In this document: in pieces, positions 1 to 59,108 of the stretch
How positions within the stretch are numbered: position 1 is the stretch's first letter
Layout of the letters: every line of letters starts with the position of its first letter
Assembly (NCBI GenBank): GCA_017656385.1
Contig: JACDNX010000011.1
Span: forward strand, 1-59,108
DNA: 59,108 bases
Direction: 5' to 3'
Source of the DNA: Thermodesulfobacterium sp.
GTDB taxonomy: Bacteria > Desulfobacterota > Thermodesulfobacteria > Thermodesulfobacteriales > Thermodesulfobacteriaceae
Position numbers and translations under genes: made by a program
Notes under the pieces: generated by a model
Databases searched by the model: none
What the model was told of the DNA's origin: nothing
The model's input: only the letters and a program-made list of their open reading frames with translations

Positions 1-51
1 ATAAAAAAAGAAGCTGAGAGAATGCGTGCTGAGGTGAAAAATAAAAGATAA
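1..51 (+). CDS. C-terminal end of an upstream gene (partial)
   Basis: The first 51 bases are an open frame that ends in TAA and reads as a highly charged C-terminus, IKKEAERMRAEVKNKR. The start lies outside the window. Too little is visible to name the protein; the Lys/Arg/Glu-rich tail suggests a helical, perhaps RNA- or protein-binding end. Confidence 0.4.
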   Translation: MKKEAERMRAEVKNKR

Positions 52-96
52 CTTCGAACCCTTGAGAAAAGAAAAAACAATAATAAAATAAAACCT

Positions 97-513
97 ATGA
101 ATGAAAATCCTGTTGCTAAAAAGCCGGTTCTCTTGCAAACTCAAACAGGTTTATATATCGGGCTTGTATGTTTTAACCCTGTTTATGAAACTCTAAAGTT
201 TGTTCTGGAAAAAAAAGAATTTTTTGAGGTAGAATGGCCAGCTCTTGTAAGTATAGAAGAAAAAGGATTAATCCCGATACTGCTTGGTTTACCCTACTTT
301 ACAGTTCAGAGACCTCAAATTATATGGTACACCCTTCAAATACCTGAAAATCTTTTAAAATATTATCAAAGTTTCCTACCACATGTTTTTCACAACACCT
401 CATTACAGGGAGAGGCTTCTTCCTTAAAACCTTCTAAACAAATTAGTGAAAGTAAGCTGAACAAAAAAATTATACCCTTCCCCTTCAAAAAAGATGACAC
501 TCAAACAAAATAA
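97..513 (+). CDS. hypothetical protein, 138 aa
   Basis: I do not recognise this family. The first ~90 residues alternate short hydrophobic stretches with charged turns, as in a small beta-rich domain (GLYIGLVCFNP, GLIPILLGLPYF). The last ~45 are polar and Lys-rich, so probably a flexible tail. There is no signal peptide or membrane helix. It begins 45 bp after the preceding stop, without a strong ribosome-binding site. Its 3' end overlaps the start of rpe by 20 bp in another frame, so the two are probably translated from one message. Confidence 0.6.
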   Translation: MNENPVAKKPVLLQTQTGLYIGLVCFNPVYETLKFVLEKKEFFEVEWPALVSIEEKGLIPILLGLPYFTVQRPQIIWYTLQIPENLLKYYQSFLPHVFHNTSLQGEASSLKPSKQISESKLNKKIIPFPFKKDDTQTK

Positions 514-1174
514 CAATTCCCAAAAAATTCTTATAGCTCCTTCTCTTCTCTCTGCTGATTTTTCAAAGTTGGCAGAAGAAGTTATAGCTGTAGAAAAAGC
601 CGGAGCAGATATCTTACATTTAGACATAATGGATGGATTGTTTGTTCCCAATATTACCTTTGGACCTTTGGTTGTTTCTTCCCTTCGCCCTCACTCAAAC
701 CTTATTTTTGACGCTCATCTTATGATAGAATCTCCAGAAAGATATATAAAAGAATTTGCAGAGGCAGGAGCAGATTGGATTTCTATTCATGCTGAAGCCA
801 CAAAACACCTTCACAGAACTATCTGGAAAATAAAAGAATTAAACAAAAAAGCAGGAGTTGCTTTAAATCCTCATACACCTCTTAATGTTATAAAATATAT
901 ACTTGAAGACCTTGATTTTGTTTTGATAATGACTGTTAACCCTGGTTTTGGTGGGCAAAAATTTATTAAAAACTGTCTTCCTAAAATAAGAGAACTTAAA
1001 AACATGATAGATAAAAGAGAACTTGATATCTTAATCCAAGTTGATGGAGGAATAAATTCAGAAACAGCACCTGAAGTGATAAAAGCCGGAGCAAGAGTTC
1101 TTGTTGCAGGTTCTGCTGTTTTTGGAAAAAATGACTATGCTAAAGCTATTGAAGCTTTAAAACCTTCCACATAA
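494..1174 (+). CDS. rpe: ribulose-phosphate 3-epimerase
   Basis: Interconverts D-ribulose 5-phosphate and D-xylulose 5-phosphate in the cytosolic pentose phosphate pathway. The 226 residues form one TIM barrel of normal family length. Visible signatures are IAPSLLSADF (14-23), the metal-site block LHLDIMDG with His42 and Asp44, His75 in DAHLM, the phosphate-loop region MTVNPGFGGQ (146-155), and the catalytic Asp184 in QVDGG. The ATG start lies inside the end of the preceding gene. The 3' end overlaps the convergent phosphatidyltransferase gene by 29 bp, so the two transcripts are complementary at their ends. Confidence 0.96.
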   Translation: MTLKQNNNSQKILIAPSLLSADFSKLAEEVIAVEKAGADILHLDIMDGLFVPNITFGPLVVSSLRPHSNLIFDAHLMIESPERYIKEFAEAGADWISIHAEATKHLHRTIWKIKELNKKAGVALNPHTPLNVIKYILEDLDFVLIMTVNPGFGGQKFIKNCLPKIRELKNMIDKRELDILIQVDGGINSETAPEVIKAGARVLVAGSAVFGKNDYAKAIEALKPST

Positions 1175-2009
1175 ATTTTAAACTTTCCAGTCCATCTTTA
1201 AAAAAACTCAAAAACAAGACTAACCACAAAGAAAAGAACAATCTTTTAAAATACATATACTCCAGAATTAAAATTGTTACGATAATAATAGATACCCAAA
1301 TTCTCTCGTAAGCCCATTTAGGAGACCCTCTTACTAATCCCCTTTTAAAGAAAAAGAAAGAAAGTGCCGTAATGTTAATCCAGAAAAACTCACCTGCTAA
1401 GGGGAAGGTCAAAAGCAATCCTAAAGGATAAATTAAATAAAAGAGAGATCTAAAAAATATCTTTAAACTTTTCCTGAATTCCTTTACAGTATGACAAACT
1501 CTGGAAAAGTAAGGAACGGCACTGATAAAAGAAAAAACAGCTATCAACCAGAGAGAATAATTAATGAAATATTTATAAGAGGGAAAATGAATGTAAAGAA
1601 GGATAGCAAGTCCTGCAAAACTCATCTGAAACAAAGTTTTTAATTTAGCAATTTTAGAAACTTTTATCTTATCAGGAAACCAGCTTCTCAAAAAAGAAAC
1701 AAAAATTTCCCTTAATATAATTAAAAAAACCGGCAGAAAATCAAAATAATTCAAATACACAAGAACCAAGTAAACCGAAGCAACAAAAATTTTATCTGCA
1801 ATGGGATCTAAGATAGCACCAATTGAAGTGACTTTTTTATATTTTCTTGCAAGAATACCATCTAAATAATCAGTAATTCCAAGCAAAAAAACCGTAATCA
1901 AAGCCCCAATCTTAGCTGAATAGGTTTCTGAAAGAAGAAGCAAGCACAAAAAAGGCAAAAGAAAAATTCTTAAAAGAGTTAGCCTGTTAGGAGTAATAAG
2001 TAAATACAT
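1146..2009 (-). CDS. CDP-alcohol phosphatidyltransferase (PgsA-like) with extra C-terminal membrane domain
   Basis: Integral membrane enzyme that transfers a phosphatidyl group from CDP-diacylglycerol to an alcohol, probably glycerol 3-phosphate in phospholipid synthesis. The family signature DG(x2)AR(x8)G(x3)D(x3)D is complete: Asp50-Gly51, Ala54-Arg55, Gly64, Asp68, Asp72. The N-terminal TPNRLTLLRI fits PgsA. At 287 aa it is about 100 residues longer than a typical PgsA; the extra part (about 180-287) is very hydrophobic with several predicted helices. The substrate alcohol cannot be decided from sequence. It is transcribed away from the radical SAM gene across an 82-bp divergent gap. Confidence 0.85.
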   Translation of the reverse strand: MYLLITPNRLTLLRIFLLPFLCLLLLSETYSAKIGALITVFLLGITDYLDGILARKYKKVTSIGAILDPIADKIFVASVYLVLVYLNYFDFLPVFLIILREIFVSFLRSWFPDKIKVSKIAKLKTLFQMSFAGLAILLYIHFPSYKYFINYSLWLIAVFSFISAVPYFSRVCHTVKEFRKSLKIFFRSLFYLIYPLGLLLTFPLAGEFFWINITALSFFFFKRGLVRGSPKWAYERIWVSIIIVTILILEYMYFKRLFFSLWLVLFLSFFKDGLESLKFMWKVLKLQ

Positions 2010-2091
2010 TTTTTAAAACTTTACCTTTTTTTAAGCTAAATTTATATTATACTATTTTTGTTCTAAAAACTCCAGAAAAGAATTTATAAAA

Positions 2092-3039
2092 ATGGCTGAA
2101 AGAAAAACACTACTTTTTGGTCCGGTAAAATCAAGGAGACTTGGGAAATCCTTAGGAATTGAAATGGTTCCCAAAAAAGTATGCACTATGAACTGTATTT
2201 ACTGTGAGGTGGGAAAAACTACCGATCTTACCTTGGAAAGAAAAGAATACTATCCATGGGATCTGATAGAGAAATCCATTTTGCAGGCAAAGGAGTTAGA
2301 AGACACTTTTGATGTGTTTACTTTTACAGGAAGCGGAGAACCCTCTTTAAACATCCATTTTGAAAAAGCTATAGCATTGGCTAAAAAAATTATCAAAAAA
2401 CCTGTAGCTGTTTTGACAAATGCAACCCTTTTACATATATCATCTGTAAGAAAAGCACTTGCAGAGGTAGATATAGTATTACCTTCCTTAGATGCAGGAA
2501 CTCCTGAAACTTTTAAAAAAATCAATAAACCTCTTCCTCAAATAGAGTTTAAATCTGTTGTTGAAAACTTGAAAAAACTAAGAGAAGAAATGAAGGGTGA
2601 AATGTGGCTTGAAGTTCTTTTTGTTAAAAGATTAAACGACTCAGAAGAGGAGTTAAAAGCTCTGAAATCAGTTATAGATTATATTAAACCTCATAAAGTC
2701 CAGTTGAATACTGTGGTAAGACCTCCTGCTTTTGAAAAAGCCCAGCCTGTTTCTTTTGAAAAATTGGAAAAAATTGCTGAATTTTTGGGAGAAAAAGCTG
2801 AAATCATTGTTCACAAAAAAAAGCTTGATAAGGTAACAAAAACTTTTAAAAATCTGGAAAAAGAAAAAATAAAAGAGAAAATACTGAACTATATAAAAAG
2901 ACGACCCTCTACAGTAGAGGAACTTTCTTCAGCTCTTGGGATTGAAAAAAAATTAATTAAATTATTTTTAATTGAACTTGTTTCTGAAGGCACAGTAAAA
3001 GAAAAAATACACGAAGAAAAGACTTTCTACTTAGCTTAG
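2092..3039 (+). CDS. radical SAM protein (COG0731-like) with C-terminal winged-helix domain
   Basis: The radical SAM cluster motif is present as Cys31-x3-Cys35-x2-Cys38 (CTMNCIYC), preceded by GPVKSRRLGKSLGIEMVP. FTFTGSGEPSLN resembles the SAM-binding GGE segment. This N-terminal pattern is typical of the COG0731 group, related to wyosine-forming Fe-S enzymes but found in bacteria without wyosine, so the substrate is unknown. Residues from about 255 look like a small winged-helix domain (STVEELSSALGI). The stop is only 3 bp before scpB, implying one operon. Confidence 0.85.
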   Translation: MAERKTLLFGPVKSRRLGKSLGIEMVPKKVCTMNCIYCEVGKTTDLTLERKEYYPWDLIEKSILQAKELEDTFDVFTFTGSGEPSLNIHFEKAIALAKKIIKKPVAVLTNATLLHISSVRKALAEVDIVLPSLDAGTPETFKKINKPLPQIEFKSVVENLKKLREEMKGEMWLEVLFVKRLNDSEEELKALKSVIDYIKPHKVQLNTVVRPPAFEKAQPVSFEKLEKIAEFLGEKAEIIVHKKKLDKVTKTFKNLEKEKIKEKILNYIKRRPSTVEELSSALGIEKKLIKLFLIELVSEGTVKEKIHEEKTFYLA

Positions 3040-3042
3040 TAA

Positions 3043-3570
3043 ATGAAGGATAGCAATTTTTATAAAAAAGTAATAGAGGCCCTCTTATTCTGTGCTGGAA
3101 GATCTTTAAAACTTAAGGAAATTTCAAATGTGTGTGACGGAATCCCGGTTTCTGAAGTAAAAAAAATTTTAGAAGAACTTAAAAAAGATTATTCAGAAAG
3201 GGGTATAAGAGTGGTTGAGGTGGCTGAGGGATATAGAATAGAAACAATTCCAGAAGTTGCTGAGTATATAAAAAGTTTACTTAAACCAAAAAAATTTAGA
3301 TGGACTAAAGCACTTCTTGAAACCCTTGCTATAATAGCCTATTTCCAGCCTATAACAAGAGCTGAAATATCAGCAAAAAGAGGGGGGGTGAATGTAGGAA
3401 GTTCCTTAAAAGTTCTTTTAGAAAACGGTTTTATAGAAGTGGTGGGAAGAAAAAATCTTCCTGGAAGACCTGCTCTTTATGGTACTACAAAATTCTTCTT
3501 AGAATATTTTGGCTTAAAATCCTTAGAAGAACTTCCACCCCTTGAAGAATTAAAAAAACTGTCTGAATAG
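3043..3570 (+). CDS. scpB: segregation and condensation protein B
   Basis: Kleisin-associated subunit of the SMC-ScpAB condensin that compacts and separates chromosomes. The 175 residues contain two winged-helix domains. The family hallmark IEALLFCAGRSLKLKEI is at the N-terminus, and ALLETLAIIAYFQPITRAEI followed by RGG.NV and GRPALYGTT is in the second domain. Length is normal. No scpA or smc gene is visible here, which means the complex is encoded at separate loci. Confidence 0.95.
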   Translation: MKDSNFYKKVIEALLFCAGRSLKLKEISNVCDGIPVSEVKKILEELKKDYSERGIRVVEVAEGYRIETIPEVAEYIKSLLKPKKFRWTKALLETLAIIAYFQPITRAEISAKRGGVNVGSSLKVLLENGFIEVVGRKNLPGRPALYGTTKFFLEYFGLKSLEELPPLEELKKLSE

Positions 3571-3578
3571 AAAAGCAA

Positions 3579-4007
3579 ATGTCTATAAGGAAAGAAGTTT
3601 TACATGAAGCAGATTTCATAAAGCATGAAGGAGGTGAAATACCAGAAGTTTCTTTCTGGAACAGCTTTTTTTATCTAACAGAATCTCCTCCAAAAGGATT
3701 GGGACTAACTCTAACAGAAAAAGAGTTACTTTTTTTAAAAAAAGCGGTTATGGAAAGGTATTTAAAAATTATCAAAAGAGATCTAACCCCAGATAACACA
3801 AAAAAATCATTTTACAGAGGCATTGAAAGAGCTATTGTAAATATTAAAAGACTAAAAAATTTTGCAGAAAAGGAGGGACTGGAAAAAGATTTTAAATTGA
3901 GTTTACAAAAAATTAAAAATTGGTTTAAAATTTTTAAAACTCAAAAGCCCGAATTTCAAAAAGAGAAATCACAAGAATTAGAAAATATTTTGAGGAGTTT
4001 CTCATGA
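3579..4007 (+). CDS. hypothetical protein, 142 aa
   Basis: Unrecognised, soluble and strongly basic, mostly alpha-helical. The first 45 residues are mixed (HEGGEIPEVSFWNSFFYL); the rest is amphipathic helix rich in Lys and Glu, with no cysteines and no membrane segment. It sits 8 bp after scpB, and its last 4 bases overlap the hisH start (ATGA), so it is translated as part of a scpB-x-hisH message. Confidence 0.6.
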   Translation: MSIRKEVLHEADFIKHEGGEIPEVSFWNSFFYLTESPPKGLGLTLTEKELLFLKKAVMERYLKIIKRDLTPDNTKKSFYRGIERAIVNIKRLKNFAEKEGLEKDFKLSLQKIKNWFKIFKTQKPEFQKEKSQELENILRSFS

Positions 4008-4630
4008 TAGGAATAATAGACTATTTAGCAGGAAATTTAACAAGTGTGGCAAGAGCATTATCTTACTTAGGTTATAAATGTTTTATCTCTTCAGATATTA
4101 AGAAGCTTAAAAAGGCAGAAAGAATTATTTTCCCGGGAGTTGGTGCTGCAAAAAGTGCTATAGAGAGTTTAAAAAAATTTGGATTAGATGAATTTTTAAA
4201 AGAGTCTTTTTTAAATGGTATCCCAATTTTTGGTATATGCTTAGGAACACAGATCATTTTTGATTTTAGTGAAGAAGATGGAGGAACCCAAACTCTGGGC
4301 CTGATTAAAGGTAAAGTGGTCAAATTTCCACAACCTCTTGTGTGGATGGATGAAAAATTAAAAGTTCCTCACATGGGATGGAATAAAGTGAACTGGATTA
4401 AACCCCATCCTGTATTTGAAGGCCTTGATCCAGATTATGAATATTACTTTGTGCACAGCTACTTTGGGATTCCTGAGAATAAGGATGTTATATGTGGAAT
4501 AACCTTTTATGGAATAAATTTTGTCTCTGCTATTGCTTATAAAAATTTAGTAGCAGTTCAGTTTCATCCTGAAAAAAGTGGTAAACCCGGTTTACAGATC
4601 TTAAAACAATTCTGTGAATGGAAGCCATAG
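4004..4630 (+). CDS. hisH: imidazole glycerol phosphate synthase, glutaminase subunit
   Basis: Class I glutamine amidotransferase that feeds ammonia to HisF in histidine synthesis. The catalytic triad is visible: Cys79 in FGICLGTQ, and His188 and Glu190 in FHPEKSG. The family segment PHMGWNKV is also present. At 208 aa it has normal length. No hisF or other his genes adjoin, so the pathway is dispersed. It converges on infC with a 5-bp gap that contains no hairpin terminator. Confidence 0.95.
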   Translation: MIGIIDYLAGNLTSVARALSYLGYKCFISSDIKKLKKAERIIFPGVGAAKSAIESLKKFGLDEFLKESFLNGIPIFGICLGTQIIFDFSEEDGGTQTLGLIKGKVVKFPQPLVWMDEKLKVPHMGWNKVNWIKPHPVFEGLDPDYEYYFVHSYFGIPENKDVICGITFYGINFVSAIAYKNLVAVQFHPEKSGKPGLQILKQFCEWKP

Positions 4631-4635
4631 CTCTC

Positions 4636-5163
4636 TTATTTTTTCGTAATAGGAGCAAGAATTGTTATTTTTTGTCTTCCTTCCATCTTAGGAGGATTTT
4701 CAATTTGAGCTTTGTCTTTTACTGCTTCAAAAATAGCTTGTAAAACTCTATCTGCCATCTCTGGATGAACAATTTCCCTTCCCTTAAAAACAATTCTTAT
4801 TTTTACCTTATTTCCATCCTCCAGAAATCTGAGAATATGTCTTATTTTAACCTCAAGATCATGTTTGTCTGTTTTTGGACTGAGCTTTATCTCCTTAAGT
4901 TCTATCTGTTTTTGTCTTTTTTTTGCCTCTTTTGCTTTTTTAGCCTCTTGATAAAGAAATTCTCCAAAATCCATGATTTTACACACAGGTGGATTGGCAG
5001 AAGGTGCAACCTCCACAAGATCAAGTCCGTAATCCTCAGCATGTCTCAATGCTTCAGAAAGAGAAACTATTCCTATCTGTTTCCCATCCGGACCAATTAA
5101 CCTCACTTCTCTTGCCCTAATTTGTTCGTTTACCCTGTACCTTTTTTTCAAATCCTTTCTCAT
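4636..5163 (-). CDS. infC: translation initiation factor IF-3
   Basis: Binds the 30S subunit, blocks premature 50S joining and checks the start codon. Both IF-3 domains are present: the N-terminal block RVNEQIRAREVRLIGPDG at residues 9-26, a Lys-rich linker (REAKKAKEAKKRQK type) near 80-95, and the C-terminal RNA-binding half (KVKIRIVFKGREIVHPE). The start is an ordinary ATG with AGGAGG about 10 nt upstream, unlike the autoregulatory AUU start of E. coli infC. It follows thrS by 72 bp. The usual downstream rpmI-rplT genes are missing here. Confidence 0.97.
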   Translation of the reverse strand: MRKDLKKRYRVNEQIRAREVRLIGPDGKQIGIVSLSEALRHAEDYGLDLVEVAPSANPPVCKIMDFGEFLYQEAKKAKEAKKRQKQIELKEIKLSPKTDKHDLEVKIRHILRFLEDGNKVKIRIVFKGREIVHPEMADRVLQAIFEAVKDKAQIENPPKMEGRQKITILAPITKK

Positions 5164-5235
5164 ACCTTTATTATCCTCCTGAAAATGGTGTTAAAACTAA
5201 TTAAATTTACAAGATGAGTAAATTTGGATTTTCTG

Positions 5236-7173
5236 TTAAGAAAGTTCATTTAAAAGATATTCTGGTTGGTTTTCAATTTTTATTTTGCTTATGAAGTCTT
5301 CTAATTTCAGGTTATTGATAATTTCTCCTTTTCTTGTTCTTACACTGATAACCTGATCACTTTCCTCTTTGTCTCCAAGAATAATCATATAAGGAACTTT
5401 TTCTTTTTGAGCCATTCTGATTTTATAATTAAGTTTTTCGTTTCTGAAGTCTGCTTCAACTCTAAATCCTTCTTTTTTAAGAATTTTTACTACATTTTCT
5501 CCGTAGTTAATATTTCTATCAGTGATGGTTAAAACTTTGATTTGAACAGGAGCTATCCAGAAAGGAAAAGCACCTGCATAATTTTCAATAAGAACTCCCA
5601 AAAATCGCTCTAAGGATCCAAGTAAAGCTCTATGAATCATAATGGGTCTGTAAAATCGGTTGTCTTCTCCTATGTAAACAATATCAAATCTCTCTGGAAT
5701 GTTAAAATCAACCTGAATGGTTGAACACTGCCAGAATCTTCCCAGAACATCTTTAATCTTCAGATCAATTTTAGGACCATAAAAAACACCTTCTCCAGGA
5801 TCTATTTCATACTCCAGTCCTTTATCTTCAAGAGCCTTTTTAAGTGCATTCTCCGCTTTGTCCCATATTTCTGGAGACCCCACAAATTTTTCTGGTCTTG
5901 TTGAAAGAAAAATCTTGTATTCAGAAAAACCAAAAACTTTGAGAAAGTATATTACCAGATCCAAAACCTTAATAAGCTCTTCTTCCAGCTGATCCTCTCT
6001 ACAAAAGATATGTGCATCATCCTGAGTAAAACCTCTTACTCTTAAAAGACCATGCAAAACCCCACTTCTCTCAAAACGATAAACTGTTCCGAGCTCACAG
6101 TATCTTATGGGAAATTCCCTGTAGCTTCTTCTTTTTTGATTGTAAACATAAATATGAAAAGGACAGTTCATAGGTTTTAGCTGATAAACTCTGTTTTCAA
6201 GTTCCATCGGAGGAAACATGTTTTCTGCATAAAAATCCAAATGTCCTGAAACTTTCCACAAATCTCTCAAAGCAATATGAGGAGTATATACCAACTGATA
6301 ACCTCTCTGTAGATGAACTTCCTTCCAGAAGTTTTCTATTATACTTCTTAGAATAGCCCCTTTGGGAAGCCAAATGACAAGCCCTGGACCTATATCTTCT
6401 TCTATAGTAAATAGCTCAAGCTCTTTCCCCAGTTTTCTGTGATCCCTTTTTTTGATCTCCTCAAGCCTATCCAAGTAAGCCTTTAGCTCCTCTTTTGAGA
6501 AGAAGGCAGTTCCATAAATTCTCCAAAGCATGGGATTTTTCTCATCACCTCTCCAGTAAGCACCAGCCACAGAAAGAAGTTTAATTGCCTTAACTTCTCC
6601 TGTAGAAAGAAGATGAGGCCCTTTACACAGATCTACAAAATTACCCTGAGAGTAAATAGAAACTTTACTGTCAGGCATCTCATCAATTAGCTCAAGCTTA
6701 AAATCCTCTTCAAGATTTTTAAAAAGTGCTTTAGCTTCCTCTTTTGAAATTTCTCTTCGTTCCAAGGAAAGATTTTTTTTGATTATTTCTTTAACTTTTT
6801 TTTCTATTTTTTTCAAATCTTCTTCGTTAAAAGGACGTTCATAATAAATGTCATAATAAAATCCTTCTTCTGTTGGTGGACCTATTCCCAGTTTTGCCTC
6901 TGGAAACAGTTCTTTTACTGCCTGAGCCAATACATGGGAAGCTGTATGACGAAGAAAAACAAGTGCTTCTTTATCTGAAGGGAAAATAGGTTCCAGTTCT
7001 AAATTATCTGAAATGTTTTCATTAAAAGTGTAGTGCCAGTCTATGTAAGTGTCATTATACTTAAACCCTACAGGTAATTCTTTGCTAATTTTTTTTATTT
7101 CTGGAATAAGATCCTTTAAAGTGGAACCAGGTTTGAGTTGAAATTCTCCGAGATCTTTGATTTTAATTTTCAA
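5236..7173 (-). CDS. thrS: threonine--tRNA ligase
   Basis: Charges tRNA-Thr; 645 aa, normal length. In order: an N-terminal TGS domain (about 1-60); a second, editing domain with HTASHVLAQAVKELFP and the VDLCKGPHL zinc-editing motif; the class II catalytic core with MNCPFHIYVY (zinc Cys), RVRGFTQDDAHIFC and MIHRALLGSLERFLG; and a C-terminal anticodon-binding domain (APVQIKVLTITD). The start is a TTG about 14 nt after GAGGAG; no ATG fits better. It lies 32 bp downstream of tRNA-Val on the same strand, so the two are probably co-transcribed, with infC following. Confidence 0.97.
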   Translation of the reverse strand: MKIKIKDLGEFQLKPGSTLKDLIPEIKKISKELPVGFKYNDTYIDWHYTFNENISDNLELEPIFPSDKEALVFLRHTASHVLAQAVKELFPEAKLGIGPPTEEGFYYDIYYERPFNEEDLKKIEKKVKEIIKKNLSLERREISKEEAKALFKNLEEDFKLELIDEMPDSKVSIYSQGNFVDLCKGPHLLSTGEVKAIKLLSVAGAYWRGDEKNPMLWRIYGTAFFSKEELKAYLDRLEEIKKRDHRKLGKELELFTIEEDIGPGLVIWLPKGAILRSIIENFWKEVHLQRGYQLVYTPHIALRDLWKVSGHLDFYAENMFPPMELENRVYQLKPMNCPFHIYVYNQKRRSYREFPIRYCELGTVYRFERSGVLHGLLRVRGFTQDDAHIFCREDQLEEELIKVLDLVIYFLKVFGFSEYKIFLSTRPEKFVGSPEIWDKAENALKKALEDKGLEYEIDPGEGVFYGPKIDLKIKDVLGRFWQCSTIQVDFNIPERFDIVYIGEDNRFYRPIMIHRALLGSLERFLGVLIENYAGAFPFWIAPVQIKVLTITDRNINYGENVVKILKKEGFRVEADFRNEKLNYKIRMAQKEKVPYMIILGDKEESDQVISVRTRKGEIINNLKLEDFISKIKIENQPEYLLNELS

Positions 7174-7205
7174 AATTTAAACTATAACTCCTCGTGATTG
7201 TAATA

Positions 7206-7280
7206 TGGTAGGCGCGGGCGGGATCGAACCGCCGACCTCTTGCATGTCAAGCAAGCGCTCTCCCACTGAGCTACGCGCCT
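7206..7280 (-). tRNA. tRNA-Val (GAC anticodon)
   Basis: Read on the minus strand, a full cloverleaf folds: 7-bp acceptor AGGCGCG/CGCGCCT, D arm with GCTC/GAGC, anticodon stem CTTGC/GCAAG around loop TTGACAT (anticodon GAC), and T arm GGCGG-TTCGATC-CCGCC. Discriminator base A is followed by an encoded CCA. It directly precedes thrS. Confidence 0.95.
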
Positions 7281-7303
7281 ATAATCATCTTTCTTAACAA
7301 AGA

Positions 7304-7331
7304 ATAATAATATAAGTTTATCACTTGTCAA
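7304..7331 (-). promoter_or_regulatory. sigma-70-type promoter for tRNA-Val (and probably thrS-infC)
   Basis: On the minus strand there is a perfect -35 TTGACA (7326-7331), a 16-nt spacer and -10 TATTAT (7304-7309), placing the start about 17-20 nt before the mature tRNA. No second good promoter is visible between the tRNA and thrS. Confidence 0.6.
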
Positions 7332-7444
7332 GAGAAATCAATAATCCTCTTCTAAATCTTTTTGGTATAACCTTCTTAAGGTTTTAGTAAGTTGTGATAA
7401 AATTAAAATTTTAACTTGAAAATTAATAAAAGGGAGGAAATTTG

Positions 7445-10270
7445 ATGGATTGGAAAAAAACTCTTAATCTTCCAAAAACTGATTTTCCGATGAAAGCCAA
7501 TTTAGTGCAAAGAGAACCCATGTTTTTAGATTTCTGGGAAAAAGAAAAAATATATGAAAAAATGTTGAAAAAAAGAAAAAACGCCCCTCTATATATTTTA
7601 CATGATGGGCCACCTTATGCTAACGGACATATCCATTTGGGGACAGCTTTGAACAAAATACTGAAAGATATTATTGTAAAAAGTAAATCCATGGCAGGAT
7701 ACAGAGTGCCCTTTGTTCCTGGATGGGACTGTCATGGATTGCCCATAGAACTAAAAGTAGAACAGGAACTTAATGTTAAAAGAGGAGAACTTCCTCCTCT
7801 GGTGATAAGAGATGCCTGCAGAAAATACGCAGAAAAATACATAAATATTCAGAAAGAAGAATTTAAACGCTTAGGAATTTTTGCTAAATGGGATTCACCC
7901 TACCTTACCATGAACTTTGAGTATGAAGCTGTTATTGCAAGAGAATTTCTGAGATTTTTAGAAAGTGGGCAGGTTTATCAAAGAAAAAAACCTGTTTTCT
8001 GGTGTCCTAACTGTGTTACTGCTCTTGCTGAAGCTGAAGTTGAATACGAAAACCATAAATCTCCTTCTATCTATGTAAAATTTCCTTTGACTGAAGAGAC
8101 ACAAAGATTTTTAGAAAAAACTTTAAATATGACTTTTCCGAAACCTATCTCTATTCTTATCTGGACTACAACTCCCTGGACCCTTCCTGCTAATCTTGCT
8201 CTGGCATTCAATCCAGAATTTGATTATTTTATAATAAAATGGGAAGAAGAATTTTACATTGTAGCAGAAGGTAGGATTTCTGCTCTCTGTGCAGAGTTGG
8301 ACAGAGACCTTCCTGAAAGAGTTGCTAAAATCAGCCCTCAAGAGCTTGAAGGGAAAAAAGCTTATCATCCTTTTTACGAAAGGGAAAGCTTAATCATTCT
8401 GGCAGATTTTGTCACCTTGGATACAGGAACAGGAATTGTTCACATAGCACCTGGGCATGGAGAAGAGGACTATCTTATAGGCTTGAAATATGATCTTGAA
8501 ATCTATGTGCCTGTGGATCAGGAAGGAAAGTTCTATTCTGATATCCCTTTTATAGGAGGGTTAAACATCTATAAAGCAAATAAAGTTATTTTAGACCTCC
8601 TTAAAGAAAAGGGAAATCTCCTACACCAAGACGAGATTGAACACAGTTATCCTCACTGCTGGAGATGTAAAAAACCTGTTATCTTCAGAGCAGAAGATCA
8701 GTGGTTTATTTCTATGGATGCCAAAGGGTTGAGAGAAAAAGCCTTAGAAAGCCTTGACAAAGTAACTTTTATCCCTTCTTGGGGGAAAAACCGTCTTCAC
8801 TCCATGCTTGAAAAAAGACCAGACTGGTGCATATCCCGTCAAAGGGTATGGGGAGTTCCAATAACGGTTTTTAAATGTGCAAACTGCAGAGAAATTTTAA
8901 AAGATTTCAAATACTATAAAAAAGTTATAAATCTTTTTGAAAAAGAAGGTTGTGATCCTTGGTTTGTGAAAAGTTCTGATGAGCTTCTTCCTGAAGGCAC
9001 AACTTGTCCAAAGTGTGGAGGCTCAAAGTTTGAAAAAGAAAAAGATATTCTTGATGTCTGGTTTGATTCTGGAGTGTCTTTTGCAGGAGTTCTTGAAAAA
9101 AATCCAGAACTTAACTTTCCTGCGGATTTATACTTAGAAGGATCTGACCAGCACAGAGGATGGTTTCATAGCTCTCTTTTATGTTCTGTAGGCACAAGAG
9201 ATATACCACCTTATAAAGGAATTTTAACCCATGGTTTTGTGGTTGACGGTCAAGGAAGAAAAATGTCAAAAAGCCTGGGTAATGTCATTCATCCACAGGA
9301 TTTAATAAAAAGGTATGGAGCTGAAATTATAAGACTTTGGGTTTCTGCTGAAGATTATAGAGATGACATAAAAATCTCTAACGAGATTTTAGCTCGTTTG
9401 GTTGAATCTTACAGAAAAATAAGAAATACTTGCAGATTCCTTATAGGAAATTTATATGATTTTGATCCAAAAAATGATCTAATACCTTTTGAAAAACTTC
9501 CTGAATTTGAAAAGTATATTCTCTACAGGCTCGGCAAACTTATTGAAAAAGTAAAAAAAGCCTATGAAAACTTTGATTTTCATATAGTTTATCATGAAAT
9601 TTACAAATTCTGTGTGATAGAGCTCTCATCATTAATTATAGACATTAATAGAGACTATCTTTATTGTGAGCTTCCAGATAGTTTTAAAAGGCGAGCAACT
9701 CAAACTGTTTTTTACTATGCCCTTGACAGTATTGTAAAACTTATGGCTCCTATTCTTTCATTTACAGCTGAAGATATATGGCAAAACTTGCCCTATGAAA
9801 AAGAAGAACAGTCCGTTTTCCTCACAGAATTTCCCTCCTATACCTTTGAACTTACTGAAGAGGAAGTAAAAAAATGGAAGACTTATCTTGAGCTTAGAGA
9901 AGAAATTATTAAAGCTTTGGAAATTGCAAGAAAAGATTTTAAAATTATAAATACTTTTCTTGAAGCTGAGGTTTTTGTAAAAGCTCCACAAGATTTAAAA
10001 TCTTATCTTGAAAACTCAAATTTCTGGGAATATTTTATTATGGTTGCTAAATTTGAATTAACTGATGAGCTCAAACAAACATCGGAAAAAGAAGTAATTT
10101 ATAATTCAGAAGAAATCAAAAATTTAACCATAAAAGTAAAACCAACAGAGAATAAAAAATGTGAGAGATGTTGGCAAAGAAAACCAGAAGTGGGAAGCCT
10201 TGAAATCCCTGAGCTTTGTCAAAGATGCTATGAAGTGGTAAAATCTATAAATTATAAATTAACTTACTAA
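7445..10270 (+). CDS. ileS: isoleucine--tRNA ligase
   Basis: Charges tRNA-Ile and edits valine; 941 aa, normal length. The class I HIGH motif is GHIHLG (61-66) within DGPPYANGHIHLG. The editing domain holds IWTTTPWTLPANLA and GTGIVHIAPGHGEEDY. KMSKSLGNVI lies near 606. The C-terminal zinc finger has two CxxC pairs (CERCW and CQRCY, about 906-928). The ATG at 7445 is chosen over the adjacent TTG at 7442 because GGAGG lies 7 nt before the ATG. lspA follows after 7 bp. Confidence 0.98.
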   Translation: MDWKKTLNLPKTDFPMKANLVQREPMFLDFWEKEKIYEKMLKKRKNAPLYILHDGPPYANGHIHLGTALNKILKDIIVKSKSMAGYRVPFVPGWDCHGLPIELKVEQELNVKRGELPPLVIRDACRKYAEKYINIQKEEFKRLGIFAKWDSPYLTMNFEYEAVIAREFLRFLESGQVYQRKKPVFWCPNCVTALAEAEVEYENHKSPSIYVKFPLTEETQRFLEKTLNMTFPKPISILIWTTTPWTLPANLALAFNPEFDYFIIKWEEEFYIVAEGRISALCAELDRDLPERVAKISPQELEGKKAYHPFYERESLIILADFVTLDTGTGIVHIAPGHGEEDYLIGLKYDLEIYVPVDQEGKFYSDIPFIGGLNIYKANKVILDLLKEKGNLLHQDEIEHSYPHCWRCKKPVIFRAEDQWFISMDAKGLREKALESLDKVTFIPSWGKNRLHSMLEKRPDWCISRQRVWGVPITVFKCANCREILKDFKYYKKVINLFEKEGCDPWFVKSSDELLPEGTTCPKCGGSKFEKEKDILDVWFDSGVSFAGVLEKNPELNFPADLYLEGSDQHRGWFHSSLLCSVGTRDIPPYKGILTHGFVVDGQGRKMSKSLGNVIHPQDLIKRYGAEIIRLWVSAEDYRDDIKISNEILARLVESYRKIRNTCRFLIGNLYDFDPKNDLIPFEKLPEFEKYILYRLGKLIEKVKKAYENFDFHIVYHEIYKFCVIELSSLIIDINRDYLYCELPDSFKRRATQTVFYYALDSIVKLMAPILSFTAEDIWQNLPYEKEEQSVFLTEFPSYTFELTEEEVKKWKTYLELREEIIKALEIARKDFKIINTFLEAEVFVKAPQDLKSYLENSNFWEYFIMVAKFELTDELKQTSEKEVIYNSEEIKNLTIKVKPTENKKCERCWQRKPEVGSLEIPELCQRCYEVVKSINYKLTY

Positions 10271-10277
10271 AAATTTT

Positions 10278-10736
10278 ATGCGTTTATTTTGGGTAAGTGC
10301 AAATATAATTTTTCTTTTAGATAAAATTACCAAATATTTAATTATTAAGGCTGAATTTGAGAAAGTAAAAGTTTTATCTTTTTTAAATATAATTAAAACA
10401 TGGAATAAGGGTATAGCTTTTGGCCTCTTTTCTAAATCTGGAATCTTAGGAAACTTAGTTTTAATATTTATTACAATAGCAATATTGGGAATTGTCTATA
10501 TTTGGGCTAAAAAAATTTTTTCTCGTAATCGAGAAGATAAGATATCTTTAATATCTCTTGGAATGCTTTTTGGAGGAGGATTGGGAAATCTCACTGACAG
10601 AATCTTTTATGGTGAAGTATTTGATTTTATAGACCTTCACATAAAAAATATGCACTGGCCAGCTTTCAATATAGCAGATACTGCTATTACTCTTTCTCTA
10701 ATCCTGTTGATATATAAAAATTTTTATAAAAAATAA
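10278..10736 (+). CDS. lspA: lipoprotein signal peptidase (SPase II)
   Basis: Inner-membrane aspartyl protease that cleaves signal peptides of diacylated prolipoproteins. It has four predicted membrane helices in 152 aa. Conserved blocks are WNKGIAFGL (42-50), GNLTDR with catalytic Asp107, and FNIADTAI with catalytic Asp134. The ileS-lspA pairing is a common bacterial arrangement and here they are 7 bp apart. Confidence 0.96.
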   Translation: MRLFWVSANIIFLLDKITKYLIIKAEFEKVKVLSFLNIIKTWNKGIAFGLFSKSGILGNLVLIFITIAILGIVYIWAKKIFSRNREDKISLISLGMLFGGGLGNLTDRIFYGEVFDFIDLHIKNMHWPAFNIADTAITLSLILLIYKNFYKK

Positions 10737-10742
10737 ATACTT

Positions 10743-12647
10743 ATGTATTTAAAATTAGTAAAACATCATAAATTAATACATTTTCTTTTCCAAGCTCGGG
10801 CATCTTCTGTAGAAATTTTTCTAAGAGATTTATTATCAAAAAGGTTTTCCTGGGCGGATAAAGATATTTACGAAATAAAACCTGAAAATATTCTCCACTT
10901 AGATAAAATCTTAGAGAAGTTTAAAAACGAATTTTCTCTCCTTCTAAAATCTGCACCTGTTCCTTTTTCTTTTCTTTTATCAAATACTAAACCAGAAAAG
11001 CTTCCTGATACAATTTTAAGAGCTGGGAAAATTTATTTAGAAAAAGCCATAAAAGAGGAGATAAATTCAATTCTAAAAAATAGCAATATTTATTATAAAA
11101 TAAAACCATGGAAAGACCTCTGGGAACTGATTTTACCCTCTACAGTTGACCCAAAAATTGAGTTCTTCTACAAAGATGTATTCTGGTATGGGAATAAAAA
11201 ACTTTGTTTCTTCTGTAAAACACCTTGGCACGATTCCTTTAATTGTCCTTCTCTTTCAGATCCAGAACCAAGGAAAACTTTTCAATCTGCATTAAATTTC
11301 CATTTTGGAGAGTTATCCCAGCTATTATGGGAAGGAATCAGTAAAGAGGATCTTTCTTATGATAAGCTCAAGTATTTTTATGTTCGAAATTTTTACTTTT
11401 TACCAGAGTTTTTAAAAATACTTTTTTATAGATATGAAAACATCGAAACCTGGGCGCACTTTAAGCTTGATATAGAATCCCCTGTTAGAGGTGGAAATCT
11501 TGGTTTGGGATTAGAATATCTTATAAAAGGAAGTCTTGAAAATGCTAAAAGAGAATTTTTAGAAGTAGAAGAAGATTTTAGAGCAAACATTGGTCTTGCT
11601 TTAATAAATATTCTACAAGACAATACCAGAGAAGCTCTTTATTATATAGAAAAAGCGCTTTCCCAAAACGCTACACCTTTTCTAAAAAGTTATTTACTCT
11701 TTTTAAAGGGATATTTCTATGAATATACAGGACAAGACGCTATAGCAGAAGATTTTTATAAAGATGCATTAGAAGAAGATTTCACCTGTTTGCCTGCTTT
11801 TTATTATTATAATCTCCTCAAATACCAAAAAGGGTCTTCGCTCTCAGAAATATTTGACTATTTTAATCATCCCTATTTTTTATACTGGAGCTACCTTGAA
11901 CCAGTTTTTATTAAAGACCAAAAGGAGTTAGAAGCTCTCTTATACGATAAAGTTGCAGAAAAAAGAGAAATAGCCTCTCAAAGATTAAAAGAAACAGAAG
12001 ATCGTTATCATAAAATAAAAAACTTTTTATCTGATGCAGAAAAAAGAGAATACGAAGAAAGGTTATCTAAAATAAGAGAAAATGTTCATAAGGGTGGAAT
12101 TGGGCTTATTGAAAGTGCCTATCAGAGGGCATTAGAATTGGATTTGGAGTTTCAAGGATATATCTACAGACTGATACAAAAAATCAAAAATGACTTTGAA
12201 AATATCAAAAGTATAAGTATACACATGAGCCGTTTCTGGGAACGTTATCCTTATAAAAACGAAGATGTAGAATTTGGAAAAGAATTAAAAAATCTCTCAA
12301 ATCTCTTACAAAAAATTGAATTTCAAGTGAGAAGAAAAGATCCCTCTGATGCTCTTTCTACTTTAATTTCTGAAATAAATACTTGTAAGAAACTGGTAGA
12401 AAATCTCAAAATCACTAAAGAAAACATAGCAAAGAAATGGAATTTTAGAATGAGACTGGCTGATTTTTTAAAAAATTTTTCTGTTTCAGAATTTTTCATT
12501 GCCTGTATTTACATAATCATTCCCTATTTACCTATTTCTGAAACTATGAAAAATTTTTTCACTTTTCCCTCTTTTTTATCGGTTTCCCTTGTGCTACTTC
12601 TTATTTGTTTATTCCTCTCTTATTCCAAAGACTATGTTTCGGAATGA
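10743..12647 (+). CDS. unknown 634-aa protein: CCHC zinc knuckle, TPR-like helices, coiled coil, C-terminal membrane anchor
   Basis: Not a family I can name. Residues 155-168 form CFFCKTPWHDSFNC, an exact C-x2-C-x4-H-x4-C spacing (Cys155, Cys158, His163, Cys168) like nucleic-acid-binding zinc knuckles. Residues about 250-350 look like tetratricopeptide helices (ANIGLALINILQDNTREALYYIEKAL). About 400-450 is a charged coiled coil, and about 580-630 has two hydrophobic segments able to cross the membrane. Most of the protein should therefore lie in the cytoplasm, tethered to the inner membrane. It follows lspA by 6 bp, and its stop overlaps the pabB remnant. Confidence 0.75.
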   Translation: MYLKLVKHHKLIHFLFQARASSVEIFLRDLLSKRFSWADKDIYEIKPENILHLDKILEKFKNEFSLLLKSAPVPFSFLLSNTKPEKLPDTILRAGKIYLEKAIKEEINSILKNSNIYYKIKPWKDLWELILPSTVDPKIEFFYKDVFWYGNKKLCFFCKTPWHDSFNCPSLSDPEPRKTFQSALNFHFGELSQLLWEGISKEDLSYDKLKYFYVRNFYFLPEFLKILFYRYENIETWAHFKLDIESPVRGGNLGLGLEYLIKGSLENAKREFLEVEEDFRANIGLALINILQDNTREALYYIEKALSQNATPFLKSYLLFLKGYFYEYTGQDAIAEDFYKDALEEDFTCLPAFYYYNLLKYQKGSSLSEIFDYFNHPYFLYWSYLEPVFIKDQKELEALLYDKVAEKREIASQRLKETEDRYHKIKNFLSDAEKREYEERLSKIRENVHKGGIGLIESAYQRALELDLEFQGYIYRLIQKIKNDFENIKSISIHMSRFWERYPYKNEDVEFGKELKNLSNLLQKIEFQVRRKDPSDALSTLISEINTCKKLVENLKITKENIAKKWNFRMRLADFLKNFSVSEFFIACIYIIIPYLPISETMKNFFTFPSFLSVSLVLLLICLFLSYSKDYVSE

Positions 12648-12837
12648 TTTTTTTATTTGGGCTAAAGCAGATAAAATTCCTTATCAAGTTTATGTGTTTA
12701 AATCACCTTTGAAAGTCTTAAAACTAAGAAATCCTGAAAATTTATCTGAATTTTTTTACTCTCTGGAAGAACAAACAAAAAAAGGATTTTATGCCTGTGG
12801 ATTCTTAACCTATGAACTGGGATATCTTTATTTGTAA
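12634..12837 (+). pseudogene. truncated N-terminal fragment of a PabB-type aminodeoxychorismate synthase
   Basis: Beginning at the ATG at 12634, the frame reads MFRNDFFIWAKADKI and ends with KKGFYACGFLTYELGYLYL then stop, 67 aa. The GFxTYExGY block matches the N-terminal core of PabB/TrpE-type chorismate-using enzymes, which run to about 450 aa or more; everything after it, including the catalytic domain, is absent. The 91 bp before the next gene contain no continuation in another frame. It overlaps the end of the preceding gene by 14 bp, as genes in one operon would. Confidence 0.55.
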
Positions 12838-12928
12838 AAATTTTATATTGGTAATGCTGTTCGCGGACTTGGTAAAGTTTCAGAATGGGTTATATTATAA
12901 AAAACCTTATTGGATGGAGGGAATGTAA

Positions 12929-14005
12929 ATGGAAAAAGCTTACAAAATTGCCGTTATTCCTGGTGATGGAACAGGACCAGAGGTAATAAGAGAAGGTGTA
13001 AAAGTTTTAGAAGCTGCAAGTAGAAGATTTAACATAAAATTTAATTTTACTTATTTTGACTGGGGAGGAGACAGATATTTAAAAACAGGAGAAACTATTC
13101 CAGAAGGTGGAATTGAAGAACTGAAAAAACACGATGCCATTTATCTTGGAGCAATAGGACATCCCGATGTTAAACCTGGTATACTTGAAAAAGAAATACT
13201 TTTAAAAATTCGCTTTGAACTTGATCAATACATAAATTTAAGACCTGTTAAACTTTACCCAGGAGTATGGACTCCTATAAAGGATAAAGGGCCCGAAGAC
13301 ATAGATTTTGTAGTAGTAAGAGAAAATACAGAGGGTCTTTATGCTGGTGGAGGTGGTTTTTTAAGAAAGGGCACTCCTTATGAAGTAGCTATTCAAGAAT
13401 CCATTAACACTCGTTATGGCGTAGAAAGATGTATTCGCTTTGCCTTTGAATACTGCAGAAAAAGAAACAAAAAGAAAAAAGTAACCCTTGTTGGGAAAAC
13501 AAATGTTTTAACCTATGCTTGGGATCTATGGTATAGAACTTTCCAAGAAGTTGGAGAAGAGTATCCCGATATAGAAAAAGATTATGCTCATGTTGATGCA
13601 GTGTGTATGTGGTTTGTAAAAAATCCCGAGTGGTTTGATGTAATAGTTACTGATAATATGTTTGGAGACATTATAACAGATCTTGGTGCTATGATTCAGG
13701 GAGGCATGGGTATTGCAGCAGGTGGGAATATTAATCCAAATGGCGTTTCTATGTTTGAGCCAATTGGAGGTTCTGCTCCCAAATACACAGGAAAAAATGT
13801 GATCAATCCCCTTGCAGCTATCTGTGCAGGTATTATGATGCTTGAGTGGCTTGGAGAAGAAGAAGCAGCTAAAAGTATAGAAAAAGCTGTGATTAAAGTG
13901 TGCAGAGATCATCTTAAAAGTCTTTCTGCTGGTAAAATGGGCTACACTACAACTGAGGTAGGAGATTTAGTAGCTAAATACACAGAGGAGGGGGTGGAGC
14001 TATAA
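12929..14005 (+). CDS. leuB: 3-isopropylmalate dehydrogenase (isocitrate/isopropylmalate dehydrogenase family)
   Basis: NAD-dependent decarboxylating dehydrogenase of 358 aa. Family features are [13 protein letters not shown] (11-23), the substrate loop [27 protein letters not shown], the metal-binding Asp residues in [18 protein letters not shown], and the adenine-binding [15 protein letters not shown]. The type is the leucine-pathway enzyme of many anaerobic thermophiles, but isocitrate or homoisocitrate as substrate cannot be excluded from sequence alone. GGAGGG precedes the ATG. No other leu gene is nearby. uvrC follows after 5 bp. Confidence 0.8.
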
Positions 14006-14010
14006 CTTAA

Positions 14011-15819
14011 GTGGTAAAAATCAATCTTGAAGAGATCCCCAAGTCTCCAGGGGTTTATTTATTCAAAAATGAAAGGGGAGAAGTTCTTTATGTAGGAAAA
14101 GCTAAAGACTTAAGAAATAGGCTCTCCTATTATACCAAAAACTCTTTTCTTTCTCCTAAAATTAATAATCTTTTAATCTCAGCAGAAAAGGTTGAATATT
14201 TTTTAACCAAAAACGAAAAAGAAGCGCTTCTTTTAGAAGCAAACCTAATAAAGAGGTATCGTCCCAAATACAATGTTCTCTTAAAAGATGATAAAAACTA
14301 TCCCCTTTTGAGAATTCCGATTAAAGAAAAATATCCTTCTTTGCAGATTGTAAGAAGGAGAAAAAAGGGAGATCAGGCTCTTTACTTTGGTCCATTTACT
14401 TCTGCCAAGGGATTGAGAGAAATTTTAAAACTTCTTTCTAAAACCTTCCCTCTAAGAAAATGTAGTCTTGCTGAAATGAGAAGAAGAAAAACCCCTTGTA
14501 TTTACTATCAGATTAAAAAATGCCTTGCTCCCTGTGTGTATAATATTTCTGAAGAAGAATATAAAAAAATGGTAGAGGGAGTAATAGAGTTTTTCCAAGG
14601 GAAAGGAAATGTCCTTATAAAAAAACTTGAAGAAGAAATGCACAGATTGGCTGAAAATTTAGAATTTGAAAGGGCTGCTTTTTTAAGAGATAGAATTGCG
14701 GACTTAAAGAATATCCTGGAAAAACAGGCTGTTGTTTTAGATAAACCCTTAGATTTAGATTTATGGGAATATAAAAAAGTGAGGGCTTACGAATTTTTTA
14801 TAGTTCTATTTGTAAGATATGGCTATCTTTATGGTTTCCAAACCTTCCAAATTAAAAATCCTCTGGAAGAAAAACCCGGTTTAAAGGATGTGCTCTTACA
14901 ATTCTATACAGATGGAAAAATTATCCCTGAAAAAATATTTCTGCCAGAGGAAATTGAAGAAAAAGAGGAGCTTGAAAGCATTTTAAGTGAACTGGCAGGA
15001 AAAGAAGTGAAAATTTTAAAAAGTGTAAAAGATAAAAAGATTGAAATTTTAAGAACCCTTGCTTTAAAAAATCTGGAAAATTTCATTTCTTCAGAGAAAA
15101 GAAGAGAAAAACCTTGGCATGCAGGTCTTTTAGAAGAACTTATAGAAACTTTAAGACTTTCCCATGAGCCGAGATGGATTGAAGCTATAGACCTTTCTCA
15201 ATTTTATGGAACTGCAAGAGTTGGGGCTGTTGTTTGTTTTTTTGAGGGAGAACCAGAAAAATCACGCTACCGACACTATCATATAAAAGGAAAAGCCAAA
15301 GATGATTACGCAATGCTTTACGAAGTGCTTTACAGAAGACTCAAGAGGGGACTGGAAGAAAATAATTTGCCTGATCTTTTTTTAATCGACGGAGGAAAAG
15401 GACATTTAGAGACTGCTTTAAAAGTTGCTGAGGATCTCAAAATAGATACTGTTGAATTTAGAAGTGTTGCTAAAAATGAAAAAAGACAACCTGAAAAGCT
15501 TTATATTCCTGGAAGAAAAAATCCTTTGTTTTTGCCAAGATACAAAAATGTCTATCACTTTATCGGAAGAATAATGAGCGAAGCCCATAGATTTGCCAAA
15601 TCTTTTGCAGAAAAAACAAAGGAAAAAGAAACCATAGAAAGTATTTTAGACAAAATAAAAGGAATTGGTCCAAAGAGAAAGGAAATTCTCTTAAAGAATT
15701 TTAGAAGTCTGGAAGACATATCACAGGCTTCCTTAGAAAAACTGGCAAACCTTCCAAGATTTAACCTAAAAGTAGCAAAGGTTTTAAAAGAAAGCCTTAA
15801 GGAATTTTTAACTTCTTAA
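14011..15819 (+). CDS. uvrC: UvrABC system protein C
   Basis: Makes the two incisions in nucleotide excision repair. 602 aa. In order: GIY-YIG nuclease (PGVYLFKNERGEVLYVGKAKDLRNR region, 13-37), a Cys-containing linker (CIYYQIKKCLAPC), the UVR helical motif that binds UvrB (about 203-238), the RNase H-like nuclease (IEAIDLSQFYGTARVGAVV; LFLIDGGKGHLE) and a C-terminal helix-hairpin-helix pair (IKGIGPKRKEILL; ANLPRFNLKVAKVL). The start is GTG with a GGAG-rich leader. Its 3' end overlaps convergent thi4 by 12 bp. Confidence 0.97.
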   Translation: MVKINLEEIPKSPGVYLFKNERGEVLYVGKAKDLRNRLSYYTKNSFLSPKINNLLISAEKVEYFLTKNEKEALLLEANLIKRYRPKYNVLLKDDKNYPLLRIPIKEKYPSLQIVRRRKKGDQALYFGPFTSAKGLREILKLLSKTFPLRKCSLAEMRRRKTPCIYYQIKKCLAPCVYNISEEEYKKMVEGVIEFFQGKGNVLIKKLEEEMHRLAENLEFERAAFLRDRIADLKNILEKQAVVLDKPLDLDLWEYKKVRAYEFFIVLFVRYGYLYGFQTFQIKNPLEEKPGLKDVLLQFYTDGKIIPEKIFLPEEIEEKEELESILSELAGKEVKILKSVKDKKIEILRTLALKNLENFISSEKRREKPWHAGLLEELIETLRLSHEPRWIEAIDLSQFYGTARVGAVVCFFEGEPEKSRYRHYHIKGKAKDDYAMLYEVLYRRLKRGLEENNLPDLFLIDGGKGHLETALKVAEDLKIDTVEFRSVAKNEKRQPEKLYIPGRKNPLFLPRYKNVYHFIGRIMSEAHRFAKSFAEKTKEKETIESILDKIKGIGPKRKEILLKNFRSLEDISQASLEKLANLPRFNLKVAKVLKESLKEFLTS

Positions 15820-16572
15820 GTCTTTTTCTACAAGATCAGCTATCTTTTTTCCGCTCATGAGCATTCCACCAAAGATGGGACCCATTCTTGGAAGACCAAA
15901 TACTTCACACACCGCTATTCCTGTTACATAAAGTCCCTCTGCCACTTTCCCTGTGTGATCCACCACTAACTTTTCTGAAATCTCACTCCAATTTGATTTT
16001 TCACCTTTTATAGCTATATTAAGTTCTGGATTTTTCTCTGCAGCAATCTGAACTATTTCAGCTCCGTGTCCTGACGCATCAACAAGGGCTTTTGATTGAG
16101 TATAAAGAGGATCTACATGAAGCCCTGAAAGTTCAATAGCAGTCCATTTCCACAAAACTCCGTTAACCTTGGGAGGGTTGTCTCTTACTATTACATCTTC
16201 TACATGAACACCGAGAAAAACCTTAGCTCCTGCATCTATAGCTCCTACTGCAAGTTTAGCTATAAGCTCTGCTGGATCAAGTGTATATAGTTTTTCTTCA
16301 GCTTTTTTATATTTTATTCTAAAATCCTCTAAAATGGGTATAGCCTCCTCCTGAACAACTATTTTAGGAATCATGTTTCCTCCACCACCTATTCCACCAC
16401 CAAAGGAAAGTCTCTTTTCGTAAACAAGAACCTTAAATCCTTTTTCTGCCAGATATTTAGCAGAAGTAAGGCCCGATGGCCCTGCACCCACGATAAGCAC
16501 ATCTACATCACTATAATTATAAAGATCCTCCAAACCATACTTAACTATAGCCTTTTGAATATCAAGTTCCAT
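15808..16572 (-). CDS. thi4: sulfide-dependent thiazole synthase, Thi4 type (non-suicide)
   Basis: Makes the ADP-thiazole precursor of thiamine from NAD, glycine and sulfur. The 254 residues carry a dinucleotide-binding GAGPSG (29-34), the glycine-rich GGGIGGGGNM (58-67) and the family C-terminus GLPRMGPIFGGMLMSG. In yeast Thi4 a cysteine donates its own sulfur; here the equivalent position is His152 in SGLHVDP, as in methanogen enzymes that use free sulfide with iron catalytically. AGGAGG lies 5-6 nt before the ATG. No TPP riboswitch is seen in the 125-bp leader. Confidence 0.9.
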   Translation of the reverse strand: MELDIQKAIVKYGLEDLYNYSDVDVLIVGAGPSGLTSAKYLAEKGFKVLVYEKRLSFGGGIGGGGNMIPKIVVQEEAIPILEDFRIKYKKAEEKLYTLDPAELIAKLAVGAIDAGAKVFLGVHVEDVIVRDNPPKVNGVLWKWTAIELSGLHVDPLYTQSKALVDASGHGAEIVQIAAEKNPELNIAIKGEKSNWSEISEKLVVDHTGKVAEGLYVTGIAVCEVFGLPRMGPIFGGMLMSGKKIADLVEKDLRS

Positions 16573-16697
16573 ACAATCCTCCTATACGAAAAAATCAAAT
16601 TTTAACTAAATTTAATTAAATTTCTATTTTTGAGCACAAGTAAAAATAACTTTTTGTAATTTTATCAAAAATTTGTATAATTTAAATTAAAAAATTC

Positions 16698-18089
16698 TTA
16701 ATTTTTTCTCCAATTTTCAATTTCTTTTTCAAGATAGACGCTTGACATAAATACAACAAGGGTTTTCTCTGATATATTTTTATTAAAGTTTAAATTTCTT
16801 TCTAAGAAATAAACTTCTTTTCCCATATTTTTAAGAGTTTGTGATACATAGTGCAAGTCAATTCTTTCTTTTTCGGGAATACTTTCCAGACCTGGAGGAA
16901 TTTTTAAATAAATCTCATCTGCAAGACTTAAGCTTTTTACATAATCTTCCTGAAAAATTTTTCTTTTACTAGAATTTGTTCTCGGTTCAAAAATAGTAAC
17001 TGTCCTTTGGGGTTTAACAGCCTTCTTAAGTTCTTCCAAAGTAATTTTCACAGCTGTAGGATGATGGGCAAAATCATCAATAATAACTAACTTTTCATTA
17101 GCATATAAAATTTCTTGTCTCCTTTTTACTCCAAGGAAGGTTTCAAAAACCTTTTCCCAATTTTCTTTCAATAAATCTAAACCATAAAGTAAAGCAAGAA
17201 CAGAAAGAGCATTGAGAGCATTGTATTCTCCAGGAAGAACTAAAGAAAATTTTAAAGTTTTTTTAAAAGGTGTTTCTGCTATTACAGAATTAAAAAAAGA
17301 CAAATTTTTAAAAGTAGTCTCACTTTTTAATAAAATAAAATCAGCACCAGGTGTTTTTCCATAAGAAACTGTCTTAGCTTTAAGTGAAGTGTTTTCTATA
17401 ATTTCTCTTAAATTTTCATCATCATGATTGTAAACTACAACTCCCTCTTTTGGAATAAGACTTATCAATTTTTTAAAAACCTTTTTTAGGCTTTCCATAT
17501 TTTGATAAACATCAGCATGATCATACTCAAGATTTGTTAGAATAAGTGAAAAAGGTTGATAATAGAGAAATTTGGCTTCTTTATCAAAAAAAGAAGCTGG
17601 ATACTCATCTCCTTCTACAACTGAAAAAACGCCATTGCCTTTTCTAAAATTAAGTTCCGAGTGTTTTAGCACCCCACCTACCAAATAAGTTGGATCTAAA
17701 TTAAGAGCTTCAAGAGTATAACTTAAAAGTGCGGTAACAGTTGTTTTCCCGTGGGTGCCTGCACAAACAAGAACCTTTTTATCTTTAAAAACAAACTTAT
17801 TCAAAAAGGAAGGAAAGGAATAAAGAGGTATCCCTAATTCTTTTGATGCAACCACTTCTTGATCGTCCTTTTTGGTTATATTTCCCACAATAACAGCATT
17901 TGGCTTTATTTTTCTAATATTTTCTGGATCTGGTTTATAAATAGGCACATTTAATTTTTTAAGAACTTCTGAGGAAGGAGGATAAAGATTCCCTTTTTCT
18001 GAACCGTAAACTTCAAAACCAGATTCTTTCAAAATTCCGGCAACACCAGACATCCCTATTCCGCCAATTCCAATCATGTAAACCTTCAT
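16698..18089 (-). CDS. mpl: UDP-N-acetylmuramate:tripeptide ligase (Mpl), murein recycling
   Basis: Mur-ligase paralogue that re-attaches recovered L-Ala-D-Glu-meso-DAP to UDP-MurNAc. 463 aa. The MurC-like N-terminus is IGIGGIGMSGVAGILKESG (6-24), the ATP loop is GTHGKTTVT (111-119), and the Mpl-type block VVEGDEYPASFFDKEAKF with LTNLEYDHAD differs from the true murC at 30744. Length fits Mpl. It ends a tight four-gene minus-strand operon (3 bp from the SAM hydrolase). With the DNPR-type murE it supports a meso-DAP wall that is recycled. Confidence 0.88.
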   Translation of the reverse strand: MKVYMIGIGGIGMSGVAGILKESGFEVYGSEKGNLYPPSSEVLKKLNVPIYKPDPENIRKIKPNAVIVGNITKKDDQEVVASKELGIPLYSFPSFLNKFVFKDKKVLVCAGTHGKTTVTALLSYTLEALNLDPTYLVGGVLKHSELNFRKGNGVFSVVEGDEYPASFFDKEAKFLYYQPFSLILTNLEYDHADVYQNMESLKKVFKKLISLIPKEGVVVYNHDDENLREIIENTSLKAKTVSYGKTPGADFILLKSETTFKNLSFFNSVIAETPFKKTLKFSLVLPGEYNALNALSVLALLYGLDLLKENWEKVFETFLGVKRRQEILYANEKLVIIDDFAHHPTAVKITLEELKKAVKPQRTVTIFEPRTNSSKRKIFQEDYVKSLSLADEIYLKIPPGLESIPEKERIDLHYVSQTLKNMGKEVYFLERNLNFNKNISEKTLVVFMSSVYLEKEIENWRKN

Positions 18090-18092
18090 AGC

Positions 18093-18872
18093 CTACTCCA
18101 GTATAATTTCTATTTCTGGATTTAGCAAGATTTCAAAAGCAGGACCTTCTCTTATTGCAATCTCGAGAAGCCCCTCGCTTCCAAAAAGAGCAATCAGTTC
18201 TCCCTTTTTAGCATATCCATAAGATTTAACTAACGGCACTTCCTTTTTGTTAACAAGAACTTTGAATGATACTCCTACTACCATATCTTTGTGTAAATTT
18301 GTGATAAGATTTCCAAATTGATCTACATACCAAACAGAAAGTCTATATCCCTTTGAAGTCTTTTCAGGATAAGGGAATTTTAACCTTTTAAGACTTTCCT
18401 TAGGGAGAGGTTTTAAAAATTCTTCCCAGGGCATTTCATTTAAAATATAGGCTACTGCTGGAGCAAAAAGATCTCTTCCATGGAAAGTGGAGCTGTAAGG
18501 TGGCTTTAAAACTTTTTCCTTTATTATTTCAAAAGCAGTAAAATCTGGATTTTTCTTATAAATCAAAGAAAACACCCCGTTGTCTGGTCCAACAAAAGTG
18601 AAGTTTTTAGTTTTTACCACTATTGCCTTCCTTTCTGTTCCCACTCCTGGATCAACTATAATCAGAAAGATTGTGCCTTCTGGAAAATATCTGTAAGAAA
18701 AATAAAGACTGAGTGCCGCTTTTTTTACATCCTGAGGCGGTATATTATGGGTAATGTCAATAAAGTTAACATTTATAGGCTTCTCAAGCTCTTTTAAAAT
18801 TCTTCCTTTCACAACTCCAACATAATGATCTTCTACTCCAAAATCTGTAAGAAGAGAAATTATTTTAGTCAT
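18093..18872 (-). CDS. S-adenosyl-L-methionine hydrolase (DUF62 / chlorinase-fluorinase superfamily)
   Basis: 259 aa with the family hallmarks: ISLLTDFGVEDHYVGVVKG at the N-terminus, the catalytic Asp of TDFG, VVDPGVGTERK-like IIVDPGVGTERKAIVVK, VGPDNGVF, and STFHGRDLFAPAVAY. Most bacterial and archaeal members hydrolyse SAM to adenosine and methionine; true halogenases are rare. It overlaps the PP-loop gene by 4 bp. Its role in the recN-mpl operon is unclear. Confidence 0.88.
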   Translation of the reverse strand: MTKIISLLTDFGVEDHYVGVVKGRILKELEKPINVNFIDITHNIPPQDVKKAALSLYFSYRYFPEGTIFLIIVDPGVGTERKAIVVKTKNFTFVGPDNGVFSLIYKKNPDFTAFEIIKEKVLKPPYSSTFHGRDLFAPAVAYILNEMPWEEFLKPLPKESLKRLKFPYPEKTSKGYRLSVWYVDQFGNLITNLHKDMVVGVSFKVLVNKKEVPLVKSYGYAKKGELIALFGSEGLLEIAIREGPAFEILLNPEIEIILE

Positions 18873-19801
18873 TTTCCAGAAATAAGAAAAACATCCTCTC
18901 CCTTTGAAATTTTCTCTTTAGCCTTTTTAGAATATTTTATGAGAAGTTTTTTAATAAACTCCTCTGGTGGATTTCCTTCCACAATCACTGCAGTAGGTGC
19001 AGGAACATCCAAAGTATAAGTTCTATATTTATTTTGAACTATTCTTCTTATTTTCTCATTTTCTTCTTTGTTTCTTCCAAGAACTATCCAAAGTCCTTCT
19101 TCCAAAAAGTGTCTTCCTATAACTAAAAGTTGAGAAGTCTCGTAATTTAAGGTTCTTCTTTCCTTTATAACTTTTAAGACCCTTTCTCCGATTTGAGGAT
19201 CAGTAAGTAAACAACCTCCAGATGGAGTAGGTATTTCTTTTAGTTTAAATTTTTTTGCAAGCTCAAATTGAGCGTTTCTTTTTCTTCCAAAGATATCAAA
19301 AAGTTTTTCTCTATCAATAATTCCTTTTTTTTCTGGTTCTGTTTCAGCAAGGAGTTTTGCTGAAAGTGGTCTTAGCAAAATTCCTTTAACCCCTGCTTTC
19401 CTTTCAATCAATTCCAAGGCATTTTTATTCTGGCTCATGGGTCTCTGTCCCAAGACCTCTCCTGTAGCTATAAAATCTGTTTTAAGTTCTTCCATAAGTT
19501 TTTTAGCTTTTTTTAGCATAAAAATCTTGCAGTCCACACAGGGATTTGCATAATCTCCATACCCGTGCTCAGGTTTTTTAAGCACCTCTATATATTCTTC
19601 TGTAACATCAACCAGTAATCCTTCATCAAAACCAAGAGCTTTTACCTTTTCATAAAAAGACTCTGGATTTTCTTTATATTTCCATCCAAAAAAAGGAGTA
19701 ATAAATTTTACTGCGACAATCTTTATCCCCTGCTCTTTGAGAATTAAACCTGCTAAGTGACTGTCAAGACCTTCTGAAAAAAGGAGAATAGCGGTAGGCA
19801 T
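18869..19801 (-). CDS. PP-loop ATPase, tRNA thiolation-like (MnmA/ThiI-related) with NFACT-R/DUF814-like tail
   Basis: 310 aa. The N-terminal ATP-pyrophosphatase loop is SEGLDSHLAG (8-17), a variant of SGGxDS. Paired cysteines are in NPCVDCK (CxxC) and GGCLLTD, matching sulfur-transfer tRNA modifiers. The C-terminal ~80 residues (LLVIGRHFLEEGLWIVLGRNKEENEKI) resemble the DUF814/NFACT-R domain that accompanies such PP-loops. The likely role is tRNA 2- or 4-thiouridine synthesis, but the modified position is not decided by sequence. The stop is 1 bp from recN and the end overlaps the SAM hydrolase. Confidence 0.75.
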   Translation of the reverse strand: MPTAILLFSEGLDSHLAGLILKEQGIKIVAVKFITPFFGWKYKENPESFYEKVKALGFDEGLLVDVTEEYIEVLKKPEHGYGDYANPCVDCKIFMLKKAKKLMEELKTDFIATGEVLGQRPMSQNKNALELIERKAGVKGILLRPLSAKLLAETEPEKKGIIDREKLFDIFGRKRNAQFELAKKFKLKEIPTPSGGCLLTDPQIGERVLKVIKERRTLNYETSQLLVIGRHFLEEGLWIVLGRNKEENEKIRRIVQNKYRTYTLDVPAPTAVIVEGNPPEEFIKKLLIKYSKKAKEKISKGEDVFLISGK

Positions 19802-19802
19802 T

Positions 19803-21443
19803 TTAGCTCTGAGTTTTTAAAAAATTTTTAGCCAACTCTAAATTCTCAGGATCACCAAGCATTCTGGCAATTTCTCTTATTTTATCTTCTCCTTCTAATT
19901 TTCTTATCCTTGTCTTAGTTTCATCTCCTTTTATTTCCTTTTCAACTACAAAATGCGTATCAGAAAGAACCGCAATTTGAGGAAGATGAGTGATACAAAA
20001 AATTTGATAATTTTGAGAAAGATCTTTTAGTTTTTTTGCAACTTTTTTTGCTGTAGTTCCACCAATCCCTGCATCTACTTCGTCAAAAACTAAAGTTCCT
20101 GCTTCGATTTTTTCTTTTAAAAGTGATTTACAGGCAAGAAAAATGCGTGAAAGTTCACCACCAGAAACTACTTTACTAAGTGGTTTTAAGGGAACCCCTG
20201 GATTGGAAGAAAAAAGAAAACTTACCTCATCCAAACCTACGGAAGTGAGATTTTCAACTTTTGGTTCTTTGGTTGACAACTCTATTTTAAAATCCGCTTT
20301 TTCCATACCCAGCTCTCTCAATTCTTTTATCAAAAGATTTTGTAATTTAGGAATCCCTTTTAACCTTTCCTTACTCAGTTTTAAAGCTGAAGCTATTACT
20401 TTTTCCCTCAACTCTTTTTCCTCTTTTAATAACTTCTCATAATTTTCTTCTCCTGTTTCCAATAGATTTATCTCTTCTTTTAATTCTTCCAGCAATTTTA
20501 TCAAGCCTTGAGTATTTGTTTTATATTTCCTTTTAAGTTTATCATATGAAGAAAGTCTTTCCTCTATATCATTTAGTGCTGCATCATCTTCAGGCAAACG
20601 GCCTGAATAATCTGTTATATCTCTTGCTATTTCTTTCAGATCATAGTAAATGGAGTAAACTCTGGAAAAATGATCCTTAAACTTGTGTTCCACTTTACTC
20701 AAGCTTTCAAAAGCAGAGACAATCTGAAAAAGAAAGTTTTCAACCTCTTCAAAGTTGGATATAAGAAACTGGGTTTTTTCTTTTAAAAGAGATAGATTTT
20801 TGAGTCTTTCCCTTTCCTTTAAAAGGTTTTCTTCCTCCTCTGGATCAGGTTTCAACTCTTCAAGTTCTTTAATTTGGAAAAGCAAAAAATCTTTTTTTAG
20901 CTGAGAAGAAGTCATCTTTTCTTCAAGTGTTTTTATCTGAGATAAGAGGTTTTTGTATCTGTAAAATAACTCTTGATATTCTTTAAGATAAGAAGTTATT
21001 CCAAGAAAGTGATCCAGAAATTCAAGCTGTTTTTCTGGGGATAAAAGAGTATAAAACTCGTGTTGACTTGTGAGAAGAATTAGATCTTTAGTAAACTTAG
21101 AAAGTTCTGCAAGTGTTGCAAGAGAACCATTTATATAAATTCTTTGTCTCTGAGGAGACAATATCCTTCTAATGTGTATTTCTTCTTGAGGAGAATATCC
21201 TGATTCTTCCAATTTTTTTAAGAGTTTTTCACCACCCCATATAATTGCTTCAATTTCTCCCTCTTTTGCACCAGGTCTTAGGTAATTGCTTCCTCCTTTT
21301 TCTCCCAAGAGAAGTTTAACAGCTTTTACCAGAAGGGACTTTCCGGCACCGGTTTCTCCGGTAAAAACCACAAATCCCTTATCCAGTTCTAAGTGAACAT
21401 CCTCTATGAGGATCAGATTATTTATTCTAAGTTCTAAAAGCAC
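19803..21443 (-). CDS. recN: DNA repair protein RecN
   Basis: SMC-like ATPase for double-strand break repair; 546 aa. Walker A is GETGAGKS (29-36). Two long coiled-coil arms (about 150-370) surround a central interruption. The ABC signature is VVSGGELSRIFLACKSLL, and Walker B is LVFDEVDAGIGG followed by CITHLPQIA. The ATG is the first codon of the operon recN/PP-loop/SAM hydrolase/mpl; no clear ribosome site is seen just upstream. It is divergent from mraZ with 181 bp between. Confidence 0.95.
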   Translation of the reverse strand: MLLELRINNLILIEDVHLELDKGFVVFTGETGAGKSLLVKAVKLLLGEKGGSNYLRPGAKEGEIEAIIWGGEKLLKKLEESGYSPQEEIHIRRILSPQRQRIYINGSLATLAELSKFTKDLILLTSQHEFYTLLSPEKQLEFLDHFLGITSYLKEYQELFYRYKNLLSQIKTLEEKMTSSQLKKDFLLFQIKELEELKPDPEEEENLLKERERLKNLSLLKEKTQFLISNFEEVENFLFQIVSAFESLSKVEHKFKDHFSRVYSIYYDLKEIARDITDYSGRLPEDDAALNDIEERLSSYDKLKRKYKTNTQGLIKLLEELKEEINLLETGEENYEKLLKEEKELREKVIASALKLSKERLKGIPKLQNLLIKELRELGMEKADFKIELSTKEPKVENLTSVGLDEVSFLFSSNPGVPLKPLSKVVSGGELSRIFLACKSLLKEKIEAGTLVFDEVDAGIGGTTAKKVAKKLKDLSQNYQIFCITHLPQIAVLSDTHFVVEKEIKGDETKTRIRKLEGEDKIREIARMLGDPENLELAKNFLKTQS

Positions 21444-21493
21444 AAAACTTATTTTAAAAACATTAAAAATTTTTTCAACAAACCCCCACTCCC

Positions 21494-21512
21494 TACCACT
21501 TCGTAAGTGGTA
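21494..21512. promoter_or_regulatory. perfect 8-bp inverted repeat between recN and mraZ
   Basis: TACCACTT-CGT-AAGTGGTA. Each arm contains the AAGTGG core that is also repeated directly in front of mraZ. The same palindrome, slightly changed, lies at 44552-44569 before the ykgJ-like gene at the same distance from its -35 box. Probably an operator. Confidence 0.5.
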
Positions 21513-21563
21513 TGATTTTGAATAATTATAAAATAATAAAGGTTTGAATTTATAAAATTGCTC

Positions 21564-21592
21564 TTGACTTTTTGAAAATTTTTAAATAAGTT
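21564..21592 (+). promoter_or_regulatory. candidate mraZ promoter
   Basis: TTGACT (21564-21569) followed after 17 nt by TAAGTT (21587-21592), a poor -10. The context AAAATTGCTCTTGAC is repeated at the ykgJ-like gene. The start site would lie among the MraZ boxes. Confidence 0.4.
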
Positions 21593-21618
21593 AAGTGGTA
21601 TAAAGTGGAAAAAAGTGG
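21593..21618 (+). promoter_or_regulatory. three MraZ boxes (AAGTGG, 10-bp period)
   Basis: AAGTGG occurs at 21593-21598, 21603-21608 and 21613-21618, exactly one helical turn apart, ending 6 nt before the mraZ ATG. MraZ is known to bind tandem repeats with 10-bp period (TGGGN in E. coli; AAAGTGK in mycoplasmas), so this is most likely the autoregulatory operator of the cluster. The last box also supplies the weak ribosome site GGAAG. Confidence 0.75.
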
Positions 21619-21624
21619 AAGAAA

Positions 21625-22089
21625 ATGTTTAGAGGTAAATTTAAACATACCCTTGATGAAAAAGGAAGATTTAGTCTTCCATCCAAGTTTAGAGAAGTAC
21701 TAAGAGTAAAGTATGGAAGTGAGAATCTTGTTGTTACCAATTTTCCTGACTGCTTAGTAGCTTATCCTGTTGAAGAATGGCAAAAAATAGAAGATAAACT
21801 AATGGGGCTTCCTTGGGATATCCCAGAAGTAAGACAATATGTAAGATATTTCTTAGGCTCAGCTGAAGAATATCAGCCTGATAAACAAGGAAGAATTCTT
21901 CTCTCTCAATCTTTAAGAGAAGAAATTAAGCTTGAAAAAGAAGTTGTATTTTTAGGAATGTTAACCCATTTTGAAATCTGGAACCCAAAAGACCTGGAAG
22001 CAAAGTTTAAAGAAACCAAAGAAAACTTCAATAAAGTTATGCAAATTATTAATCCTTATCTTACAGGAGTGAAAGATTTACCATCATGA
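21625..22089 (+). CDS. mraZ: transcriptional regulator MraZ
   Basis: First gene of the division/cell-wall cluster; a DNA-binding protein that represses its own operon. It has two AbrB-like half-domains with the paired signatures DEKGRFSLPSKFR (11-23) and DKQGRILLSQSLR (about 85-97). 154 aa, normal length. It is preceded by its predicted boxes. Its last 14 bp lie inside the likely start of rsmH. Confidence 0.95.
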   Translation: MFRGKFKHTLDEKGRFSLPSKFREVLRVKYGSENLVVTNFPDCLVAYPVEEWQKIEDKLMGLPWDIPEVRQYVRYFLGSAEEYQPDKQGRILLSQSLREEIKLEKEVVFLGMLTHFEIWNPKDLEAKFKETKENFNKVMQIINPYLTGVKDLPS

Positions 22090-22945
22090 ACCAGTATTGC
22101 TAAAAGAAGTGCTGGAGTGGTTGGATGTGAAAGAAAATAAAATTTATGTAGATGGAACTGTTGGACTCGGTGGACACAGCTCCGCTATTTTGGAAGCCTC
22201 CAAACCATCTGGAATTCTCTATGGTTTTGAATGGAACGAAGATTCTTTCAAAATAGCCAAAGAAAGACTAAAAAAGTACAAAGAAAGAGTAAAGTTATAT
22301 AATAAAAACTTTGTTTATATTAAAGAAATTCTTCAAAAAGAAAATGTATTAACAGACGGAGTTCTTTTAGATCTTGGAATCTCTTCCTTTCTTTTAGAAG
22401 GAAGTAAAAGAGGATTCTCCTTTCAAAAAAGTGAACCTCTTGATATGAGAATGAATTTATCTTTAAAAATTACTGCCAAGGATATACTCAATAATTACGA
22501 TTTCATAAAGTTAAGCAATGTATTTAAAAAGGGAGAAGTTCCCAGAGCAGAGAAATTTGCTAAATTTATCTGTGAGAAAAGAAAGAAAAAACCTTTTAAA
22601 TTAACTCAAGATTTAGTAGAAGCAGTAAAGGAATTCTATAAAACCTCTAAAAAAAATCTGCTGGCGATTGTTTTTCAAAGCCTCAGAATAGAAGTAAATA
22701 AAGAACTTGAGAATTTAGAAACTGTTTTAAAAGATATTCCTGATATTTTAAAACCTTCGGGTAGGATAGCGATTATCTCTTTTCATTCTTTGGAAGACAG
22801 ATTGGTCAAAAATTTTTTCAAAAATGATCCGAGAATCAAAGTTCTTACTAAAAAACCCATTACACCCTCTGAAGAAGAACTTAAAAGAAATCCAAGAGCA
22901 AGAAGTGCAAAAATGAGAGTGGGAGAAAAAGTAAATGAACAATAA
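22076..22945 (+). CDS. rsmH: 16S rRNA m4C1402 methyltransferase, apparent AUU start
   Basis: SAM-dependent N4-methylation of C1402 in 16S rRNA. Visible: GTVGLGGHS (SAM loop), LDLGISSFLL, DMRM, and the C-terminal FHSLEDRLVKNFF and NPRARSAKMRV. The first ATG/GTG/TTG-type codon is TTG at 22097, but the frame is open upstream and encodes YHHEPVLLKEVLEWLD, the conserved family N-terminus, before a stop at 22070. The only well-placed start is ATT at 22076, 6 nt after AGGAG. That choice gives 289 aa, close to family length, and overlaps mraZ by 14 bp. TTG at 22097 is the fallback. Confidence 0.9.
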   Translation: MYHHEPVLLKEVLEWLDVKENKIYVDGTVGLGGHSSAILEASKPSGILYGFEWNEDSFKIAKERLKKYKERVKLYNKNFVYIKEILQKENVLTDGVLLDLGISSFLLEGSKRGFSFQKSEPLDMRMNLSLKITAKDILNNYDFIKLSNVFKKGEVPRAEKFAKFICEKRKKKPFKLTQDLVEAVKEFYKTSKKNLLAIVFQSLRIEVNKELENLETVLKDIPDILKPSGRIAIISFHSLEDRLVKNFFKNDPRIKVLTKKPITPSEEELKRNPRARSAKMRVGEKVNEQ

Positions 22946-23282
22946 AACCCTGATTTATAAACCAAGTGTAGATTACTATCATACCAATAAAAAAACCAAT
23001 GCTAAAAGTGAAATTGTCTCCTTAAAGGAGCGGGTTAAGATTTTTTTAGAAAATCTATTAATTCTTCTTTTGGGCATCTCAATTTTTGTTTTAAGTGTTG
23101 GAATAGCTTATAACACCTATATTTTAGCGAAGTTAAAAGTGAAAAAACTTTCTTTGTTAAAAGAAAACAAAGCTTTAAGAAAAGAGTATCAATATTTAAC
23201 TTCAAGAGAAGTTGTTTTAAAAAAAGCTAAAAAATTAAACCTTTATCCACCTCAAAAAGGAGATTTAATTAAGCTGAAATAG
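22935..23282 (+). CDS. ftsL: FtsL-like cell division protein
   Basis: Small bitopic divisome protein: 115 aa with a ~38-residue cytoplasmic part, one membrane helix (about 39-66, LLILLLGISIFVLSVGIAY) and a short periplasmic coiled coil (LKVKKLSLLKENKALRKEY) ending in PPQKGDLIKL. Identification rests on topology, size and position between rsmH and ftsI. It overlaps rsmH by 11 bp. Confidence 0.75.
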   Translation: MNNKTLIYKPSVDYYHTNKKTNAKSEIVSLKERVKIFLENLLILLLGISIFVLSVGIAYNTYILAKLKVKKLSLLKENKALRKEYQYLTSREVVLKKAKKLNLYPPQKGDLIKLK

Positions 23283-23286
23283 GAAA

Positions 23287-24282
23287 ATGAAAAAACAGCA
23301 AAACTTCTTATTATTTTTGAGCCTTTTTTTACTTTTAGTAGTTTTAGTAATAAACTTTTCTGCAGAAAAGGTAACCGGAAAGTCTTCTGGACATAAAACA
23401 AAAAGAGGTTACATCTTTGATAGAAATTTACATCCCATTGCTATTTCCTTAGAAAACTATAAAGCCTATTACTATATAAAAAATAATTTTTTTCTCAGTT
23501 CTTCGGATTTGGAAATTCTCAAAAAGTATTTAGGTTCCACTATTAATCTATCTAAAAAAGGTATTATCCTTCTTTCAGAAGATTTGAGTTTAGAAGAAGT
23601 AGAAAGACTAAAAAAAGAAAAAAATGTAATTATAGAAAAAACCTTCAAAAGAAAGCTACTCCAACCTTACTTAAAAACACTGGTTGGAGAAACTTTTAAC
23701 GGATACGGAGTCTCTGGTTTGGAGAAGGTTTTTGATGAAAAACTGAGCATGGGGGAACCTCTTATCCTTTCTATTGATTTAAACTTAGAAAAAAAGATTT
23801 ATAATATAATCCATAACCTTAATCTCCCAGCTTTTGCAATAGCTATTTTTGATCTCTATACAGGAGAAGTATTAGGTTACATGGAAAGTGAAAATGCAAG
23901 GCTTTTTGATAATTATTATCCTTTGAGTTTTTTTGATCTTCCTCCCACAGAAATTAAAACTTTTAAATGGATTTTAGGAGAAAAACCAATTCTTAAAGAA
24001 AAGAATATAACCAAAATAAATACTTGGCACATTGCTAAATGGTATATGGATAAGGTGTGTAATGGTTCTCTTATCCCTACTGTGTTGCGCAGTCAAACTA
24101 AAGTGTGCGAACCAAATTTACAACTCTTTGAGAAAAATGAATACCACTATGCTCTCGGAAATATCTTTATTACAGTTGCTTTTAAAGATGACAAACTAAT
24201 CCTTACTTCATTTGCTTTAAATTCTCAGAATAATGAGCTATTAAACCAAAAAATACTAAACTATATATTAGCTCAATTATGA
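23287..24282 (+). CDS. FtsI/PBP3 homologue with a collapsed, catalytically dead transpeptidase domain
   Basis: Sits in the ftsI slot. An N-terminal membrane helix (6-24) is followed by the class B PBP pedestal: KRGYIFDRNLHPIA (39-52), GVSGLEKVFDEKL (141-153) and LSIDLNLEKK (161-170). IFDLYTGEVLGYM (187-199) is the usual entry to the transpeptidase fold. After that the enzyme falls apart: PPTEIK (219-224) replaces the PGSTFK nucleophile motif, only ~20 residues separate it from the TWHIAKWYMDKVCNGSLIP block (normally well over 100), and no SxN or KTG is present. At 331 aa it is ~200 short of FtsI. The frame is intact and overlaps murE by 4 bp, so it is expressed, perhaps as a structural divisome part. 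Confidence 0.8.
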   Translation: MKKQQNFLLFLSLFLLLVVLVINFSAEKVTGKSSGHKTKRGYIFDRNLHPIAISLENYKAYYYIKNNFFLSSSDLEILKKYLGSTINLSKKGIILLSEDLSLEEVERLKKEKNVIIEKTFKRKLLQPYLKTLVGETFNGYGVSGLEKVFDEKLSMGEPLILSIDLNLEKKIYNIIHNLNLPAFAIAIFDLYTGEVLGYMESENARLFDNYYPLSFFDLPPTEIKTFKWILGEKPILKEKNITKINTWHIAKWYMDKVCNGSLIPTVLRSQTKVCEPNLQLFEKNEYHYALGNIFITVAFKDDKLILTSFALNSQNNELLNQKILNYILAQL

Positions 24283-25772
24283 AAACCTTAGAAGAACTTA
24301 TTAAAAATCTGGAAATTGTAAAAGCTTATTATGGAAGCCAGCCTATAAAAAGTTTTGGACCTTATAAATACCTTAGAATAAACGGAATTTCTGAAAATTC
24401 CAAGAAAGTAGAAGACAGATATATCTTTGTAGCAAGAAAGGGAACTAACTTTAATGGTGAGGCTTTTATTGAAGAGGCTGTGAAAAAGGGAGCTATTGTT
24501 GTAGTAAGAGAAAGTGAAATAAACCGTGATCACCTTTATCCAGGAACAATTCAATTTCAAGTGAAAAACATCAAAAAAGCTTTATCATCTCTTGCCTTAA
24601 ATTTTTTTGAAAACCCTCAGGAGAAATTAATTTTGATAGGAGTTACTGGAACAAATGGCAAAACTTCTGTCAGTTATTTTACAAAACATATTCTTAACCG
24701 TCTCGGTATGAAATGCGGATACATAGGAACCCTTTTTTACGAAACAGATAGAATTATTCCCTCACTTGAAACCACACCTTCAATCTTAACCATTGCTTCT
24801 TTACTAAAAGAAATGGTAAATAAAAATTTTAAAGTTTGTGTTATTGAGGTTTCATCTCACGCCCTTCATCAGGATAGATTATTGGGCATTCTCTTTGATA
24901 TAGCAGTTTTCACCAATCTTTCAAGGGATCACTTAGATTACCACAAAGATATGGAAGATTACTATCAAGCAAAGAAAAAACTCTTTACCTATTATTTAAA
25001 ACAAAACGCCAAAACTGTTATTTCCTTAGAAAATGAGTATGGGAAGAGGCTTTCTGAAGAATTAAAAGATTTATCTCCCTTTCTGGTAAATACAGAAAAC
25101 TTTAAATGCGAAGCTCTTGATAAAAAAGAAGGATTAATTTTAAAAATAAAAACAGGAAATAGGGAATATAAAGTTTCTACTCAGCTTTTTGGAGAATATC
25201 AAGCTAAAAACCTGACCACCACATTGGGAATACTTAGAGCCATGGGATTTAAAATTGAAGACATCTTGGAAGCTATAAAGGAGCTTAAAAATCCTATAGG
25301 AAGGCTTGAACTGGTAGCTACTTATAGAGGTGCTAAAATATTTGTAGATTATGCCCACACACCTTCTGCATTGGAAGAGGCTTTGAAAAGCTTAAACTCT
25401 GTAAAAGAAAACAGATTGATTGTGATTTTTGGCTGCGGAGGAGACAGAGATAAAGGGAAAAGACCACTTATGGGAAAAATTGCAAGTTTGTTAGCTGATG
25501 AAATAATCCTCACTTCAGATAATCCAAGATTTGAAGACCCATTAAAAATTATTGAAGATATTAAAAAAGGAGTTAATTCTTCAAAACCCTGTAGAGTTAT
25601 TCCTGACAGAAAAGAAGCTCTGCATTTCGGTATCAGAAGTTTAAAAAAGGGGGACCTGCTTTTGGTTGCTGGTAAAGGTCATGAAACTTATCAAGAAATT
25701 AAAGGTAAAAAATACCCTTTTTCTGATCAGGAAGAAATTTTAAAATTTATAAAAACCTTACAAAATCAATGA
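24279..25772 (+). CDS. murE: UDP-MurNAc-L-Ala-D-Glu--meso-DAP ligase
   Basis: Adds meso-diaminopimelate to the murein precursor. 497 aa. ATP loop GVTGTNGKTS (about 121-130), the HxxLxxxR-type block SSHALHQDRL, NLSRDHLDYH, and near 413 the motif SDNPRFEDP: DNPR is the meso-DAP signature, as against the lysine form. The start overlaps the ftsI-like gene (ATGA). Confidence 0.97.
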   Translation: MKTLEELIKNLEIVKAYYGSQPIKSFGPYKYLRINGISENSKKVEDRYIFVARKGTNFNGEAFIEEAVKKGAIVVVRESEINRDHLYPGTIQFQVKNIKKALSSLALNFFENPQEKLILIGVTGTNGKTSVSYFTKHILNRLGMKCGYIGTLFYETDRIIPSLETTPSILTIASLLKEMVNKNFKVCVIEVSSHALHQDRLLGILFDIAVFTNLSRDHLDYHKDMEDYYQAKKKLFTYYLKQNAKTVISLENEYGKRLSEELKDLSPFLVNTENFKCEALDKKEGLILKIKTGNREYKVSTQLFGEYQAKNLTTTLGILRAMGFKIEDILEAIKELKNPIGRLELVATYRGAKIFVDYAHTPSALEEALKSLNSVKENRLIVIFGCGGDRDKGKRPLMGKIASLLADEIILTSDNPRFEDPLKIIEDIKKGVNSSKPCRVIPDRKEALHFGIRSLKKGDLLLVAGKGHETYQEIKGKKYPFSDQEEILKFIKTLQNQ

Positions 25773-27184
25773 ATATAAAGATTAAAATTTCAACAGAAAA
25801 TATAGTAAAAGCTACTTCTGGTATTCTTATCGGTGGAGACATGGGCATTCATTTTAAAGGTATTTCAACAGACACAAGAATTATAAAACCAGGGTATCTT
25901 TTCTGGGCTTTAAAAGGAGAAAAATTTGATGGACATGATTTTTATAAAGAAGCTATAGAAAAAGGAGCTAAAGGCATTGTTATTTCTCGTTTCCCAAGAG
26001 AATTTAAAATGGAAGAAATTCCAAAAACAATCTCCGTTATTTTGGTAAAGGATACTCTCAGAGCCTTGGGAGATCTTGCTAATTTCTGGAGAAGAAAACT
26101 TAACTGCATTATAGTAGCTATTACAGGATCCTGCGGGAAAACTACTACCAAAGAGATGAGCTACAATATTCTTTCCAGGTTTTTTAAAACTGCAAAAAAT
26201 CAAGCTAACTATAACAATTTAATAGGTGTGCCTCTTTCCCTTCTTTCTATAGGAGAAAATGCAGAGGTGGGAATACTGGAACTCGGAACTAATCAAAAAG
26301 GGGAAATAGAAAGGCTTTCTCAAATCGTTGAACCACAGATTTCTGTTATAACCTCCGTCTATCCTTCTCATTTAGATGGGCTTGATTCTCTTGAAGGAGT
26401 TCTGGAAGAAAAAATCACTCTATTTAAAAATACTCACAGAAATGGAACCATTATTTATAATTTTGATCAGCAAATTTTAAGAGAAAAAGCCCAGAAATTT
26501 TCACAAAACAAAATTTCTTTTGGATTAAATCCAGAGGCAGATCTTTCTTTCCAAAATTTGGTTTTATCTGAAGAGAAAATAAAAGGTGAGATTAAATTCA
26601 AAAACAATTCTTATTTATTAGAAATAGAAAATATAGGAAAGCACAATCTGTTAAACCTTCTGGCTTCATTGTGTGTTGCCATATCCTTGAAACTTGAACT
26701 GAAAAACATTATCCCTTTGATAGGTAATGAAATACCACTTTTTAAAAGGTTTAAGGTTTTTGAGAAGAAAAATTTTCTTATTATAGATGATACTTACAAT
26801 GCTAATCCCGGCTCTACCAAGGCTGCTTTGGAATTTATAAAAGGTCTTTCTAAAAACTGGGAAAGGAAAGTGGTAATTCTGGGTGATATGAAAGAGCTGG
26901 GAAAGGATTCAAAAATGCTTCATGAAGAAATAGGTAAACTTGTAGCTGAAGTTGCTGACTTTGCTATCTTTACAGGAGAGATGGCAAAAAGCTATGAAAA
27001 AGGCTTTAGATCAGAAAAAAATAAAGAATGTAAAACCTTTGATAGTGTGGATGAGTTGCTAAAAAATTTTTCTTTAAAGGAGTTTTTAGAAAAAGAAAAA
27101 AGAAACACAGCAATTTTGATAAAAGGCTCAAGGGCTTTGAGAATGGAAAGAATTGTAGAAAAGTTGATTGAGGAGCTTAGTTAA
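25769..27184 (+). CDS. murF: UDP-MurNAc-tripeptide--D-Ala-D-Ala ligase
   Basis: Adds D-Ala-D-Ala, completing the pentapeptide. 471 aa. STDTRIIKPGYLFWALKGEKFDG-type N-terminus, ATP loop ITGSCGKTTTKE (near 117-128), NLIGVPLSLL, and the C-terminal IDDTYNANPGSTKAAL and GDMKELG segments. It overlaps murE by 4 bp and mraY by 1 bp. Confidence 0.97.
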   Translation: MNIKIKISTENIVKATSGILIGGDMGIHFKGISTDTRIIKPGYLFWALKGEKFDGHDFYKEAIEKGAKGIVISRFPREFKMEEIPKTISVILVKDTLRALGDLANFWRRKLNCIIVAITGSCGKTTTKEMSYNILSRFFKTAKNQANYNNLIGVPLSLLSIGENAEVGILELGTNQKGEIERLSQIVEPQISVITSVYPSHLDGLDSLEGVLEEKITLFKNTHRNGTIIYNFDQQILREKAQKFSQNKISFGLNPEADLSFQNLVLSEEKIKGEIKFKNNSYLLEIENIGKHNLLNLLASLCVAISLKLELKNIIPLIGNEIPLFKRFKVFEKKNFLIIDDTYNANPGSTKAALEFIKGLSKNWERKVVILGDMKELGKDSKMLHEEIGKLVAEVADFAIFTGEMAKSYEKGFRSEKNKECKTFDSVDELLKNFSLKEFLEKEKRNTAILIKGSRALRMERIVEKLIEELS

Positions 27185-28263
27185 TGCTTTACCATTTTCT
27201 TTATTCTTTGAAAGATATATCAATTATATTTAATGTTTTTAAATACATAACTTTTAGATTGATTTGCGGAGCTTTAACCGCTTTTGTTTTGGTATACCTT
27301 TTTATGCCTTATTTTATAAGATTTATGAAACAAAAACAATTTGGACAGATTGTAAGAGAAGAAGGGCCTTCTCATCATAAGGTAAAAACAGGAACTCCCA
27401 CCATGGGAGGTATTGTAATAGTTGGAGCTATAATAATTTCTGCATTGTTGTGGTGCAACCTTACTAATCCTTTGGTATGGATTGCCATTTTTGTTCTTTT
27501 AAGCTTTGGTTTTATAGGTTTTGTAGATGATTTTTTGAAAATAAAAAGGAAAAAAAATCTTGGTTTAAAAGCACGTGAAAAGATATTGGCACAATTGATA
27601 ATTGTAGGTATTTTCTATTTAATTTTATTTAAAGTTTTAAACTTCTCTACCACTCTTAATTTTCCGTTTTTTAAAAAATTGATAGTTGATATAGGTAGCT
27701 TTTACTTGGTATTCAGTATGCTTGTGATAATTGGCAGTTCCAATGCTATGAATTTAACTGACGGGCTTGATGGACTTGCTATAGTTCCTTTTATAGTGGT
27801 AGCAGGTGTTTATATTATTTTAAGCTATGTAGCAGGGCATGTTAAATTTGCAAACTATCTATATCTTCCCTATATACCCTTTGCTGGTGAGCTGGCAATT
27901 TTATGTGCTATTATGGTAGGAGCTGGTTTGGGTTTTTTATGGTATAATGCTTATCCTGCTGAAATTTTTATGGGAGATGTGGGATCCCTTGCCTTAGGAG
28001 CTGCTCTTGGGGCTATAGCTATTATGATAAAACAGGAACTTCTCTTGGTTATAGCCGGAGGATTGTTTGTGCTTGAAGCTATATCGGTGATTTTGCAGGT
28101 TGGTTACTTTAAAATTACTAAAGGAAAAAGGATTTTTAAAATGGCTCCTCTTCATCACCATTTTGAATTAAAGGGATGGCCAGAAAATAAAGTGGTTATC
28201 AGATTTTGGATTATATCTATAATTTTTGGGCTTATTGCTCTAAGCACACTTAAAATAAGGTAG
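27184..28263 (+). CDS. mraY: phospho-MurNAc-pentapeptide transferase
   Basis: Inner-membrane enzyme forming lipid I on undecaprenyl phosphate. 359 aa with about ten membrane helices. Signatures: HHKVKTGTPTMGGIVI (62-77), FVDDFLKIKRKKNLGLKAREK with the metal-binding Asp pair, NAMNLTDGLDGLAI, EIFMGDVGSLALG and the cytoplasmic APLHHHFELKGWPE loop. Normal length. The start overlaps the murF stop. Confidence 0.98.
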   Translation: MLYHFLYSLKDISIIFNVFKYITFRLICGALTAFVLVYLFMPYFIRFMKQKQFGQIVREEGPSHHKVKTGTPTMGGIVIVGAIIISALLWCNLTNPLVWIAIFVLLSFGFIGFVDDFLKIKRKKNLGLKAREKILAQLIIVGIFYLILFKVLNFSTTLNFPFFKKLIVDIGSFYLVFSMLVIIGSSNAMNLTDGLDGLAIVPFIVVAGVYIILSYVAGHVKFANYLYLPYIPFAGELAILCAIMVGAGLGFLWYNAYPAEIFMGDVGSLALGAALGAIAIMIKQELLLVIAGGLFVLEAISVILQVGYFKITKGKRIFKMAPLHHHFELKGWPENKVVIRFWIISIIFGLIALSTLKIR

Positions 28264-28268
28264 GTTCT

Positions 28269-29672
28269 ATGAATTTAAAGAATAAAAAAGTTGTAGTTTT
28301 GGGATTTGGTAAAAGCGGAAAGGCAGCGGTAAGACTTCTTTTAAAACTTGGGGCAGAAGTGATTGTTTCTGAAGCTAAGGAGTTAGATGCTTTTTCTTCT
28401 GAAAATTTAGAACTTTTCAAATCTCAAGGAGTTTATTTTGAAACAGGAGGACATAGAAGGGAAACTCTTCTTTCTGCAGACCTTGTAATTACAAGTCCCG
28501 GAATTCCAAGAGAAGTATATACCGAATGCCTTAAAAAGGATATTCCTGTTATTGGTGAGATTGAACTTGCATGGCAATTCTTAAAAAATAAAGAAGAAAC
28601 CATTGCCATAACAGGCACAAATGGCAAAACAACTACCACTGCTATGGTTTCTGAACTCCTTAAGCTCTCAGGATACAAGGTTTTTACTGGTGGAAATTAT
28701 GGAATTCCTCTATCAGAATTGATAATTTCAGATGTTTCTGTAGATAAAATCGTTCTTGAAGTTTCAAGTTTTCAGCTGGAAAATATTCAGAGCTTTTCTC
28801 CCAGAGTTGGCATTCTTCTAAATATCAGTCCTGATCATTTGGAAAGATACTTTTCTTTTAAGGAGTATGCATACTATAAATACAGACTTTTTGAATACCA
28901 AAACAAAAACTGTTATGCTATTTTACCTTTTCAAGAAAAATGGTTTAATGATTTTAAAAACTTAATAAATGGACAGATTTTATTTTTTGATGAGAAGAAA
29001 AATGAAAGTGCAAAAGCTTATCTTAAGCCAAGTGAGATATCCTCTGAAGACGGTTTCATTATCAATTTAAAAGATAAAGAATTCTATTCCTTTTTTGGAT
29101 TTAAACTTCTTGGTATTCATAACAAAGTAAACTTTATGGTAGCAAGCTTAGGGGCAAGACTTTTGGGTTCAACTAAGGAAAGCATAGAGAAACTGATTAA
29201 TAAGTTTAGAGGATTTCCTCACAGATTAGAATACATAGGAGAGTTTGGAGGAGTTTATTTTATAAATGACTCAAAAGCAACCAATGTAGATGCAACTCTC
29301 CAAGCATTAAAAAGCCTTCCAGGTTCTGTAATTCTCATTCTTGGAGGAAAACACAAAGGTGCTTCTTACAGTCCCTTAATTCCTTATATAAAAGAAAAAG
29401 TAAAAATTTTAATTTTAATGGGTGAATCTCGTTTTATTATAGCTGAAGAACTGAACGGAGTTACAGAAACCTATATGAGTGAAACCTTAAGTGATGCAAC
29501 GCTTTTAGCTATAAAGTGTGCCAAACCAGGAGATATAGTCCTTCTTTCTCCAGCCTGTTCAAGTTTTGACCAGTTTAACGATTATAAGGAAAGAGGAGAA
29601 GTTTTCAGAAGATTAATTTTAACTCAAGCTCCTTTACATTTTAAGGAAAAGAAGGAGGAACTACTTCATTGA
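28269..29672 (+). CDS. murD: UDP-MurNAc-L-alanine--D-glutamate ligase
   Basis: Adds D-Glu to UDP-MurNAc-L-Ala. 467 aa, slightly longer than many. Rossmann-like N-terminus VVVLGFGKSGKAA, ATP loop ITGTNGKTTTT (near 112-122), LEVSSFQLE, ISPDHLERY, HRLEYIGEFGGVYFINDSKATN, and the C-terminal LLSPACSSFDQF. The next gene is murG, overlapping by 4 bp, leaving no room for the ftsW that usually lies here. Confidence 0.97.
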   Translation: MNLKNKKVVVLGFGKSGKAAVRLLLKLGAEVIVSEAKELDAFSSENLELFKSQGVYFETGGHRRETLLSADLVITSPGIPREVYTECLKKDIPVIGEIELAWQFLKNKEETIAITGTNGKTTTTAMVSELLKLSGYKVFTGGNYGIPLSELIISDVSVDKIVLEVSSFQLENIQSFSPRVGILLNISPDHLERYFSFKEYAYYKYRLFEYQNKNCYAILPFQEKWFNDFKNLINGQILFFDEKKNESAKAYLKPSEISSEDGFIINLKDKEFYSFFGFKLLGIHNKVNFMVASLGARLLGSTKESIEKLINKFRGFPHRLEYIGEFGGVYFINDSKATNVDATLQALKSLPGSVILILGGKHKGASYSPLIPYIKEKVKILILMGESRFIIAEELNGVTETYMSETLSDATLLAIKCAKPGDIVLLSPACSSFDQFNDYKERGEVFRRLILTQAPLHFKEKKEELLH

Positions 29673-30751
29673 AATGGCTTATTGTTGCTGGAGGAACAGG
29701 AGGGCATATTATACCAGGTGTGGCTGTGGCTCAACAACTATTAAAATTACAAAGAGAAGTATACTTTGTTTCAGGGACAAGAAAAGTAGAAGAAACAATT
29801 TTAAAAAATAAGCCTTTTAAAGTTTATACACTGGATGTAGAAGGTTTTGTAGGAAGATCTTTTAAAAATAAGATTAGAGCGTTTATGAAAATGATTAAAG
29901 CTATAGCTAAAGCTTATAAAATTGTTAATGACTTAAATCCTCATATAATACTTGCTACAGGAGGATATATTTCTTTTCCAGTGGTGCTTGTAGGGAAAAT
30001 AAAAGGTAAAAAATTAGGGCTTCACGAACAAAATATTGAACCAGGAATAGCAAACAAAGTTTTAAGCTATATGGTAGACAAAATTTTTGTAAGTATGGAA
30101 GAAAGCAAAAATTACTTTCCTAAGGAAAAGGTGGTCTTTTCAGGAAATCCTGTAAGAGAAGACATTTTAAATCTAAAACCAAGGGAGCACTCAGGAAAGG
30201 GTTTATTAATCTTAGGAGGAAGCTTGGGAGCAAGATTTATAAATGAGCTTGCTATAAAATTTGTGCCTCTGCTTTTAGACGAATTTAAGGATCTTTTAAT
30301 TATCCATCAAACAGGTTTGGATGATTTTGAAAGAGTAAATAATGAATACAAAAAATTGATTAAAAAAGAGCATGAAACTCGTTTAAAGGTTTTTCCCTTT
30401 ATAGAAGATATGAGCTGGGCTTATTCTCAGGTTGATTTATTTATGGGAAGATGCGGAGCTACAACTCTTGCTGAACTTTTTGCAGTTGGATTACCCGCTA
30501 TTTTTATTCCCTTTCCTTATGCTACCCGAAATCATCAGGAAAAAAATGCAAAAATTGTAGCTCAAAAAGGTGGTGCTATTTTAATAAGGCAGAAAGAAGC
30601 AACTCCTGAGGTTGTTTTAAAAGAAATTAAAGACCTGCTTAAAAATGAGGAAAAATTAAAAAGCATGTCTCAAATTATGAAAAGTTTTTACACCCCTGCT
30701 CCACAAAAAATAATTATAAATGAACTGGAGGAACTAATAAAAAATGGCTAA
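29669..30751 (+). CDS. murG: UDP-GlcNAc--lipid I GlcNAc transferase
   Basis: Converts lipid I to lipid II at the inner face of the membrane. 360 aa GT-B glycosyltransferase: GGTGGHIIPGVAVA (8-21), TGGYISFPVVL, HEQNIEPGIANK, GGSLGARFINE, and the UDP-GlcNAc site GRCGATTLAELFAVGLPAIFIP. The start is TTG, 10 nt after GGAGG and overlapping the murD stop. It overlaps murC by 8 bp. Confidence 0.97.
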   Translation: MKWLIVAGGTGGHIIPGVAVAQQLLKLQREVYFVSGTRKVEETILKNKPFKVYTLDVEGFVGRSFKNKIRAFMKMIKAIAKAYKIVNDLNPHIILATGGYISFPVVLVGKIKGKKLGLHEQNIEPGIANKVLSYMVDKIFVSMEESKNYFPKEKVVFSGNPVREDILNLKPREHSGKGLLILGGSLGARFINELAIKFVPLLLDEFKDLLIIHQTGLDDFERVNNEYKKLIKKEHETRLKVFPFIEDMSWAYSQVDLFMGRCGATTLAELFAVGLPAIFIPFPYATRNHQEKNAKIVAQKGGAILIRQKEATPEVVLKEIKDLLKNEEKLKSMSQIMKSFYTPAPQKIIINELEELIKNG

Positions 30752-32138
30752 AAAAAAGAGAGTTCATTTTATTGGTATCGGTGGTGTTGGAATGAGTGGT
30801 CTTGCTATGATTATGCATTCCTTGGGATACGAAGTAAGTGGATGCGACATTTCAAAAAGTAAATATACAGAGTTGTTAGAGAAAAAAGGCATTAAAGTAT
30901 ATTACGGGCATTCTCCCTTTCATGTAGAATCTGCTGATATTGTAGTTTACTCTTCTGCTATTCCTCAAAACAATCCTGAACTTTTAAAAGCAAAAGAATT
31001 GGGTATATGGGTAATTCCAAGAGCCCAAATGCTATCAGAAGTAATGAATTCATATTCAAAGAGCATAGTAGTAGCAGGTTCTCATGGTAAAACTACAACA
31101 ACCTCCATGATTTCTGAAGTTTTAATAAAACTTGAAAAAAATCCCACTGTTATAGTAGGGGGAATAATAAATAACTTTAAAACACATTCCCTTCTGGGTG
31201 AAAAAGAATTTCTGGTAGCTGAAGCAGACGAAAGCGATGGTTCTTTTCTTTGTTATAATCCCTATATAGAAGTCATCACCACTATTGATAAGGAGCATCT
31301 TGATTTCTATGCAGATTTCAATGCCATTAAAAAAGCTTTTATAAACTTTATTAAAAAATGCTCTTCGGAAGGTAAAGTAATTTTATGTGGAGACGATCCC
31401 GGAGTAAAAGATATATTGCAAGAAATATCCGGTCCTTTTCTACTTTATGGTTTCTCAGAAGGAAATCAGCTTGTAGGTAAAATTATAGAAGATTCTGCTC
31501 ATCCAAAAGTTGAAGTTTATTATTTGGGAAATTTTCTGGGTTCCTTTAAACTTTCTGTTCCTGGAAAGCACAATGTTCTTAATGCTTTAGCAACTATCGG
31601 AGTTGCCTTAATTTTGAATCTCCCCATATCCGAAGTAATAAATGTATTAAAAGAATTTAAAGGAGTTGAAAGGAGACTTGAATTTAAAGGCATCTGGAAA
31701 GGATCAATATTATTTGATGATTATGCTCATCATCCTACAGAAATTAAAGCTACTCTTTCAGCTATTAAAAAGCTTTATCCAAATAAGAAATTGGTGCTTA
31801 TTTTTCAACCTCACCGTTACACCAGGATGAAAGCCCTTTGGGATGAATTTTTACTTGTGCTAAAGGATCCAGAAGTACTGATTTTAACAGACATTTATCC
31901 TGCCAGTGAAAAACCAATACCCGGAATTTCTGGTTTTACTTTTTTTGAAACCATAAAAAATTTAAGAACTACAAAACCTACTTTCTACGGAGAAACCTTT
32001 GAAGAGATTTTAAAACTTTTGGAAACTTTAAGTGTAGAAAATCAAGTAATTTTAACCATGGGAGCAGGAAACATTTACAAGCTACACAAATTAATACTTA
32101 AGCAAGAAAAGAACGAAAATTTAAGATATGTGGTTTAA
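30744..32138 (+). CDS. murC: UDP-N-acetylmuramate--L-alanine ligase
   Basis: First amino-acid ligase of murein synthesis. 464 aa. HFIGIGGVGMSGLAMIMH (9-26), ATP loop AGSHGKTTTTS (near 109-119), VAEADESDGSF, TTIDKEHLDFY, and DDYAHHPTEIKATL with FQPHRYTRM. The ESDGSF block separates it from the recycling paralogue mpl at 16698. It overlaps murB by 11 bp. Confidence 0.97.
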   Translation: MAKKKRVHFIGIGGVGMSGLAMIMHSLGYEVSGCDISKSKYTELLEKKGIKVYYGHSPFHVESADIVVYSSAIPQNNPELLKAKELGIWVIPRAQMLSEVMNSYSKSIVVAGSHGKTTTTSMISEVLIKLEKNPTVIVGGIINNFKTHSLLGEKEFLVAEADESDGSFLCYNPYIEVITTIDKEHLDFYADFNAIKKAFINFIKKCSSEGKVILCGDDPGVKDILQEISGPFLLYGFSEGNQLVGKIIEDSAHPKVEVYYLGNFLGSFKLSVPGKHNVLNALATIGVALILNLPISEVINVLKEFKGVERRLEFKGIWKGSILFDDYAHHPTEIKATLSAIKKLYPNKKLVLIFQPHRYTRMKALWDEFLLVLKDPEVLILTDIYPASEKPIPGISGFTFFETIKNLRTTKPTFYGETFEEILKLLETLSVENQVILTMGAGNIYKLHKLILKQEKNENLRYVV

Positions 32139-33039
32139 GGATTTGGATAAAAAACTGAAAGAACTAAAAATAAATTTTAAAACTGATGAACCTTTGTCCT
32201 CTTACACAAGCATTAAAATAGGGGGACCTTGCAAAAGAATGATTTTCCCTGAAAGGGAAGAAAGTTTGTTAAAAATTATAGATTTTATGGAAGAAAAAGG
32301 GATACCTTTTTTTCTTTTAGGAGGAGGTAGTAAGCTTTTAATTTCAGATAGAGGATTTGAAGGAGTAGTTATTAATTTGTGTAGTCTTAAAAAAAGGGAA
32401 ATTATTGGAGAAAATGAGAAAAAAATTTTTTTAAAGATACTTGCAGGCACAAGGATTAATGAAATTATAGGTTTGGGGATTAAAAAAGGATTTGGAGGAA
32501 TTGAGTTTTTGGGAGGAATTCCTGCTACCTTAGGTGGGGCTATAAAAATGAATGCAGGAGCTTTTGGATATACGATATCTCAACTGGTTAAAAAGATAAA
32601 AATTTATAAAAACGGAGAAATAAAAATTATAGACTCTACAGATTCACTATGGGAATATAGAAAGTTTAAAGAAAGTGGAATTGTTCTTGGTGCAGAACTT
32701 GAGTTAAAAAAAATGAAAACAGAAGAAATAAAAAAAAGGCTTAAAGAGTATTTAGAAAAAAGAAGAAAAATGCAGCCTCTATTTGAAAAAACCTTTGGTT
32801 CTGTTTTCAAAAATCCAGCTTCTTCTTATGCAGGTGCACTTATAGAATCTTGCAATTTGAAAGGGTATCAGATAGGTAATGCTAAGATTTCGGAAAAACA
32901 TGCTAATTTTATAGTAAATCTTGGAGGAGCAAAAGCTACCGATGTTTTAAAGCTTATGAAACTTGCTCAGGAAAGAGTGTTTAAGAAATTCGGAATAATA
33001 CTTGAACCGGAGGTGAACTTTTTAGGATGCCAACTGTAA
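32128..33039 (+). CDS. murB: UDP-N-acetylenolpyruvoylglucosamine reductase
   Basis: FAD enzyme that reduces UDP-GlcNAc-enolpyruvate to UDP-MurNAc. 303 aa. SSYTSIKIGGPC at the N-terminus, FLLGGGSKLLISD (FAD pyrophosphate site), GGIEFLGGIPATLGGAIKMNAGAFG, the proton-donor region FGSVFKNP, and the C-terminal HANFIVNLGGA plus the Glu of ILEPEVNFLG. It overlaps ftsQ by 13 bp. Confidence 0.97.
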   Translation: MWFKDLDKKLKELKINFKTDEPLSSYTSIKIGGPCKRMIFPEREESLLKIIDFMEEKGIPFFLLGGGSKLLISDRGFEGVVINLCSLKKREIIGENEKKIFLKILAGTRINEIIGLGIKKGFGGIEFLGGIPATLGGAIKMNAGAFGYTISQLVKKIKIYKNGEIKIIDSTDSLWEYRKFKESGIVLGAELELKKMKTEEIKKRLKEYLEKRRKMQPLFEKTFGSVFKNPASSYAGALIESCNLKGYQIGNAKISEKHANFIVNLGGAKATDVLKLMKLAQERVFKKFGIILEPEVNFLGCQL

Positions 33040-33767
33040 CAGGAAAAATTAAATATCTAATTAAAAATAGACTTTTGTGGATTCTTACAGCTGTGCTATT
33101 TTCTCTTATTTTAATAATTTATTTACTTTATTTTACTGATCTTTTTATACTAAAGGAAGTTAGGGTGATTAATAATAAAAAGGTTGGGAAAAAAGAAATT
33201 ATAGCATTAACTGGTCTAAAAGGAGGAGAAAGACTTTTCTCAATACCTATTGATAAAATAAAAAAAAGAATTCTTCTTAATCCAAAAATTGAAAAAGTGG
33301 TTATAGCAAAACGTCTTCCCTATACACTTGAGATCAAAATAAAAGAAAGAGAACCTCTTGCAATTATTACCGTAGACAATAAAGGTTACCTCATAGATAA
33401 AAACGGAATTATTATAGATACTATTTTACCTGAAGATTATCAGTTTTATCCTGTAGTTGAAATTAAAAATAAAAAATTTAAAGATAAGTTTTTAAATTTT
33501 TTAGTTTGGTTAAAAAATCATAAAAATTATTTACCTGTTTACGAAAACTTAGCAAAGGCTATCTTGGAAGAAGATAAATTAATTTTTGTCACCAAGAATA
33601 ATATAAAAATTTATTTTCCACTTTTTTCAGAAAAAGACTGGACATACTTTTATAAAAATTTGGATAGAATAATGGCTTACTTATATGAGAAAGAGTTAAT
33701 TGAAAAAGTGGAGCTTATAAGGTTAGATTATCCCTTAGGTTCTGCATTAATAAAATTCAGGAGTTGA
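33027..33767 (+). CDS. ftsQ: cell division protein FtsQ
   Basis: Bitopic divisome scaffold. 246 aa: a ~14-residue cytoplasmic tail, a membrane helix (about 15-38, LLWILTAVLFSLILIIYLLY), a POTRA domain (LFILKEVRVINNKKVGKKEI ... NPKIEKVVIAKRLPYTLEIKI) and the FtsQ-type beta domain (REPLAIITVDNKGYLIDKNG). The position before ftsA supports the call. Confidence 0.9.
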   Translation: MPTVTGKIKYLIKNRLLWILTAVLFSLILIIYLLYFTDLFILKEVRVINNKKVGKKEIIALTGLKGGERLFSIPIDKIKKRILLNPKIEKVVIAKRLPYTLEIKIKEREPLAIITVDNKGYLIDKNGIIIDTILPEDYQFYPVVEIKNKKFKDKFLNFLVWLKNHKNYLPVYENLAKAILEEDKLIFVTKNNIKIYFPLFSEKDWTYFYKNLDRIMAYLYEKELIEKVELIRLDYPLGSALIKFRS

Positions 33768-33770
33768 TAA

Positions 33771-35015
33771 ATGGGAAGAGAAAGAGGTATTCTGGTTGTT
33801 GATGTAGGCACTACCAAAGTATGTGCTCTTATAGGAGAAGAGAAAGAGGAAAAGTTATGGGTTACAGGAATGGGTATAGCTCCTTCAAGAGGACTTAAAA
33901 AGGGGACCATAATAAATATAGATGAGGCTACACAAAGTATAAAAGAGGCTATAGAGAAGGCTCAATCTCAGGCTAAGGTTTCTATAGAAAGTATTTATAC
34001 CAGCATTGCAGGAAGTCATATTAAAACACTTTCCAGCTCAGGTGTAGTTGCTTTAAAAGAAAAAATAGTTACTCCGGCTGAGGTAGAAGAAGTTCTCTAT
34101 TCTGCTCAAGCTGTAGAGCTTCCACAAGATAGAACCATCTTGCATGTAATCCCTCAGGAATTTATAGTTGATCAAGCAAGGGGAATAATTCAACCTGTTG
34201 GAATGTCTGGAGTAAGACTGGAAGCACATGTCCGGTTGATTACTTGCAATCGCTCTAATCTTCAAAATTTACTAAGATGCTTTGAGAATCTGGATTTAGA
34301 AGTAGATGGTGTCATTTTTCAAGGATTAGCTTCTGGAGAAGGAGTATTAACTTCTGAGGAGAAAGAATTAGGAGTTATATTAATTGATCTTGGTGGTGGA
34401 ACTACTGATGTAGCAATCTACTGGGATAATGTCTTAAGATATGTATTTTCTCTACCTGTTGGAGGAGAGCTTCTTACCAATGATCTTGCTGTAGGTTTAA
34501 GAACCTCAAGAAAAGAAGCAGAGAAATTAAAAATTGAAAATGGAGTTTGTGTAAGAGAACTTGTAGATGATGAAGAAATTATTGAGGTTCCAGGAATAGG
34601 AGATCGTCCCCCTAAAAAAGTAAATAAAAAAATTCTGGCAGAAATTTTGGAACCACGGATAAGAGAGCTTTTTGAACTGATTGAAAAAGAATTACAGGCA
34701 CAGACCCTTTATGAGGAAGATATTATTGATATTAAATCCAAAGCAGGAAGTGGAATAGTAATAACTGGAGGCTCTGCTCTTCTTCCCGGTATTATATATT
34801 TAGCTGAACAAATATTTAACTTGCCAGCAAGGATTGGATATCCTTTGAAACTTGCCGGACTCGCTGAAGAAACTTATCATCCTCAATTTGCTACTTCTGT
34901 GGGAATGCTTTCCTATGTTTATAGTGGTTTAAAAGAAAAAATAAAAGAAGATAAAAAGGAAAGATTAATTGAAAAATTAAAAAAAAGTTTTTTAAAATTT
35001 ATAAAAGGGGGCTAA
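33771..35015 (+). CDS. ftsA: cell division protein FtsA
   Basis: Actin-like ATPase that ties FtsZ filaments to the membrane. 414 aa. ILVVDVGTTKVCALIGE (7-23) is the phosphate-1 loop; the SHI(K)TLSSSG 1C subdomain region, VILIDLGGGTTDVAIY (phosphate 2) and VITGGSALLPGI (adenosine motif) follow. The Lys-rich C-terminus (LIEKLKKSFLKFIKGG) is an amphipathic membrane-targeting helix. It lies 3 bp after ftsQ and 3 bp before ftsZ. Confidence 0.97.
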   Translation: MGRERGILVVDVGTTKVCALIGEEKEEKLWVTGMGIAPSRGLKKGTIINIDEATQSIKEAIEKAQSQAKVSIESIYTSIAGSHIKTLSSSGVVALKEKIVTPAEVEEVLYSAQAVELPQDRTILHVIPQEFIVDQARGIIQPVGMSGVRLEAHVRLITCNRSNLQNLLRCFENLDLEVDGVIFQGLASGEGVLTSEEKELGVILIDLGGGTTDVAIYWDNVLRYVFSLPVGGELLTNDLAVGLRTSRKEAEKLKIENGVCVRELVDDEEIIEVPGIGDRPPKKVNKKILAEILEPRIRELFELIEKELQAQTLYEEDIIDIKSKAGSGIVITGGSALLPGIIYLAEQIFNLPARIGYPLKLAGLAEETYHPQFATSVGMLSYVYSGLKEKIKEDKKERLIEKLKKSFLKFIKGG

Positions 35016-35018
35016 ATA

Positions 35019-36137
35019 ATGGGTGGTCCTTTTGAGTTGTTAGATGATGAAATAAAAGTTCAACCCAATATAAAAGTAGTTGGTGTCGGAGGAGCAGGAG
35101 GTAATGCAGTAGCAAATATGATAAAGAATAAATTACAAGGAGTGGAATTTATTGCAGCAAATACAGACTATAGAGTTCTGGATCTCAATCCTGCTCCTCT
35201 AAAAATACAATTGGGTAAAAAGTTAACCAAAGGGTTAGGAGCAGGTGGAAAGCCTGAAATTGGTAGACAGGCAGCTGAAGAAAGTGAAAGAGAAATAAGG
35301 GATGTGTTGAAAGATGCAGATATGGTTTTTATTGCTGCAGGAATGGGAGGAGGAACAGGAACAGGAGCTGCTCCTGTAATAGCAAACATTTGTAAAGATC
35401 TGGGAGCCTTAACTATTGCAGTTGTTACCAAACCTTTTTCTTTTGAAGGAAAATTTAGAATGAAAGTTGCTGAACAGGGCTTAGAAGAATTAAGAAAACA
35501 TGTGGATACGCTTATTACTATTCCTAATGACAAACTTCTCACTCTTGGTTCTCCTCAAGATAGGCTTGCAGATATGTTTAAAAAAGCAGACGATGTATTA
35601 TATTATGCAGTAAGAGGGATTTCTGATTTGATTCTTTCTCCTGGATATATAAACCTTGATTTTGCAGATGTTAAGGCATTGATGAGTGAAAGTGGAGGTA
35701 CGGCTTTGATGGGTATGGGAGAAGCAAAAGGAGAAGACAGAGCAGAAGTGGCAACACAAATGGCTATCTGTAGCCCTCTTTTGGAGGATATTTCTATTTC
35801 CGGAGCTAAAGGGATTTTATTAAATATAAGTGTTCACCCTGATACCTTAACCATTCACGAAACCCAGATAATTACAAGTACCATTTCCAAGGAACTACAT
35901 CCTGATGCTAAGGTTTATTGGGGAGTTGTCTTTGATGAAAGGCTGGAAGATTGCCTTAGAGTTACTGTAATAGCTACAGGTCTTGAAAAACCTCAGGAAA
36001 AAGAAAGAAAAGAAAAGATAATAAAAATGGATGAAGGAATAAAGAGGAAAGGAGAAAAACAGAAAAAAAGCGTTTTTAATCTTTTTGACGAAGAGATTTT
36101 AGATATACCCACCTTCCTCAGGAGAAATGCAGATTAA
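35019..36137 (+). CDS. ftsZ: cell division protein FtsZ
   Basis: Tubulin-like GTPase that forms the division ring. 372 aa. [12 protein letters not shown] near the start, the tubulin signature [13 protein letters not shown] (about 109-121), synergy (T7) loop [11 protein letters not shown], and a short linker ending in the conserved tail DIPTFLRR that binds FtsA. Normal length. No promoter is evident within the preceding 20 genes' tight spacing, so much transcription may come from mraZ. Confidence 0.98.
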
Positions 36138-36153
36138 TGAGGGAGGTGATAAC

Positions 36154-36933
36154 ATGATTGAAATTGCCACTTTTGAAGATCCTGTAAAAAAACATCCTCT
36201 AAAATTAGCTTTATTTAATATTGACGAAGTGTTGAGCCCCCCCTTTCAGAGAGATATTTCTGAAAGCTTAAAAAAACATCTGGAGATGGCCATAGAAAAA
36301 CTTGGTTTTTTAACTCCTATAGTAGTTGTCCCAAAAGATGGTAAATACTACGTGATTGACGGAATGCACAGACTTGAAGCTATGAGAGAACTCGGAGCAA
36401 GAGAAATTCTGGGCATTGTAGTTGATGAAAGTCTTTACCACTACATCCTTGAATTTAATACCGAAAAACCGCCCAATGTGAAAGAAAAATCCAAGCAGAC
36501 CTATAGGCTTTATCAGGACTTATTAGCCCAGGAGCCTGATTTAGTTGAGGAGGACCTGTTTACTTATTTTAAGGATCCTGTTTTTATTACTTTCGGTTTT
36601 GCTATAGAAGAATTTGATGCCAGATTCCCTGCAAGTTTTTATGAAAGCTTTGTTTCTAAAATTGATAACTTTCTGGGTATGCCTTTAAGTGAAGCTGCTG
36701 AAGAGAGAAGAAAAAGAGCAGAAGCACTGATAGATTTAAATAGAGTGGTTAATGAAAAATATGCTGAATTAGGCTGGCAAAATGCTTTAATGAAAGGAGA
36801 AATAGTAAGAAAAAGTGTGCAAAAAGCTTACGGTGTAAGAGTTAGAACAATTGAGGAAGAGTTTTACACTGCTGTAGAAAGAGTAAAAGAAGCCTGTCAG
36901 AACTTAACATCAGAAGATTTTGGAGAGGTATGA
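36154..36933 (+). CDS. ParB N-terminal-like domain protein
   Basis: 259 aa. Residues about 20-100 resemble the ParB/Srx fold: PFQRDI, GFLTPIVVVPKDGKYYVIDGMHRLEAMRELGA, where DGxHRLEA is the CTP/nucleotide-binding box. No ParB helix-turn-helix centre is obvious; the C-terminal half is helical and charged. The start at 36154 is chosen because GGAGG lies 7 nt upstream; an earlier ATG at 36127 lies inside ftsZ. It overlaps the next gene by 4 bp. Its place directly after ftsZ suggests, but does not prove, a link to division or chromosome positioning. Confidence 0.7.
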   Translation: MIEIATFEDPVKKHPLKLALFNIDEVLSPPFQRDISESLKKHLEMAIEKLGFLTPIVVVPKDGKYYVIDGMHRLEAMRELGAREILGIVVDESLYHYILEFNTEKPPNVKEKSKQTYRLYQDLLAQEPDLVEEDLFTYFKDPVFITFGFAIEEFDARFPASFYESFVSKIDNFLGMPLSEAAEERRKRAEALIDLNRVVNEKYAELGWQNALMKGEIVRKSVQKAYGVRVRTIEEEFYTAVERVKEACQNLTSEDFGEV

Positions 36934-38126
36934 TAATGGATGCATCTTATAGACCCATTTTAAGATATGTAGATGTTATTCCTTCAAAGCATGAAGGTAA
37001 GCCTGTATTTTTACTAAGGGATCCTGTAGGTATTATTGAAGAAATTGTTGTAGTTCCTCAAAATGTGGCTTTCTTACTTCCTTTAATGGATGGTAAACAT
37101 GATCTAAGAGATCTTCAGGCTGAAGCTACAAAAAGATTTGGAGAAATTGTTCCTTTAGAAGAAATTACTAAAATTGTTAGTTTCCTTGACGAAAAAGGGC
37201 TTTTATGGAGTAAAAATTTTGAAGAAATAAAAAACAAAGCTTATAAAAACTGGTTTTCTCTACCTTTAAGACCTATGGCTCATGCTAATCAAGCCTATCC
37301 TCTTTCAGCTTCAGAAGCTCAATTTTTTGTGGAAGATATTTTAAAATTGTGCAAACCTGATTCTTCCAAACCTCCCAAAATTTTAATTGCGCCCCACATT
37401 GATCTTAAAGTAGGAGCTAAAGCCTTTGCAGAAAGTTACAGCAGATTTAAAATACCCTCTGGTTCAAGAGTAATTATTCTGGGAGTGGGACATCATCTGG
37501 ATCTTCCCTGGTCCATACTCACCAAAGATATAGCTACTCCTTTTGGAGTAGTTAAAAATGACCGAGGGGGTGTACTTTATCTTACCAAATCAAAAAAAAT
37601 TGATCTTTTCCCCAATCATATAGCTCATAAACTTGAACATTCTATTGAATTTCAGGTGCTTTTCCTTCACCACTTATTAAAAGATGAATTTGTGGTTCTC
37701 CCCTTTTTAGTGGGACCTATGATCACCTTTTTTGACAAAAAAACCAAAGACCTGGTAGAAAAATTTGTAGATAGTCTTATTGAATTGATAGACGATAGAA
37801 CTTATATTGTTTTAGGTATAGATTTCTGTCATCTGGGGCCAAGATACGGAGACCCCTTTGCAGTCAATGAAGGGCATATTAAAAAAGCACTTGAAACAGA
37901 TAAACAATTAATTGAAATTACTTTCAATGAATCACCAGAGGAATTTATAAACAAGACAAAAAATCTTGCTCCTATGAAAATATGTGGTCTTTCCTGCCTG
38001 TATCTGCTTAACCTTATTTTAAACAAAGCGGAGCTTGATGGTGAGTATAAAATCTACTATCAGGAAGCCCTACCCTTTGGACAGGGCTCTGTGGTATCCG
38101 TTGCTTCGGCAGGTTACTACTGCTAA
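36930..38126 (+). CDS. AmmeMemoRadiSam system protein B (MEMO1 family) with PqqD-like N-terminus
   Basis: 398 aa. Residues 1-95 resemble the PqqD-like domain of the group (LRDPVGIIEEIVVVPQN, LLPLMDGKHDLRDLQAEA). Residues about 145-398 are a MEMO fold related to extradiol dioxygenases: LIAPHIDLKVGAKAFAESY, VIILGVGHHL, ATPFGVVKND, HSIEFQVLFL, GIDFCHLGPRYGDP and QGSVVSVASAGY. In known genomes these proteins go with an AMMECR1 and a radical SAM partner; neither lies here. The biochemical role is unestablished. Last of the dcw-direction genes; it overlaps convergent trpF by 4 bp. Confidence 0.85.
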   Translation: MIMDASYRPILRYVDVIPSKHEGKPVFLLRDPVGIIEEIVVVPQNVAFLLPLMDGKHDLRDLQAEATKRFGEIVPLEEITKIVSFLDEKGLLWSKNFEEIKNKAYKNWFSLPLRPMAHANQAYPLSASEAQFFVEDILKLCKPDSSKPPKILIAPHIDLKVGAKAFAESYSRFKIPSGSRVIILGVGHHLDLPWSILTKDIATPFGVVKNDRGGVLYLTKSKKIDLFPNHIAHKLEHSIEFQVLFLHHLLKDEFVVLPFLVGPMITFFDKKTKDLVEKFVDSLIELIDDRTYIVLGIDFCHLGPRYGDPFAVNEGHIKKALETDKQLIEITFNESPEEFINKTKNLAPMKICGLSCLYLLNLILNKAELDGEYKIYYQEALPFGQGSVVSVASAGYYC

Positions 38127-38731
38127 ACTTTTAAGACTTCGAAAAGAGCCCTTATTTTTCTAAAATCCTTTTTGCCCGGAAAAGCCTCCACTCCCCCAGC
38201 TATGTCAATAGCAAATGGATTGACTGTTTTTACAGCTTCTAAAACATTCTCTGGTTTTAAACCACCAGCCAGAAAAACTCTGTATCCTAAATTAACTGCA
38301 TTTTTTGCAATACCCCAGTTAAACGTTTTCCCAGTGCCCCCTGGAATTCCCTCTACATAGGTATCAAGCAAAATTGCATGGCACTTTCTCCAGGGTTCAA
38401 GAATTTTAAAATCTAAATTATCACCTACTCTAAACGCTCTAATCACCCTTTCAAAACCTATTTTTTTACCAAATTCAGGAGTTTCATTGCCATGAAGCTG
38501 TATAAAATCAGCCCCAGAATTAAGTGCATATTTAATATCCTCATACTCAGGATTCACAAAAACAACAACCTTTTTAGCTTTTTCTACAGAAAGAAGAAGC
38601 TCTTTCAATAAATTCCCTGCAAATCTTGGAGATTTTGGATACATAATAAAACCTATATAATCTAAGGGTAAACTATTTAAAAATTTAACATCCTCTATAA
38701 ACTTAACCCCACATATTTTAATTTTGACCAC
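38123..38731 (-). CDS. trpF: phosphoribosylanthranilate isomerase
   Basis: Amadori isomerisation step of tryptophan synthesis. 202-aa TIM barrel: KICGVKFIEDVKFL with catalytic Cys at position 7, DYIGFIMYPKSPRF, FIQLHGNE, the catalytic Asp in LLDTYVEGIPGGTGKTFNW, LAGGLKPENV and DIAGGVEAFPGKKD. No other trp gene adjoins. It lies 2 bp after the DUF2148 gene. Confidence 0.96.
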   Translation of the reverse strand: MVKIKICGVKFIEDVKFLNSLPLDYIGFIMYPKSPRFAGNLLKELLLSVEKAKKVVVFVNPEYEDIKYALNSGADFIQLHGNETPEFGKKIGFERVIRAFRVGDNLDFKILEPWRKCHAILLDTYVEGIPGGTGKTFNWGIAKNAVNLGYRVFLAGGLKPENVLEAVKTVNPFAIDIAGGVEAFPGKKDFRKIRALFEVLKV

Positions 38732-38733
38732 TT

Positions 38734-39282
38734 TTAAGACTTTCTATCAAAGTAGATATTTTTACCTTTAACACTGAGAGGAATACCTATTATAATTTGC
38801 CCTGGAAGCAGGTTTAGCTTTTTTGCTGCAACTCCGATAGAATACATTATTCTATTATCTATACACAAATCCTTAGCTTTAGTAACTGCAGAACCTATAG
38901 CTATTCCCATATCTAAAAGTTTCATGGCACAAATAGGTCCATCTAAATCTAAATTCGGCTTAGGCTGTTTTAAAATGGTATTACAGTTAAAACCACATGC
39001 TCCACAATTAAGCCCCAAGGGTTTTGTGAAATTTACCGAAATCAAAATTACTGCTTCAGAATTTCTCACATTATCTGCGTCTCTTTTAAAAAACTTAAAC
39101 CTCTCCCCTTTCTCCTCCGCCACTTTTTCCATTTCCCGAGCAAGTTTCTCTTTTTCTTCCTCATCTGTTATAAGCCCAAAAATAAGATCATCAATCCCTT
39201 TTGCTTTAGGAGCTGTCCTTGCTGCAACGAGAATTTCCTTAGCTAAACTCTCAACAATCTCTTTTTCAGGATTAATCTTCAT
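38734..39282 (-). CDS. ferredoxin-domain protein, DUF2148
   Basis: 182 aa. The family block is present: EILVAARTAPKAKGIDD at the N-terminus, EAVILISVN, GLNCGACGF with two clustered cysteines followed by NCNTIL, then GPICAMKLLDMGIAIGSA and LPGQIIIGIPLSVKG. The Cys arrangement implies an Fe-S cluster. Such proteins are common in anaerobes and of unknown function. It overlaps the membrane gene upstream by 11 bp and is followed by trpF. Confidence 0.85.
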   Translation of the reverse strand: MKINPEKEIVESLAKEILVAARTAPKAKGIDDLIFGLITDEEEKEKLAREMEKVAEEKGERFKFFKRDADNVRNSEAVILISVNFTKPLGLNCGACGFNCNTILKQPKPNLDLDGPICAMKLLDMGIAIGSAVTKAKDLCIDNRIMYSIGVAAKKLNLLPGQIIIGIPLSVKGKNIYFDRKS

Positions 39283-39556
39283 AACCTCCTCCTGAAATCT
39301 CCTTTTTTGTTTCTGTAAATTTTTCCTTTCTTGTTTTTCTCAATTCAAGCTGATACTTGATAATTTGTCCAAGAAATAAAATCATTCCTGCAAGCAATCC
39401 CAAAATAAAGCTGATAATAATTACTAAAGCAAGTGGAATGTTTTCCAAGGTTACCCCAGGTAAAAGATGAACCTGAACTTTTGGCTCGACATTAAAAACC
39501 ACAAAAAATACAACCGAAAGGGTAATAATAATCCATATAATTAGCCTTATAACCAT
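39272..39556 (-). CDS. LapA-type small membrane protein (DUF1049)
   Basis: 94 aa with two membrane helices (about 3-22 and 38-66) and a basic cytoplasmic tail, the layout of LapA/YciS proteins: WIIITLSVVFFVVFN, then VTLENIPLALVIIISFILGLLAGMI. In E. coli relatives act with LapB in controlling lipopolysaccharide synthesis; that role is not shown here. First gene of the lapA-like/DUF2148/trpF set. Confidence 0.75.
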   Translation of the reverse strand: MVIRLIIWIIITLSVVFFVVFNVEPKVQVHLLPGVTLENIPLALVIIISFILGLLAGMILFLGQIIKYQLELRKTRKEKFTETKKEISGGGYED

Positions 39557-39623
39557 TTTTCTTCTCCTATAGCTTTTTAAAAAATTATATTCATCACTTT
39601 TAAAATATTCAACAACAAAAGCT

Positions 39624-39661
39624 AAAAAATGCTCCCCCCCTCTTTAAAAGAAGGGGGGAGC
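39624..39661 (-). terminator. strong intrinsic terminator of the porin gene
   Basis: Read on the minus strand, GCTCCCCCC and GGGGGGAGC form the arms of a stem (39631-39661) with a short A/T-rich centre, followed by ATTTTTT. It starts 14 bp after the porin stop. The plus strand also ends in AATTTTT, so it may act in both directions. Confidence 0.85.
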
Positions 39662-39675
39662 AATTTTTGCATTTT

Positions 39676-41190
39676 TTAAAAGAAATAGTAAAAGCTCAGC
39701 ATGAAACGGTTGACAATACCGTCATCTCCATCACTTTCTCTGTAATCTGTGATGGCACGAAGATATTCAAGCCCTGCTCCAAGTTCAGGCACAAATCTGT
39801 AAAGAAAATGGGCATAATACATCTGTTGCTGAAGTCTTGCTCCTGAAACTCCTTTTAAATCCGAATTAAGCGGATTATCAATTCCCCATCCAAACCAGCT
39901 CTGAAGTTTTGAAGTTAGTTTGAGTCCGAGTTCAACCCATCCACCAATAGCATGAACAGGAGTAATAGAAACAACTTTGTCATTATTTTTATCAAATCCA
40001 GTTAAAGTAGTAGCATAAACATATTTACTTTCACTTTCACTTTTATCCCAGTATTTAATTCTTGCTGTCTGATCCACAGCACCTGTGTAGTAACCTCCCA
40101 ATCCCTGTCCATACCAAAATTCTCCTGATAAAGTGGGATTATACTTTTTTAAAAATGGCAGAGGCAAGCTCAATTCCAGACCTGTGGAAAAGCTTGTGGT
40201 CTTTTCATCCCCACTTAAAGCTTTGTAATCCTCTTTGTATTCCTGTCCTGAATAATGTCCAAACAAGGCAAAAAGAGCAGGTCCATCAAAAAGTTTGGTG
40301 TGATAAGCAATCCTTGCCTCTACTCCAGGATATCCAAAATCTGTATCAGGTTCATTATCAAAAATTACCAAACCGCTATTTAATTTTGCAAAATTAAAAG
40401 GTTTGTCCAAAGCTAACTGAACTTTTAAAAGATCTCCGTCGGAGAATTTAAAATTTTTAGTAACCCTTATCTGAGTTAATCTATAAGCTAAATTTCCCAT
40501 ATAGGAACCTGCAGGAAAGTTTGAGAGATGCGGATAGAGTTGTGCAATGGTCATCCAGTCGTGTCCTACCCTTAATTCCCAGGAATCTTTTATAACTTCA
40601 AGATAAACAAGCCTTGCTCTTAACGGCGCATGCTGAGGATTCCAAGGTCTATTCTCTATATCGTTGCTCTGAGTATAAAAGTCCATCTCAAATCTGCCTT
40701 TAATGGTAAAGTCCTTGTATGGTTTGGTTAAAGCTAAACCAAATCTGCTGTGTCTGAAAGTTATAGTGGAGGTAGAATCATGTCTTCCTTTTTCCTTTGG
40801 TAAAGCCCATAAAAGATATGTGGTTCCTACTGATGCTGAATCTTGCCACACTAAATCACCTTTGATATATCCGTAAAAATCAACTTTAGACTTTCCTGCT
40901 CCATAAGCTCCTTTTGAAAAAAAGCCAGAAAGAATTCCATTTTCTTCTTTTTTGGCAAGTTTTTCTTTGGTTTCTTTAACCTCTTTTTTAACCTCCTGAA
41001 TCTCCGTTTTTTGCTGAGCCTTGAGTCTCTCAATTTCTTTTTTCAAGTACTGATTTTCCTGTTTTAACTCTTGAACCTCCTTTACAAGTTGTTGCAAAAG
41101 TTTATAAACTTCTTCATCTGTTGCTGAAAGACTTACAGAAGGTAAAGAAAAAAGTAAACAGGTTGATAAAATAGCCCCTAACTTTTTCAT
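39676..41190 (-). CDS. outer-membrane porin with periplasmic coiled coil (DcaP-like)
   Basis: 504 aa. Signal peptide 1-22 (KKLGAILSTCLLFSLPSVSLSA), a coiled coil about 25-85 rich in Lys/Glu/Gln (VKEVQELKQENQYLKKEIERL in part), then a long beta-rich region with alternating aromatic strands beginning VDFYGYIKGDLVW and ending in the C-terminal Phe of FYYFF expected by the Bam machinery. The coiled coil plus trimeric-type barrel resembles DcaP-family porins; the transported solute is unknown. It has its own strong terminator and follows hslO. Confidence 0.8.
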   Translation of the reverse strand: MKKLGAILSTCLLFSLPSVSLSATDEEVYKLLQQLVKEVQELKQENQYLKKEIERLKAQQKTEIQEVKKEVKETKEKLAKKEENGILSGFFSKGAYGAGKSKVDFYGYIKGDLVWQDSASVGTTYLLWALPKEKGRHDSTSTITFRHSRFGLALTKPYKDFTIKGRFEMDFYTQSNDIENRPWNPQHAPLRARLVYLEVIKDSWELRVGHDWMTIAQLYPHLSNFPAGSYMGNLAYRLTQIRVTKNFKFSDGDLLKVQLALDKPFNFAKLNSGLVIFDNEPDTDFGYPGVEARIAYHTKLFDGPALFALFGHYSGQEYKEDYKALSGDEKTTSFSTGLELSLPLPFLKKYNPTLSGEFWYGQGLGGYYTGAVDQTARIKYWDKSESESKYVYATTLTGFDKNNDKVVSITPVHAIGGWVELGLKLTSKLQSWFGWGIDNPLNSDLKGVSGARLQQQMYYAHFLYRFVPELGAGLEYLRAITDYRESDGDDGIVNRFMLSFYYFF

Positions 41191-41202
41191 TTCATCCCCC
41201 TT

Positions 41203-42075
41203 TTAACTTTTATTTCTCAATTTCTCTAAAATTGCTTTAACTTTATTTAAAGGCACAACATACTTTTTTCTACAGAAATGGCATATTACCTCAACTGGTT
41301 CTTTCTTTTTAACAAAATCTTCCAATTCCTTTTCTCCAAGAGCAACAAGCATACTTTCTACCCTTTCCTGACTACAATTGCATTTATACTTAAGCTCCCT
41401 CCTTTCAAGAATTTTTATTTCGGAAAAAAGCATTCTTAAAATATCTTCTGGTGTCTTTCCTTGAGATAAAAGAGTAGTAATTGAAGGAAAATTTTTTAAA
41501 ATTTTTTCAAGTTCTGCAATCTCTTCCTCCTTTGCTTCTGGTAATTTTTGGATTAAAAACCCTCCTGCTGCAAGAATGCTTCCATCTGTTCCTACAAGAA
41601 CTCCTAAGGATACTGCTGATGGAATTTGTTCTGAAACTGTAAGAAAATATGCAAGGTCCTCTGCAATCTCTCCAGAAACCAATTTGCTTGAGCTCTGATA
41701 AACCTCTTTTAATCCCAAATCTCTGACCACCGAAATAAAACCTTTCTTACCAACTGCTTCTCCAACAGGTAATTTTTTGCTTTTAATCTCCAGGTATACA
41801 TGGGGATTTTTAACTGTTCCTCTAAGTTCACCTTTCCAATTTCCCTCTGCCAGTATCTCTCCTAAGGGACCTCCTCCATTTATCTGAAGAAGTATCTTTC
41901 CTGTTTTAAGATCTGCTGAAAGAAGAGCTACACCTGCAAGAGCTCTCCCAAGAGCTGCTGAAGCAATAGGACTTAGAGCCTGAAGTTTTCTCACGGTTTC
42001 AACTATATCTTTACATTCTACAGCAAAAGCTCTGAAATTTTTGTTAAGAGGAATTGCTCTTACAACATAAGCCAT
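41203..42075 (-). CDS. hslO: redox-regulated chaperone Hsp33
   Basis: Holdase chaperone switched on by oxidation. 290 aa. The N-terminal domain has YVVRAIPLNKNFRAFAVEC, SPIASAALGRALAG and GGGPLG; the C-terminal zinc domain has CNC (about 233-235) and CHFC (about 265-268), the four zinc-binding cysteines that oxidise. The ATG lies inside pyrD, a 32-bp overlap, and the protein start fits the family well. Confidence 0.95.
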   Translation of the reverse strand: MAYVVRAIPLNKNFRAFAVECKDIVETVRKLQALSPIASAALGRALAGVALLSADLKTGKILLQINGGGPLGEILAEGNWKGELRGTVKNPHVYLEIKSKKLPVGEAVGKKGFISVVRDLGLKEVYQSSSKLVSGEIAEDLAYFLTVSEQIPSAVSLGVLVGTDGSILAAGGFLIQKLPEAKEEEIAELEKILKNFPSITTLLSQGKTPEDILRMLFSEIKILERRELKYKCNCSQERVESMLVALGEKELEDFVKKKEPVEVICHFCRKKYVVPLNKVKAILEKLRNKS

Positions 42076-42925
42076 TTTTTAAGTCCCTTAGTTCTTTTAT
42101 TATTTTTATTGACACTCTGGGATCTATTAAATTGGCAGTACCCACCTGAAAAGCTTTTGCACCGCAAAGTAGATATTCTAAAGCATCTTTTCCAGAAACA
42201 ATACCTCCACACCCTATAACAGGAATTCTTATCTTTTTAGAAATCTCGTAAACCAAACGCAAAGTAAGTGGTTTTATCGCAGGTCCTGAAAGTCCACCCT
42301 GTAAAATTTTTAAAGGTTTAAATTCTAAAACTGCCAAAGCTGGATAGGTATTAGCAACAACTACAGCATCTGCCCCATATTTTTCGCATATCTCAGCTAT
42401 TTCATAAACAGGACCAACAGGAGAAAGCTTTACAGCTAAAAAATCTTTCCAGATCTCTCTAACTTCTTTTACCAGCTTTGAAACTGTTTTAGAATCATAA
42501 GAAAAAAATAATCCACCTTTCTTAACATTAGGACAAGAAATATTAAGCTCTAAACCATCCGCTTCTCCTCTCAACTCCTGAGAAAGTTCTAAAAATTCTT
42601 CTATTTCCTCACCGTAAAGATTAACAATAACAGGAACTCCATAACTTTTGATCCTGGGAAGATAATTTCTTTTAAATTCTTTTATTCCTGGGTTTTCGAT
42701 TCCAATTGAATTTATAAGTCCGCAGGGTGTTTCAAAAATTCTTGGAGGAAGATTGCCTTTTCTTGGATTCACAGAAACACCCTTGGTTACCAGTGCCCCT
42801 ATGTTTTCTTTAATTTCTTTTAGAGCAAAAAAGTTATCCAGATTTTCACCCAAACCCCAGGTCCCAGAGGCAAGCATTAAAGGAGTTCTTAGCTTTAACT
42901 TCCCTAAGTTAACTGAGAGACTCAA
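42044..42925 (-). CDS. pyrD: dihydroorotate dehydrogenase B, catalytic subunit
   Basis: Oxidises dihydroorotate in pyrimidine synthesis, passing electrons via PyrK to NAD. 293-aa FMN barrel: LRTPLMLASGTWG, GALVTKGVSVNPRKGN, NSIGIENPG, VNLYGEEIEEF, ELNISCPNVKKGG with the catalytic Cys, VKLSPVG, GGLSGPAIKPLTLRLVYEI, GCGGIVSGKDALEYLLCGAKAFQVGTA. It overlaps pyrK by 17 bp, as the heterotetramer partners usually do. Confidence 0.96.
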   Translation of the reverse strand: MSLSVNLGKLKLRTPLMLASGTWGLGENLDNFFALKEIKENIGALVTKGVSVNPRKGNLPPRIFETPCGLINSIGIENPGIKEFKRNYLPRIKSYGVPVIVNLYGEEIEEFLELSQELRGEADGLELNISCPNVKKGGLFFSYDSKTVSKLVKEVREIWKDFLAVKLSPVGPVYEIAEICEKYGADAVVVANTYPALAVLEFKPLKILQGGLSGPAIKPLTLRLVYEISKKIRIPVIGCGGIVSGKDALEYLLCGAKAFQVGTANLIDPRVSIKIIKELRDLKNGLCCKSNSS

Positions 42926-43682
42926 GAGCTATCTCCTCTGCTAAAAAAGTGGGACCATCTATACATAGATGTGCATATTTCCCTCTTTTTAAAGGTATCA
43001 CACATCCCATACAAAAACCTGTGCCACAAGCTAAAAAGGTTTCCATAACTAAATAGGTTTTTACTTTATATTTTTTCCCTATTTCTGCTACCCTTTTTAA
43101 CATTGACTTTGGACCACAGGCTAAAACTGTTCTGGGAGTTTGTTTAAGTTCCTCTTCCACCATATCTGTAACAAACCCTCTATATCCCTTAGATCCATCA
43201 TCTGTAGATATTTTCACAGGTATGCCAAACCTCTTCAGAAAAGACAACCTTGCCAGTTCTTCTTTTGTCCTTGCTCCATAAAAAATCGTTTCAGGAGGAT
43301 AAAAATTTCTTTTATTAGCACTTTTTTGAAGTAAAAAACCAAAACCTGCTATTCCTATGCCTCCTGCACAGATTATATAGTTTTTCAGCTTCGGAAAGGG
43401 CTTTCCCAAAGGACCTAAAAACTCAAGAACCTCTCCTTTTCTTAGCTTACTTAAAGATTTTGTTCCCTTTCCTACTATCTGGTAAAGAATATAAACTATA
43501 TTCTCCTCTATTGCATGAATAGTGAAGGGTCTTGGAATAAGTGGGTCCATTCTTTGATTAATCTTTATTTTTAAAAATTGTCCAGGCTGAAATTTTTTTA
43601 AAATATTTTTAGGAATCTCAATACCCAGTAAATAAATATTTTTCGCTTCTTTTTTGTTAAAAACTATTTTTCCTTCATACAT
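42909..43682 (-). CDS. pyrK: dihydroorotate dehydrogenase B, electron-transfer subunit
   Basis: FAD and [2Fe-2S] protein linking PyrD to NAD. 257 aa. Ferredoxin-reductase FAD block RPFTIHAIEE, GKGTKSLSKLRKGEVLEFLGPLG, NAD-type IICAGGIGIAGFGFLLQ, ACGPKSMLKRV, and the iron-sulfur cysteines in LACGTGFCMGCVIPLKRG with HLC. Complete and of normal length. It lies 3 bp after the ykgJ-like gene. Confidence 0.95.
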   Translation of the reverse strand: MYEGKIVFNKKEAKNIYLLGIEIPKNILKKFQPGQFLKIKINQRMDPLIPRPFTIHAIEENIVYILYQIVGKGTKSLSKLRKGEVLEFLGPLGKPFPKLKNYIICAGGIGIAGFGFLLQKSANKRNFYPPETIFYGARTKEELARLSFLKRFGIPVKISTDDGSKGYRGFVTDMVEEELKQTPRTVLACGPKSMLKRVAEIGKKYKVKTYLVMETFLACGTGFCMGCVIPLKRGKYAHLCIDGPTFLAEEIALESLS

Positions 43683-43685
43683 AAT

Positions 43686-44384
43686 CTAAAAAATTTCTTT
43701 AAGAAAACTTAAAGCCTCATAATTTCTAAAATCTTCTCTTAGCTTTTGCAGAAGATCTCTGAAAGTAAGGTTTTCTTTTACAGGAGTTCTGTATAGATTG
43801 CCTACCCATTTTTTCAATTCTTTTTCTTCAGGCAGAATAGGAAGTTCATCTACATCAATTGTATTCAAAAGATAATTAGGTACCTCTTCAACCAGTCCTT
43901 TCCTGTACTGATGCAAAAATTTTAGTAAATCAAGTATATTTCCGTAAAGTCCACCGAGATCTATGTTTTCAACAAGTTGCAAAGCTATAGTGCTTACCTG
44001 AAAAAGAAAGGGAGGGAGTTCGGCAAATCCTTTTTCACAAGAAACAACAGAGGCTGTGAGACGGCACATGAGCGGTCTTCTTTCATAAATTCTACAAAAA
44101 TTTTCTTCAGTTAAAAATGGACAAGGATTTAAAGTCTCAGAAAACTCTTCTAAGGGCGGTTCCGAACCTTCCTTATAGCTGAGTAAAATTTGATTGTGGG
44201 TAAGCTTTGGACGAAGATAGTTTTCAATTGATAAAATTTGGTTTAATGTTTCTTCGGTTAAAATATCCAAAATGTAATAAGCTTCAATTGAAGTAGCAAA
44301 TATTCTCTGAGTGCAACAGAAACTGCATCCAGGTTTACATGCTAAAGAATAATTTTTATAAGTAGTATCTACATAATGGTACAA
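43686..44384 (-). CDS. YkgJ-family cysteine-cluster protein
   Basis: 232 aa. The N-terminal cysteine cluster CKPGCSFCC (residues 17-25), then NPCPFLTEENFCRIYERRPLMCRL, is the YkgJ pattern thought to bind zinc or an Fe-S cluster. The C-terminal half is helical and acidic. Function is unknown. It heads the pyrK-pyrD-hslO-porin operon and has its own promoter module copied from, or to, that of mraZ. Confidence 0.8.
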   Translation of the reverse strand: MYHYVDTTYKNYSLACKPGCSFCCTQRIFATSIEAYYILDILTEETLNQILSIENYLRPKLTHNQILLSYKEGSEPPLEEFSETLNPCPFLTEENFCRIYERRPLMCRLTASVVSCEKGFAELPPFLFQVSTIALQLVENIDLGGLYGNILDLLKFLHQYRKGLVEEVPNYLLNTIDVDELPILPEEKELKKWVGNLYRTPVKENLTFRDLLQKLREDFRNYEALSFLKEIF

Positions 44385-44471
44385 TGTCTTTAGAAGTTCT
44401 GTTTTTTCAGCGAGAGCAAAATCTAAAACTGTATTAATTTTAAGACCTCTTTATGGAAATTTTAATTTTTC

Positions 44472-44500
44472 TAAAATTTCAAAACTTTTAAAAATGTCAA
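44472..44500 (-). promoter_or_regulatory. candidate promoter of the ykgJ/pyrK/pyrD operon
   Basis: On the minus strand, TTGACA (44495-44500), a 17-nt spacer and a weak -10 ATTTTA (44472-44477). The preceding bases AAAATTGCTC are identical to those before the mraZ -35. Confidence 0.4.
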
Positions 44501-44533
44501 GAGCAATTTTGCAATTTCAATTTTTTCTCATTT

Positions 44534-44588
44534 TATAACCATTTCAAACTATACCACTTCCGAAGTGTAATTTTCTAAAATGGTTATA
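44534..44588. repeat. nested inverted repeat between ykgJ-like gene and murJ
   Basis: Outer arms TATAACCATTT (44534-44544) and AAATGGTTATA (44578-44588) enclose an inner palindrome CACTTC-C-GAAGTG within 44552-44569. The right outer arm spans the murJ stop region. The inner palindrome matches the one before mraZ. It could be an operator, a terminator for murJ, or both; the hairpin lacks a clean U-tract. Confidence 0.5.
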
Positions 44589-46137
44589 ATTTAAAAAATT
44601 TTAAAAATTTAGAAAAAAACATATAAGTTTCTTCAGGACCTAAAACCCTGCAAATTCCAATAAAAGTTATTGCTCCAAGAAAAATACTTAAAAAAATTTT
44701 TAAAACTCTAAAAGCAACAAACATACTCACAATCTTTAATACCGCAAGCAATCCCAAACTTGCAAAAATCAAAGTTAAAATACTTCTAACTATAAACTTA
44801 AAATTTAATGTTCCTATTTTATAAACAGCCATAACAAGCAAAAACATAGCCTGAAAAACAAGAGATACACTTGTGCCTAAAGCCACCCCGTTTATTCCTA
44901 ATTTCTTTATAGTTAAAAGAATAATCACTACATTTGTGATAACTGCTATTAAGCTTCCAAAAGCAGGAATTATTGTCTTCCCTAAGGAATAAAACAAAGG
45001 TACAGCTATTTTAGAGAGTCCATAAAAAGGTAATCCCAAAGAAAGAATTTCTAAAATACCAGCAGTTTTCAAGGTATCATAAATAGTAAATTTACCTCTT
45101 TCAAAGAGAATTCCTATCAAAGGGTTTGAAAGCACAAAAAGCCCTATAGCAGAAGGAACTGATAGACTTAATGAAACAACCAAAGCCCTGGAAAAGGTAT
45201 CCTTAGCTACAACAAAATCTCTTCTTGCAATCTGACGAGATAGTTCTGGTAAAAGTGCTTGAGAAAGACCAACACCAAAAAGCCCAAGTGGAACATACAT
45301 AATTCTAAAAGCATAAGAATACCAAGAAACTGCACCTTCTCCACAGGAAGTAGCAAAAAATGTATTAATAAATATATTTATCTGAACCACAGAAAGACCA
45401 AAAATTATAGGAAATATAAGTCTTAAAACTTCTTTAAAATGCTCATTTTTAAAATCCGGAGAAAAAACAAAGAAAAAACCCCTTTTTTTTATCACAGGAT
45501 ACTGAAAAATAACCTGAAATAATCCACCCAAGGTAACCCCTACCGCCATAGCATAAATGGGATCTATAGATATTTTTATCAACAAATAATAACCTGTGAC
45601 CCCTACTATTATAGAAACCAGATTAAAAAGACCTGAAGAGACTGCTGGAAGAAAAAATATCCTAAAAGAATTCAGCATTCCTGCCAAAATAGAGGCCAAA
45701 CTTATAAATAATAGGAAAGGCATCATAATTTGAGTAAGTCTTGTAGTAAGGGTAAACTTATAGAGATCTTTTTTAAATTCTGGTGCAATAAGAGAAACTA
45801 TAGAATTAGCAAAAATTATTCCCAAACTTACTACAACTATGAGGATAATCAAAAAATTGGAGATAAGAATTTGAGCAATTTTAAAACTTCTTTCTTTACC
45901 TTCTTTTTCAAGATTTGAGCTAAAAACTTTTATAAAAGCAGAACCAAGAGCTCCTTCTGCAAAGAGATCTCTCAAAAGATTGGGAATTCTATATCCAACT
46001 ACAAAAGCATCCATAGATTTTCCTGCTCCAAAAAAGTAAGCAAGCACTTGTTCTCTTATAAGTCCAAGAATTCTGCTTATAAAAACTGCAATTGTTACTG
46101 ATGTGGCTGACTGAGTTATACTTTCAATTTTTTTCAT
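44584..46137 (-). CDS. murJ: lipid II flippase MurJ
   Basis: MOP-superfamily transporter that moves lipid II across the inner membrane for murein assembly. 517 aa with about 14 membrane helices. The N-terminal SATSVTIAVFISRILGLIRE and FFGAGKSMDAFVVGYRIPNLLRDLFAEGALGSAFIKVF blocks, with the functionally important Arg and Asp residues of the first cavity, are typical. It transcribes alone, divergent from ribBA, and completes the murein export route for the dcw cluster. Confidence 0.95.
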   Translation of the reverse strand: MKKIESITQSATSVTIAVFISRILGLIREQVLAYFFGAGKSMDAFVVGYRIPNLLRDLFAEGALGSAFIKVFSSNLEKEGKERSFKIAQILISNFLIILIVVVSLGIIFANSIVSLIAPEFKKDLYKFTLTTRLTQIMMPFLLFISLASILAGMLNSFRIFFLPAVSSGLFNLVSIIVGVTGYYLLIKISIDPIYAMAVGVTLGGLFQVIFQYPVIKKRGFFFVFSPDFKNEHFKEVLRLIFPIIFGLSVVQINIFINTFFATSCGEGAVSWYSYAFRIMYVPLGLFGVGLSQALLPELSRQIARRDFVVAKDTFSRALVVSLSLSVPSAIGLFVLSNPLIGILFERGKFTIYDTLKTAGILEILSLGLPFYGLSKIAVPLFYSLGKTIIPAFGSLIAVITNVVIILLTIKKLGINGVALGTSVSLVFQAMFLLVMAVYKIGTLNFKFIVRSILTLIFASLGLLAVLKIVSMFVAFRVLKIFLSIFLGAITFIGICRVLGPEETYMFFSKFLKFFKL

Positions 46138-46222
46138 TTCTGACTCTTGGCAAAAAGGTTAATAGATTTATTATAATAAATTATCTTTTTTAACCAATCT
46201 GTAAAAAGGAGGTAATTTTTGT

Positions 46223-47425
46223 ATGGCTATTAGTAGTATTGAGGAGGCTTTGGAAGATTTAAAAGAAGGAAAGATGATAATTGTTGTTGATGATGAAGAC
46301 AGAGAAAACGAGGGTGATCTGGTATTACCTGCAGAAAAAGTAACTCCTGAAGTAATAAATTTTATGGCAAAATATGGAAGAGGTCTTATCTGTTTGGCTA
46401 TAACTCCAGAAATAGCAGAAAGACTTCAACTTCCTTTACAACCAAGGAGAGGGGTTGATCCTTTTGGCACAGCCTTTACAGTTTCCATAGATGCCCGACA
46501 TGGAATAACTACAGGTATTTCAGCTTATGATAGAGCTTATACTATCAAACTCGTAATTGATGAAAATAGCAAACCTCAAGATTTCATAACTCCGGGACAT
46601 GTTTTTCCAATTATAGCAAGAAAAGGAGGAGTTCTTGTAAGAGCTGGGCATACTGAAGCAGCAGTTGATCTTGCAAGGCTTGCTGGTTTAAAACCTGCTG
46701 GTGTAATATGCGAAATTATGAAAGATGACGGAACCATGGCAAGACTTCCAGATCTTGAAAAATTTGCAGAGAAACACAGTTTAAAAATTATTACCATAAG
46801 AGATCTCATCGCGTACAGAATTAAAAAAGAAAGTCTGGTCAAAAGGGAAGTTGAAACCTACCTTCCCACTGAATACGGAGTTTTTAAGCTTATTGCCTAT
46901 TCAAATTTTATTGATAAAGCAACTCATATAGCTTTAGTAATGGGAGAGATAGACGAAAATCCAGTTCTTGTAAGGGTGCATTCTGAGTGTCTTACAGGTG
47001 ATGTTTTTGGTTCCCTCAGATGTGACTGTGGACCACAGTTAAAAAAAGCTATGGAGTTAATTGCAAAAGAAGGAAAAGGTGTACTTCTTTATCTTAGACA
47101 GGAAGGAAGAGGAATAGGGCTTTTGAATAAACTTAAAGCTTACAAATTACAGGATGAAGGAAAAGATACAGTAGAAGCCAATTTAGCTCTTGGATTCAAA
47201 CCAGATTTGAGAGATTACGGAATTGGAGCCCAGATTCTGAGAGATCTCGGAGTAAGACAAATGAGACTTATGACTAATAATCCAAGAAAGATAGTTGGAC
47301 TTGAAGGATACGGAATGAAAGTAGTTGAGAGAGTGCCTTTAGAAATACCACCAAGACCAGAGAATTATAACTATTTAAAAACAAAAAAAGAAAAACTTGG
47401 ACATATAATCACTTGTTTAAAATAG
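46223..47425 (+). CDS. ribBA: bifunctional DHBP synthase / GTP cyclohydrolase II
   Basis: Makes both riboflavin precursors. 400 aa. RibB half (1-200): [18 protein letters not shown], and [15 protein letters not shown] with [17 protein letters not shown]. RibA half (about 205-400): zinc cysteines in [47 protein letters not shown], and [19 protein letters not shown] precedes the ATG. The 85-bp leader is too short for an FMN riboswitch and shows none of its conserved pieces. Confidence 0.97.
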
Positions 47426-47520
47426 TTTTTTTAATTTTTAAAAAATATTTTAGGTTGCTTGTTTTTAAAAACTGTGTGAAGAAGCTATAAAATTGAAATT
47501 TGAAGAAACTTTAGCAGACC

Positions 47521-47549
47521 TTGACAAAAGATAAAAATTATTTTAAATT
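47521..47549 (+). promoter_or_regulatory. promoter of tRNA-Phe
   Basis: Perfect TTGACA (47521-47526), a 17-nt spacer and TAAATT (47544-47549), starting transcription about where the tRNA begins (47561). Confidence 0.6.
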
Positions 47550-47560
47550 TTATACTGGTC

Positions 47561-47633
<73 letters not shown>

Positions 47634-47718
47634 CCTCCAGCAACATACCTTGGTCCGTATAGGATATCACTTTTTGTCCTTATAGAGAAAAACGATCTAT
47701 TTGATTTTTAAGCCAAGC

Positions 47719-47925
47719 TTAGACCACACTGAAACAAGTGAGAGTTCCAAAAGCAATAGCACCTGTCTTTCTAAAATCATCAAGTGTAAATGAAAGAAAC
47801 GTCTTTTTGCATTTCTTTACCACACTTTATATCTTCCCTTGCTTCTATTACTTCCTCTGAAATAAGTTCAGGCGCCGTCTTAATAACTGGCTCAGCACCA
47901 AAACCTTCTTCTTCAGCAAAACACA
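47719..47925 (-). pseudogene. decayed coding remnant, family unknown
   Basis: In the 328-bp gap after tRNA-Phe, the minus strand reads a plausible peptide containing AEEEGFGAEPVIKTAPELI and EAREDIKCGKEMQKDVSF, then a stop at FIYT; the adjacent frame continues with LDDFRKTGAIAFGTLTC to a TAA at 47719. The join needs one frameshift near 47790. No start codon is visible upstream. I cannot name the family; the rest of the gap shows nothing else. Confidence 0.35.
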
Positions 47926-47961
47926 GTTAAAATTGAAACGGAATATGGAAGGACAAAAAAT

Positions 47962-48942
47962 TTAATGATATTGTTGTCTTTGTTTTATTCTCTCTATAGC
48001 TTCCTCAGCAATTTCTTTTATTAGAGGTGACTCATCTTTTACTGCTTTTTCAATTTCAAATATAATCTCCGGGTTACCAATTAATCCCAATAAATAAATT
48101 ATATCTCCCTTGTCTCTATCCTCTTTTACTTGATAAAAGATTTTTATAAGATGTAGCAAAACTTTTTCTATATCTTGCCCTTTTTCAGCCATTTCCTCCA
48201 ATACATGCATAACCCCTATTCTTGTAAAAAGCTCTGGAGCTTTTAGTAGTTCTACTAAAGAATAAAGACATTCCTCATCTTTTTCACAAAGTTCTATAAC
48301 TCGTTCAGCCTGAGCTTGTTTAAGTAAATTTTTTAAAACCTCTTTATCATACTTAGATTTCCCAGCTTTTTCAACAAATTCCAGTAATTTTTCTCTTGCC
48401 TCCTCCCCTGCCAAAATATAATCTTCGTTAATAATAACTGTTGGAGAAGCTGTTACTTTATATTTCTGAACTAAATCAGGATAATGAGTAGCATCTATTA
48501 TAAATGTTTTTATTAAATTCTGAGCAATGCTTAATTGATTTGCCTTATCAACTACTGTAGGACAAAAAAGACAAAATGGAGTAATAAAAATTTTAATCTC
48601 AACTTGCTTATTTATCTTTTTTATTCTATTTGCTTCATTTTCATTTAAAAAATTTTTATTTTGAGAAATGGATCTTAATGCATTCAAAAACGGTTTCCAC
48701 TCCCTTCCTTCAGGAATTGCTAAATAATAAATTTGAACTTTTTCCTCTTTATCTGTTAATTTCAAAGCAGGATAAGCAGGTAAGTCTTCTTTTTTAGTTT
48801 CTGTTCTTAAAGATAAACGTTTTTTCAAATTGTTAAGAAACTCTTCTAATTGTAAAAATCTTTCATTTGAAACACCATTCTTTATCAAAAAAATTTTTAT
48901 ATTTTCTAAATTAATTTCTTTTAAGTCCTCTTGTCTAATCAT
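47962..48942 (-). CDS. tandem thioredoxin-fold protein with C-terminal HEAT-like repeats
   Basis: 326 aa. Residues 1-110 look like a first, cysteine-less thioredoxin-type fold. Residues about 113-200 form a second with the active-site pair Cys124-Leu-Phe-Cys127 (FCLFCPTV), a cis-Pro segment ASPTVIINEDY and a final helix. Residues about 205-326 are alpha-helical pairs of HEAT type (LVELLKAPELFTRIGVMHVL; LLGLIGNPEIIFEIEKAV). The first part resembles protein disulfide oxidoreductases of thermophiles. No signal peptide, so cytoplasmic. It overlaps the TPR gene by 8 bp. Confidence 0.75.
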   Translation of the reverse strand: MIRQEDLKEINLENIKIFLIKNGVSNERFLQLEEFLNNLKKRLSLRTETKKEDLPAYPALKLTDKEEKVQIYYLAIPEGREWKPFLNALRSISQNKNFLNENEANRIKKINKQVEIKIFITPFCLFCPTVVDKANQLSIAQNLIKTFIIDATHYPDLVQKYKVTASPTVIINEDYILAGEEAREKLLEFVEKAGKSKYDKEVLKNLLKQAQAERVIELCEKDEECLYSLVELLKAPELFTRIGVMHVLEEMAEKGQDIEKVLLHLIKIFYQVKEDRDKGDIIYLLGLIGNPEIIFEIEKAVKDESPLIKEIAEEAIERIKQRQQYH

Positions 48943-50281
48943 TTTCCATTTCTTTTAAGGCTTTTTTTACAAACTCAAGTTTTGGATCAAGTTCCAAAGC
49001 TTTTTTACCATAATATCTTGCTTCCTCTTTTTTATTTAATGCCTTTAAACTTAAACATAAATTTGCATAATCAATAGCACAAAAGGGGTCAAGTAAAATT
49101 GCCTTTTTAAAATATTCAACTGCTTTATCATAAGCCTTTAACTTAAAATAGCAAGTCCCCATTAAATTAAATATTTGCTCGAGAAAAACCTTTTCAGCTA
49201 TTTCTTTACAAAGATCTATAGCTGATTCATACATTTCCAATTCTTTATACGTATGACCAAGATAAAGAACTATTGGAATCTTTTCCTCCAAAGGTAATTT
49301 AAATTCTAAAGCTTTTTCCAAATTCTCCTTTGCTTTCAAATAGTCTTTCTTCTGAAAAAAAGAAAAACCAAGATAGAAATAAGTATTATGATTAAAAATT
49401 TTTGAGTTTTTCAAATATTCAATAGCTAAGTTATATTCACCCAGTTGAGCTTTACAAATTCCCAAGTAATAGTATAGGCTTTTCTTTTCCTTGGTTGAAA
49501 CAAACTTTAAAGCCTCTGAAAAGTGTTTTTCTGCTATTTCCATATTTTTTTCTTCAAATAGTTCAAGTCCAAGTCTAAAATGAAGACTTGCCAGTTCCTG
49601 AAAATTTAAAAGTTTAGATTGAAAGGCTTTCTTAAGAAGTTTGTAAAAACATTTATTACATGAATCTTTATCAATTTGATTTAGCTTATTTTCAAAAGCA
49701 TAAATACAAGGAAAAATTTCCTTCCTTTCAAAAACTATCATAGGCAAACAAGTTTTCCAATCTTTTTCGGGAGATTGAACATTATCTAAAAGATTTAACA
49801 AAATATTTTGATAACCTACAGAAAGCAAAATATCGTCACAAAAGTTTATGAAAACCCTTTCTGGGAATCCTTTCTGAACTTTTCTATTCTCATCTAATAC
49901 CACACCCGGAGGAAAAAAATGAGATTCCAAAAATTCTAAGATATCTCTTGAGGGCTCAGAAGAAAAAATAGGAAATACTACAAGGCGAGGCACAACCTGA
50001 TGTTTATAACCCTCTAAATTAAAAGAAATCAAAAACTCGTAAATTTTCGAATAAATGTATTTTAATTCTTCTTTATATGGATGAACAAGATGAAGACGAA
50101 AATAACAAAAAGCGTAAGTATTCAAAAAATTTATTATTTCTTCTAAGATGTTAAAAAAGAGCTCAAAGTGCTTTAAATCATTAAAAAAGAAATATATATT
50201 GCTGAAGATATCTATTTCAGGAAGCTTAGAAAAAAACTTTTCTTTTTGAAATTCATCATCAAGTTTTATATATATCTCCAT
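48935..50281 (-). CDS. TPR-repeat protein, partner of the radical SAM gene
   Basis: 448 aa. Residues 1-185 are an unrecognised mixed domain with little similarity to TPRs. Cys192, Cys208 and Cys211 (PCIYAF ... SCNKCF) form a possible metal-binding group reminiscent of SPASM-type cysteines. From about 225 to 445 there are roughly six tetratricopeptide repeats (FRLGLELFEEKNMEIAEKHF; YYLGICKAQLGEYNLAIEYL; NLMGTCYFKLKAYDKAVEYF; NLCLSLKALNKKEEARYYGK). The start overlaps the stop of the radical SAM gene by one base, implying coupled translation. Confidence 0.75.
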   Translation of the reverse strand: MEIYIKLDDEFQKEKFFSKLPEIDIFSNIYFFFNDLKHFELFFNILEEIINFLNTYAFCYFRLHLVHPYKEELKYIYSKIYEFLISFNLEGYKHQVVPRLVVFPIFSSEPSRDILEFLESHFFPPGVVLDENRKVQKGFPERVFINFCDDILLSVGYQNILLNLLDNVQSPEKDWKTCLPMIVFERKEIFPCIYAFENKLNQIDKDSCNKCFYKLLKKAFQSKLLNFQELASLHFRLGLELFEEKNMEIAEKHFSEALKFVSTKEKKSLYYYLGICKAQLGEYNLAIEYLKNSKIFNHNTYFYLGFSFFQKKDYLKAKENLEKALEFKLPLEEKIPIVLYLGHTYKELEMYESAIDLCKEIAEKVFLEQIFNLMGTCYFKLKAYDKAVEYFKKAILLDPFCAIDYANLCLSLKALNKKEEARYYGKKALELDPKLEFVKKALKEMEND

Positions 50282-51562
50282 TAAGAAACAATCCTCCTTC
50301 CTTTATCAAGAGAAGACTCTCTCCAGAGCTTTTTTATAATTGCAATTTCTTCTTGTGTCATAGTCTCTGTCTCATATCTATCTCCTATAGAGATATAAAG
50401 AGGTCTTTTTTCAGGAAAAGGTTTTATTCCAAATTTTTTATAATCCTTTGTTACTTGTGCACCGAAATAGAGTTGCATTTGTTGAGCATTGGAATTTCCC
50501 TGTATTTTTATACCCTGGTCTTTTACAAATTCCAAAGTCTTTAAAGCTTCTTTAAAAGTTTCTCCTGGTAAAGCATACTGAGAAAAAACTTCTACTTCAA
50601 TTCCGTATTTTTGAGTTAAAGTTATAGCTTTTCTTAATTGTTCAAGAGAAAGTCTTTTCCTTATAATTTTTAAAACCCTCTCAGAAGCAGATTCAAGACC
50701 ATAAGCAATAGTATGAACCCCTGCCCTTTTCATCAATTTAAGCAAATCTTCATCTATCAAATCTGCCCTTGTTTCTAACCAAATTTTTACTTTAAGTCTC
50801 TTTTTTAAGATCCCTTCCAGTAACTGATAAACTCTTTCTTTTTTATAAGAAAAATTAGGATCTGCAAACCAGATTCTATTTTTGCCTTTTTTTACTACCC
50901 ACTTTACTTCTTCAAGCACCCTTTCAATAGAATGAAATCTGATTTTAATGCTTTGAAGCATTTGGAGTATAACAAAAAACGCAGTTAAAAGGGCATCCTC
51001 GTGAAGTAAGAAGAATTGCTTCTTCTACTTCAGAGTAATCAAATACTCCAGTAAGATGTGGAGATGGATATTTATCTAAGTCTTTGTATCCCTCAATTCT
51101 TTCTGTCTCTTTAATTTCTCCATTTATTTTATAGGTTACTCCTTTTATTCCATTGAAAGGGGTCCCGCCTGCTACAGCTTTAGCAACACTTAATAAAGTT
51201 ACTTCACCTTCGCTTCTACAAAGATAATCTACCATTGGCATTTCTTTTAATGCAGAACTGGGCATGAAAGTAACCTGTGGACCACCCAAAATAATTTTTA
51301 TATCTTTGTTTATTTCCTTAATAAACTTAGCTATTCCGAGAACATATAAGATATTTCTTTGATAAGTGCTAAACCCTACCAGTTGCGGTGAAAATTCTTT
51401 TATGAGTTTCTCTAACTCTCGAATAGAATATCTTCCCTTTTCAGAAATATTCACAATTTTTACCTCAAAACCATGTTTTATAAGATAAGTTGCGATATAT
51501 CCGAGTGAAATAGGAAGTGAAGGGGGAGAAAAGGGATTTACTTCAAAAAGTAAAATACGCAT
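50281..51562 (-). pseudogene. B12-binding radical SAM protein split by one frameshift
   Basis: The first part (51562-50945, 205 aa) has a cobalamin-binding-like domain (SLPISLGYIATYLIKHGFEV, LVGFSTYQRN, KIILGGPQVTFMP) and reaches the radical SAM motif RGCPFNCVFCYTPNA (C-x3-C-x2-C) before a stop. The second (50961-50281, 226 aa) resumes at IKIRFHSIERVLEEVKWV and continues with WFADPNFSY, LETRADLID, AYGLESASERVL and PGETFKEALKTL. Skipping one base near 50950-50960 joins them into a ~425-aa protein of normal form. There is no ribosome site for the second part. Either a recent pseudogene, a sequencing error, or an unusual recoding site. Confidence 0.8.
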
Positions 51563-51826
51563 TTTAAAAACAAAATATAACTAATATTAAAATTAGTCAA
51601 ATGTTTTTTTGTTAAATATATTTTTTAATATTTTATCTAAAATACAAAAATATTTTCCCTATTTATTGACAAATCAAACTAAAAAATTTCACAACTTGAA
51701 AAAGAACTTTACACTAAATTTTTACAAGAAATTTCTTTCTTTTATGATTTTTCAAATACAGGACGAAAACCTAAAAACTGATATTTGTTTGACTTTTTCC
51801 AAAAAATAATTTTTAATTTTTTAATT

Positions 51827-53434
51827 ATGGAAATAGCTATAAACAATGTTCTTATTCCTGATTTCAAAAAACTTGTTTTTAAAAAATGTTCTGTTGGAAT
51901 ATCAAAAGGAAAAATTGTATCAATATCTGAAAACAAAATAAAAGGAAATGTAACAATTGATGGAGAAGGTTGTTATCTTACACCTGGACTTATAGATTGT
52001 CACTGTCACATAGAAAGCTCGTATCTCCTTCCTTCTCGATTTGGAAACGAGGTGCTAAAACGCGGGGTCTTACATGTAGTTGCTGATTGTCACGAAATTG
52101 CAAATGTTGCAGGAAAAAAAGGACTTGAGTTTTTTATTAAGGATGCAAAAAACACTCCATGCAACATTATGTTTGCTGTTCCCTCTTGTGTTCCTGCAAC
52201 AGAATTTGCCACATCTGGTGGAAAAATTACTATTGAGGATATGGAATATTTATTTGGATTTAAAGAAGTTGTAGCTCTTGGGGAACTAATGAATTATGTG
52301 GGAGTTATAAATAGAGAAGAAAAATTTATGAAAATGATTGAGCTTGCAAAAAAGTATAAAAAGGTAGTAAATGGTCATGCGCCGGGTTTAACAGGTAATC
52401 TTCTTAAAGCCTATGTTTCTGCTGGAATTGATGATGATCACGAAAATGAGTCTTATGAAGAAATTCTTGAGAAAATTCAGAGTGGTTTATCAGTATTTAT
52501 AAGAGAAGGAAGTGCAGAACATACACAACCTGACGCTTATAAAATCATTAAAAAATATCCTGATAAAGTTATGTTTTGCAGTGATGATAAAACAGCTGAA
52601 GATTTGGTAAATATTGGGCACATTGATTATAATCTTAAAAAAGCCATTTCATTAGGAATAGAACCTATTTTAGCTTTAAAAGTAGCGAGTTATAATGGTC
52701 TTATGCATTATGGACTAAAAGAGTATGCAGAAATAAAAGTTGGAAATAAAGCCTATCTTGTACTCTTTGACCCTGAATTTAATGTAAAAAATGTTATAGT
52801 TGATGGAAAAATTTATACTGAAAAGCCTCAACACATTGAAGTTCCTGATTATCTTCTTCATTCATTTAAAGTTAAACCTATTGATAGCGTTCCACCTATA
52901 AAAAATCATAGAATATGTATTCTTGCAAAAGATGGAAGTTTAATAACCGAAAGACTTATTCTTGAAAATCACAATAAAGAGTATGATTTGGAAAATGATA
53001 TTCTTAAAATAGTAAATATAGAAAGATATGGTTACGGAAATCGCTCTTCTGCAAAAATTAAAGGTTTTGGTCTTAAAAAAGGAGCTATAGGGACTTCTGT
53101 AGCACATGATTGTCATAACATTTTAGCAGTTGGAACCTCAGATGAGGCTATAAAAATAGTGGTTAATAAGATAATTGAAGAACAAGGAGGACTTGCTCTC
53201 TTTGATGGTAAAGAAGTATTTTTTATGCCTCTTAAAGTCGGAGGGATTGTATCAAACGAGAATGTCAACAAGGTGATAAAAAATCTCAAACTACTTAAAG
53301 ATAAAGCAAAGGAGCTTGGTAGCACTCTTACTGATCCATTTGCAACTCTGTCATTTATGGCATTAGAAGTTATTCCCCATATAAAACTTACAGATAAAGG
53401 GCTTTTCAATGTAGATAAATTTTGCTACGAATAA
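51827..53434 (+). CDS. ade: adenine deaminase
   Basis: Hydrolyses adenine to hypoxanthine in purine salvage. 535 aa from the ATG at 51827; the frame is open 14 codons further up but the family starts near here (MEIAINNVLIPDF). Amidohydrolase metal ligands are in LIDCHCHIESS, VADCHEIANV, GELMNYVGV, VNGHAPGL and FCSDDKTAEDL; the C-terminal domain ends HIKLTDKGL. No ribosome site precedes the ATG. The 264-bp AT-rich gap upstream holds a TTGACA (51665-51670) but no clear -10 and nothing else I can identify. Confidence 0.93.
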   Translation: MEIAINNVLIPDFKKLVFKKCSVGISKGKIVSISENKIKGNVTIDGEGCYLTPGLIDCHCHIESSYLLPSRFGNEVLKRGVLHVVADCHEIANVAGKKGLEFFIKDAKNTPCNIMFAVPSCVPATEFATSGGKITIEDMEYLFGFKEVVALGELMNYVGVINREEKFMKMIELAKKYKKVVNGHAPGLTGNLLKAYVSAGIDDDHENESYEEILEKIQSGLSVFIREGSAEHTQPDAYKIIKKYPDKVMFCSDDKTAEDLVNIGHIDYNLKKAISLGIEPILALKVASYNGLMHYGLKEYAEIKVGNKAYLVLFDPEFNVKNVIVDGKIYTEKPQHIEVPDYLLHSFKVKPIDSVPPIKNHRICILAKDGSLITERLILENHNKEYDLENDILKIVNIERYGYGNRSSAKIKGFGLKKGAIGTSVAHDCHNILAVGTSDEAIKIVVNKIIEEQGGLALFDGKEVFFMPLKVGGIVSNENVNKVIKNLKLLKDKAKELGSTLTDPFATLSFMALEVIPHIKLTDKGLFNVDKFCYE

Positions 53435-53436
53435 AA

Positions 53437-53829
53437 TTATTTTACACACATATACTTTCCATTAATTATTTTTAAAGTAAATCCGCAACAAGGGCATTTT
53501 ATACATTTACTTTTTCCATCATAAATCCAACCTAATCTACATCTTATACATTTTTCTTCCCCCTTTATATTTAGCGTAAGTAAATCCTGATGGGCACTTG
53601 TCACATATTGGTTTATTTTTTGCCATACATTTCTTATTTCAAATTTTGGATCATAGCTATATCCTTTAGGACATTTAGGCATTTTTGTAACAAAATGGGA
53701 CACTCCCTTAACCTCTGGATAATCTGTATAAGGTTTTACCACTTTCCTAGCCAAACCATTTAAACACAAGAAAAAAATAAAATAAATTATTAAAACCGTA
53801 AATCTTAACCTTTTTATTATTATCACCAC
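53437..53829 (-). CDS. small secreted cysteine-rich protein
   Basis: 130 aa, unrecognised. Residues about 7-27 are a signal peptide (RFTVLIIYFIFFLCLNGLA). The mature part has seven cysteines: one in MPKCPKGYSYDP, then CIRC (93-96 region), CIKCPCCGF and a last Cys two residues from the end, a pattern like two zinc ribbons or a rubredoxin-like site, unusual outside the cytoplasm. AGGAGG lies just before the start. It converges with ade with a 2-bp gap. Confidence 0.6.
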   Translation of the reverse strand: MVIIIKRLRFTVLIIYFIFFLCLNGLARKVVKPYTDYPEVKGVSHFVTKMPKCPKGYSYDPKFEIRNVWQKINQYVTSAHQDLLTLNIKGEEKCIRCRLGWIYDGKSKCIKCPCCGFTLKIINGKYMCVK

Positions 53830-54041
53830 CTCCTCATACTTAAAAAATTTTTAATAATTAGGCTTGCCCCTATATAGATCTTCCTGACCCTGTCTCTCCT
53901 ATACTATCTACTGTTGGAGACAAAAATATAAAAATCTTTCTTCTTTAGAACTCATATATCTTAAAGCTCGGAAAAGATTACATCTGCCTTAAAAGAACTG
54001 CTTGCCAAAAAAAGAACTCGGAATCTAAACCCTTACCGAAC

Positions 54042-54089
54042 TCAATAAAAACTTCTAATCAAAAAGAATAAGTAAATCCCTATTCTCAT
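54042..54089 (-). other. 15-codon open frame with a strong ribosome site in a 408-bp gene-poor gap
   Basis: The gap 53830-54237 holds one minus-strand signal: AAGGAGGAG followed by ATG at 54089 and the hydrophobic peptide MRIGIYLFFLIRSFY then TGA. It may be the head of a decayed secreted-protein gene or a leader peptide. The rest of the gap shows no gene, only short A/T runs. Confidence 0.25.
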
Positions 54090-54219
54090 AAAGGCTCCTC
54101 CTTAAAAAAAATTGTTCCTAAAAGCTCAATATATTTCTTTTAACCTTTATGTCAAAATTTTTCCCTCAGGCATAATGAAGTATATTCTGCCTGCAATCCC
54201 AATAGGAGAGATATTTTTT

Positions 54220-54234
54220 CACTCCTTCGGAGTG
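54220..54234. repeat. 6-bp hairpin just downstream of the DUF4143 ATPase gene
   Basis: CACTCC-TTC-GGAGTG, starting 3 bp past the stop codon of the ATPase gene. On that gene's strand it is followed by an A-run, not a U-run, so it is at best a weak or 3'-stabilising element. Confidence 0.35.
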
Positions 54235-54237
54235 CAT

Positions 54238-55386
54238 TTATAAAGTGCGATAAATCTTAGGGCTACTCCCTAAAAATTCAAAAAAATTTTCCTGAGTAAT
54301 TACAAAAAACTCTGAATTAGGATAAGCCTTTTTAAAAACTTCAGGTGGTCTAACCTTCCTTTTTTTCCACTTTATCTCATAAGCATAAAGTTTTCCTTCT
54401 CTTTCTTCAATTAAATCTATTTCTTTCTTAGCTCTCCTCCAAAAATAAAAATTTGCATAGATTCCATGATTATAAAGAATTTTCATTCTTTCGGTTATCA
54501 CAAAATTTTCCCAGAGTTTCCCTACATCATCTCTCAGATGGATAGGATTAAAGTTATTTATGTAAGCATTTCTTACCCCTACATCGTAAAAAAACACCTT
54601 TCTCAACTTTTTTAGCTCATTTCTAAGATTTCTACTGAAAGGAGGTAGTTTAAAAATAATAAAAGCCTGCTCAAGTATGCGTAAGTAATTGCTGGCAGTG
54701 TTTTTATCAACGCCAGTTAAACCTGCAAGCTCATTATAAGAAACCTCGTTCCCAAGCTGGAGAGAAAGAGCCTGTAGAAGCTTCTCTAAAACTTCTGGAT
54801 TCCTTATCTGATAAAGTTTAAAAATATCTTTAAAAGCGTAGCTATAAGCAATTGATCTTAAAATTTCCAAAGAAAGCTCAGGTTTTAACACCACTTCAGG
54901 ATACATTCCAAACACTAAAAATCTCGGAAGAAGTCTTTTTATCTCTAAAGGAGAATAAATTTGGGAAATTTCTTCCAGAGAAAAAGGAAAAAGAATAAAA
55001 TCTATCTTCCTTCCTGTAAGAGATTCTTCTATCTCACCAGTAAGATCAAAAGAGGATGAACCTGTTACTACTATTTGTTTTTCTGAAAAGTTGTCTACTA
55101 TTAATTTTAAAGTAATGCCTATGTCTTTTACTCTTTGAGCTTCATCTATCACCACAAGTCTTTTATTCCCTAAAATAAACTTTAATTCGGTGGAAGTTTT
55201 ATTACTTAAAAGGGCTCTGACATCAGGCTCATCACAATTTAAATAAATAGCATCTTCAGGAAATTTTTTAATGAGTTCTTTTACAAGAGTTGTCTTTCCT
55301 ACTTGTCTTGCTCCATAAATAGCAATTATCTTGCCTTTAAAAAGATATTGCTCTATTCTTTTAAAAATTGTTCTTTCAACAACCAT
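54238..55386 (-). CDS. AAA-type ATPase with DUF4143 (AAA_14) domain
   Basis: 382 aa. Walker A is GARQVGKTTLVKEL (20-33), Walker B is RLVVIDEAQRV, sensor-type VTGSSSFDL follows, then FSLEEISQIY. A winged helix (YNELAGLTGVDKNTASNYLRIL) leads into the DUF4143 nuclease-like part ending FWRRAKKEIDLIEEREGKLYAYEIKWKKRKV, whose ...EID...EIKW spacing is like a PD-(D/E)xK site. Mobile, often solitary genes of anaerobes and archaea; cellular role unknown. A perfect inverted repeat lies 21-54 bp before the ATG. Confidence 0.88.
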   Translation of the reverse strand: MVVERTIFKRIEQYLFKGKIIAIYGARQVGKTTLVKELIKKFPEDAIYLNCDEPDVRALLSNKTSTELKFILGNKRLVVIDEAQRVKDIGITLKLIVDNFSEKQIVVTGSSSFDLTGEIEESLTGRKIDFILFPFSLEEISQIYSPLEIKRLLPRFLVFGMYPEVVLKPELSLEILRSIAYSYAFKDIFKLYQIRNPEVLEKLLQALSLQLGNEVSYNELAGLTGVDKNTASNYLRILEQAFIIFKLPPFSRNLRNELKKLRKVFFYDVGVRNAYINNFNPIHLRDDVGKLWENFVITERMKILYNHGIYANFYFWRRAKKEIDLIEEREGKLYAYEIKWKKRKVRPPEVFKKAYPNSEFFVITQENFFEFLGSSPKIYRTL

Positions 55387-55406
55387 TTAATACTCATCTA
55401 AAATTT

Positions 55407-55453
55407 ACCTATTTTAGTGAATATACTCACTAAAATAGGTATTATTTTGGTGA
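55407..55453. promoter_or_regulatory. perfect 14-bp inverted repeat plus a third half-site before the DUF4143 ATPase
   Basis: ACCTATTTTAGTGA (55407-55420), ATATAC, TCACTAAAATAGGT (55427-55440). A further half-site ATTTTGGTGA follows at 55444-55453, so three half-sites alternate in direction every 16-17 bp. A TTGACA lies upstream on the minus strand (55488-55493). Likely operator or a 5'-UTR hairpin. Confidence 0.6.
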
Positions 55454-55499
55454 GTTATTTCTCTAAAAATAACTTTTTCTCAAAATTTGTCAATAGAGT

Positions 55500-55655
55500 T
55501 TTTTGGTTTTTTTAAAAAGTATATGAATAACCCTTAAGTAATCCCCTTTTATGCGACACCCCCAATAGAGTTCTTTTCTTTCTTCTTTGGTTAAACCGAG
55601 GGTGTAAAAGTTTTTCTGTAATTTTCCGTATAACTTTGTTTGATGGAATCATTTT
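55500..55655 (-). pseudogene. fragment copy A of an unidentified protein (GLTEEERKEVYWA family)
   Basis: Minus strand reads HQTKLYGKLQKNFYTLGLTK, EERKELYWGCRIKGDYLR and onward to a stop, with no start codon. The core at 55561-55600 is shared with three other places in this region. Family not recognised. Confidence 0.45.
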
Positions 55656-55748
55656 TAAAAAACTTTCATGAGTATTTTTATTTCTGAATTACTTAGTGTT
55701 TAATTTTCTCTTTCAAAAGGGATAAAAACTCTTTAGGAGATAAAGTTT

Positions 55749-56054
55749 TTATCTTGTTAAATTCCTTTGCATAAACATTTCAAAAGCTTCTAAGAGCACT
55801 TCTTTATCTTTATTAATAACTCCTTTATACAAAATAAGATTCTTCAAAGCATCTGCAACTTCTTTCTCAGGAATTTTATATGTTTTCGTAAGAACATAAA
55901 AAGCTTCTAATAAAACTTCCGAAAGTAAAATAGCTTTTTGTGTTCCAATTTTTAAAAATTCAAAAAAATGGATAAATTTTTTATATTGCTTTTCGTCGTC
56001 AGCTAAAAATTAGCGTAAGATTACATTAGTGTCTGGAAAAATCACGATATTCAT
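55749..56054 (-). pseudogene. dead VapC-type PIN toxin
   Basis: Reads MNIVIFPDTNVILR, then an in-frame TAA where the live copy at 56567-56968 has Tyr (NVILRYLL), then FLADDEKQYKKFI, SEVLLEAFYVLTKTYKIPEK and DKEVLLEAFEMFMQRNL before a stop. The catalytic first Asp and the Glu are still readable; the C-terminal acidic pair (NLDFVD) is gone. The following 56 bases read KIKTLSPKEFLSLLKEK in another frame. Clearly a sibling of the intact toxin next door. Confidence 0.85.
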
Positions 56055-56269
56055 TCGCTACTTTTTCCCAAGCAAGATCTCGTTCTTTTTCAAAAGGCAA
56101 ACTTTTTTAACATATTTTTTAAAAATTCCTCCTACATCTTTTACTGGTTCAATTATAACTTTTCCCTCTGCTATCTTAAACTTAATTAAATTTGTTCCTA
56201 AAAATTCGCGAAATTTTTTAGGAATAGTAATCTGACCTTTATAGAAGAAATTTTTATCAATGCCTCCAT
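56026..56269 (-). pseudogene. dead AbrB-type VapB antitoxin
   Basis: Three frames are needed to read it: MEALIKISSIK, then KGQITIPKKFREFLGTNL with EGKVIIEPVKDVGGIFKKYV, then SLPFEKERDLAWEKVANEY to the stop. That is two frameshifts in an 80-residue SpoVT/AbrB protein homologous to the intact antitoxin at 56937-57179. It overlaps the dead toxin's start as in a normal pair. Confidence 0.8.
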
Positions 56270-56361
56270 TTTTTACTCCAAATTAAAGTTCTTACTTTTT
56301 ATTATAGGTAAAGGATTTAAAAACAAGAAGTAAAAATTAGTGCAACTGCTTAAAAGATTTT

Positions 56362-56560
56362 TTACTTCTTTCTTCAGTTAAGCCGAGACCGTTATACTCT
56401 ATCCCTCTCTTAACTTTCCAAGTGCTCAGGCTTATAGCTTTTTGTCTTTTCAAAAAGTATAGCTCCAGTGTAGTGTTTTGCTGTTAAGATTTTTAAATCC
56501 GGATGTTTGTTTTTAAACGCTTTAGTAAGGTGGTTGTCCTGAAGGGATGGGTAGGTTTTA
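56362..56560 (-). pseudogene. coding remnants after the live vapC, including fragment copy B
   Basis: Just past the vapC stop one frame reads KTYPSLQDNHLTKAFKNKHP followed by DLKILTAKHYTGAILFEKTK to a TAA at 56410. A second frame then reads EYNGLGLTEERSKKSFKQLH to a stop; GLGLTEE (56362-56387) is a worn copy of the repeated fragment. Neither has a start codon. Families not recognised. Confidence 0.4.
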
Positions 56561-56566
56561 AAGATA

Positions 56567-56968
56567 TTAAATAAGCTCCTTCATACATTTGTTTAGCTTC
56601 TTGTCAAAAGATATTACTTGATATTTTTTGCTATACGCACACAAGAAACAGTCCACAAAGTCAAGATTTCTATTTTTAAATATTTTAAAAGCATCAAGAA
56701 GAATTTCTTTGTCCTGAACATTTACTCCTTTAATTTTCACAAGCTCTGTTAAAACTTCTGCTATTTCTTTTCTGGGAACACTATAAAGTTTAAGGAGAAC
56801 ATAAACGACTTCTGCAATAACAGAATGCATTATCCAAATTTTTTTCTTACCTGAGAAAACATCATCAAACAAAGCCTCGGCTTCTTTGTAAAACTTTTTA
56901 TTATCTTTAAGTAAATATCTTAAAATTACATTAGCATCAATTATTATTGTGTTTTTCTGCAAAGGCAT
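56567..56968 (-). CDS. vapC: VapC-type PIN ribonuclease toxin
   Basis: 133 aa. PIN-domain acidic residues are all present: Asp in IIIDANVILRY, Glu in HSVIAEVVYVL, and the pair in NLDFVDCFLCAYS. Toxins of this fold cleave tRNA or rRNA when their antitoxin is lost. The start lies within the antitoxin gene (32-bp overlap), consistent with coupled translation. Intact and probably functional. Confidence 0.9.
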   Translation of the reverse strand: MPLQKNTIIIDANVILRYLLKDNKKFYKEAEALFDDVFSGKKKIWIMHSVIAEVVYVLLKLYSVPRKEIAEVLTELVKIKGVNVQDKEILLDAFKIFKNRNLDFVDCFLCAYSKKYQVISFDKKLNKCMKELI

Positions 56969-57179
56969 CTGCTATAGCCTCTTTTTCCATTTGAATTACA
57001 TCTTCTATAGGCTTCCCTTTTATGGCATACTTACTTAAAATTCCTCCAAGTTTCCTGACGGGTTTTATTATTATCTTCTCTCCTTCCATTTCTACTTCTA
57101 CTACATTTGTTCCGAGTTTTTTTCTAAACTTAGCTGGAATAGTAATCTGGCCTTTTCGTGTAATTTTTACCGTAAACAT
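56937..57179 (-). CDS. vapB: AbrB/SpoVT-type antitoxin
   Basis: 80 aa. Swapped-hairpin DNA-binding domain FTVKITRKGQITIPAKFRKK (2-21) and EGEKIIIKPV, followed by a toxin-binding acidic tail (GKPIEDVIQMEKEAIADAF). AGGAGG lies just before the ATG. It should repress its own operon with VapC bound. A short plus/minus symmetric stretch (GGATTAC..GTAATCC, about 57197-57220) lies upstream and may be its operator. Confidence 0.88.
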   Translation of the reverse strand: MFTVKITRKGQITIPAKFRKKLGTNVVEVEMEGEKIIIKPVRKLGGILSKYAIKGKPIEDVIQMEKEAIADAFAEKHNNN

Positions 57180-57196
57180 CTTACCTCCTTTTAAAG

Positions 57197-57220
57197 GATT
57201 ACTTTTTATAAGAGTAATCC
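57197..57220. promoter_or_regulatory. inverted repeat upstream of vapBC
   Basis: GGATTACT at 57197-57204 and AGTAATCC at 57213-57220 form a perfect 8-bp inverted repeat with an 8-nt AT-rich centre, 18 bp before the antitoxin ATG. Candidate VapBC operator. Confidence 0.5.
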
Positions 57221-57234
57221 ATAAAAATAATAAG

Positions 57235-57372
57235 TCAATAAATTAATAAAGATTCCAGAAGATTTGTTTTACCTACATTATTTTTTCCCACAATCAAATT
57301 AATTTGGGCGAATTTATCTAATCTAAATTCTAAGAAATTTTTAAAATTTTTAAGTTCAATTTTGTGTAGCAT
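57235..57372 (-). pseudogene. N-terminal stump of an AAA (SMC/RloC-like) ATPase
   Basis: ATG at 57372 opens MLHKIELKNFKNFLEF, QINLIVGKNNVGKTNLLESL and stops after 45 aa. LKNFKNF plus Walker A GKNNVGKTNLLE is the start of AAA_15/21-type ATPases of several hundred residues, often phage-defence or toxin components. Everything after Walker A is missing; vapB begins 56 bp further on. Confidence 0.75.
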
Positions 57373-57451
57373 AACAAGCCTCATCAGCTCCTGCCCAATA
57401 GACTTCTTTTCTTTCTTCTTCGGTTAAGCCGAGATTAGTTAAAAATTTTAG
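57362..57451 (-). pseudogene. fragment copy C (GLTEEERKEVYWA family)
   Basis: Directly after the PIN stop, the minus strand reads LKFLTNLGLTEEERKEVYWA then GADEACYATQN and TGA, its end overlapping the AAA stump's ATG. Core at 57394-57433. No start codon of its own. Confidence 0.45.
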
Positions 57452-57904
57452 TTATAAACCTTTTAAATTAATTATTTCTTTAAAACCTAAATTAACAAAG
57501 TCTTTAACATTAGCAGTAATAATCCTAAATACTTGGTTATCTAAAGCTGTAGCTGCAAGATAAAGATCAAAAGGATAATTTTTAGGATTTGTTTCCAAAA
57601 GTTTTAAAAATGTTTCAAAAGTCGTAGGCAAAGGTGATATAACTTCAAAATATGAAGTAAAAATTTTAATATCTTTTAAAATTTCTTCTAATTTTATTTT
57701 ATAAACTCTCCTCAAAACAGCTGTATATTCAAGTAAATTTTGATGAGTAATAACAAACGAAACATTTTGCTTTATGCCTATTTCTATAACTCTCTTAGCC
57801 TTAGCATAAAAAGGAGAAGCTTTATCCACACTATAAATTAGAACATTTGTATCAAGAAGATACCTTTTCCCTGAAATAAGTTTGATAGATTTTTTCTCGG
57901 GCAA
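57452..57904 (-). CDS. PIN-domain toxin of an RHH/PIN pair
   Basis: 150 aa from TTG. Acidic site residues: Asp in YLLDTNVLIYSVD, Glu in HQNLLEYTAV, Asp in YPFDLYLAATAL, and the last in ITANVKDFVNL. The TTG start gives a 53-bp overlap with the antitoxin gene; no ATG is available before the catalytic Asp, so the start is fixed within narrow limits. Intact. Confidence 0.82.
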   Translation of the reverse strand: MPEKKSIKLISGKRYLLDTNVLIYSVDKASPFYAKAKRVIEIGIKQNVSFVITHQNLLEYTAVLRRVYKIKLEEILKDIKIFTSYFEVISPLPTTFETFLKLLETNPKNYPFDLYLAATALDNQVFRIITANVKDFVNLGFKEIINLKGL

Positions 57905-58094
57905 TATCTTTTACTCCTAACTCATATTTCCCAAAAGGGAAAGTTTCTATCTTTTTTTTATTAACACCAATTGTTTCTTGTATCAAATCTCTAATAAAAG
58001 CACTCACACTTTTGTTTTGAAGAGCAGCTAATATTTTTAATTTTTGATAAGTTTCTTGAGGAATGGTAATTGTAGTTCTATGATATTTTTTCAT
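57852..58094 (-). CDS. ribbon-helix-helix (CopG-like) antitoxin
   Basis: 80 aa. RTTITIPQETYQKLKILAA (6-24) and NKSVSAFIRDLIQETI form the beta strand and two helices of an RHH DNA-binding dimer; the C-terminal part would bind the PIN toxin encoded in the overlapping downstream gene. It starts by ATGA overlap with fragment copy D. Confidence 0.8.
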   Translation of the reverse strand: MKKYHRTTITIPQETYQKLKILAALQNKSVSAFIRDLIQETIGVNKKKIETFPFGKYELGVKDIAREKIYQTYFREKVSS

Positions 58095-58350
58095 ATTTTC
58101 ATAATAGCATATTCACATTTTAAATCAAGTTTTCTCCCACAACTTCTCCTTAACTTTTTACTCCTTAACTTTTTATACACTCCTTGCTTTTTCCAACCTA
58201 TTTTTTTCGCTAATCCAGCTACTGCCCAGTAAACTTCTTTTCTTTCTTCTTCGGTCAAGTCGAGGGAGGTAAAAATAATGGCGGCATGGGCTTTCTTTCT
58301 CTTTTTTTCAAATACTCAACTACTTTTTCTGTGATTTCCCAGGATAATTC
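58091..58350 (-). pseudogene. fragment copy D (GLTEEERKEVYWA family), longest copy
   Basis: Beginning at the HEPN stop, the minus strand reads NELSWEITEKVVEYLKKRE, and after one frameshift near 58295 AHAAIIFTSLDLTEEERKEV, YWAVAGLAKKIGWKKQGVY and on to a TGA that overlaps the antitoxin ATG. Core at 58225-58264. This copy gives the best view of the parent protein, but I do not recognise it. Confidence 0.5.
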
Positions 58351-58753
58351 ATTCTTCTATTTCTCTTAATCTCTTTAAAATAAATTCTTTTAAATTGATT
58401 GCTTGTTTAAGAGCTTCTCGTGCTTCCTCTATTGATGGCTGATAAAAAGCGTCTGGATATCTAATTTTTACTGCATAAAAAGTTAATTCTTCAAGTTTTT
58501 CTTGATCTAATTCTTTAAATTTTTCGTCAGCACTTAAACAAAGTTCCAAGAGTGTTGCAATATCATGGGTTTTGGGAGCTTTTATATCTAAATAAGTAAG
58601 ATAAGCTTTTAGAAGTTTTTCTACTACCTGCTGGGCATGAAAACATATAGAATCGGTAGGTGGATTTTCATCTTTAATAAGAATCTGAGCAGTCCTTAGG
58701 TCACTTTCTGCTTTAAGCAGCTAAAGTTTTATTATTTTCTCTTTAGTTGTCAC
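58349..58753 (-). pseudogene. HEPN-domain toxin broken by one amber codon
   Basis: A GTG at 58753 overlaps the MNT stop and opens VTTKEKIIKL, then TAG at 58721-58723, then LLKAESDLRTAQILI, CFHAQQVVEKLLKAYLTYLD, KTHDIATLLELCL and TFYAVKIRYPDAFYQPS to TGA, 135 codons in one frame. In PF05168 HEPN proteins the stop position is normally Trp (WLxKAxxDL), so TGG to TAG explains it. Everything else looks intact, so the lesion is young. Confidence 0.85.
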
Positions 58754-58952
58754 AGTGGAATTCCTTCTCTATAAACCTCATTTGCCAGTGTATTGACTAC
58801 TTTCTTTTCATTTTCATACATGGACTTTAATTTTAAAATTATATCAAAAGAAGAAAAAGGAAACTTTTGATGTAATTTTTTATAAATTGAATACCAAATT
58901 TTTTTCTTTTTTTGTAAGTCTATTTCTTCATTTTGGCCTTGCCCCAATATAT
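58750..58952 (-). pseudogene. C-terminal part of an MNT (minimal nucleotidyltransferase) antitoxin, cut by an IS
   Basis: Reads GQGQNEEIDLQKKKK, SSFDIILKLKSMYENEKK, NTLANEVYREGIPL then TGA. The order (worn GSx..EIDL, FDII, final YREG) matches the second half of MNT proteins that pair with HEPN toxins, and it overlaps the HEPN gene by 4 bp. The N-terminal GS motif half is missing; the break coincides with the left end of the insertion sequence. Confidence 0.65.
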
Positions 58953-59108
58953 TGGACACTATGATACAAAAATTTGAAAAAAGGTAGTAAATTATTCAAC
59001 AATAATCATAAGGAGGCTATAACATGAGACAAACTAAATTTACCGTTGACCAAATCATTAAAATCCTTGCTGAAGCTGATCTCCCTGGCTCCTCTGTAAG
59101 CCAAGTCG
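58953..59108 (+). mobile_element. left end of an IS3-type insertion sequence (runs off the window)
   Basis: The disrupted MNT frame stops making sense at about 58953, where TGGACACTATGATAC begins. A 70-bp leader with AGGAGG leads to a transposase OrfA. The end starts with TG, as IS3-family ends do. The right end, and hence target duplication, lies outside. Confidence 0.65.
59024..59108 (+). CDS. IS3-family transposase OrfA (N-terminal 28 aa only)
   Basis: ATG 8 nt after AGGAGG opens MRQTKFTVDQIIKILAEADL followed by PGSSVSQV. RxxKFTxxQIIKILxEA is the classic first helix of the IS3/IS911 OrfA helix-turn-helix. The rest is beyond the window. Confidence 0.8.
   Translation, partial: MRQTKFTVDQIIKILAEADLPGSSVSQV

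Follow-up and report, generated by a model that had tools for sequence, protein, structure and literature searches.

A catalytically dead FtsI kept in the dcw cluster of Thermodesulfobacterium, a lineage without FtsW

The window, i.e. the whole stretch of 59,108 nucleotides considered here, belongs to a Thermodesulfobacterium genome of 1.67 Mb with a computed completeness estimate of 100%, and carries a dcw cluster in the order mraZ-mraW-ftsL-ftsI*-murE-murF-mraY-murD-murG-murC-murB-ftsQ-ftsA-ftsZ. The gene designated ftsI* (23287..24282, + strand) encodes a non-catalytic FtsI of 331 residues; it starts 4 nt past the stop codon of ftsL and overlaps the start of murE by an ATGA, so that the intact frame and tight coupling to both neighbours described in the original prediction are borne out by the ORF coordinates. 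The preceding ftsL (22935..23282, +), whose product is the expected partner of the FtsI* pedestal, is assigned by its position and by FtsL profile matches below the curated cut-offs. Further downstream, murD and murG overlap (29660..29680, +), which means that ftsW is absent from its usual place, and the order's other dcw clusters share this arrangement. The remaining divisome core, namely ftsQ, ftsA and ftsZ (33027..36137, +), is kept in the cluster. Upstream, and separate from the murC of the dcw cluster, a second Mur-ligase-like protein of 463 residues, with likeness to the Mpl/MurC type, is encoded at 16698-18089 on the minus strand.

When considered by domain profiles, the FtsI* protein shows no match to Pfam Transpeptidase and a sub-threshold match to PBP_dimer at residues 38-95. 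In a profile search of the PDB, the FtsI* family matches structures of SpoVD and FtsI at residues 36-164 and 130-202, with no structure-profile match beyond approximately residue 223 among the matches listed. Comparison of profiles with hhalign gave 99.3% for the short FtsI* against full FtsI, 99.7% against the somewhat longer form from genera g3-g5, and 99.4-100% for the longer dead forms against full FtsI. FtsI* thus combines the slot between ftsL and murE with homology to full-length FtsI and, judged by position and this chain of profile comparisons, is a true FtsI orthologue.

The N-terminus contains a transmembrane helix predicted from hydropathy at residues 7-25 (23305..23361, +), without the juxtamembrane motif [RK]xxxLQ[VI] of catalytic class B PBPs. 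Among catalytic FtsI, 41 of 53 contain this motif, as do 23 of 24 PBP2 proteins, but it is missing from all 55 dead FtsI, the pattern being a yardstick of our own that was loosened after the data had been seen (the first, stricter version matched 30 of the 53 catalytic FtsI). Next comes a pedestal (approximately residues 33-165; 23383..23781, +), the most conserved part of the protein: it coincides with the first match to the SpoVD and FtsI structures, the invariant residues are concentrated in it (K39, R40, G41, D45, R46, G134, G141, G144, E146 and F149), and the first 165 residues are under lower dN/dS than the remainder in seven of eight pairs. The pedestal motifs had been described as well kept, which holds for RGxIxDR and GxxGxExxF, although the pedestal as a whole is shortened.

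Residues 166-331 (23782..24279, +) form a remnant of the transpeptidase domain which, according to a joint alignment with full FtsI and a weak model with the core sheet, consists of the first helix and hairpin, a deletion scar, the helix that follows SxN and the final strands, with neither a nucleophile nor SxN nor KTG. The deletion spans the region from the nucleophile box to beyond SxN throughout the order. In FtsI*, the segments of the SxxK box and of SxN are deleted and that of the KTG strand is missing; SxxK is likewise absent from all 18 short forms and from every longer form read, and the box, EPGSTFK in full FtsI, is already replaced in the deepest branch (ETFPLKP in family f2). KTG tripeptides occurring in some congeners belong to a TGE hairpin and not to the motif site. 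The alignment therefore confirms that the catalytic motifs are missing at their places, as originally claimed, while two details of that claim have to be corrected. PPTEIK (residues 219-224), taken for a mutated PGSTFK, is part of a variable loop over the scar (SSTEIK, PPSEIK, HPSELK or PENEIK in congeners), located just before the next kept element, a helix that in full FtsI follows SxN as "TPLQLxxA" and in the window reads INTWHIAKWYM. Similarly, TKVCE is no vestige of KTG, as it contains one of two nearly invariant cysteines. These residues, C258 and C274 (24058-24108), lie about 16 residues apart in the periplasmic domain, are nearly invariant in short FtsI* and also occur in genera g3-g5 (L126-L129); they perhaps form a disulfide over the deletion scar. 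A structure model built with AlphaFold2 from only two usable sequences is poor (pLDDT 48.7), and its matches to PBP3 and PBP1 cores (Z 7.2-7.7) count as weak, because roadblock and profilin folds appear among them with equal or higher Z.

The short dead form (291-340 residues) is conserved in 13 of 13 congeners, one copy ending at a contig edge, and in the two sister genera g2 and g6. Since it is intact in these many independent genomes, an assembly or frameshift artefact is ruled out. Longer proteins occupy the ftsI slot elsewhere in the order, all of them without the three motifs: 370-392 residues with a PASTA-like end in genera g3-g5 of the same family, and 449-474 residues in family f3 and 522 residues in family f2, both with a PASTA-like C-terminus. 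Most of the longer dead FtsI proteins of the order and of the class Dissulfuribacteria possess such a C-terminal PASTA domain. Several dead FtsI proteins still pass the Pfam Transpeptidase cut-off, and domain-level annotation thus hides the death of FtsI.

The ftsI* gene is under purifying selection, its dN/dS being 0.09-0.25 in eight pairs (pairwise Nei-Gojobori) as compared with 0.04-0.34 for the other dcw genes examined in this way. The values lie somewhat above those of most enzymes of the cluster, so that some relaxation of selection is possible. The stepwise shortening across the clade and the higher dN/dS of the second half would also be expected of a dying gene with little or no function, whose frame is kept intact by its operon position and by translational coupling to murE. 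This is improbable, given that the frame is intact in every complete copy read, that dN/dS is low and pedestal residues are invariant, and that the dead state is long-lasting and common to an order and a class. Instead of being a scaffold for synthases, FtsI* might have acquired a new activity or bind the wall itself, for instance to sense peptidoglycan or lipid II. Such a function would be in keeping with the two cysteines, with the PASTA domain retained in most dead-FtsI lineages and, by analogy, with the ability of S. aureus PBP1 PASTA domains to bind peptidoglycan (PMC9426605). We consider it very improbable, as the invariant residues fall mostly in known pedestal motifs and the Thermodesulfobacterium protein itself has no PASTA domain.

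As regards the other wall enzymes, the genome encodes a single SEDS protein, in an operon mreC-mreD-mrdA-rodA. It is RodA, since it groups with RodA proteins, adjoins PBP2 and mreCD, and has rodA_shape as its best NCBIfam match, which lies below the curated cut-off. A relocated ftsW elsewhere in the genome is thereby ruled out. The one complete class B PBP is PBP2, with PGSTYK, SCD and KTGT, and the genome further encodes one class A PBP of the PBP1a type, one S11 carboxypeptidase and MreB. A second catalytic FtsI is likewise ruled out, because the third match to Transpeptidase (PF00905) is the D-Ala-D-Ala carboxypeptidase of family S11. FtsI* itself does not qualify as half of a SEDS-bPBP pair, there being neither an FtsW in the genome nor the juxtamembrane motif in the protein.

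The same holds for SEDS genes across the order, with one such gene in each of 41 genomes (split over two contigs in one case). None of these genomes passes the FtsW profile cut-off, which is a strict one that only 3 of 10 control genomes pass, and for this reason the argument for the absence of FtsW is carried by the SEDS tree. There, the proteins of the order, nearly all of them encoded beside PBP2, fall on the RodA side with a support of 100 and are separated from the FtsW proteins that other bacteria encode in their dcw clusters. A long stem (0.65 changes per site) leads to RodA of families f1 and f3 but not to that of f2 and Dissulfuribacteria; it may reflect a changed function.

Beyond the order, the outgroup locus L161 (bacterium UBA3076, class Dissulfuribacteria) shows the same state with a dead FtsI. 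Exactly one SEDS match was found in 45 of 46 Dissulfuribacteria genomes and none in the other. FtsW is absent from all 41 and 46 genomes of the order and this class, and no Dissulfuribacteria dcw cluster that reaches murG contains ftsW. All the FtsI proteins read in the class, from 21 dcw loci and further members, are without catalytic motifs. Many Dissulfuribacteria loci (L268, L269, L271, L275-L278, L280, L281, L283, L285-L287 and L161) also have a murE ORF of about 980-1050 residues and no separate murF match, which looks like a MurE-MurF fusion.

In a sample of 89 genomes drawn evenly from the phylum, two SEDS proteins are found in most of the others. The lone SEDS found in G107, G108, G111 and G154 is the dcw-encoded FtsW, and their FtsI is catalytic. 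SxxK, SxN and KTG are present in FtsI in 17 of 17 dcw clusters of the phylum with FtsW, and dead FtsI in every RodA-only cluster examined. All the full-length catalytic relatives found belong to genomes or clusters other than those of the lineages lacking FtsW, and in 51 named clusters, among the matches listed, a catalytic FtsI and a SEDS gene share the locus. Two genomes, G036 and G137, have a catalytic FtsI and a lone SEDS gene not seen in the dcw cluster; since their dcw contigs end before the place of ftsW and their relatives have two SEDS genes, they do not count against this rule. Further RodA-only groups with dead FtsI are f20 (643 residues), f17 (617-621), f27 (248-254) and f56 (318). 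For the last two, identity as FtsI is tentative, because the evidence consists of their position, a PASTA-like end and a weak match between profiles (50%), and Pfam gives no match. Their slot proteins (L291:16573-17319, L292:16592-17356 and L295:16377-17333; 248-318 residues) show an apparent transmembrane helix, a possible scrap of transpeptidase and the PASTA-like end; the pedestal has apparently been lost, by a route of erosion different from that of Thermodesulfobacterium. In one f17 genome (G103), the only SEDS gene, beside PBP2, is split into ORFs of 156 and 206 residues (L303:7656-8788), which represents either an error or a broken rodA.

The number of origins was assessed on trees of concatenated dcw proteins from which FtsI and FtsW had been left out. 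Thermodesulfobacteria and Dissulfuribacteria group together with an SH-aLRT of 99.9 in a 47-row tree, and together with f17 at 84/81 in a more careful 52-row tree, whereas f20 and f27/f56 are placed elsewhere. A single origin of all FtsW-less lineages was favoured on a quick 64-row tree, a preference for one clade that arose because the free tree was suboptimal, and it runs against the careful tree. The latter needs three changes, a single change being found in 0 of 200 bootstrap trees and rejected by the AU test at p = 0.033, a value that is not decisive. About three origins of the FtsW-less, dead-FtsI state are thus likely on these sequence data.

Taken together, the lineage of the window has no FtsW, and its FtsI has no nucleophile, SxN, KTG or SEDS-facing juxtamembrane motif, while the gene is intact, in place and under purifying selection. 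With the catalytic parts of FtsI and FtsW both lost, the division wall must come from other enzymes. The features needed for catalysis and for SEDS partnership are gone, the pedestal is kept, and structural roles of related proteins have precedents (PBP2B, PBP1), all of which argues for FtsI* as a scaffold. On balance, we therefore favour FtsI* as a pseudoenzyme that probably serves the divisome as a non-enzymatic subunit, held by FtsL and FtsQ at its pedestal, with the septum being made by RodA-PBP2 and the class A PBP possibly helping. According to this model, the pedestal would bind the FtsL/FtsQ subcomplex as it does in full FtsI, and FtsI* would help in putting together or licensing the septal machine. 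The sole SEDS protein RodA and the sole catalytic class B PBP, PBP2, would serve both elongation and septation, assisted by the single class A PBP. The two alternatives of the original prediction, a structural divisome subunit and a septum made by another PBP, would then probably both be true. Against the scaffold reading counts the fact that no single domain is common to all dead forms, as Thermodesulfobacterium is without PASTA and f27/f56 are seemingly without a pedestal. The possible relaxation of selection on ftsI* and the poor quality of the structure model weigh on the same side.

Least certain in this model is that RodA-PBP2 makes the septum. Alternatively, the single PBP1a could be the main septal synthase with FtsI* as its scaffold or regulator, leaving RodA-PBP2 for elongation only; the genome does encode such a protein, and Clostridioides difficile, which divides without canonical FtsW/FtsI, provides a precedent by analogy (PMC10693644). 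We regard this as rather unlikely, since ftsA, ftsQ, ftsL and ftsI* are all retained in the cluster and under selection, in contrast to C. difficile. Two points favour RodA-PBP2: there is no other SEDS-bPBP pair, and this FtsA, FtsQ, FtsL and FtsI* core has been kept. A broader proposal, to which we give a little less than even credence, is that losing FtsW makes FtsI a dedicated, non-enzymatic adaptor that places RodA-PBP2 under divisome control, so that one machine would serve elongation and septation, and that this happened more than once in the phylum, yielding natural separation-of-function mutants of FtsI.

For synthesis of the septal wall, FtsW-FtsI has been called universally essential (PMC10693644). 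In the present case, FtsW is missing and a dead FtsI is still under selection in an order and a class of bacteria, and probably in further lineages as well. Natural evolution has here separated the scaffold role of FtsI from its role as an enzyme, and points to the residues relevant for the former. The prediction is that septa are built by the elongation pair or by a class A PBP, within a divisome still equipped with FtsA, FtsQ and FtsL. A full-text search of published, mostly open-access papers yielded no account of an FtsI that has naturally lost catalysis, or of a link between such a loss and that of FtsW.

Among the closest known systems is FtsI (PBP3), the septal class B PBP, for example in the FtsWIQBL complex of Pseudomonas aeruginosa. 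There, the transmembrane helix of FtsI binds TM8/TM9 of FtsW, its linker contacts loop 4 of FtsW, and FtsL is bound by the pedestal (PMC7614612). FtsI* shares with this FtsI (PBP3) the place in the dcw cluster, the single transmembrane helix, the pedestal motifs and profile homology, and differs from it in that the nucleophile, SxN and KTG are absent, the transpeptidase domain has lost its helical part, and the genome has no FtsW. In Bacillus subtilis, PBP2B has a structural role separate from catalysis, and its S309A variant functions in division while another PBP supplies transpeptidation (PMC5656894); that variant is a laboratory point mutant with FtsW present, whereas the state of FtsI* is natural, old and coupled to the loss of FtsW. 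Functions of Staphylococcus aureus PBP1, also a division class B PBP, are likewise separable from catalysis and its PASTA domains matter, but its catalysis is needed too in methicillin-sensitive strains, and the Thermodesulfobacterium form has no PASTA (PMC9426605). C. difficile resembles the present case in that vegetative division proceeds without the canonical FtsW-FtsI pair; there, however, a class A PBP makes the vegetative septum, FtsA is missing, and the pair encoded in the dcw cluster is catalytic and serves sporulation (PMC10693644), whereas the present lineage has a dead FtsI and no ftsW and keeps the remaining divisome core. Finally, Leonard et al. 2022 (PMC8871954) have already published that the dcw cluster of Thermodesulfobacteria has lost ftsW, which concerns the same lineage and the same missing gene; the present analysis further describes the death of FtsI, the genome-wide absence of FtsW and the recurrence of this state in Dissulfuribacteria and other lineages.

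Follow-up and report, generated by a model that had tools for sequence, protein, structure and literature searches.

The FtsW–FtsI pair is treated as a near-universal engine of bacterial septation and, to our knowledge, departures from it have been studied mainly in a group of spore-forming clostridia. In C. difficile, vegetative division is carried out by a class A PBP, and RodA–PBP2, encoded beside mreBCD, elongates the cell (Shrestha et al. 2023, PMC10693644). In E. coli, PBP1b co-purifies with FtsW and PBP3 (PMC5324115) and is inhibited by FtsBLQ (PMC6325244). For the Desulfobulbaceae, the accessible part of one report describes four genomes in which ftsW is absent, with a largely preserved dcw cluster and an mre–pbpA–rodA cluster in Desulfobulbus; FtsI is considered to be still recruited there, and septal synthesis by FtsI activity is discussed (PMC7873302). 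That part of the report makes no mention of a lost FtsI active site or of its coupling to ftsW loss.

It was already known that Desulfobulbaceae lack ftsW and that C. difficile divides independently of FtsW/FtsI. Our literature search returned PMC7873302 as the sole paper with Desulfobulb*, FtsI and FtsW, and none that connects FtsI with both pseudoenzyme and divisome; within this partial coverage of the literature, we found no description of FtsI active-site loss, of a strict link between it and the loss of FtsW, or of a pseudo-FtsW.

Here we analysed a stretch of 59,108 nucleotides from Thermodesulfobacterium sp. (the window) together with genomes of its order and phylum. Like C. difficile, the order has no functional vegetative FtsW/FtsI pair, retains RodA–PBP2 beside mreBCD and has a class A PBP available, septation by a class A PBP being shown in C. 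difficile only (PMC10693644). Unlike the order, C. difficile keeps active dcw SEDS/bPBP genes (SpoVE/SpoVD), which are repurposed for sporulation (PMC10693644), whereas here FtsW is gone, FtsI is kept in a predicted non-catalytic form and the lineage lies outside the Firmicutes. With the Desulfobulbaceae and cable bacteria, as far as the accessible part of that report describes them, the order shares the absence of ftsW, a largely kept dcw cluster and an mre–pbpA–rodA cluster (PMC7873302).

The dcw cluster of the window lacks ftsW

The cluster runs mraZ–rsmH–ftsL–(FtsI slot)–murE–murF–mraY–murD–murG–murC–murB–ftsQ–ftsA–ftsZ, and its features relevant to septation are as follows:

22935..23282, + strand: ftsL, preceded by rsmH and followed by the ftsI slot (PF04999 match narrowly below threshold, E = 2.8e-4)
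23287..24282, + strand: pseudo-FtsI of 331 aa, filling the ftsI slot, with ftsL before it and murE after it (from fold, profiles and dN/dS)
28269..29672, + strand: murD (Mur_ligase_M and Mur_ligase_C)
29669..29672, + strand: overlap of the murD stop and murG start (TTGA, 4 bp), the usual place of ftsW; same junction in 20 genomes of the order
29669..30751, + strand: murG, with a TTG start (Glyco_transf_28 and Glyco_tran_28_C)
33027..33767, + strand: ftsQ (POTRA_1, E = 2.2e-12)
33771..35015, + strand: ftsA (from the ORF sequence; homologue in the same place in 20 relatives)
35019..36137, + strand: ftsZ (from the ORF sequence; homologue in the same place in 20 relatives)

murD ends with TGA at 29672, and the TTG of murG at 29669 is in frame with the murG start (MKWLIVAGGTGGH); an ATG close by is out of frame. 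The two genes thus overlap by 4 bp, which leaves no room for ftsW. We found the same tight junction in each of the 20 dcw clusters that we read in the order, several of them from complete one-contig genomes, so that the ftsW-less slot is fixed order-wide and reflects neither chance nor an assembly gap. An earlier note, made from this DNA alone, had claimed that ftsW is missing between murD and murG, that no SEDS protein occurs elsewhere in the 59 kb and that the rest of the dcw order is kept. All of this holds: the genome's sole PF01098 match is on another contig, and FtsZ, FtsA, FtsQ and FtsL are all in place.

Directly after ftsZ, the window encodes a ParB-N-like protein (36127–36933, a sub-threshold Pfam match), followed by a Memo-like protein (36930–38126). 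The ParB-N-like protein has 75–90% identity across g1, g2 and g6, mostly above that of ftsZ, and none was found at that place in g4, g5, f2 or f3. At two g5 loci, L109 (G035) and L112 (G037), the murG/murC and murD/murG regions have merged or broken open frames, possibly frameshifts or fusions.

FtsW has been lost, not relocated

The window is contig C11 of a 1.67-Mb genome in 44 contigs that is 100% complete. A PF01098 profile search of this genome gave one match only (contig C5, 99841–100842), in the gene context mreC–mreD–PBP2–rodA–atpF. A SEDS tree split cleanly into 65 RodA-type proteins and 40 dcw FtsW proteins (support 1.0), with the protein of the window genome among the RodA type. In the QPSEFxK and HTD motifs of RodA, the invariant residues are kept across the order. 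Each of the 41 order genomes has one SEDS gene (in two pieces in one genome), including seven one-contig genomes (G001, G007, G017, G020, G021, G026 and G035). The order includes Thermodesulfatator, the RodA of G006 being 100% identical to that of T. autotrophicus S606.

The FtsW state of this lineage is one of loss. The earlier note had suggested that the FtsW/FtsI pair was replaced or relocated; relocation falls, since the single SEDS gene is rodA by context and tree, and replacement stands, no canonical ftsW–ftsI pair having been found elsewhere in the genome. Relocation is ruled out by the single SEDS gene per genome together with the placement in the RodA part of the tree, and an assembly gap in the order by the closed junction and the one-SEDS, one-contig genomes. 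It is accordingly scarcely credible that FtsW and an active FtsI are present but missing from the assemblies or encoded elsewhere: the division of the window genome over 44 contigs would allow it, but the seven one-contig genomes and the closed murD–murG junction speak against it, as do the presumed gap cases in the phylum (G204 and G239, below), which also lack murG and have an intact FtsI.

The ftsI slot encodes an FtsI homologue without catalytic motifs

The 331-aa protein at FtsI's dcw position, between ftsL and murE, consists of a TM helix, a pedestal (PBP dimerisation) region and a shortened transpeptidase fold; a PASTA domain is absent. The SxxK, SxN and KTG motifs are all missing from it, and its Pfam search gave a sub-threshold PBP_dimer match and no PF00905 transpeptidase match. 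Its AlphaFold2 model (pLDDT 87.8) had FtsI/PBP3 as best structural matches, with a Z of 21.6 over 302 residues and 18% identity against P. aeruginosa PBP3 (7ony). Profile searches reached FtsI chains at about 1e-22 versus about 1e-14 for MrdA, and hhalign against intact FtsI gave 97.6% (E = 4e-12). The protein at 23287–24282 is thus FtsI by ancestry and predicted fold. Because the catalytic motifs are absent, we refer to it as pseudo-FtsI and not as a functional FtsI, in agreement with the dead FtsI homologue to which the earlier note refers.

The dN/dS of pseudo-FtsI (0.15–0.21; ftsL, 0.16–0.31; murE, 0.11–0.14) indicates purifying selection and not free decay, and the frame is open, in the same slot and without internal stops, in 20 of 20 clusters of the order. 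Within the order the protein shrinks stepwise, from 522 aa with PASTA (f2) through about 450 (f3) and about 385 (g4/g5) to about 330 aa with PASTA lost (g1, g2 and g6). Pairwise identity to the most distant order members is 15–19%.

Loss of FtsW is coupled to loss of the FtsI active site across the phylum

We read 131 dcw clusters from the order and the phylum, and recorded a full FtsW in the murD–murG slot as present or absent. Most of the 279 other phylum genomes sampled have two SEDS genes and about 58 have one; by neighbourhood, the gene was FtsW in the dcw cluster in 4 of 30 one-SEDS genomes and RodA in 26, nearly all adjoining PBP2. In clusters with FtsW and a readable FtsI, SxxK, SxN and KT[GS] were all present (60/60). 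In FtsW-less clusters, SxxK and KTG were each found in 0 of 63 and SxN in 1 of 63 (Fisher p = 1e-36, a value that ignores the relatedness of the genomes). G204 and G239 are the only two clusters that show an intact FtsI but no FtsW; both break off after mraY, and their assemblies are without murG, so that we took the missing FtsW as a presumed assembly gap and not as an exception. A loose regular expression for the triad matched five proteins from FtsW-less clusters, in which the motifs are absent at the aligned positions, and these matches were taken as chance.

The earlier note had proposed to look in related genomes for ftsW and the active site of FtsI being lost together; the two are fully coupled in every assessable cluster of the phylum. 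The loss of FtsW is shared with a large block of relatives, and in each FtsW-less lineage checked FtsI is kept in place and its active site, as judged from sequence, is gone.

Some individual genomes showed further features. G049 (f12) and G232 (f45) have two PF01098 matches each despite an FtsW-less dcw slot and a degenerate FtsI. G123 (f12, 99% complete) gave no SEDS match and three class A PBP-type matches; either the assembly has a gap there or RodA, too, may really be lost. Several FtsW-less families (f12, f46, f58, f70, f74, f88 and f89) have murE and murF joined in a single open frame of about 980–1045 aa, an apparent MurE–MurF fusion (L122–L126, L132, L138, L141 and L146). A small cysteine-rich, zinc-ribbon-like protein of about 60–75 aa lies between murD and murG in f12 and f56, in the former place of ftsW (loci L136:12164–12346, L138:11668–11892 and L141:11433–11636, in mraY orientation, L174 and L214).

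FtsW may have been lost three times, in one clade with a likely remnant

In a tree of concatenated dcw proteins, the FtsW-less genomes fall in three clades. Clade A (SH support 0.987) comprises the window's order, the Desulfobulbia-like families f12, f56, f68 and f89, and eight further families (f24, f40, f46, f52, f58, f70, f74 and f88); the RodA of f12 genomes is closest to that of Ca. Desulfobulbus rimicarensis. Clade B contains f21 and f45 (support 1.0), and clade C is f15, with the FtsW-containing f8 as its sister (0.996). A second tree also gave three changes. A single FtsW-less clade was not rejected by the AU test (p = 0.108), so three losses are our best estimate and not proven. The outcome is the same in all three losing lineages, FtsI being kept without its catalytic motifs.

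In clade B, the murD–murG slot holds a protein of 253–265 aa with 10 predicted TM helices (about 262 aa; L139:7587–8378 and L143:7694–8482, both on the − strand, and nine more loci). The AlphaFold2 model of the 262-aa protein (pLDDT 78.2) has the 10-TM SEDS fold: it matched FtsW (8p1u) with a Z of 20.0 over 258 residues, RodA (6bar) with 18.6 and WaaL with 11.4, and unrelated folds from 5.8 down. The PSExxK, HTD and YGG motifs are absent in 11 of 11 clade B slot proteins; there was no Pfam match, and hhalign to FtsW gave 5% only, which rules out proof from sequence that the protein is FtsW. With a sequence match lacking, the assignment as pseudo-FtsW rests on predicted fold and gene position, and the protein is likely what remains of FtsW, non-catalytic and kept next to an FtsI that is non-catalytic too. 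The pedestal of clade B pseudo-FtsI was not recognisable, which strains a single scaffold mechanism.

Compared with the canonical FtsW–FtsI pair (FtsWIQBL structures 8bh1 and 8p1u), pseudo-FtsI agrees with FtsI/PBP3 in fold and in dcw position, and the clade B protein has an FtsW-like predicted fold and the ftsW position. Unlike the canonical pair, neither has catalytic motifs, and in the window's order FtsW is entirely missing.

Candidate builders of the septum

With FtsW gone and FtsI dead, the division wall must come from another enzyme. The PF00905 matches of the window genome are PBP2, one class A PBP and a weak match to a D,D-carboxypeptidase-like protein. PBP2, encoded beside rodA, has intact STYK, SCD and KTGT motifs and is the sole full class B transpeptidase in the genome. 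The class A PBP (627 aa, contig C10) is bifunctional, with the motifs of both domains intact, and carries the genome's one PF00912 domain. The FtsW-less genomes tested retain RodA–PBP2 and at least one class A PBP, with one PF00912 domain in many and up to six in some Desulfobulbia-like genomes, and no consistent rise. As both systems remain, gene content was uninformative in choosing between them; with two synthase systems left, septal peptidoglycan has to come from one of them, unless an unknown enzyme exists.

Since FtsI is kept under selection without its catalytic motifs, it seems to persist as a divisome subunit that has no catalytic role. Once septation had stopped using FtsW, the protein was probably no longer needed, and the active site of FtsI would have been lost along with FtsW while the binding surfaces stayed. 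Pseudo-FtsI may still sit in the divisome with FtsL–FtsQ (and FtsB) through putative binding, and as a scaffold it could recruit another synthase to the FtsZ ring. Of the two candidates for building the septum, the class A PBP is slightly the likelier, favoured over RodA–PBP2 because of the C. difficile precedent, and RodA–PBP2 would elongate the cell beside MreC–MreD. We regard this combination, a non-catalytic FtsI scaffold with a class A PBP at the septum and RodA–PBP2 in elongation, as plausible if somewhat short of probable. Besides C. difficile, the binding of E. coli PBP1b to FtsW–PBP3 (PMC5324115) and to FtsBLQ (PMC6325244) lends it support. Against it counts that C. difficile can do without its dcw regulators when it divides vegetatively. 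On balance, we lean towards the broader view that the FtsWI pair was catalytically silenced in much of the phylum, seemingly up to three times, and survives as a structural scaffold (FtsI and, in one clade, FtsW plus FtsI) to which a class A or elongation synthase is recruited. A SEDS-like fold without motifs in the FtsW slot of clade B is what would be expected if the pair can serve in this way.

A lesser but real possibility is that RodA–PBP2, the only SEDS–bPBP pair left, builds both side wall and septum, perhaps handed over by pseudo-FtsI. The RodA motif residues are kept across the order, and the window genome's PBP2 has its catalytic motifs. RodA is also a paralogue of FtsW, so that activation of the FtsQLB type could be passed on to it more easily than to a class A PBP. 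However, in SEDS–bPBP complexes PBP2 is expected on the SEDS surface, where it would occupy what pseudo-FtsI needs, and rodA with mreC–mreD is the usual elongasome context. RodA–PBP2 also serves elongation only in the sole comparable organism tested (PMC10693644).

Two further readings give pseudo-FtsI or the known synthases no part in septation. Pseudo-FtsI could be a relic without a division role, in which case all that matters is FtsZ/FtsA and a class A PBP that acts independently of the divisome; its progressive shortening from 522 to about 330 aa and its low identity to the remotest order members would fit decay, but the conserved open frame in all 20 clusters, the dN/dS, the confidently predicted FtsI-like fold and its retention in all three losing lineages make this unlikely. 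We consider it more unlikely still that the septum is made by a polymerase or transpeptidase not recognised as such, for instance another membrane glycosyltransferase or an LD-transpeptidase. Other non-SEDS routes are in principle open to the divisome, but RodA, PBP2 and the class A PBP would in principle be enough.

Implications for division in the phylum

A whole lineage with the dcw order, FtsZ, FtsA, FtsQ and FtsL appears to run without FtsW/FtsI activity and to keep a dead FtsI. Such a lineage makes it testable whether FtsI has a structural role that can be told apart from its catalysis, and whether a divisome can be powered by a class A PBP or by RodA–PBP2. 'FtsI' annotations in many genomes of the phylum should be read neither as a septal transpeptidase nor as an FtsI-specific beta-lactam target. 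If true, a divisome built around silenced enzymes would be a natural experiment that sets apart what FtsWI does as a structure and what it does as an enzyme.
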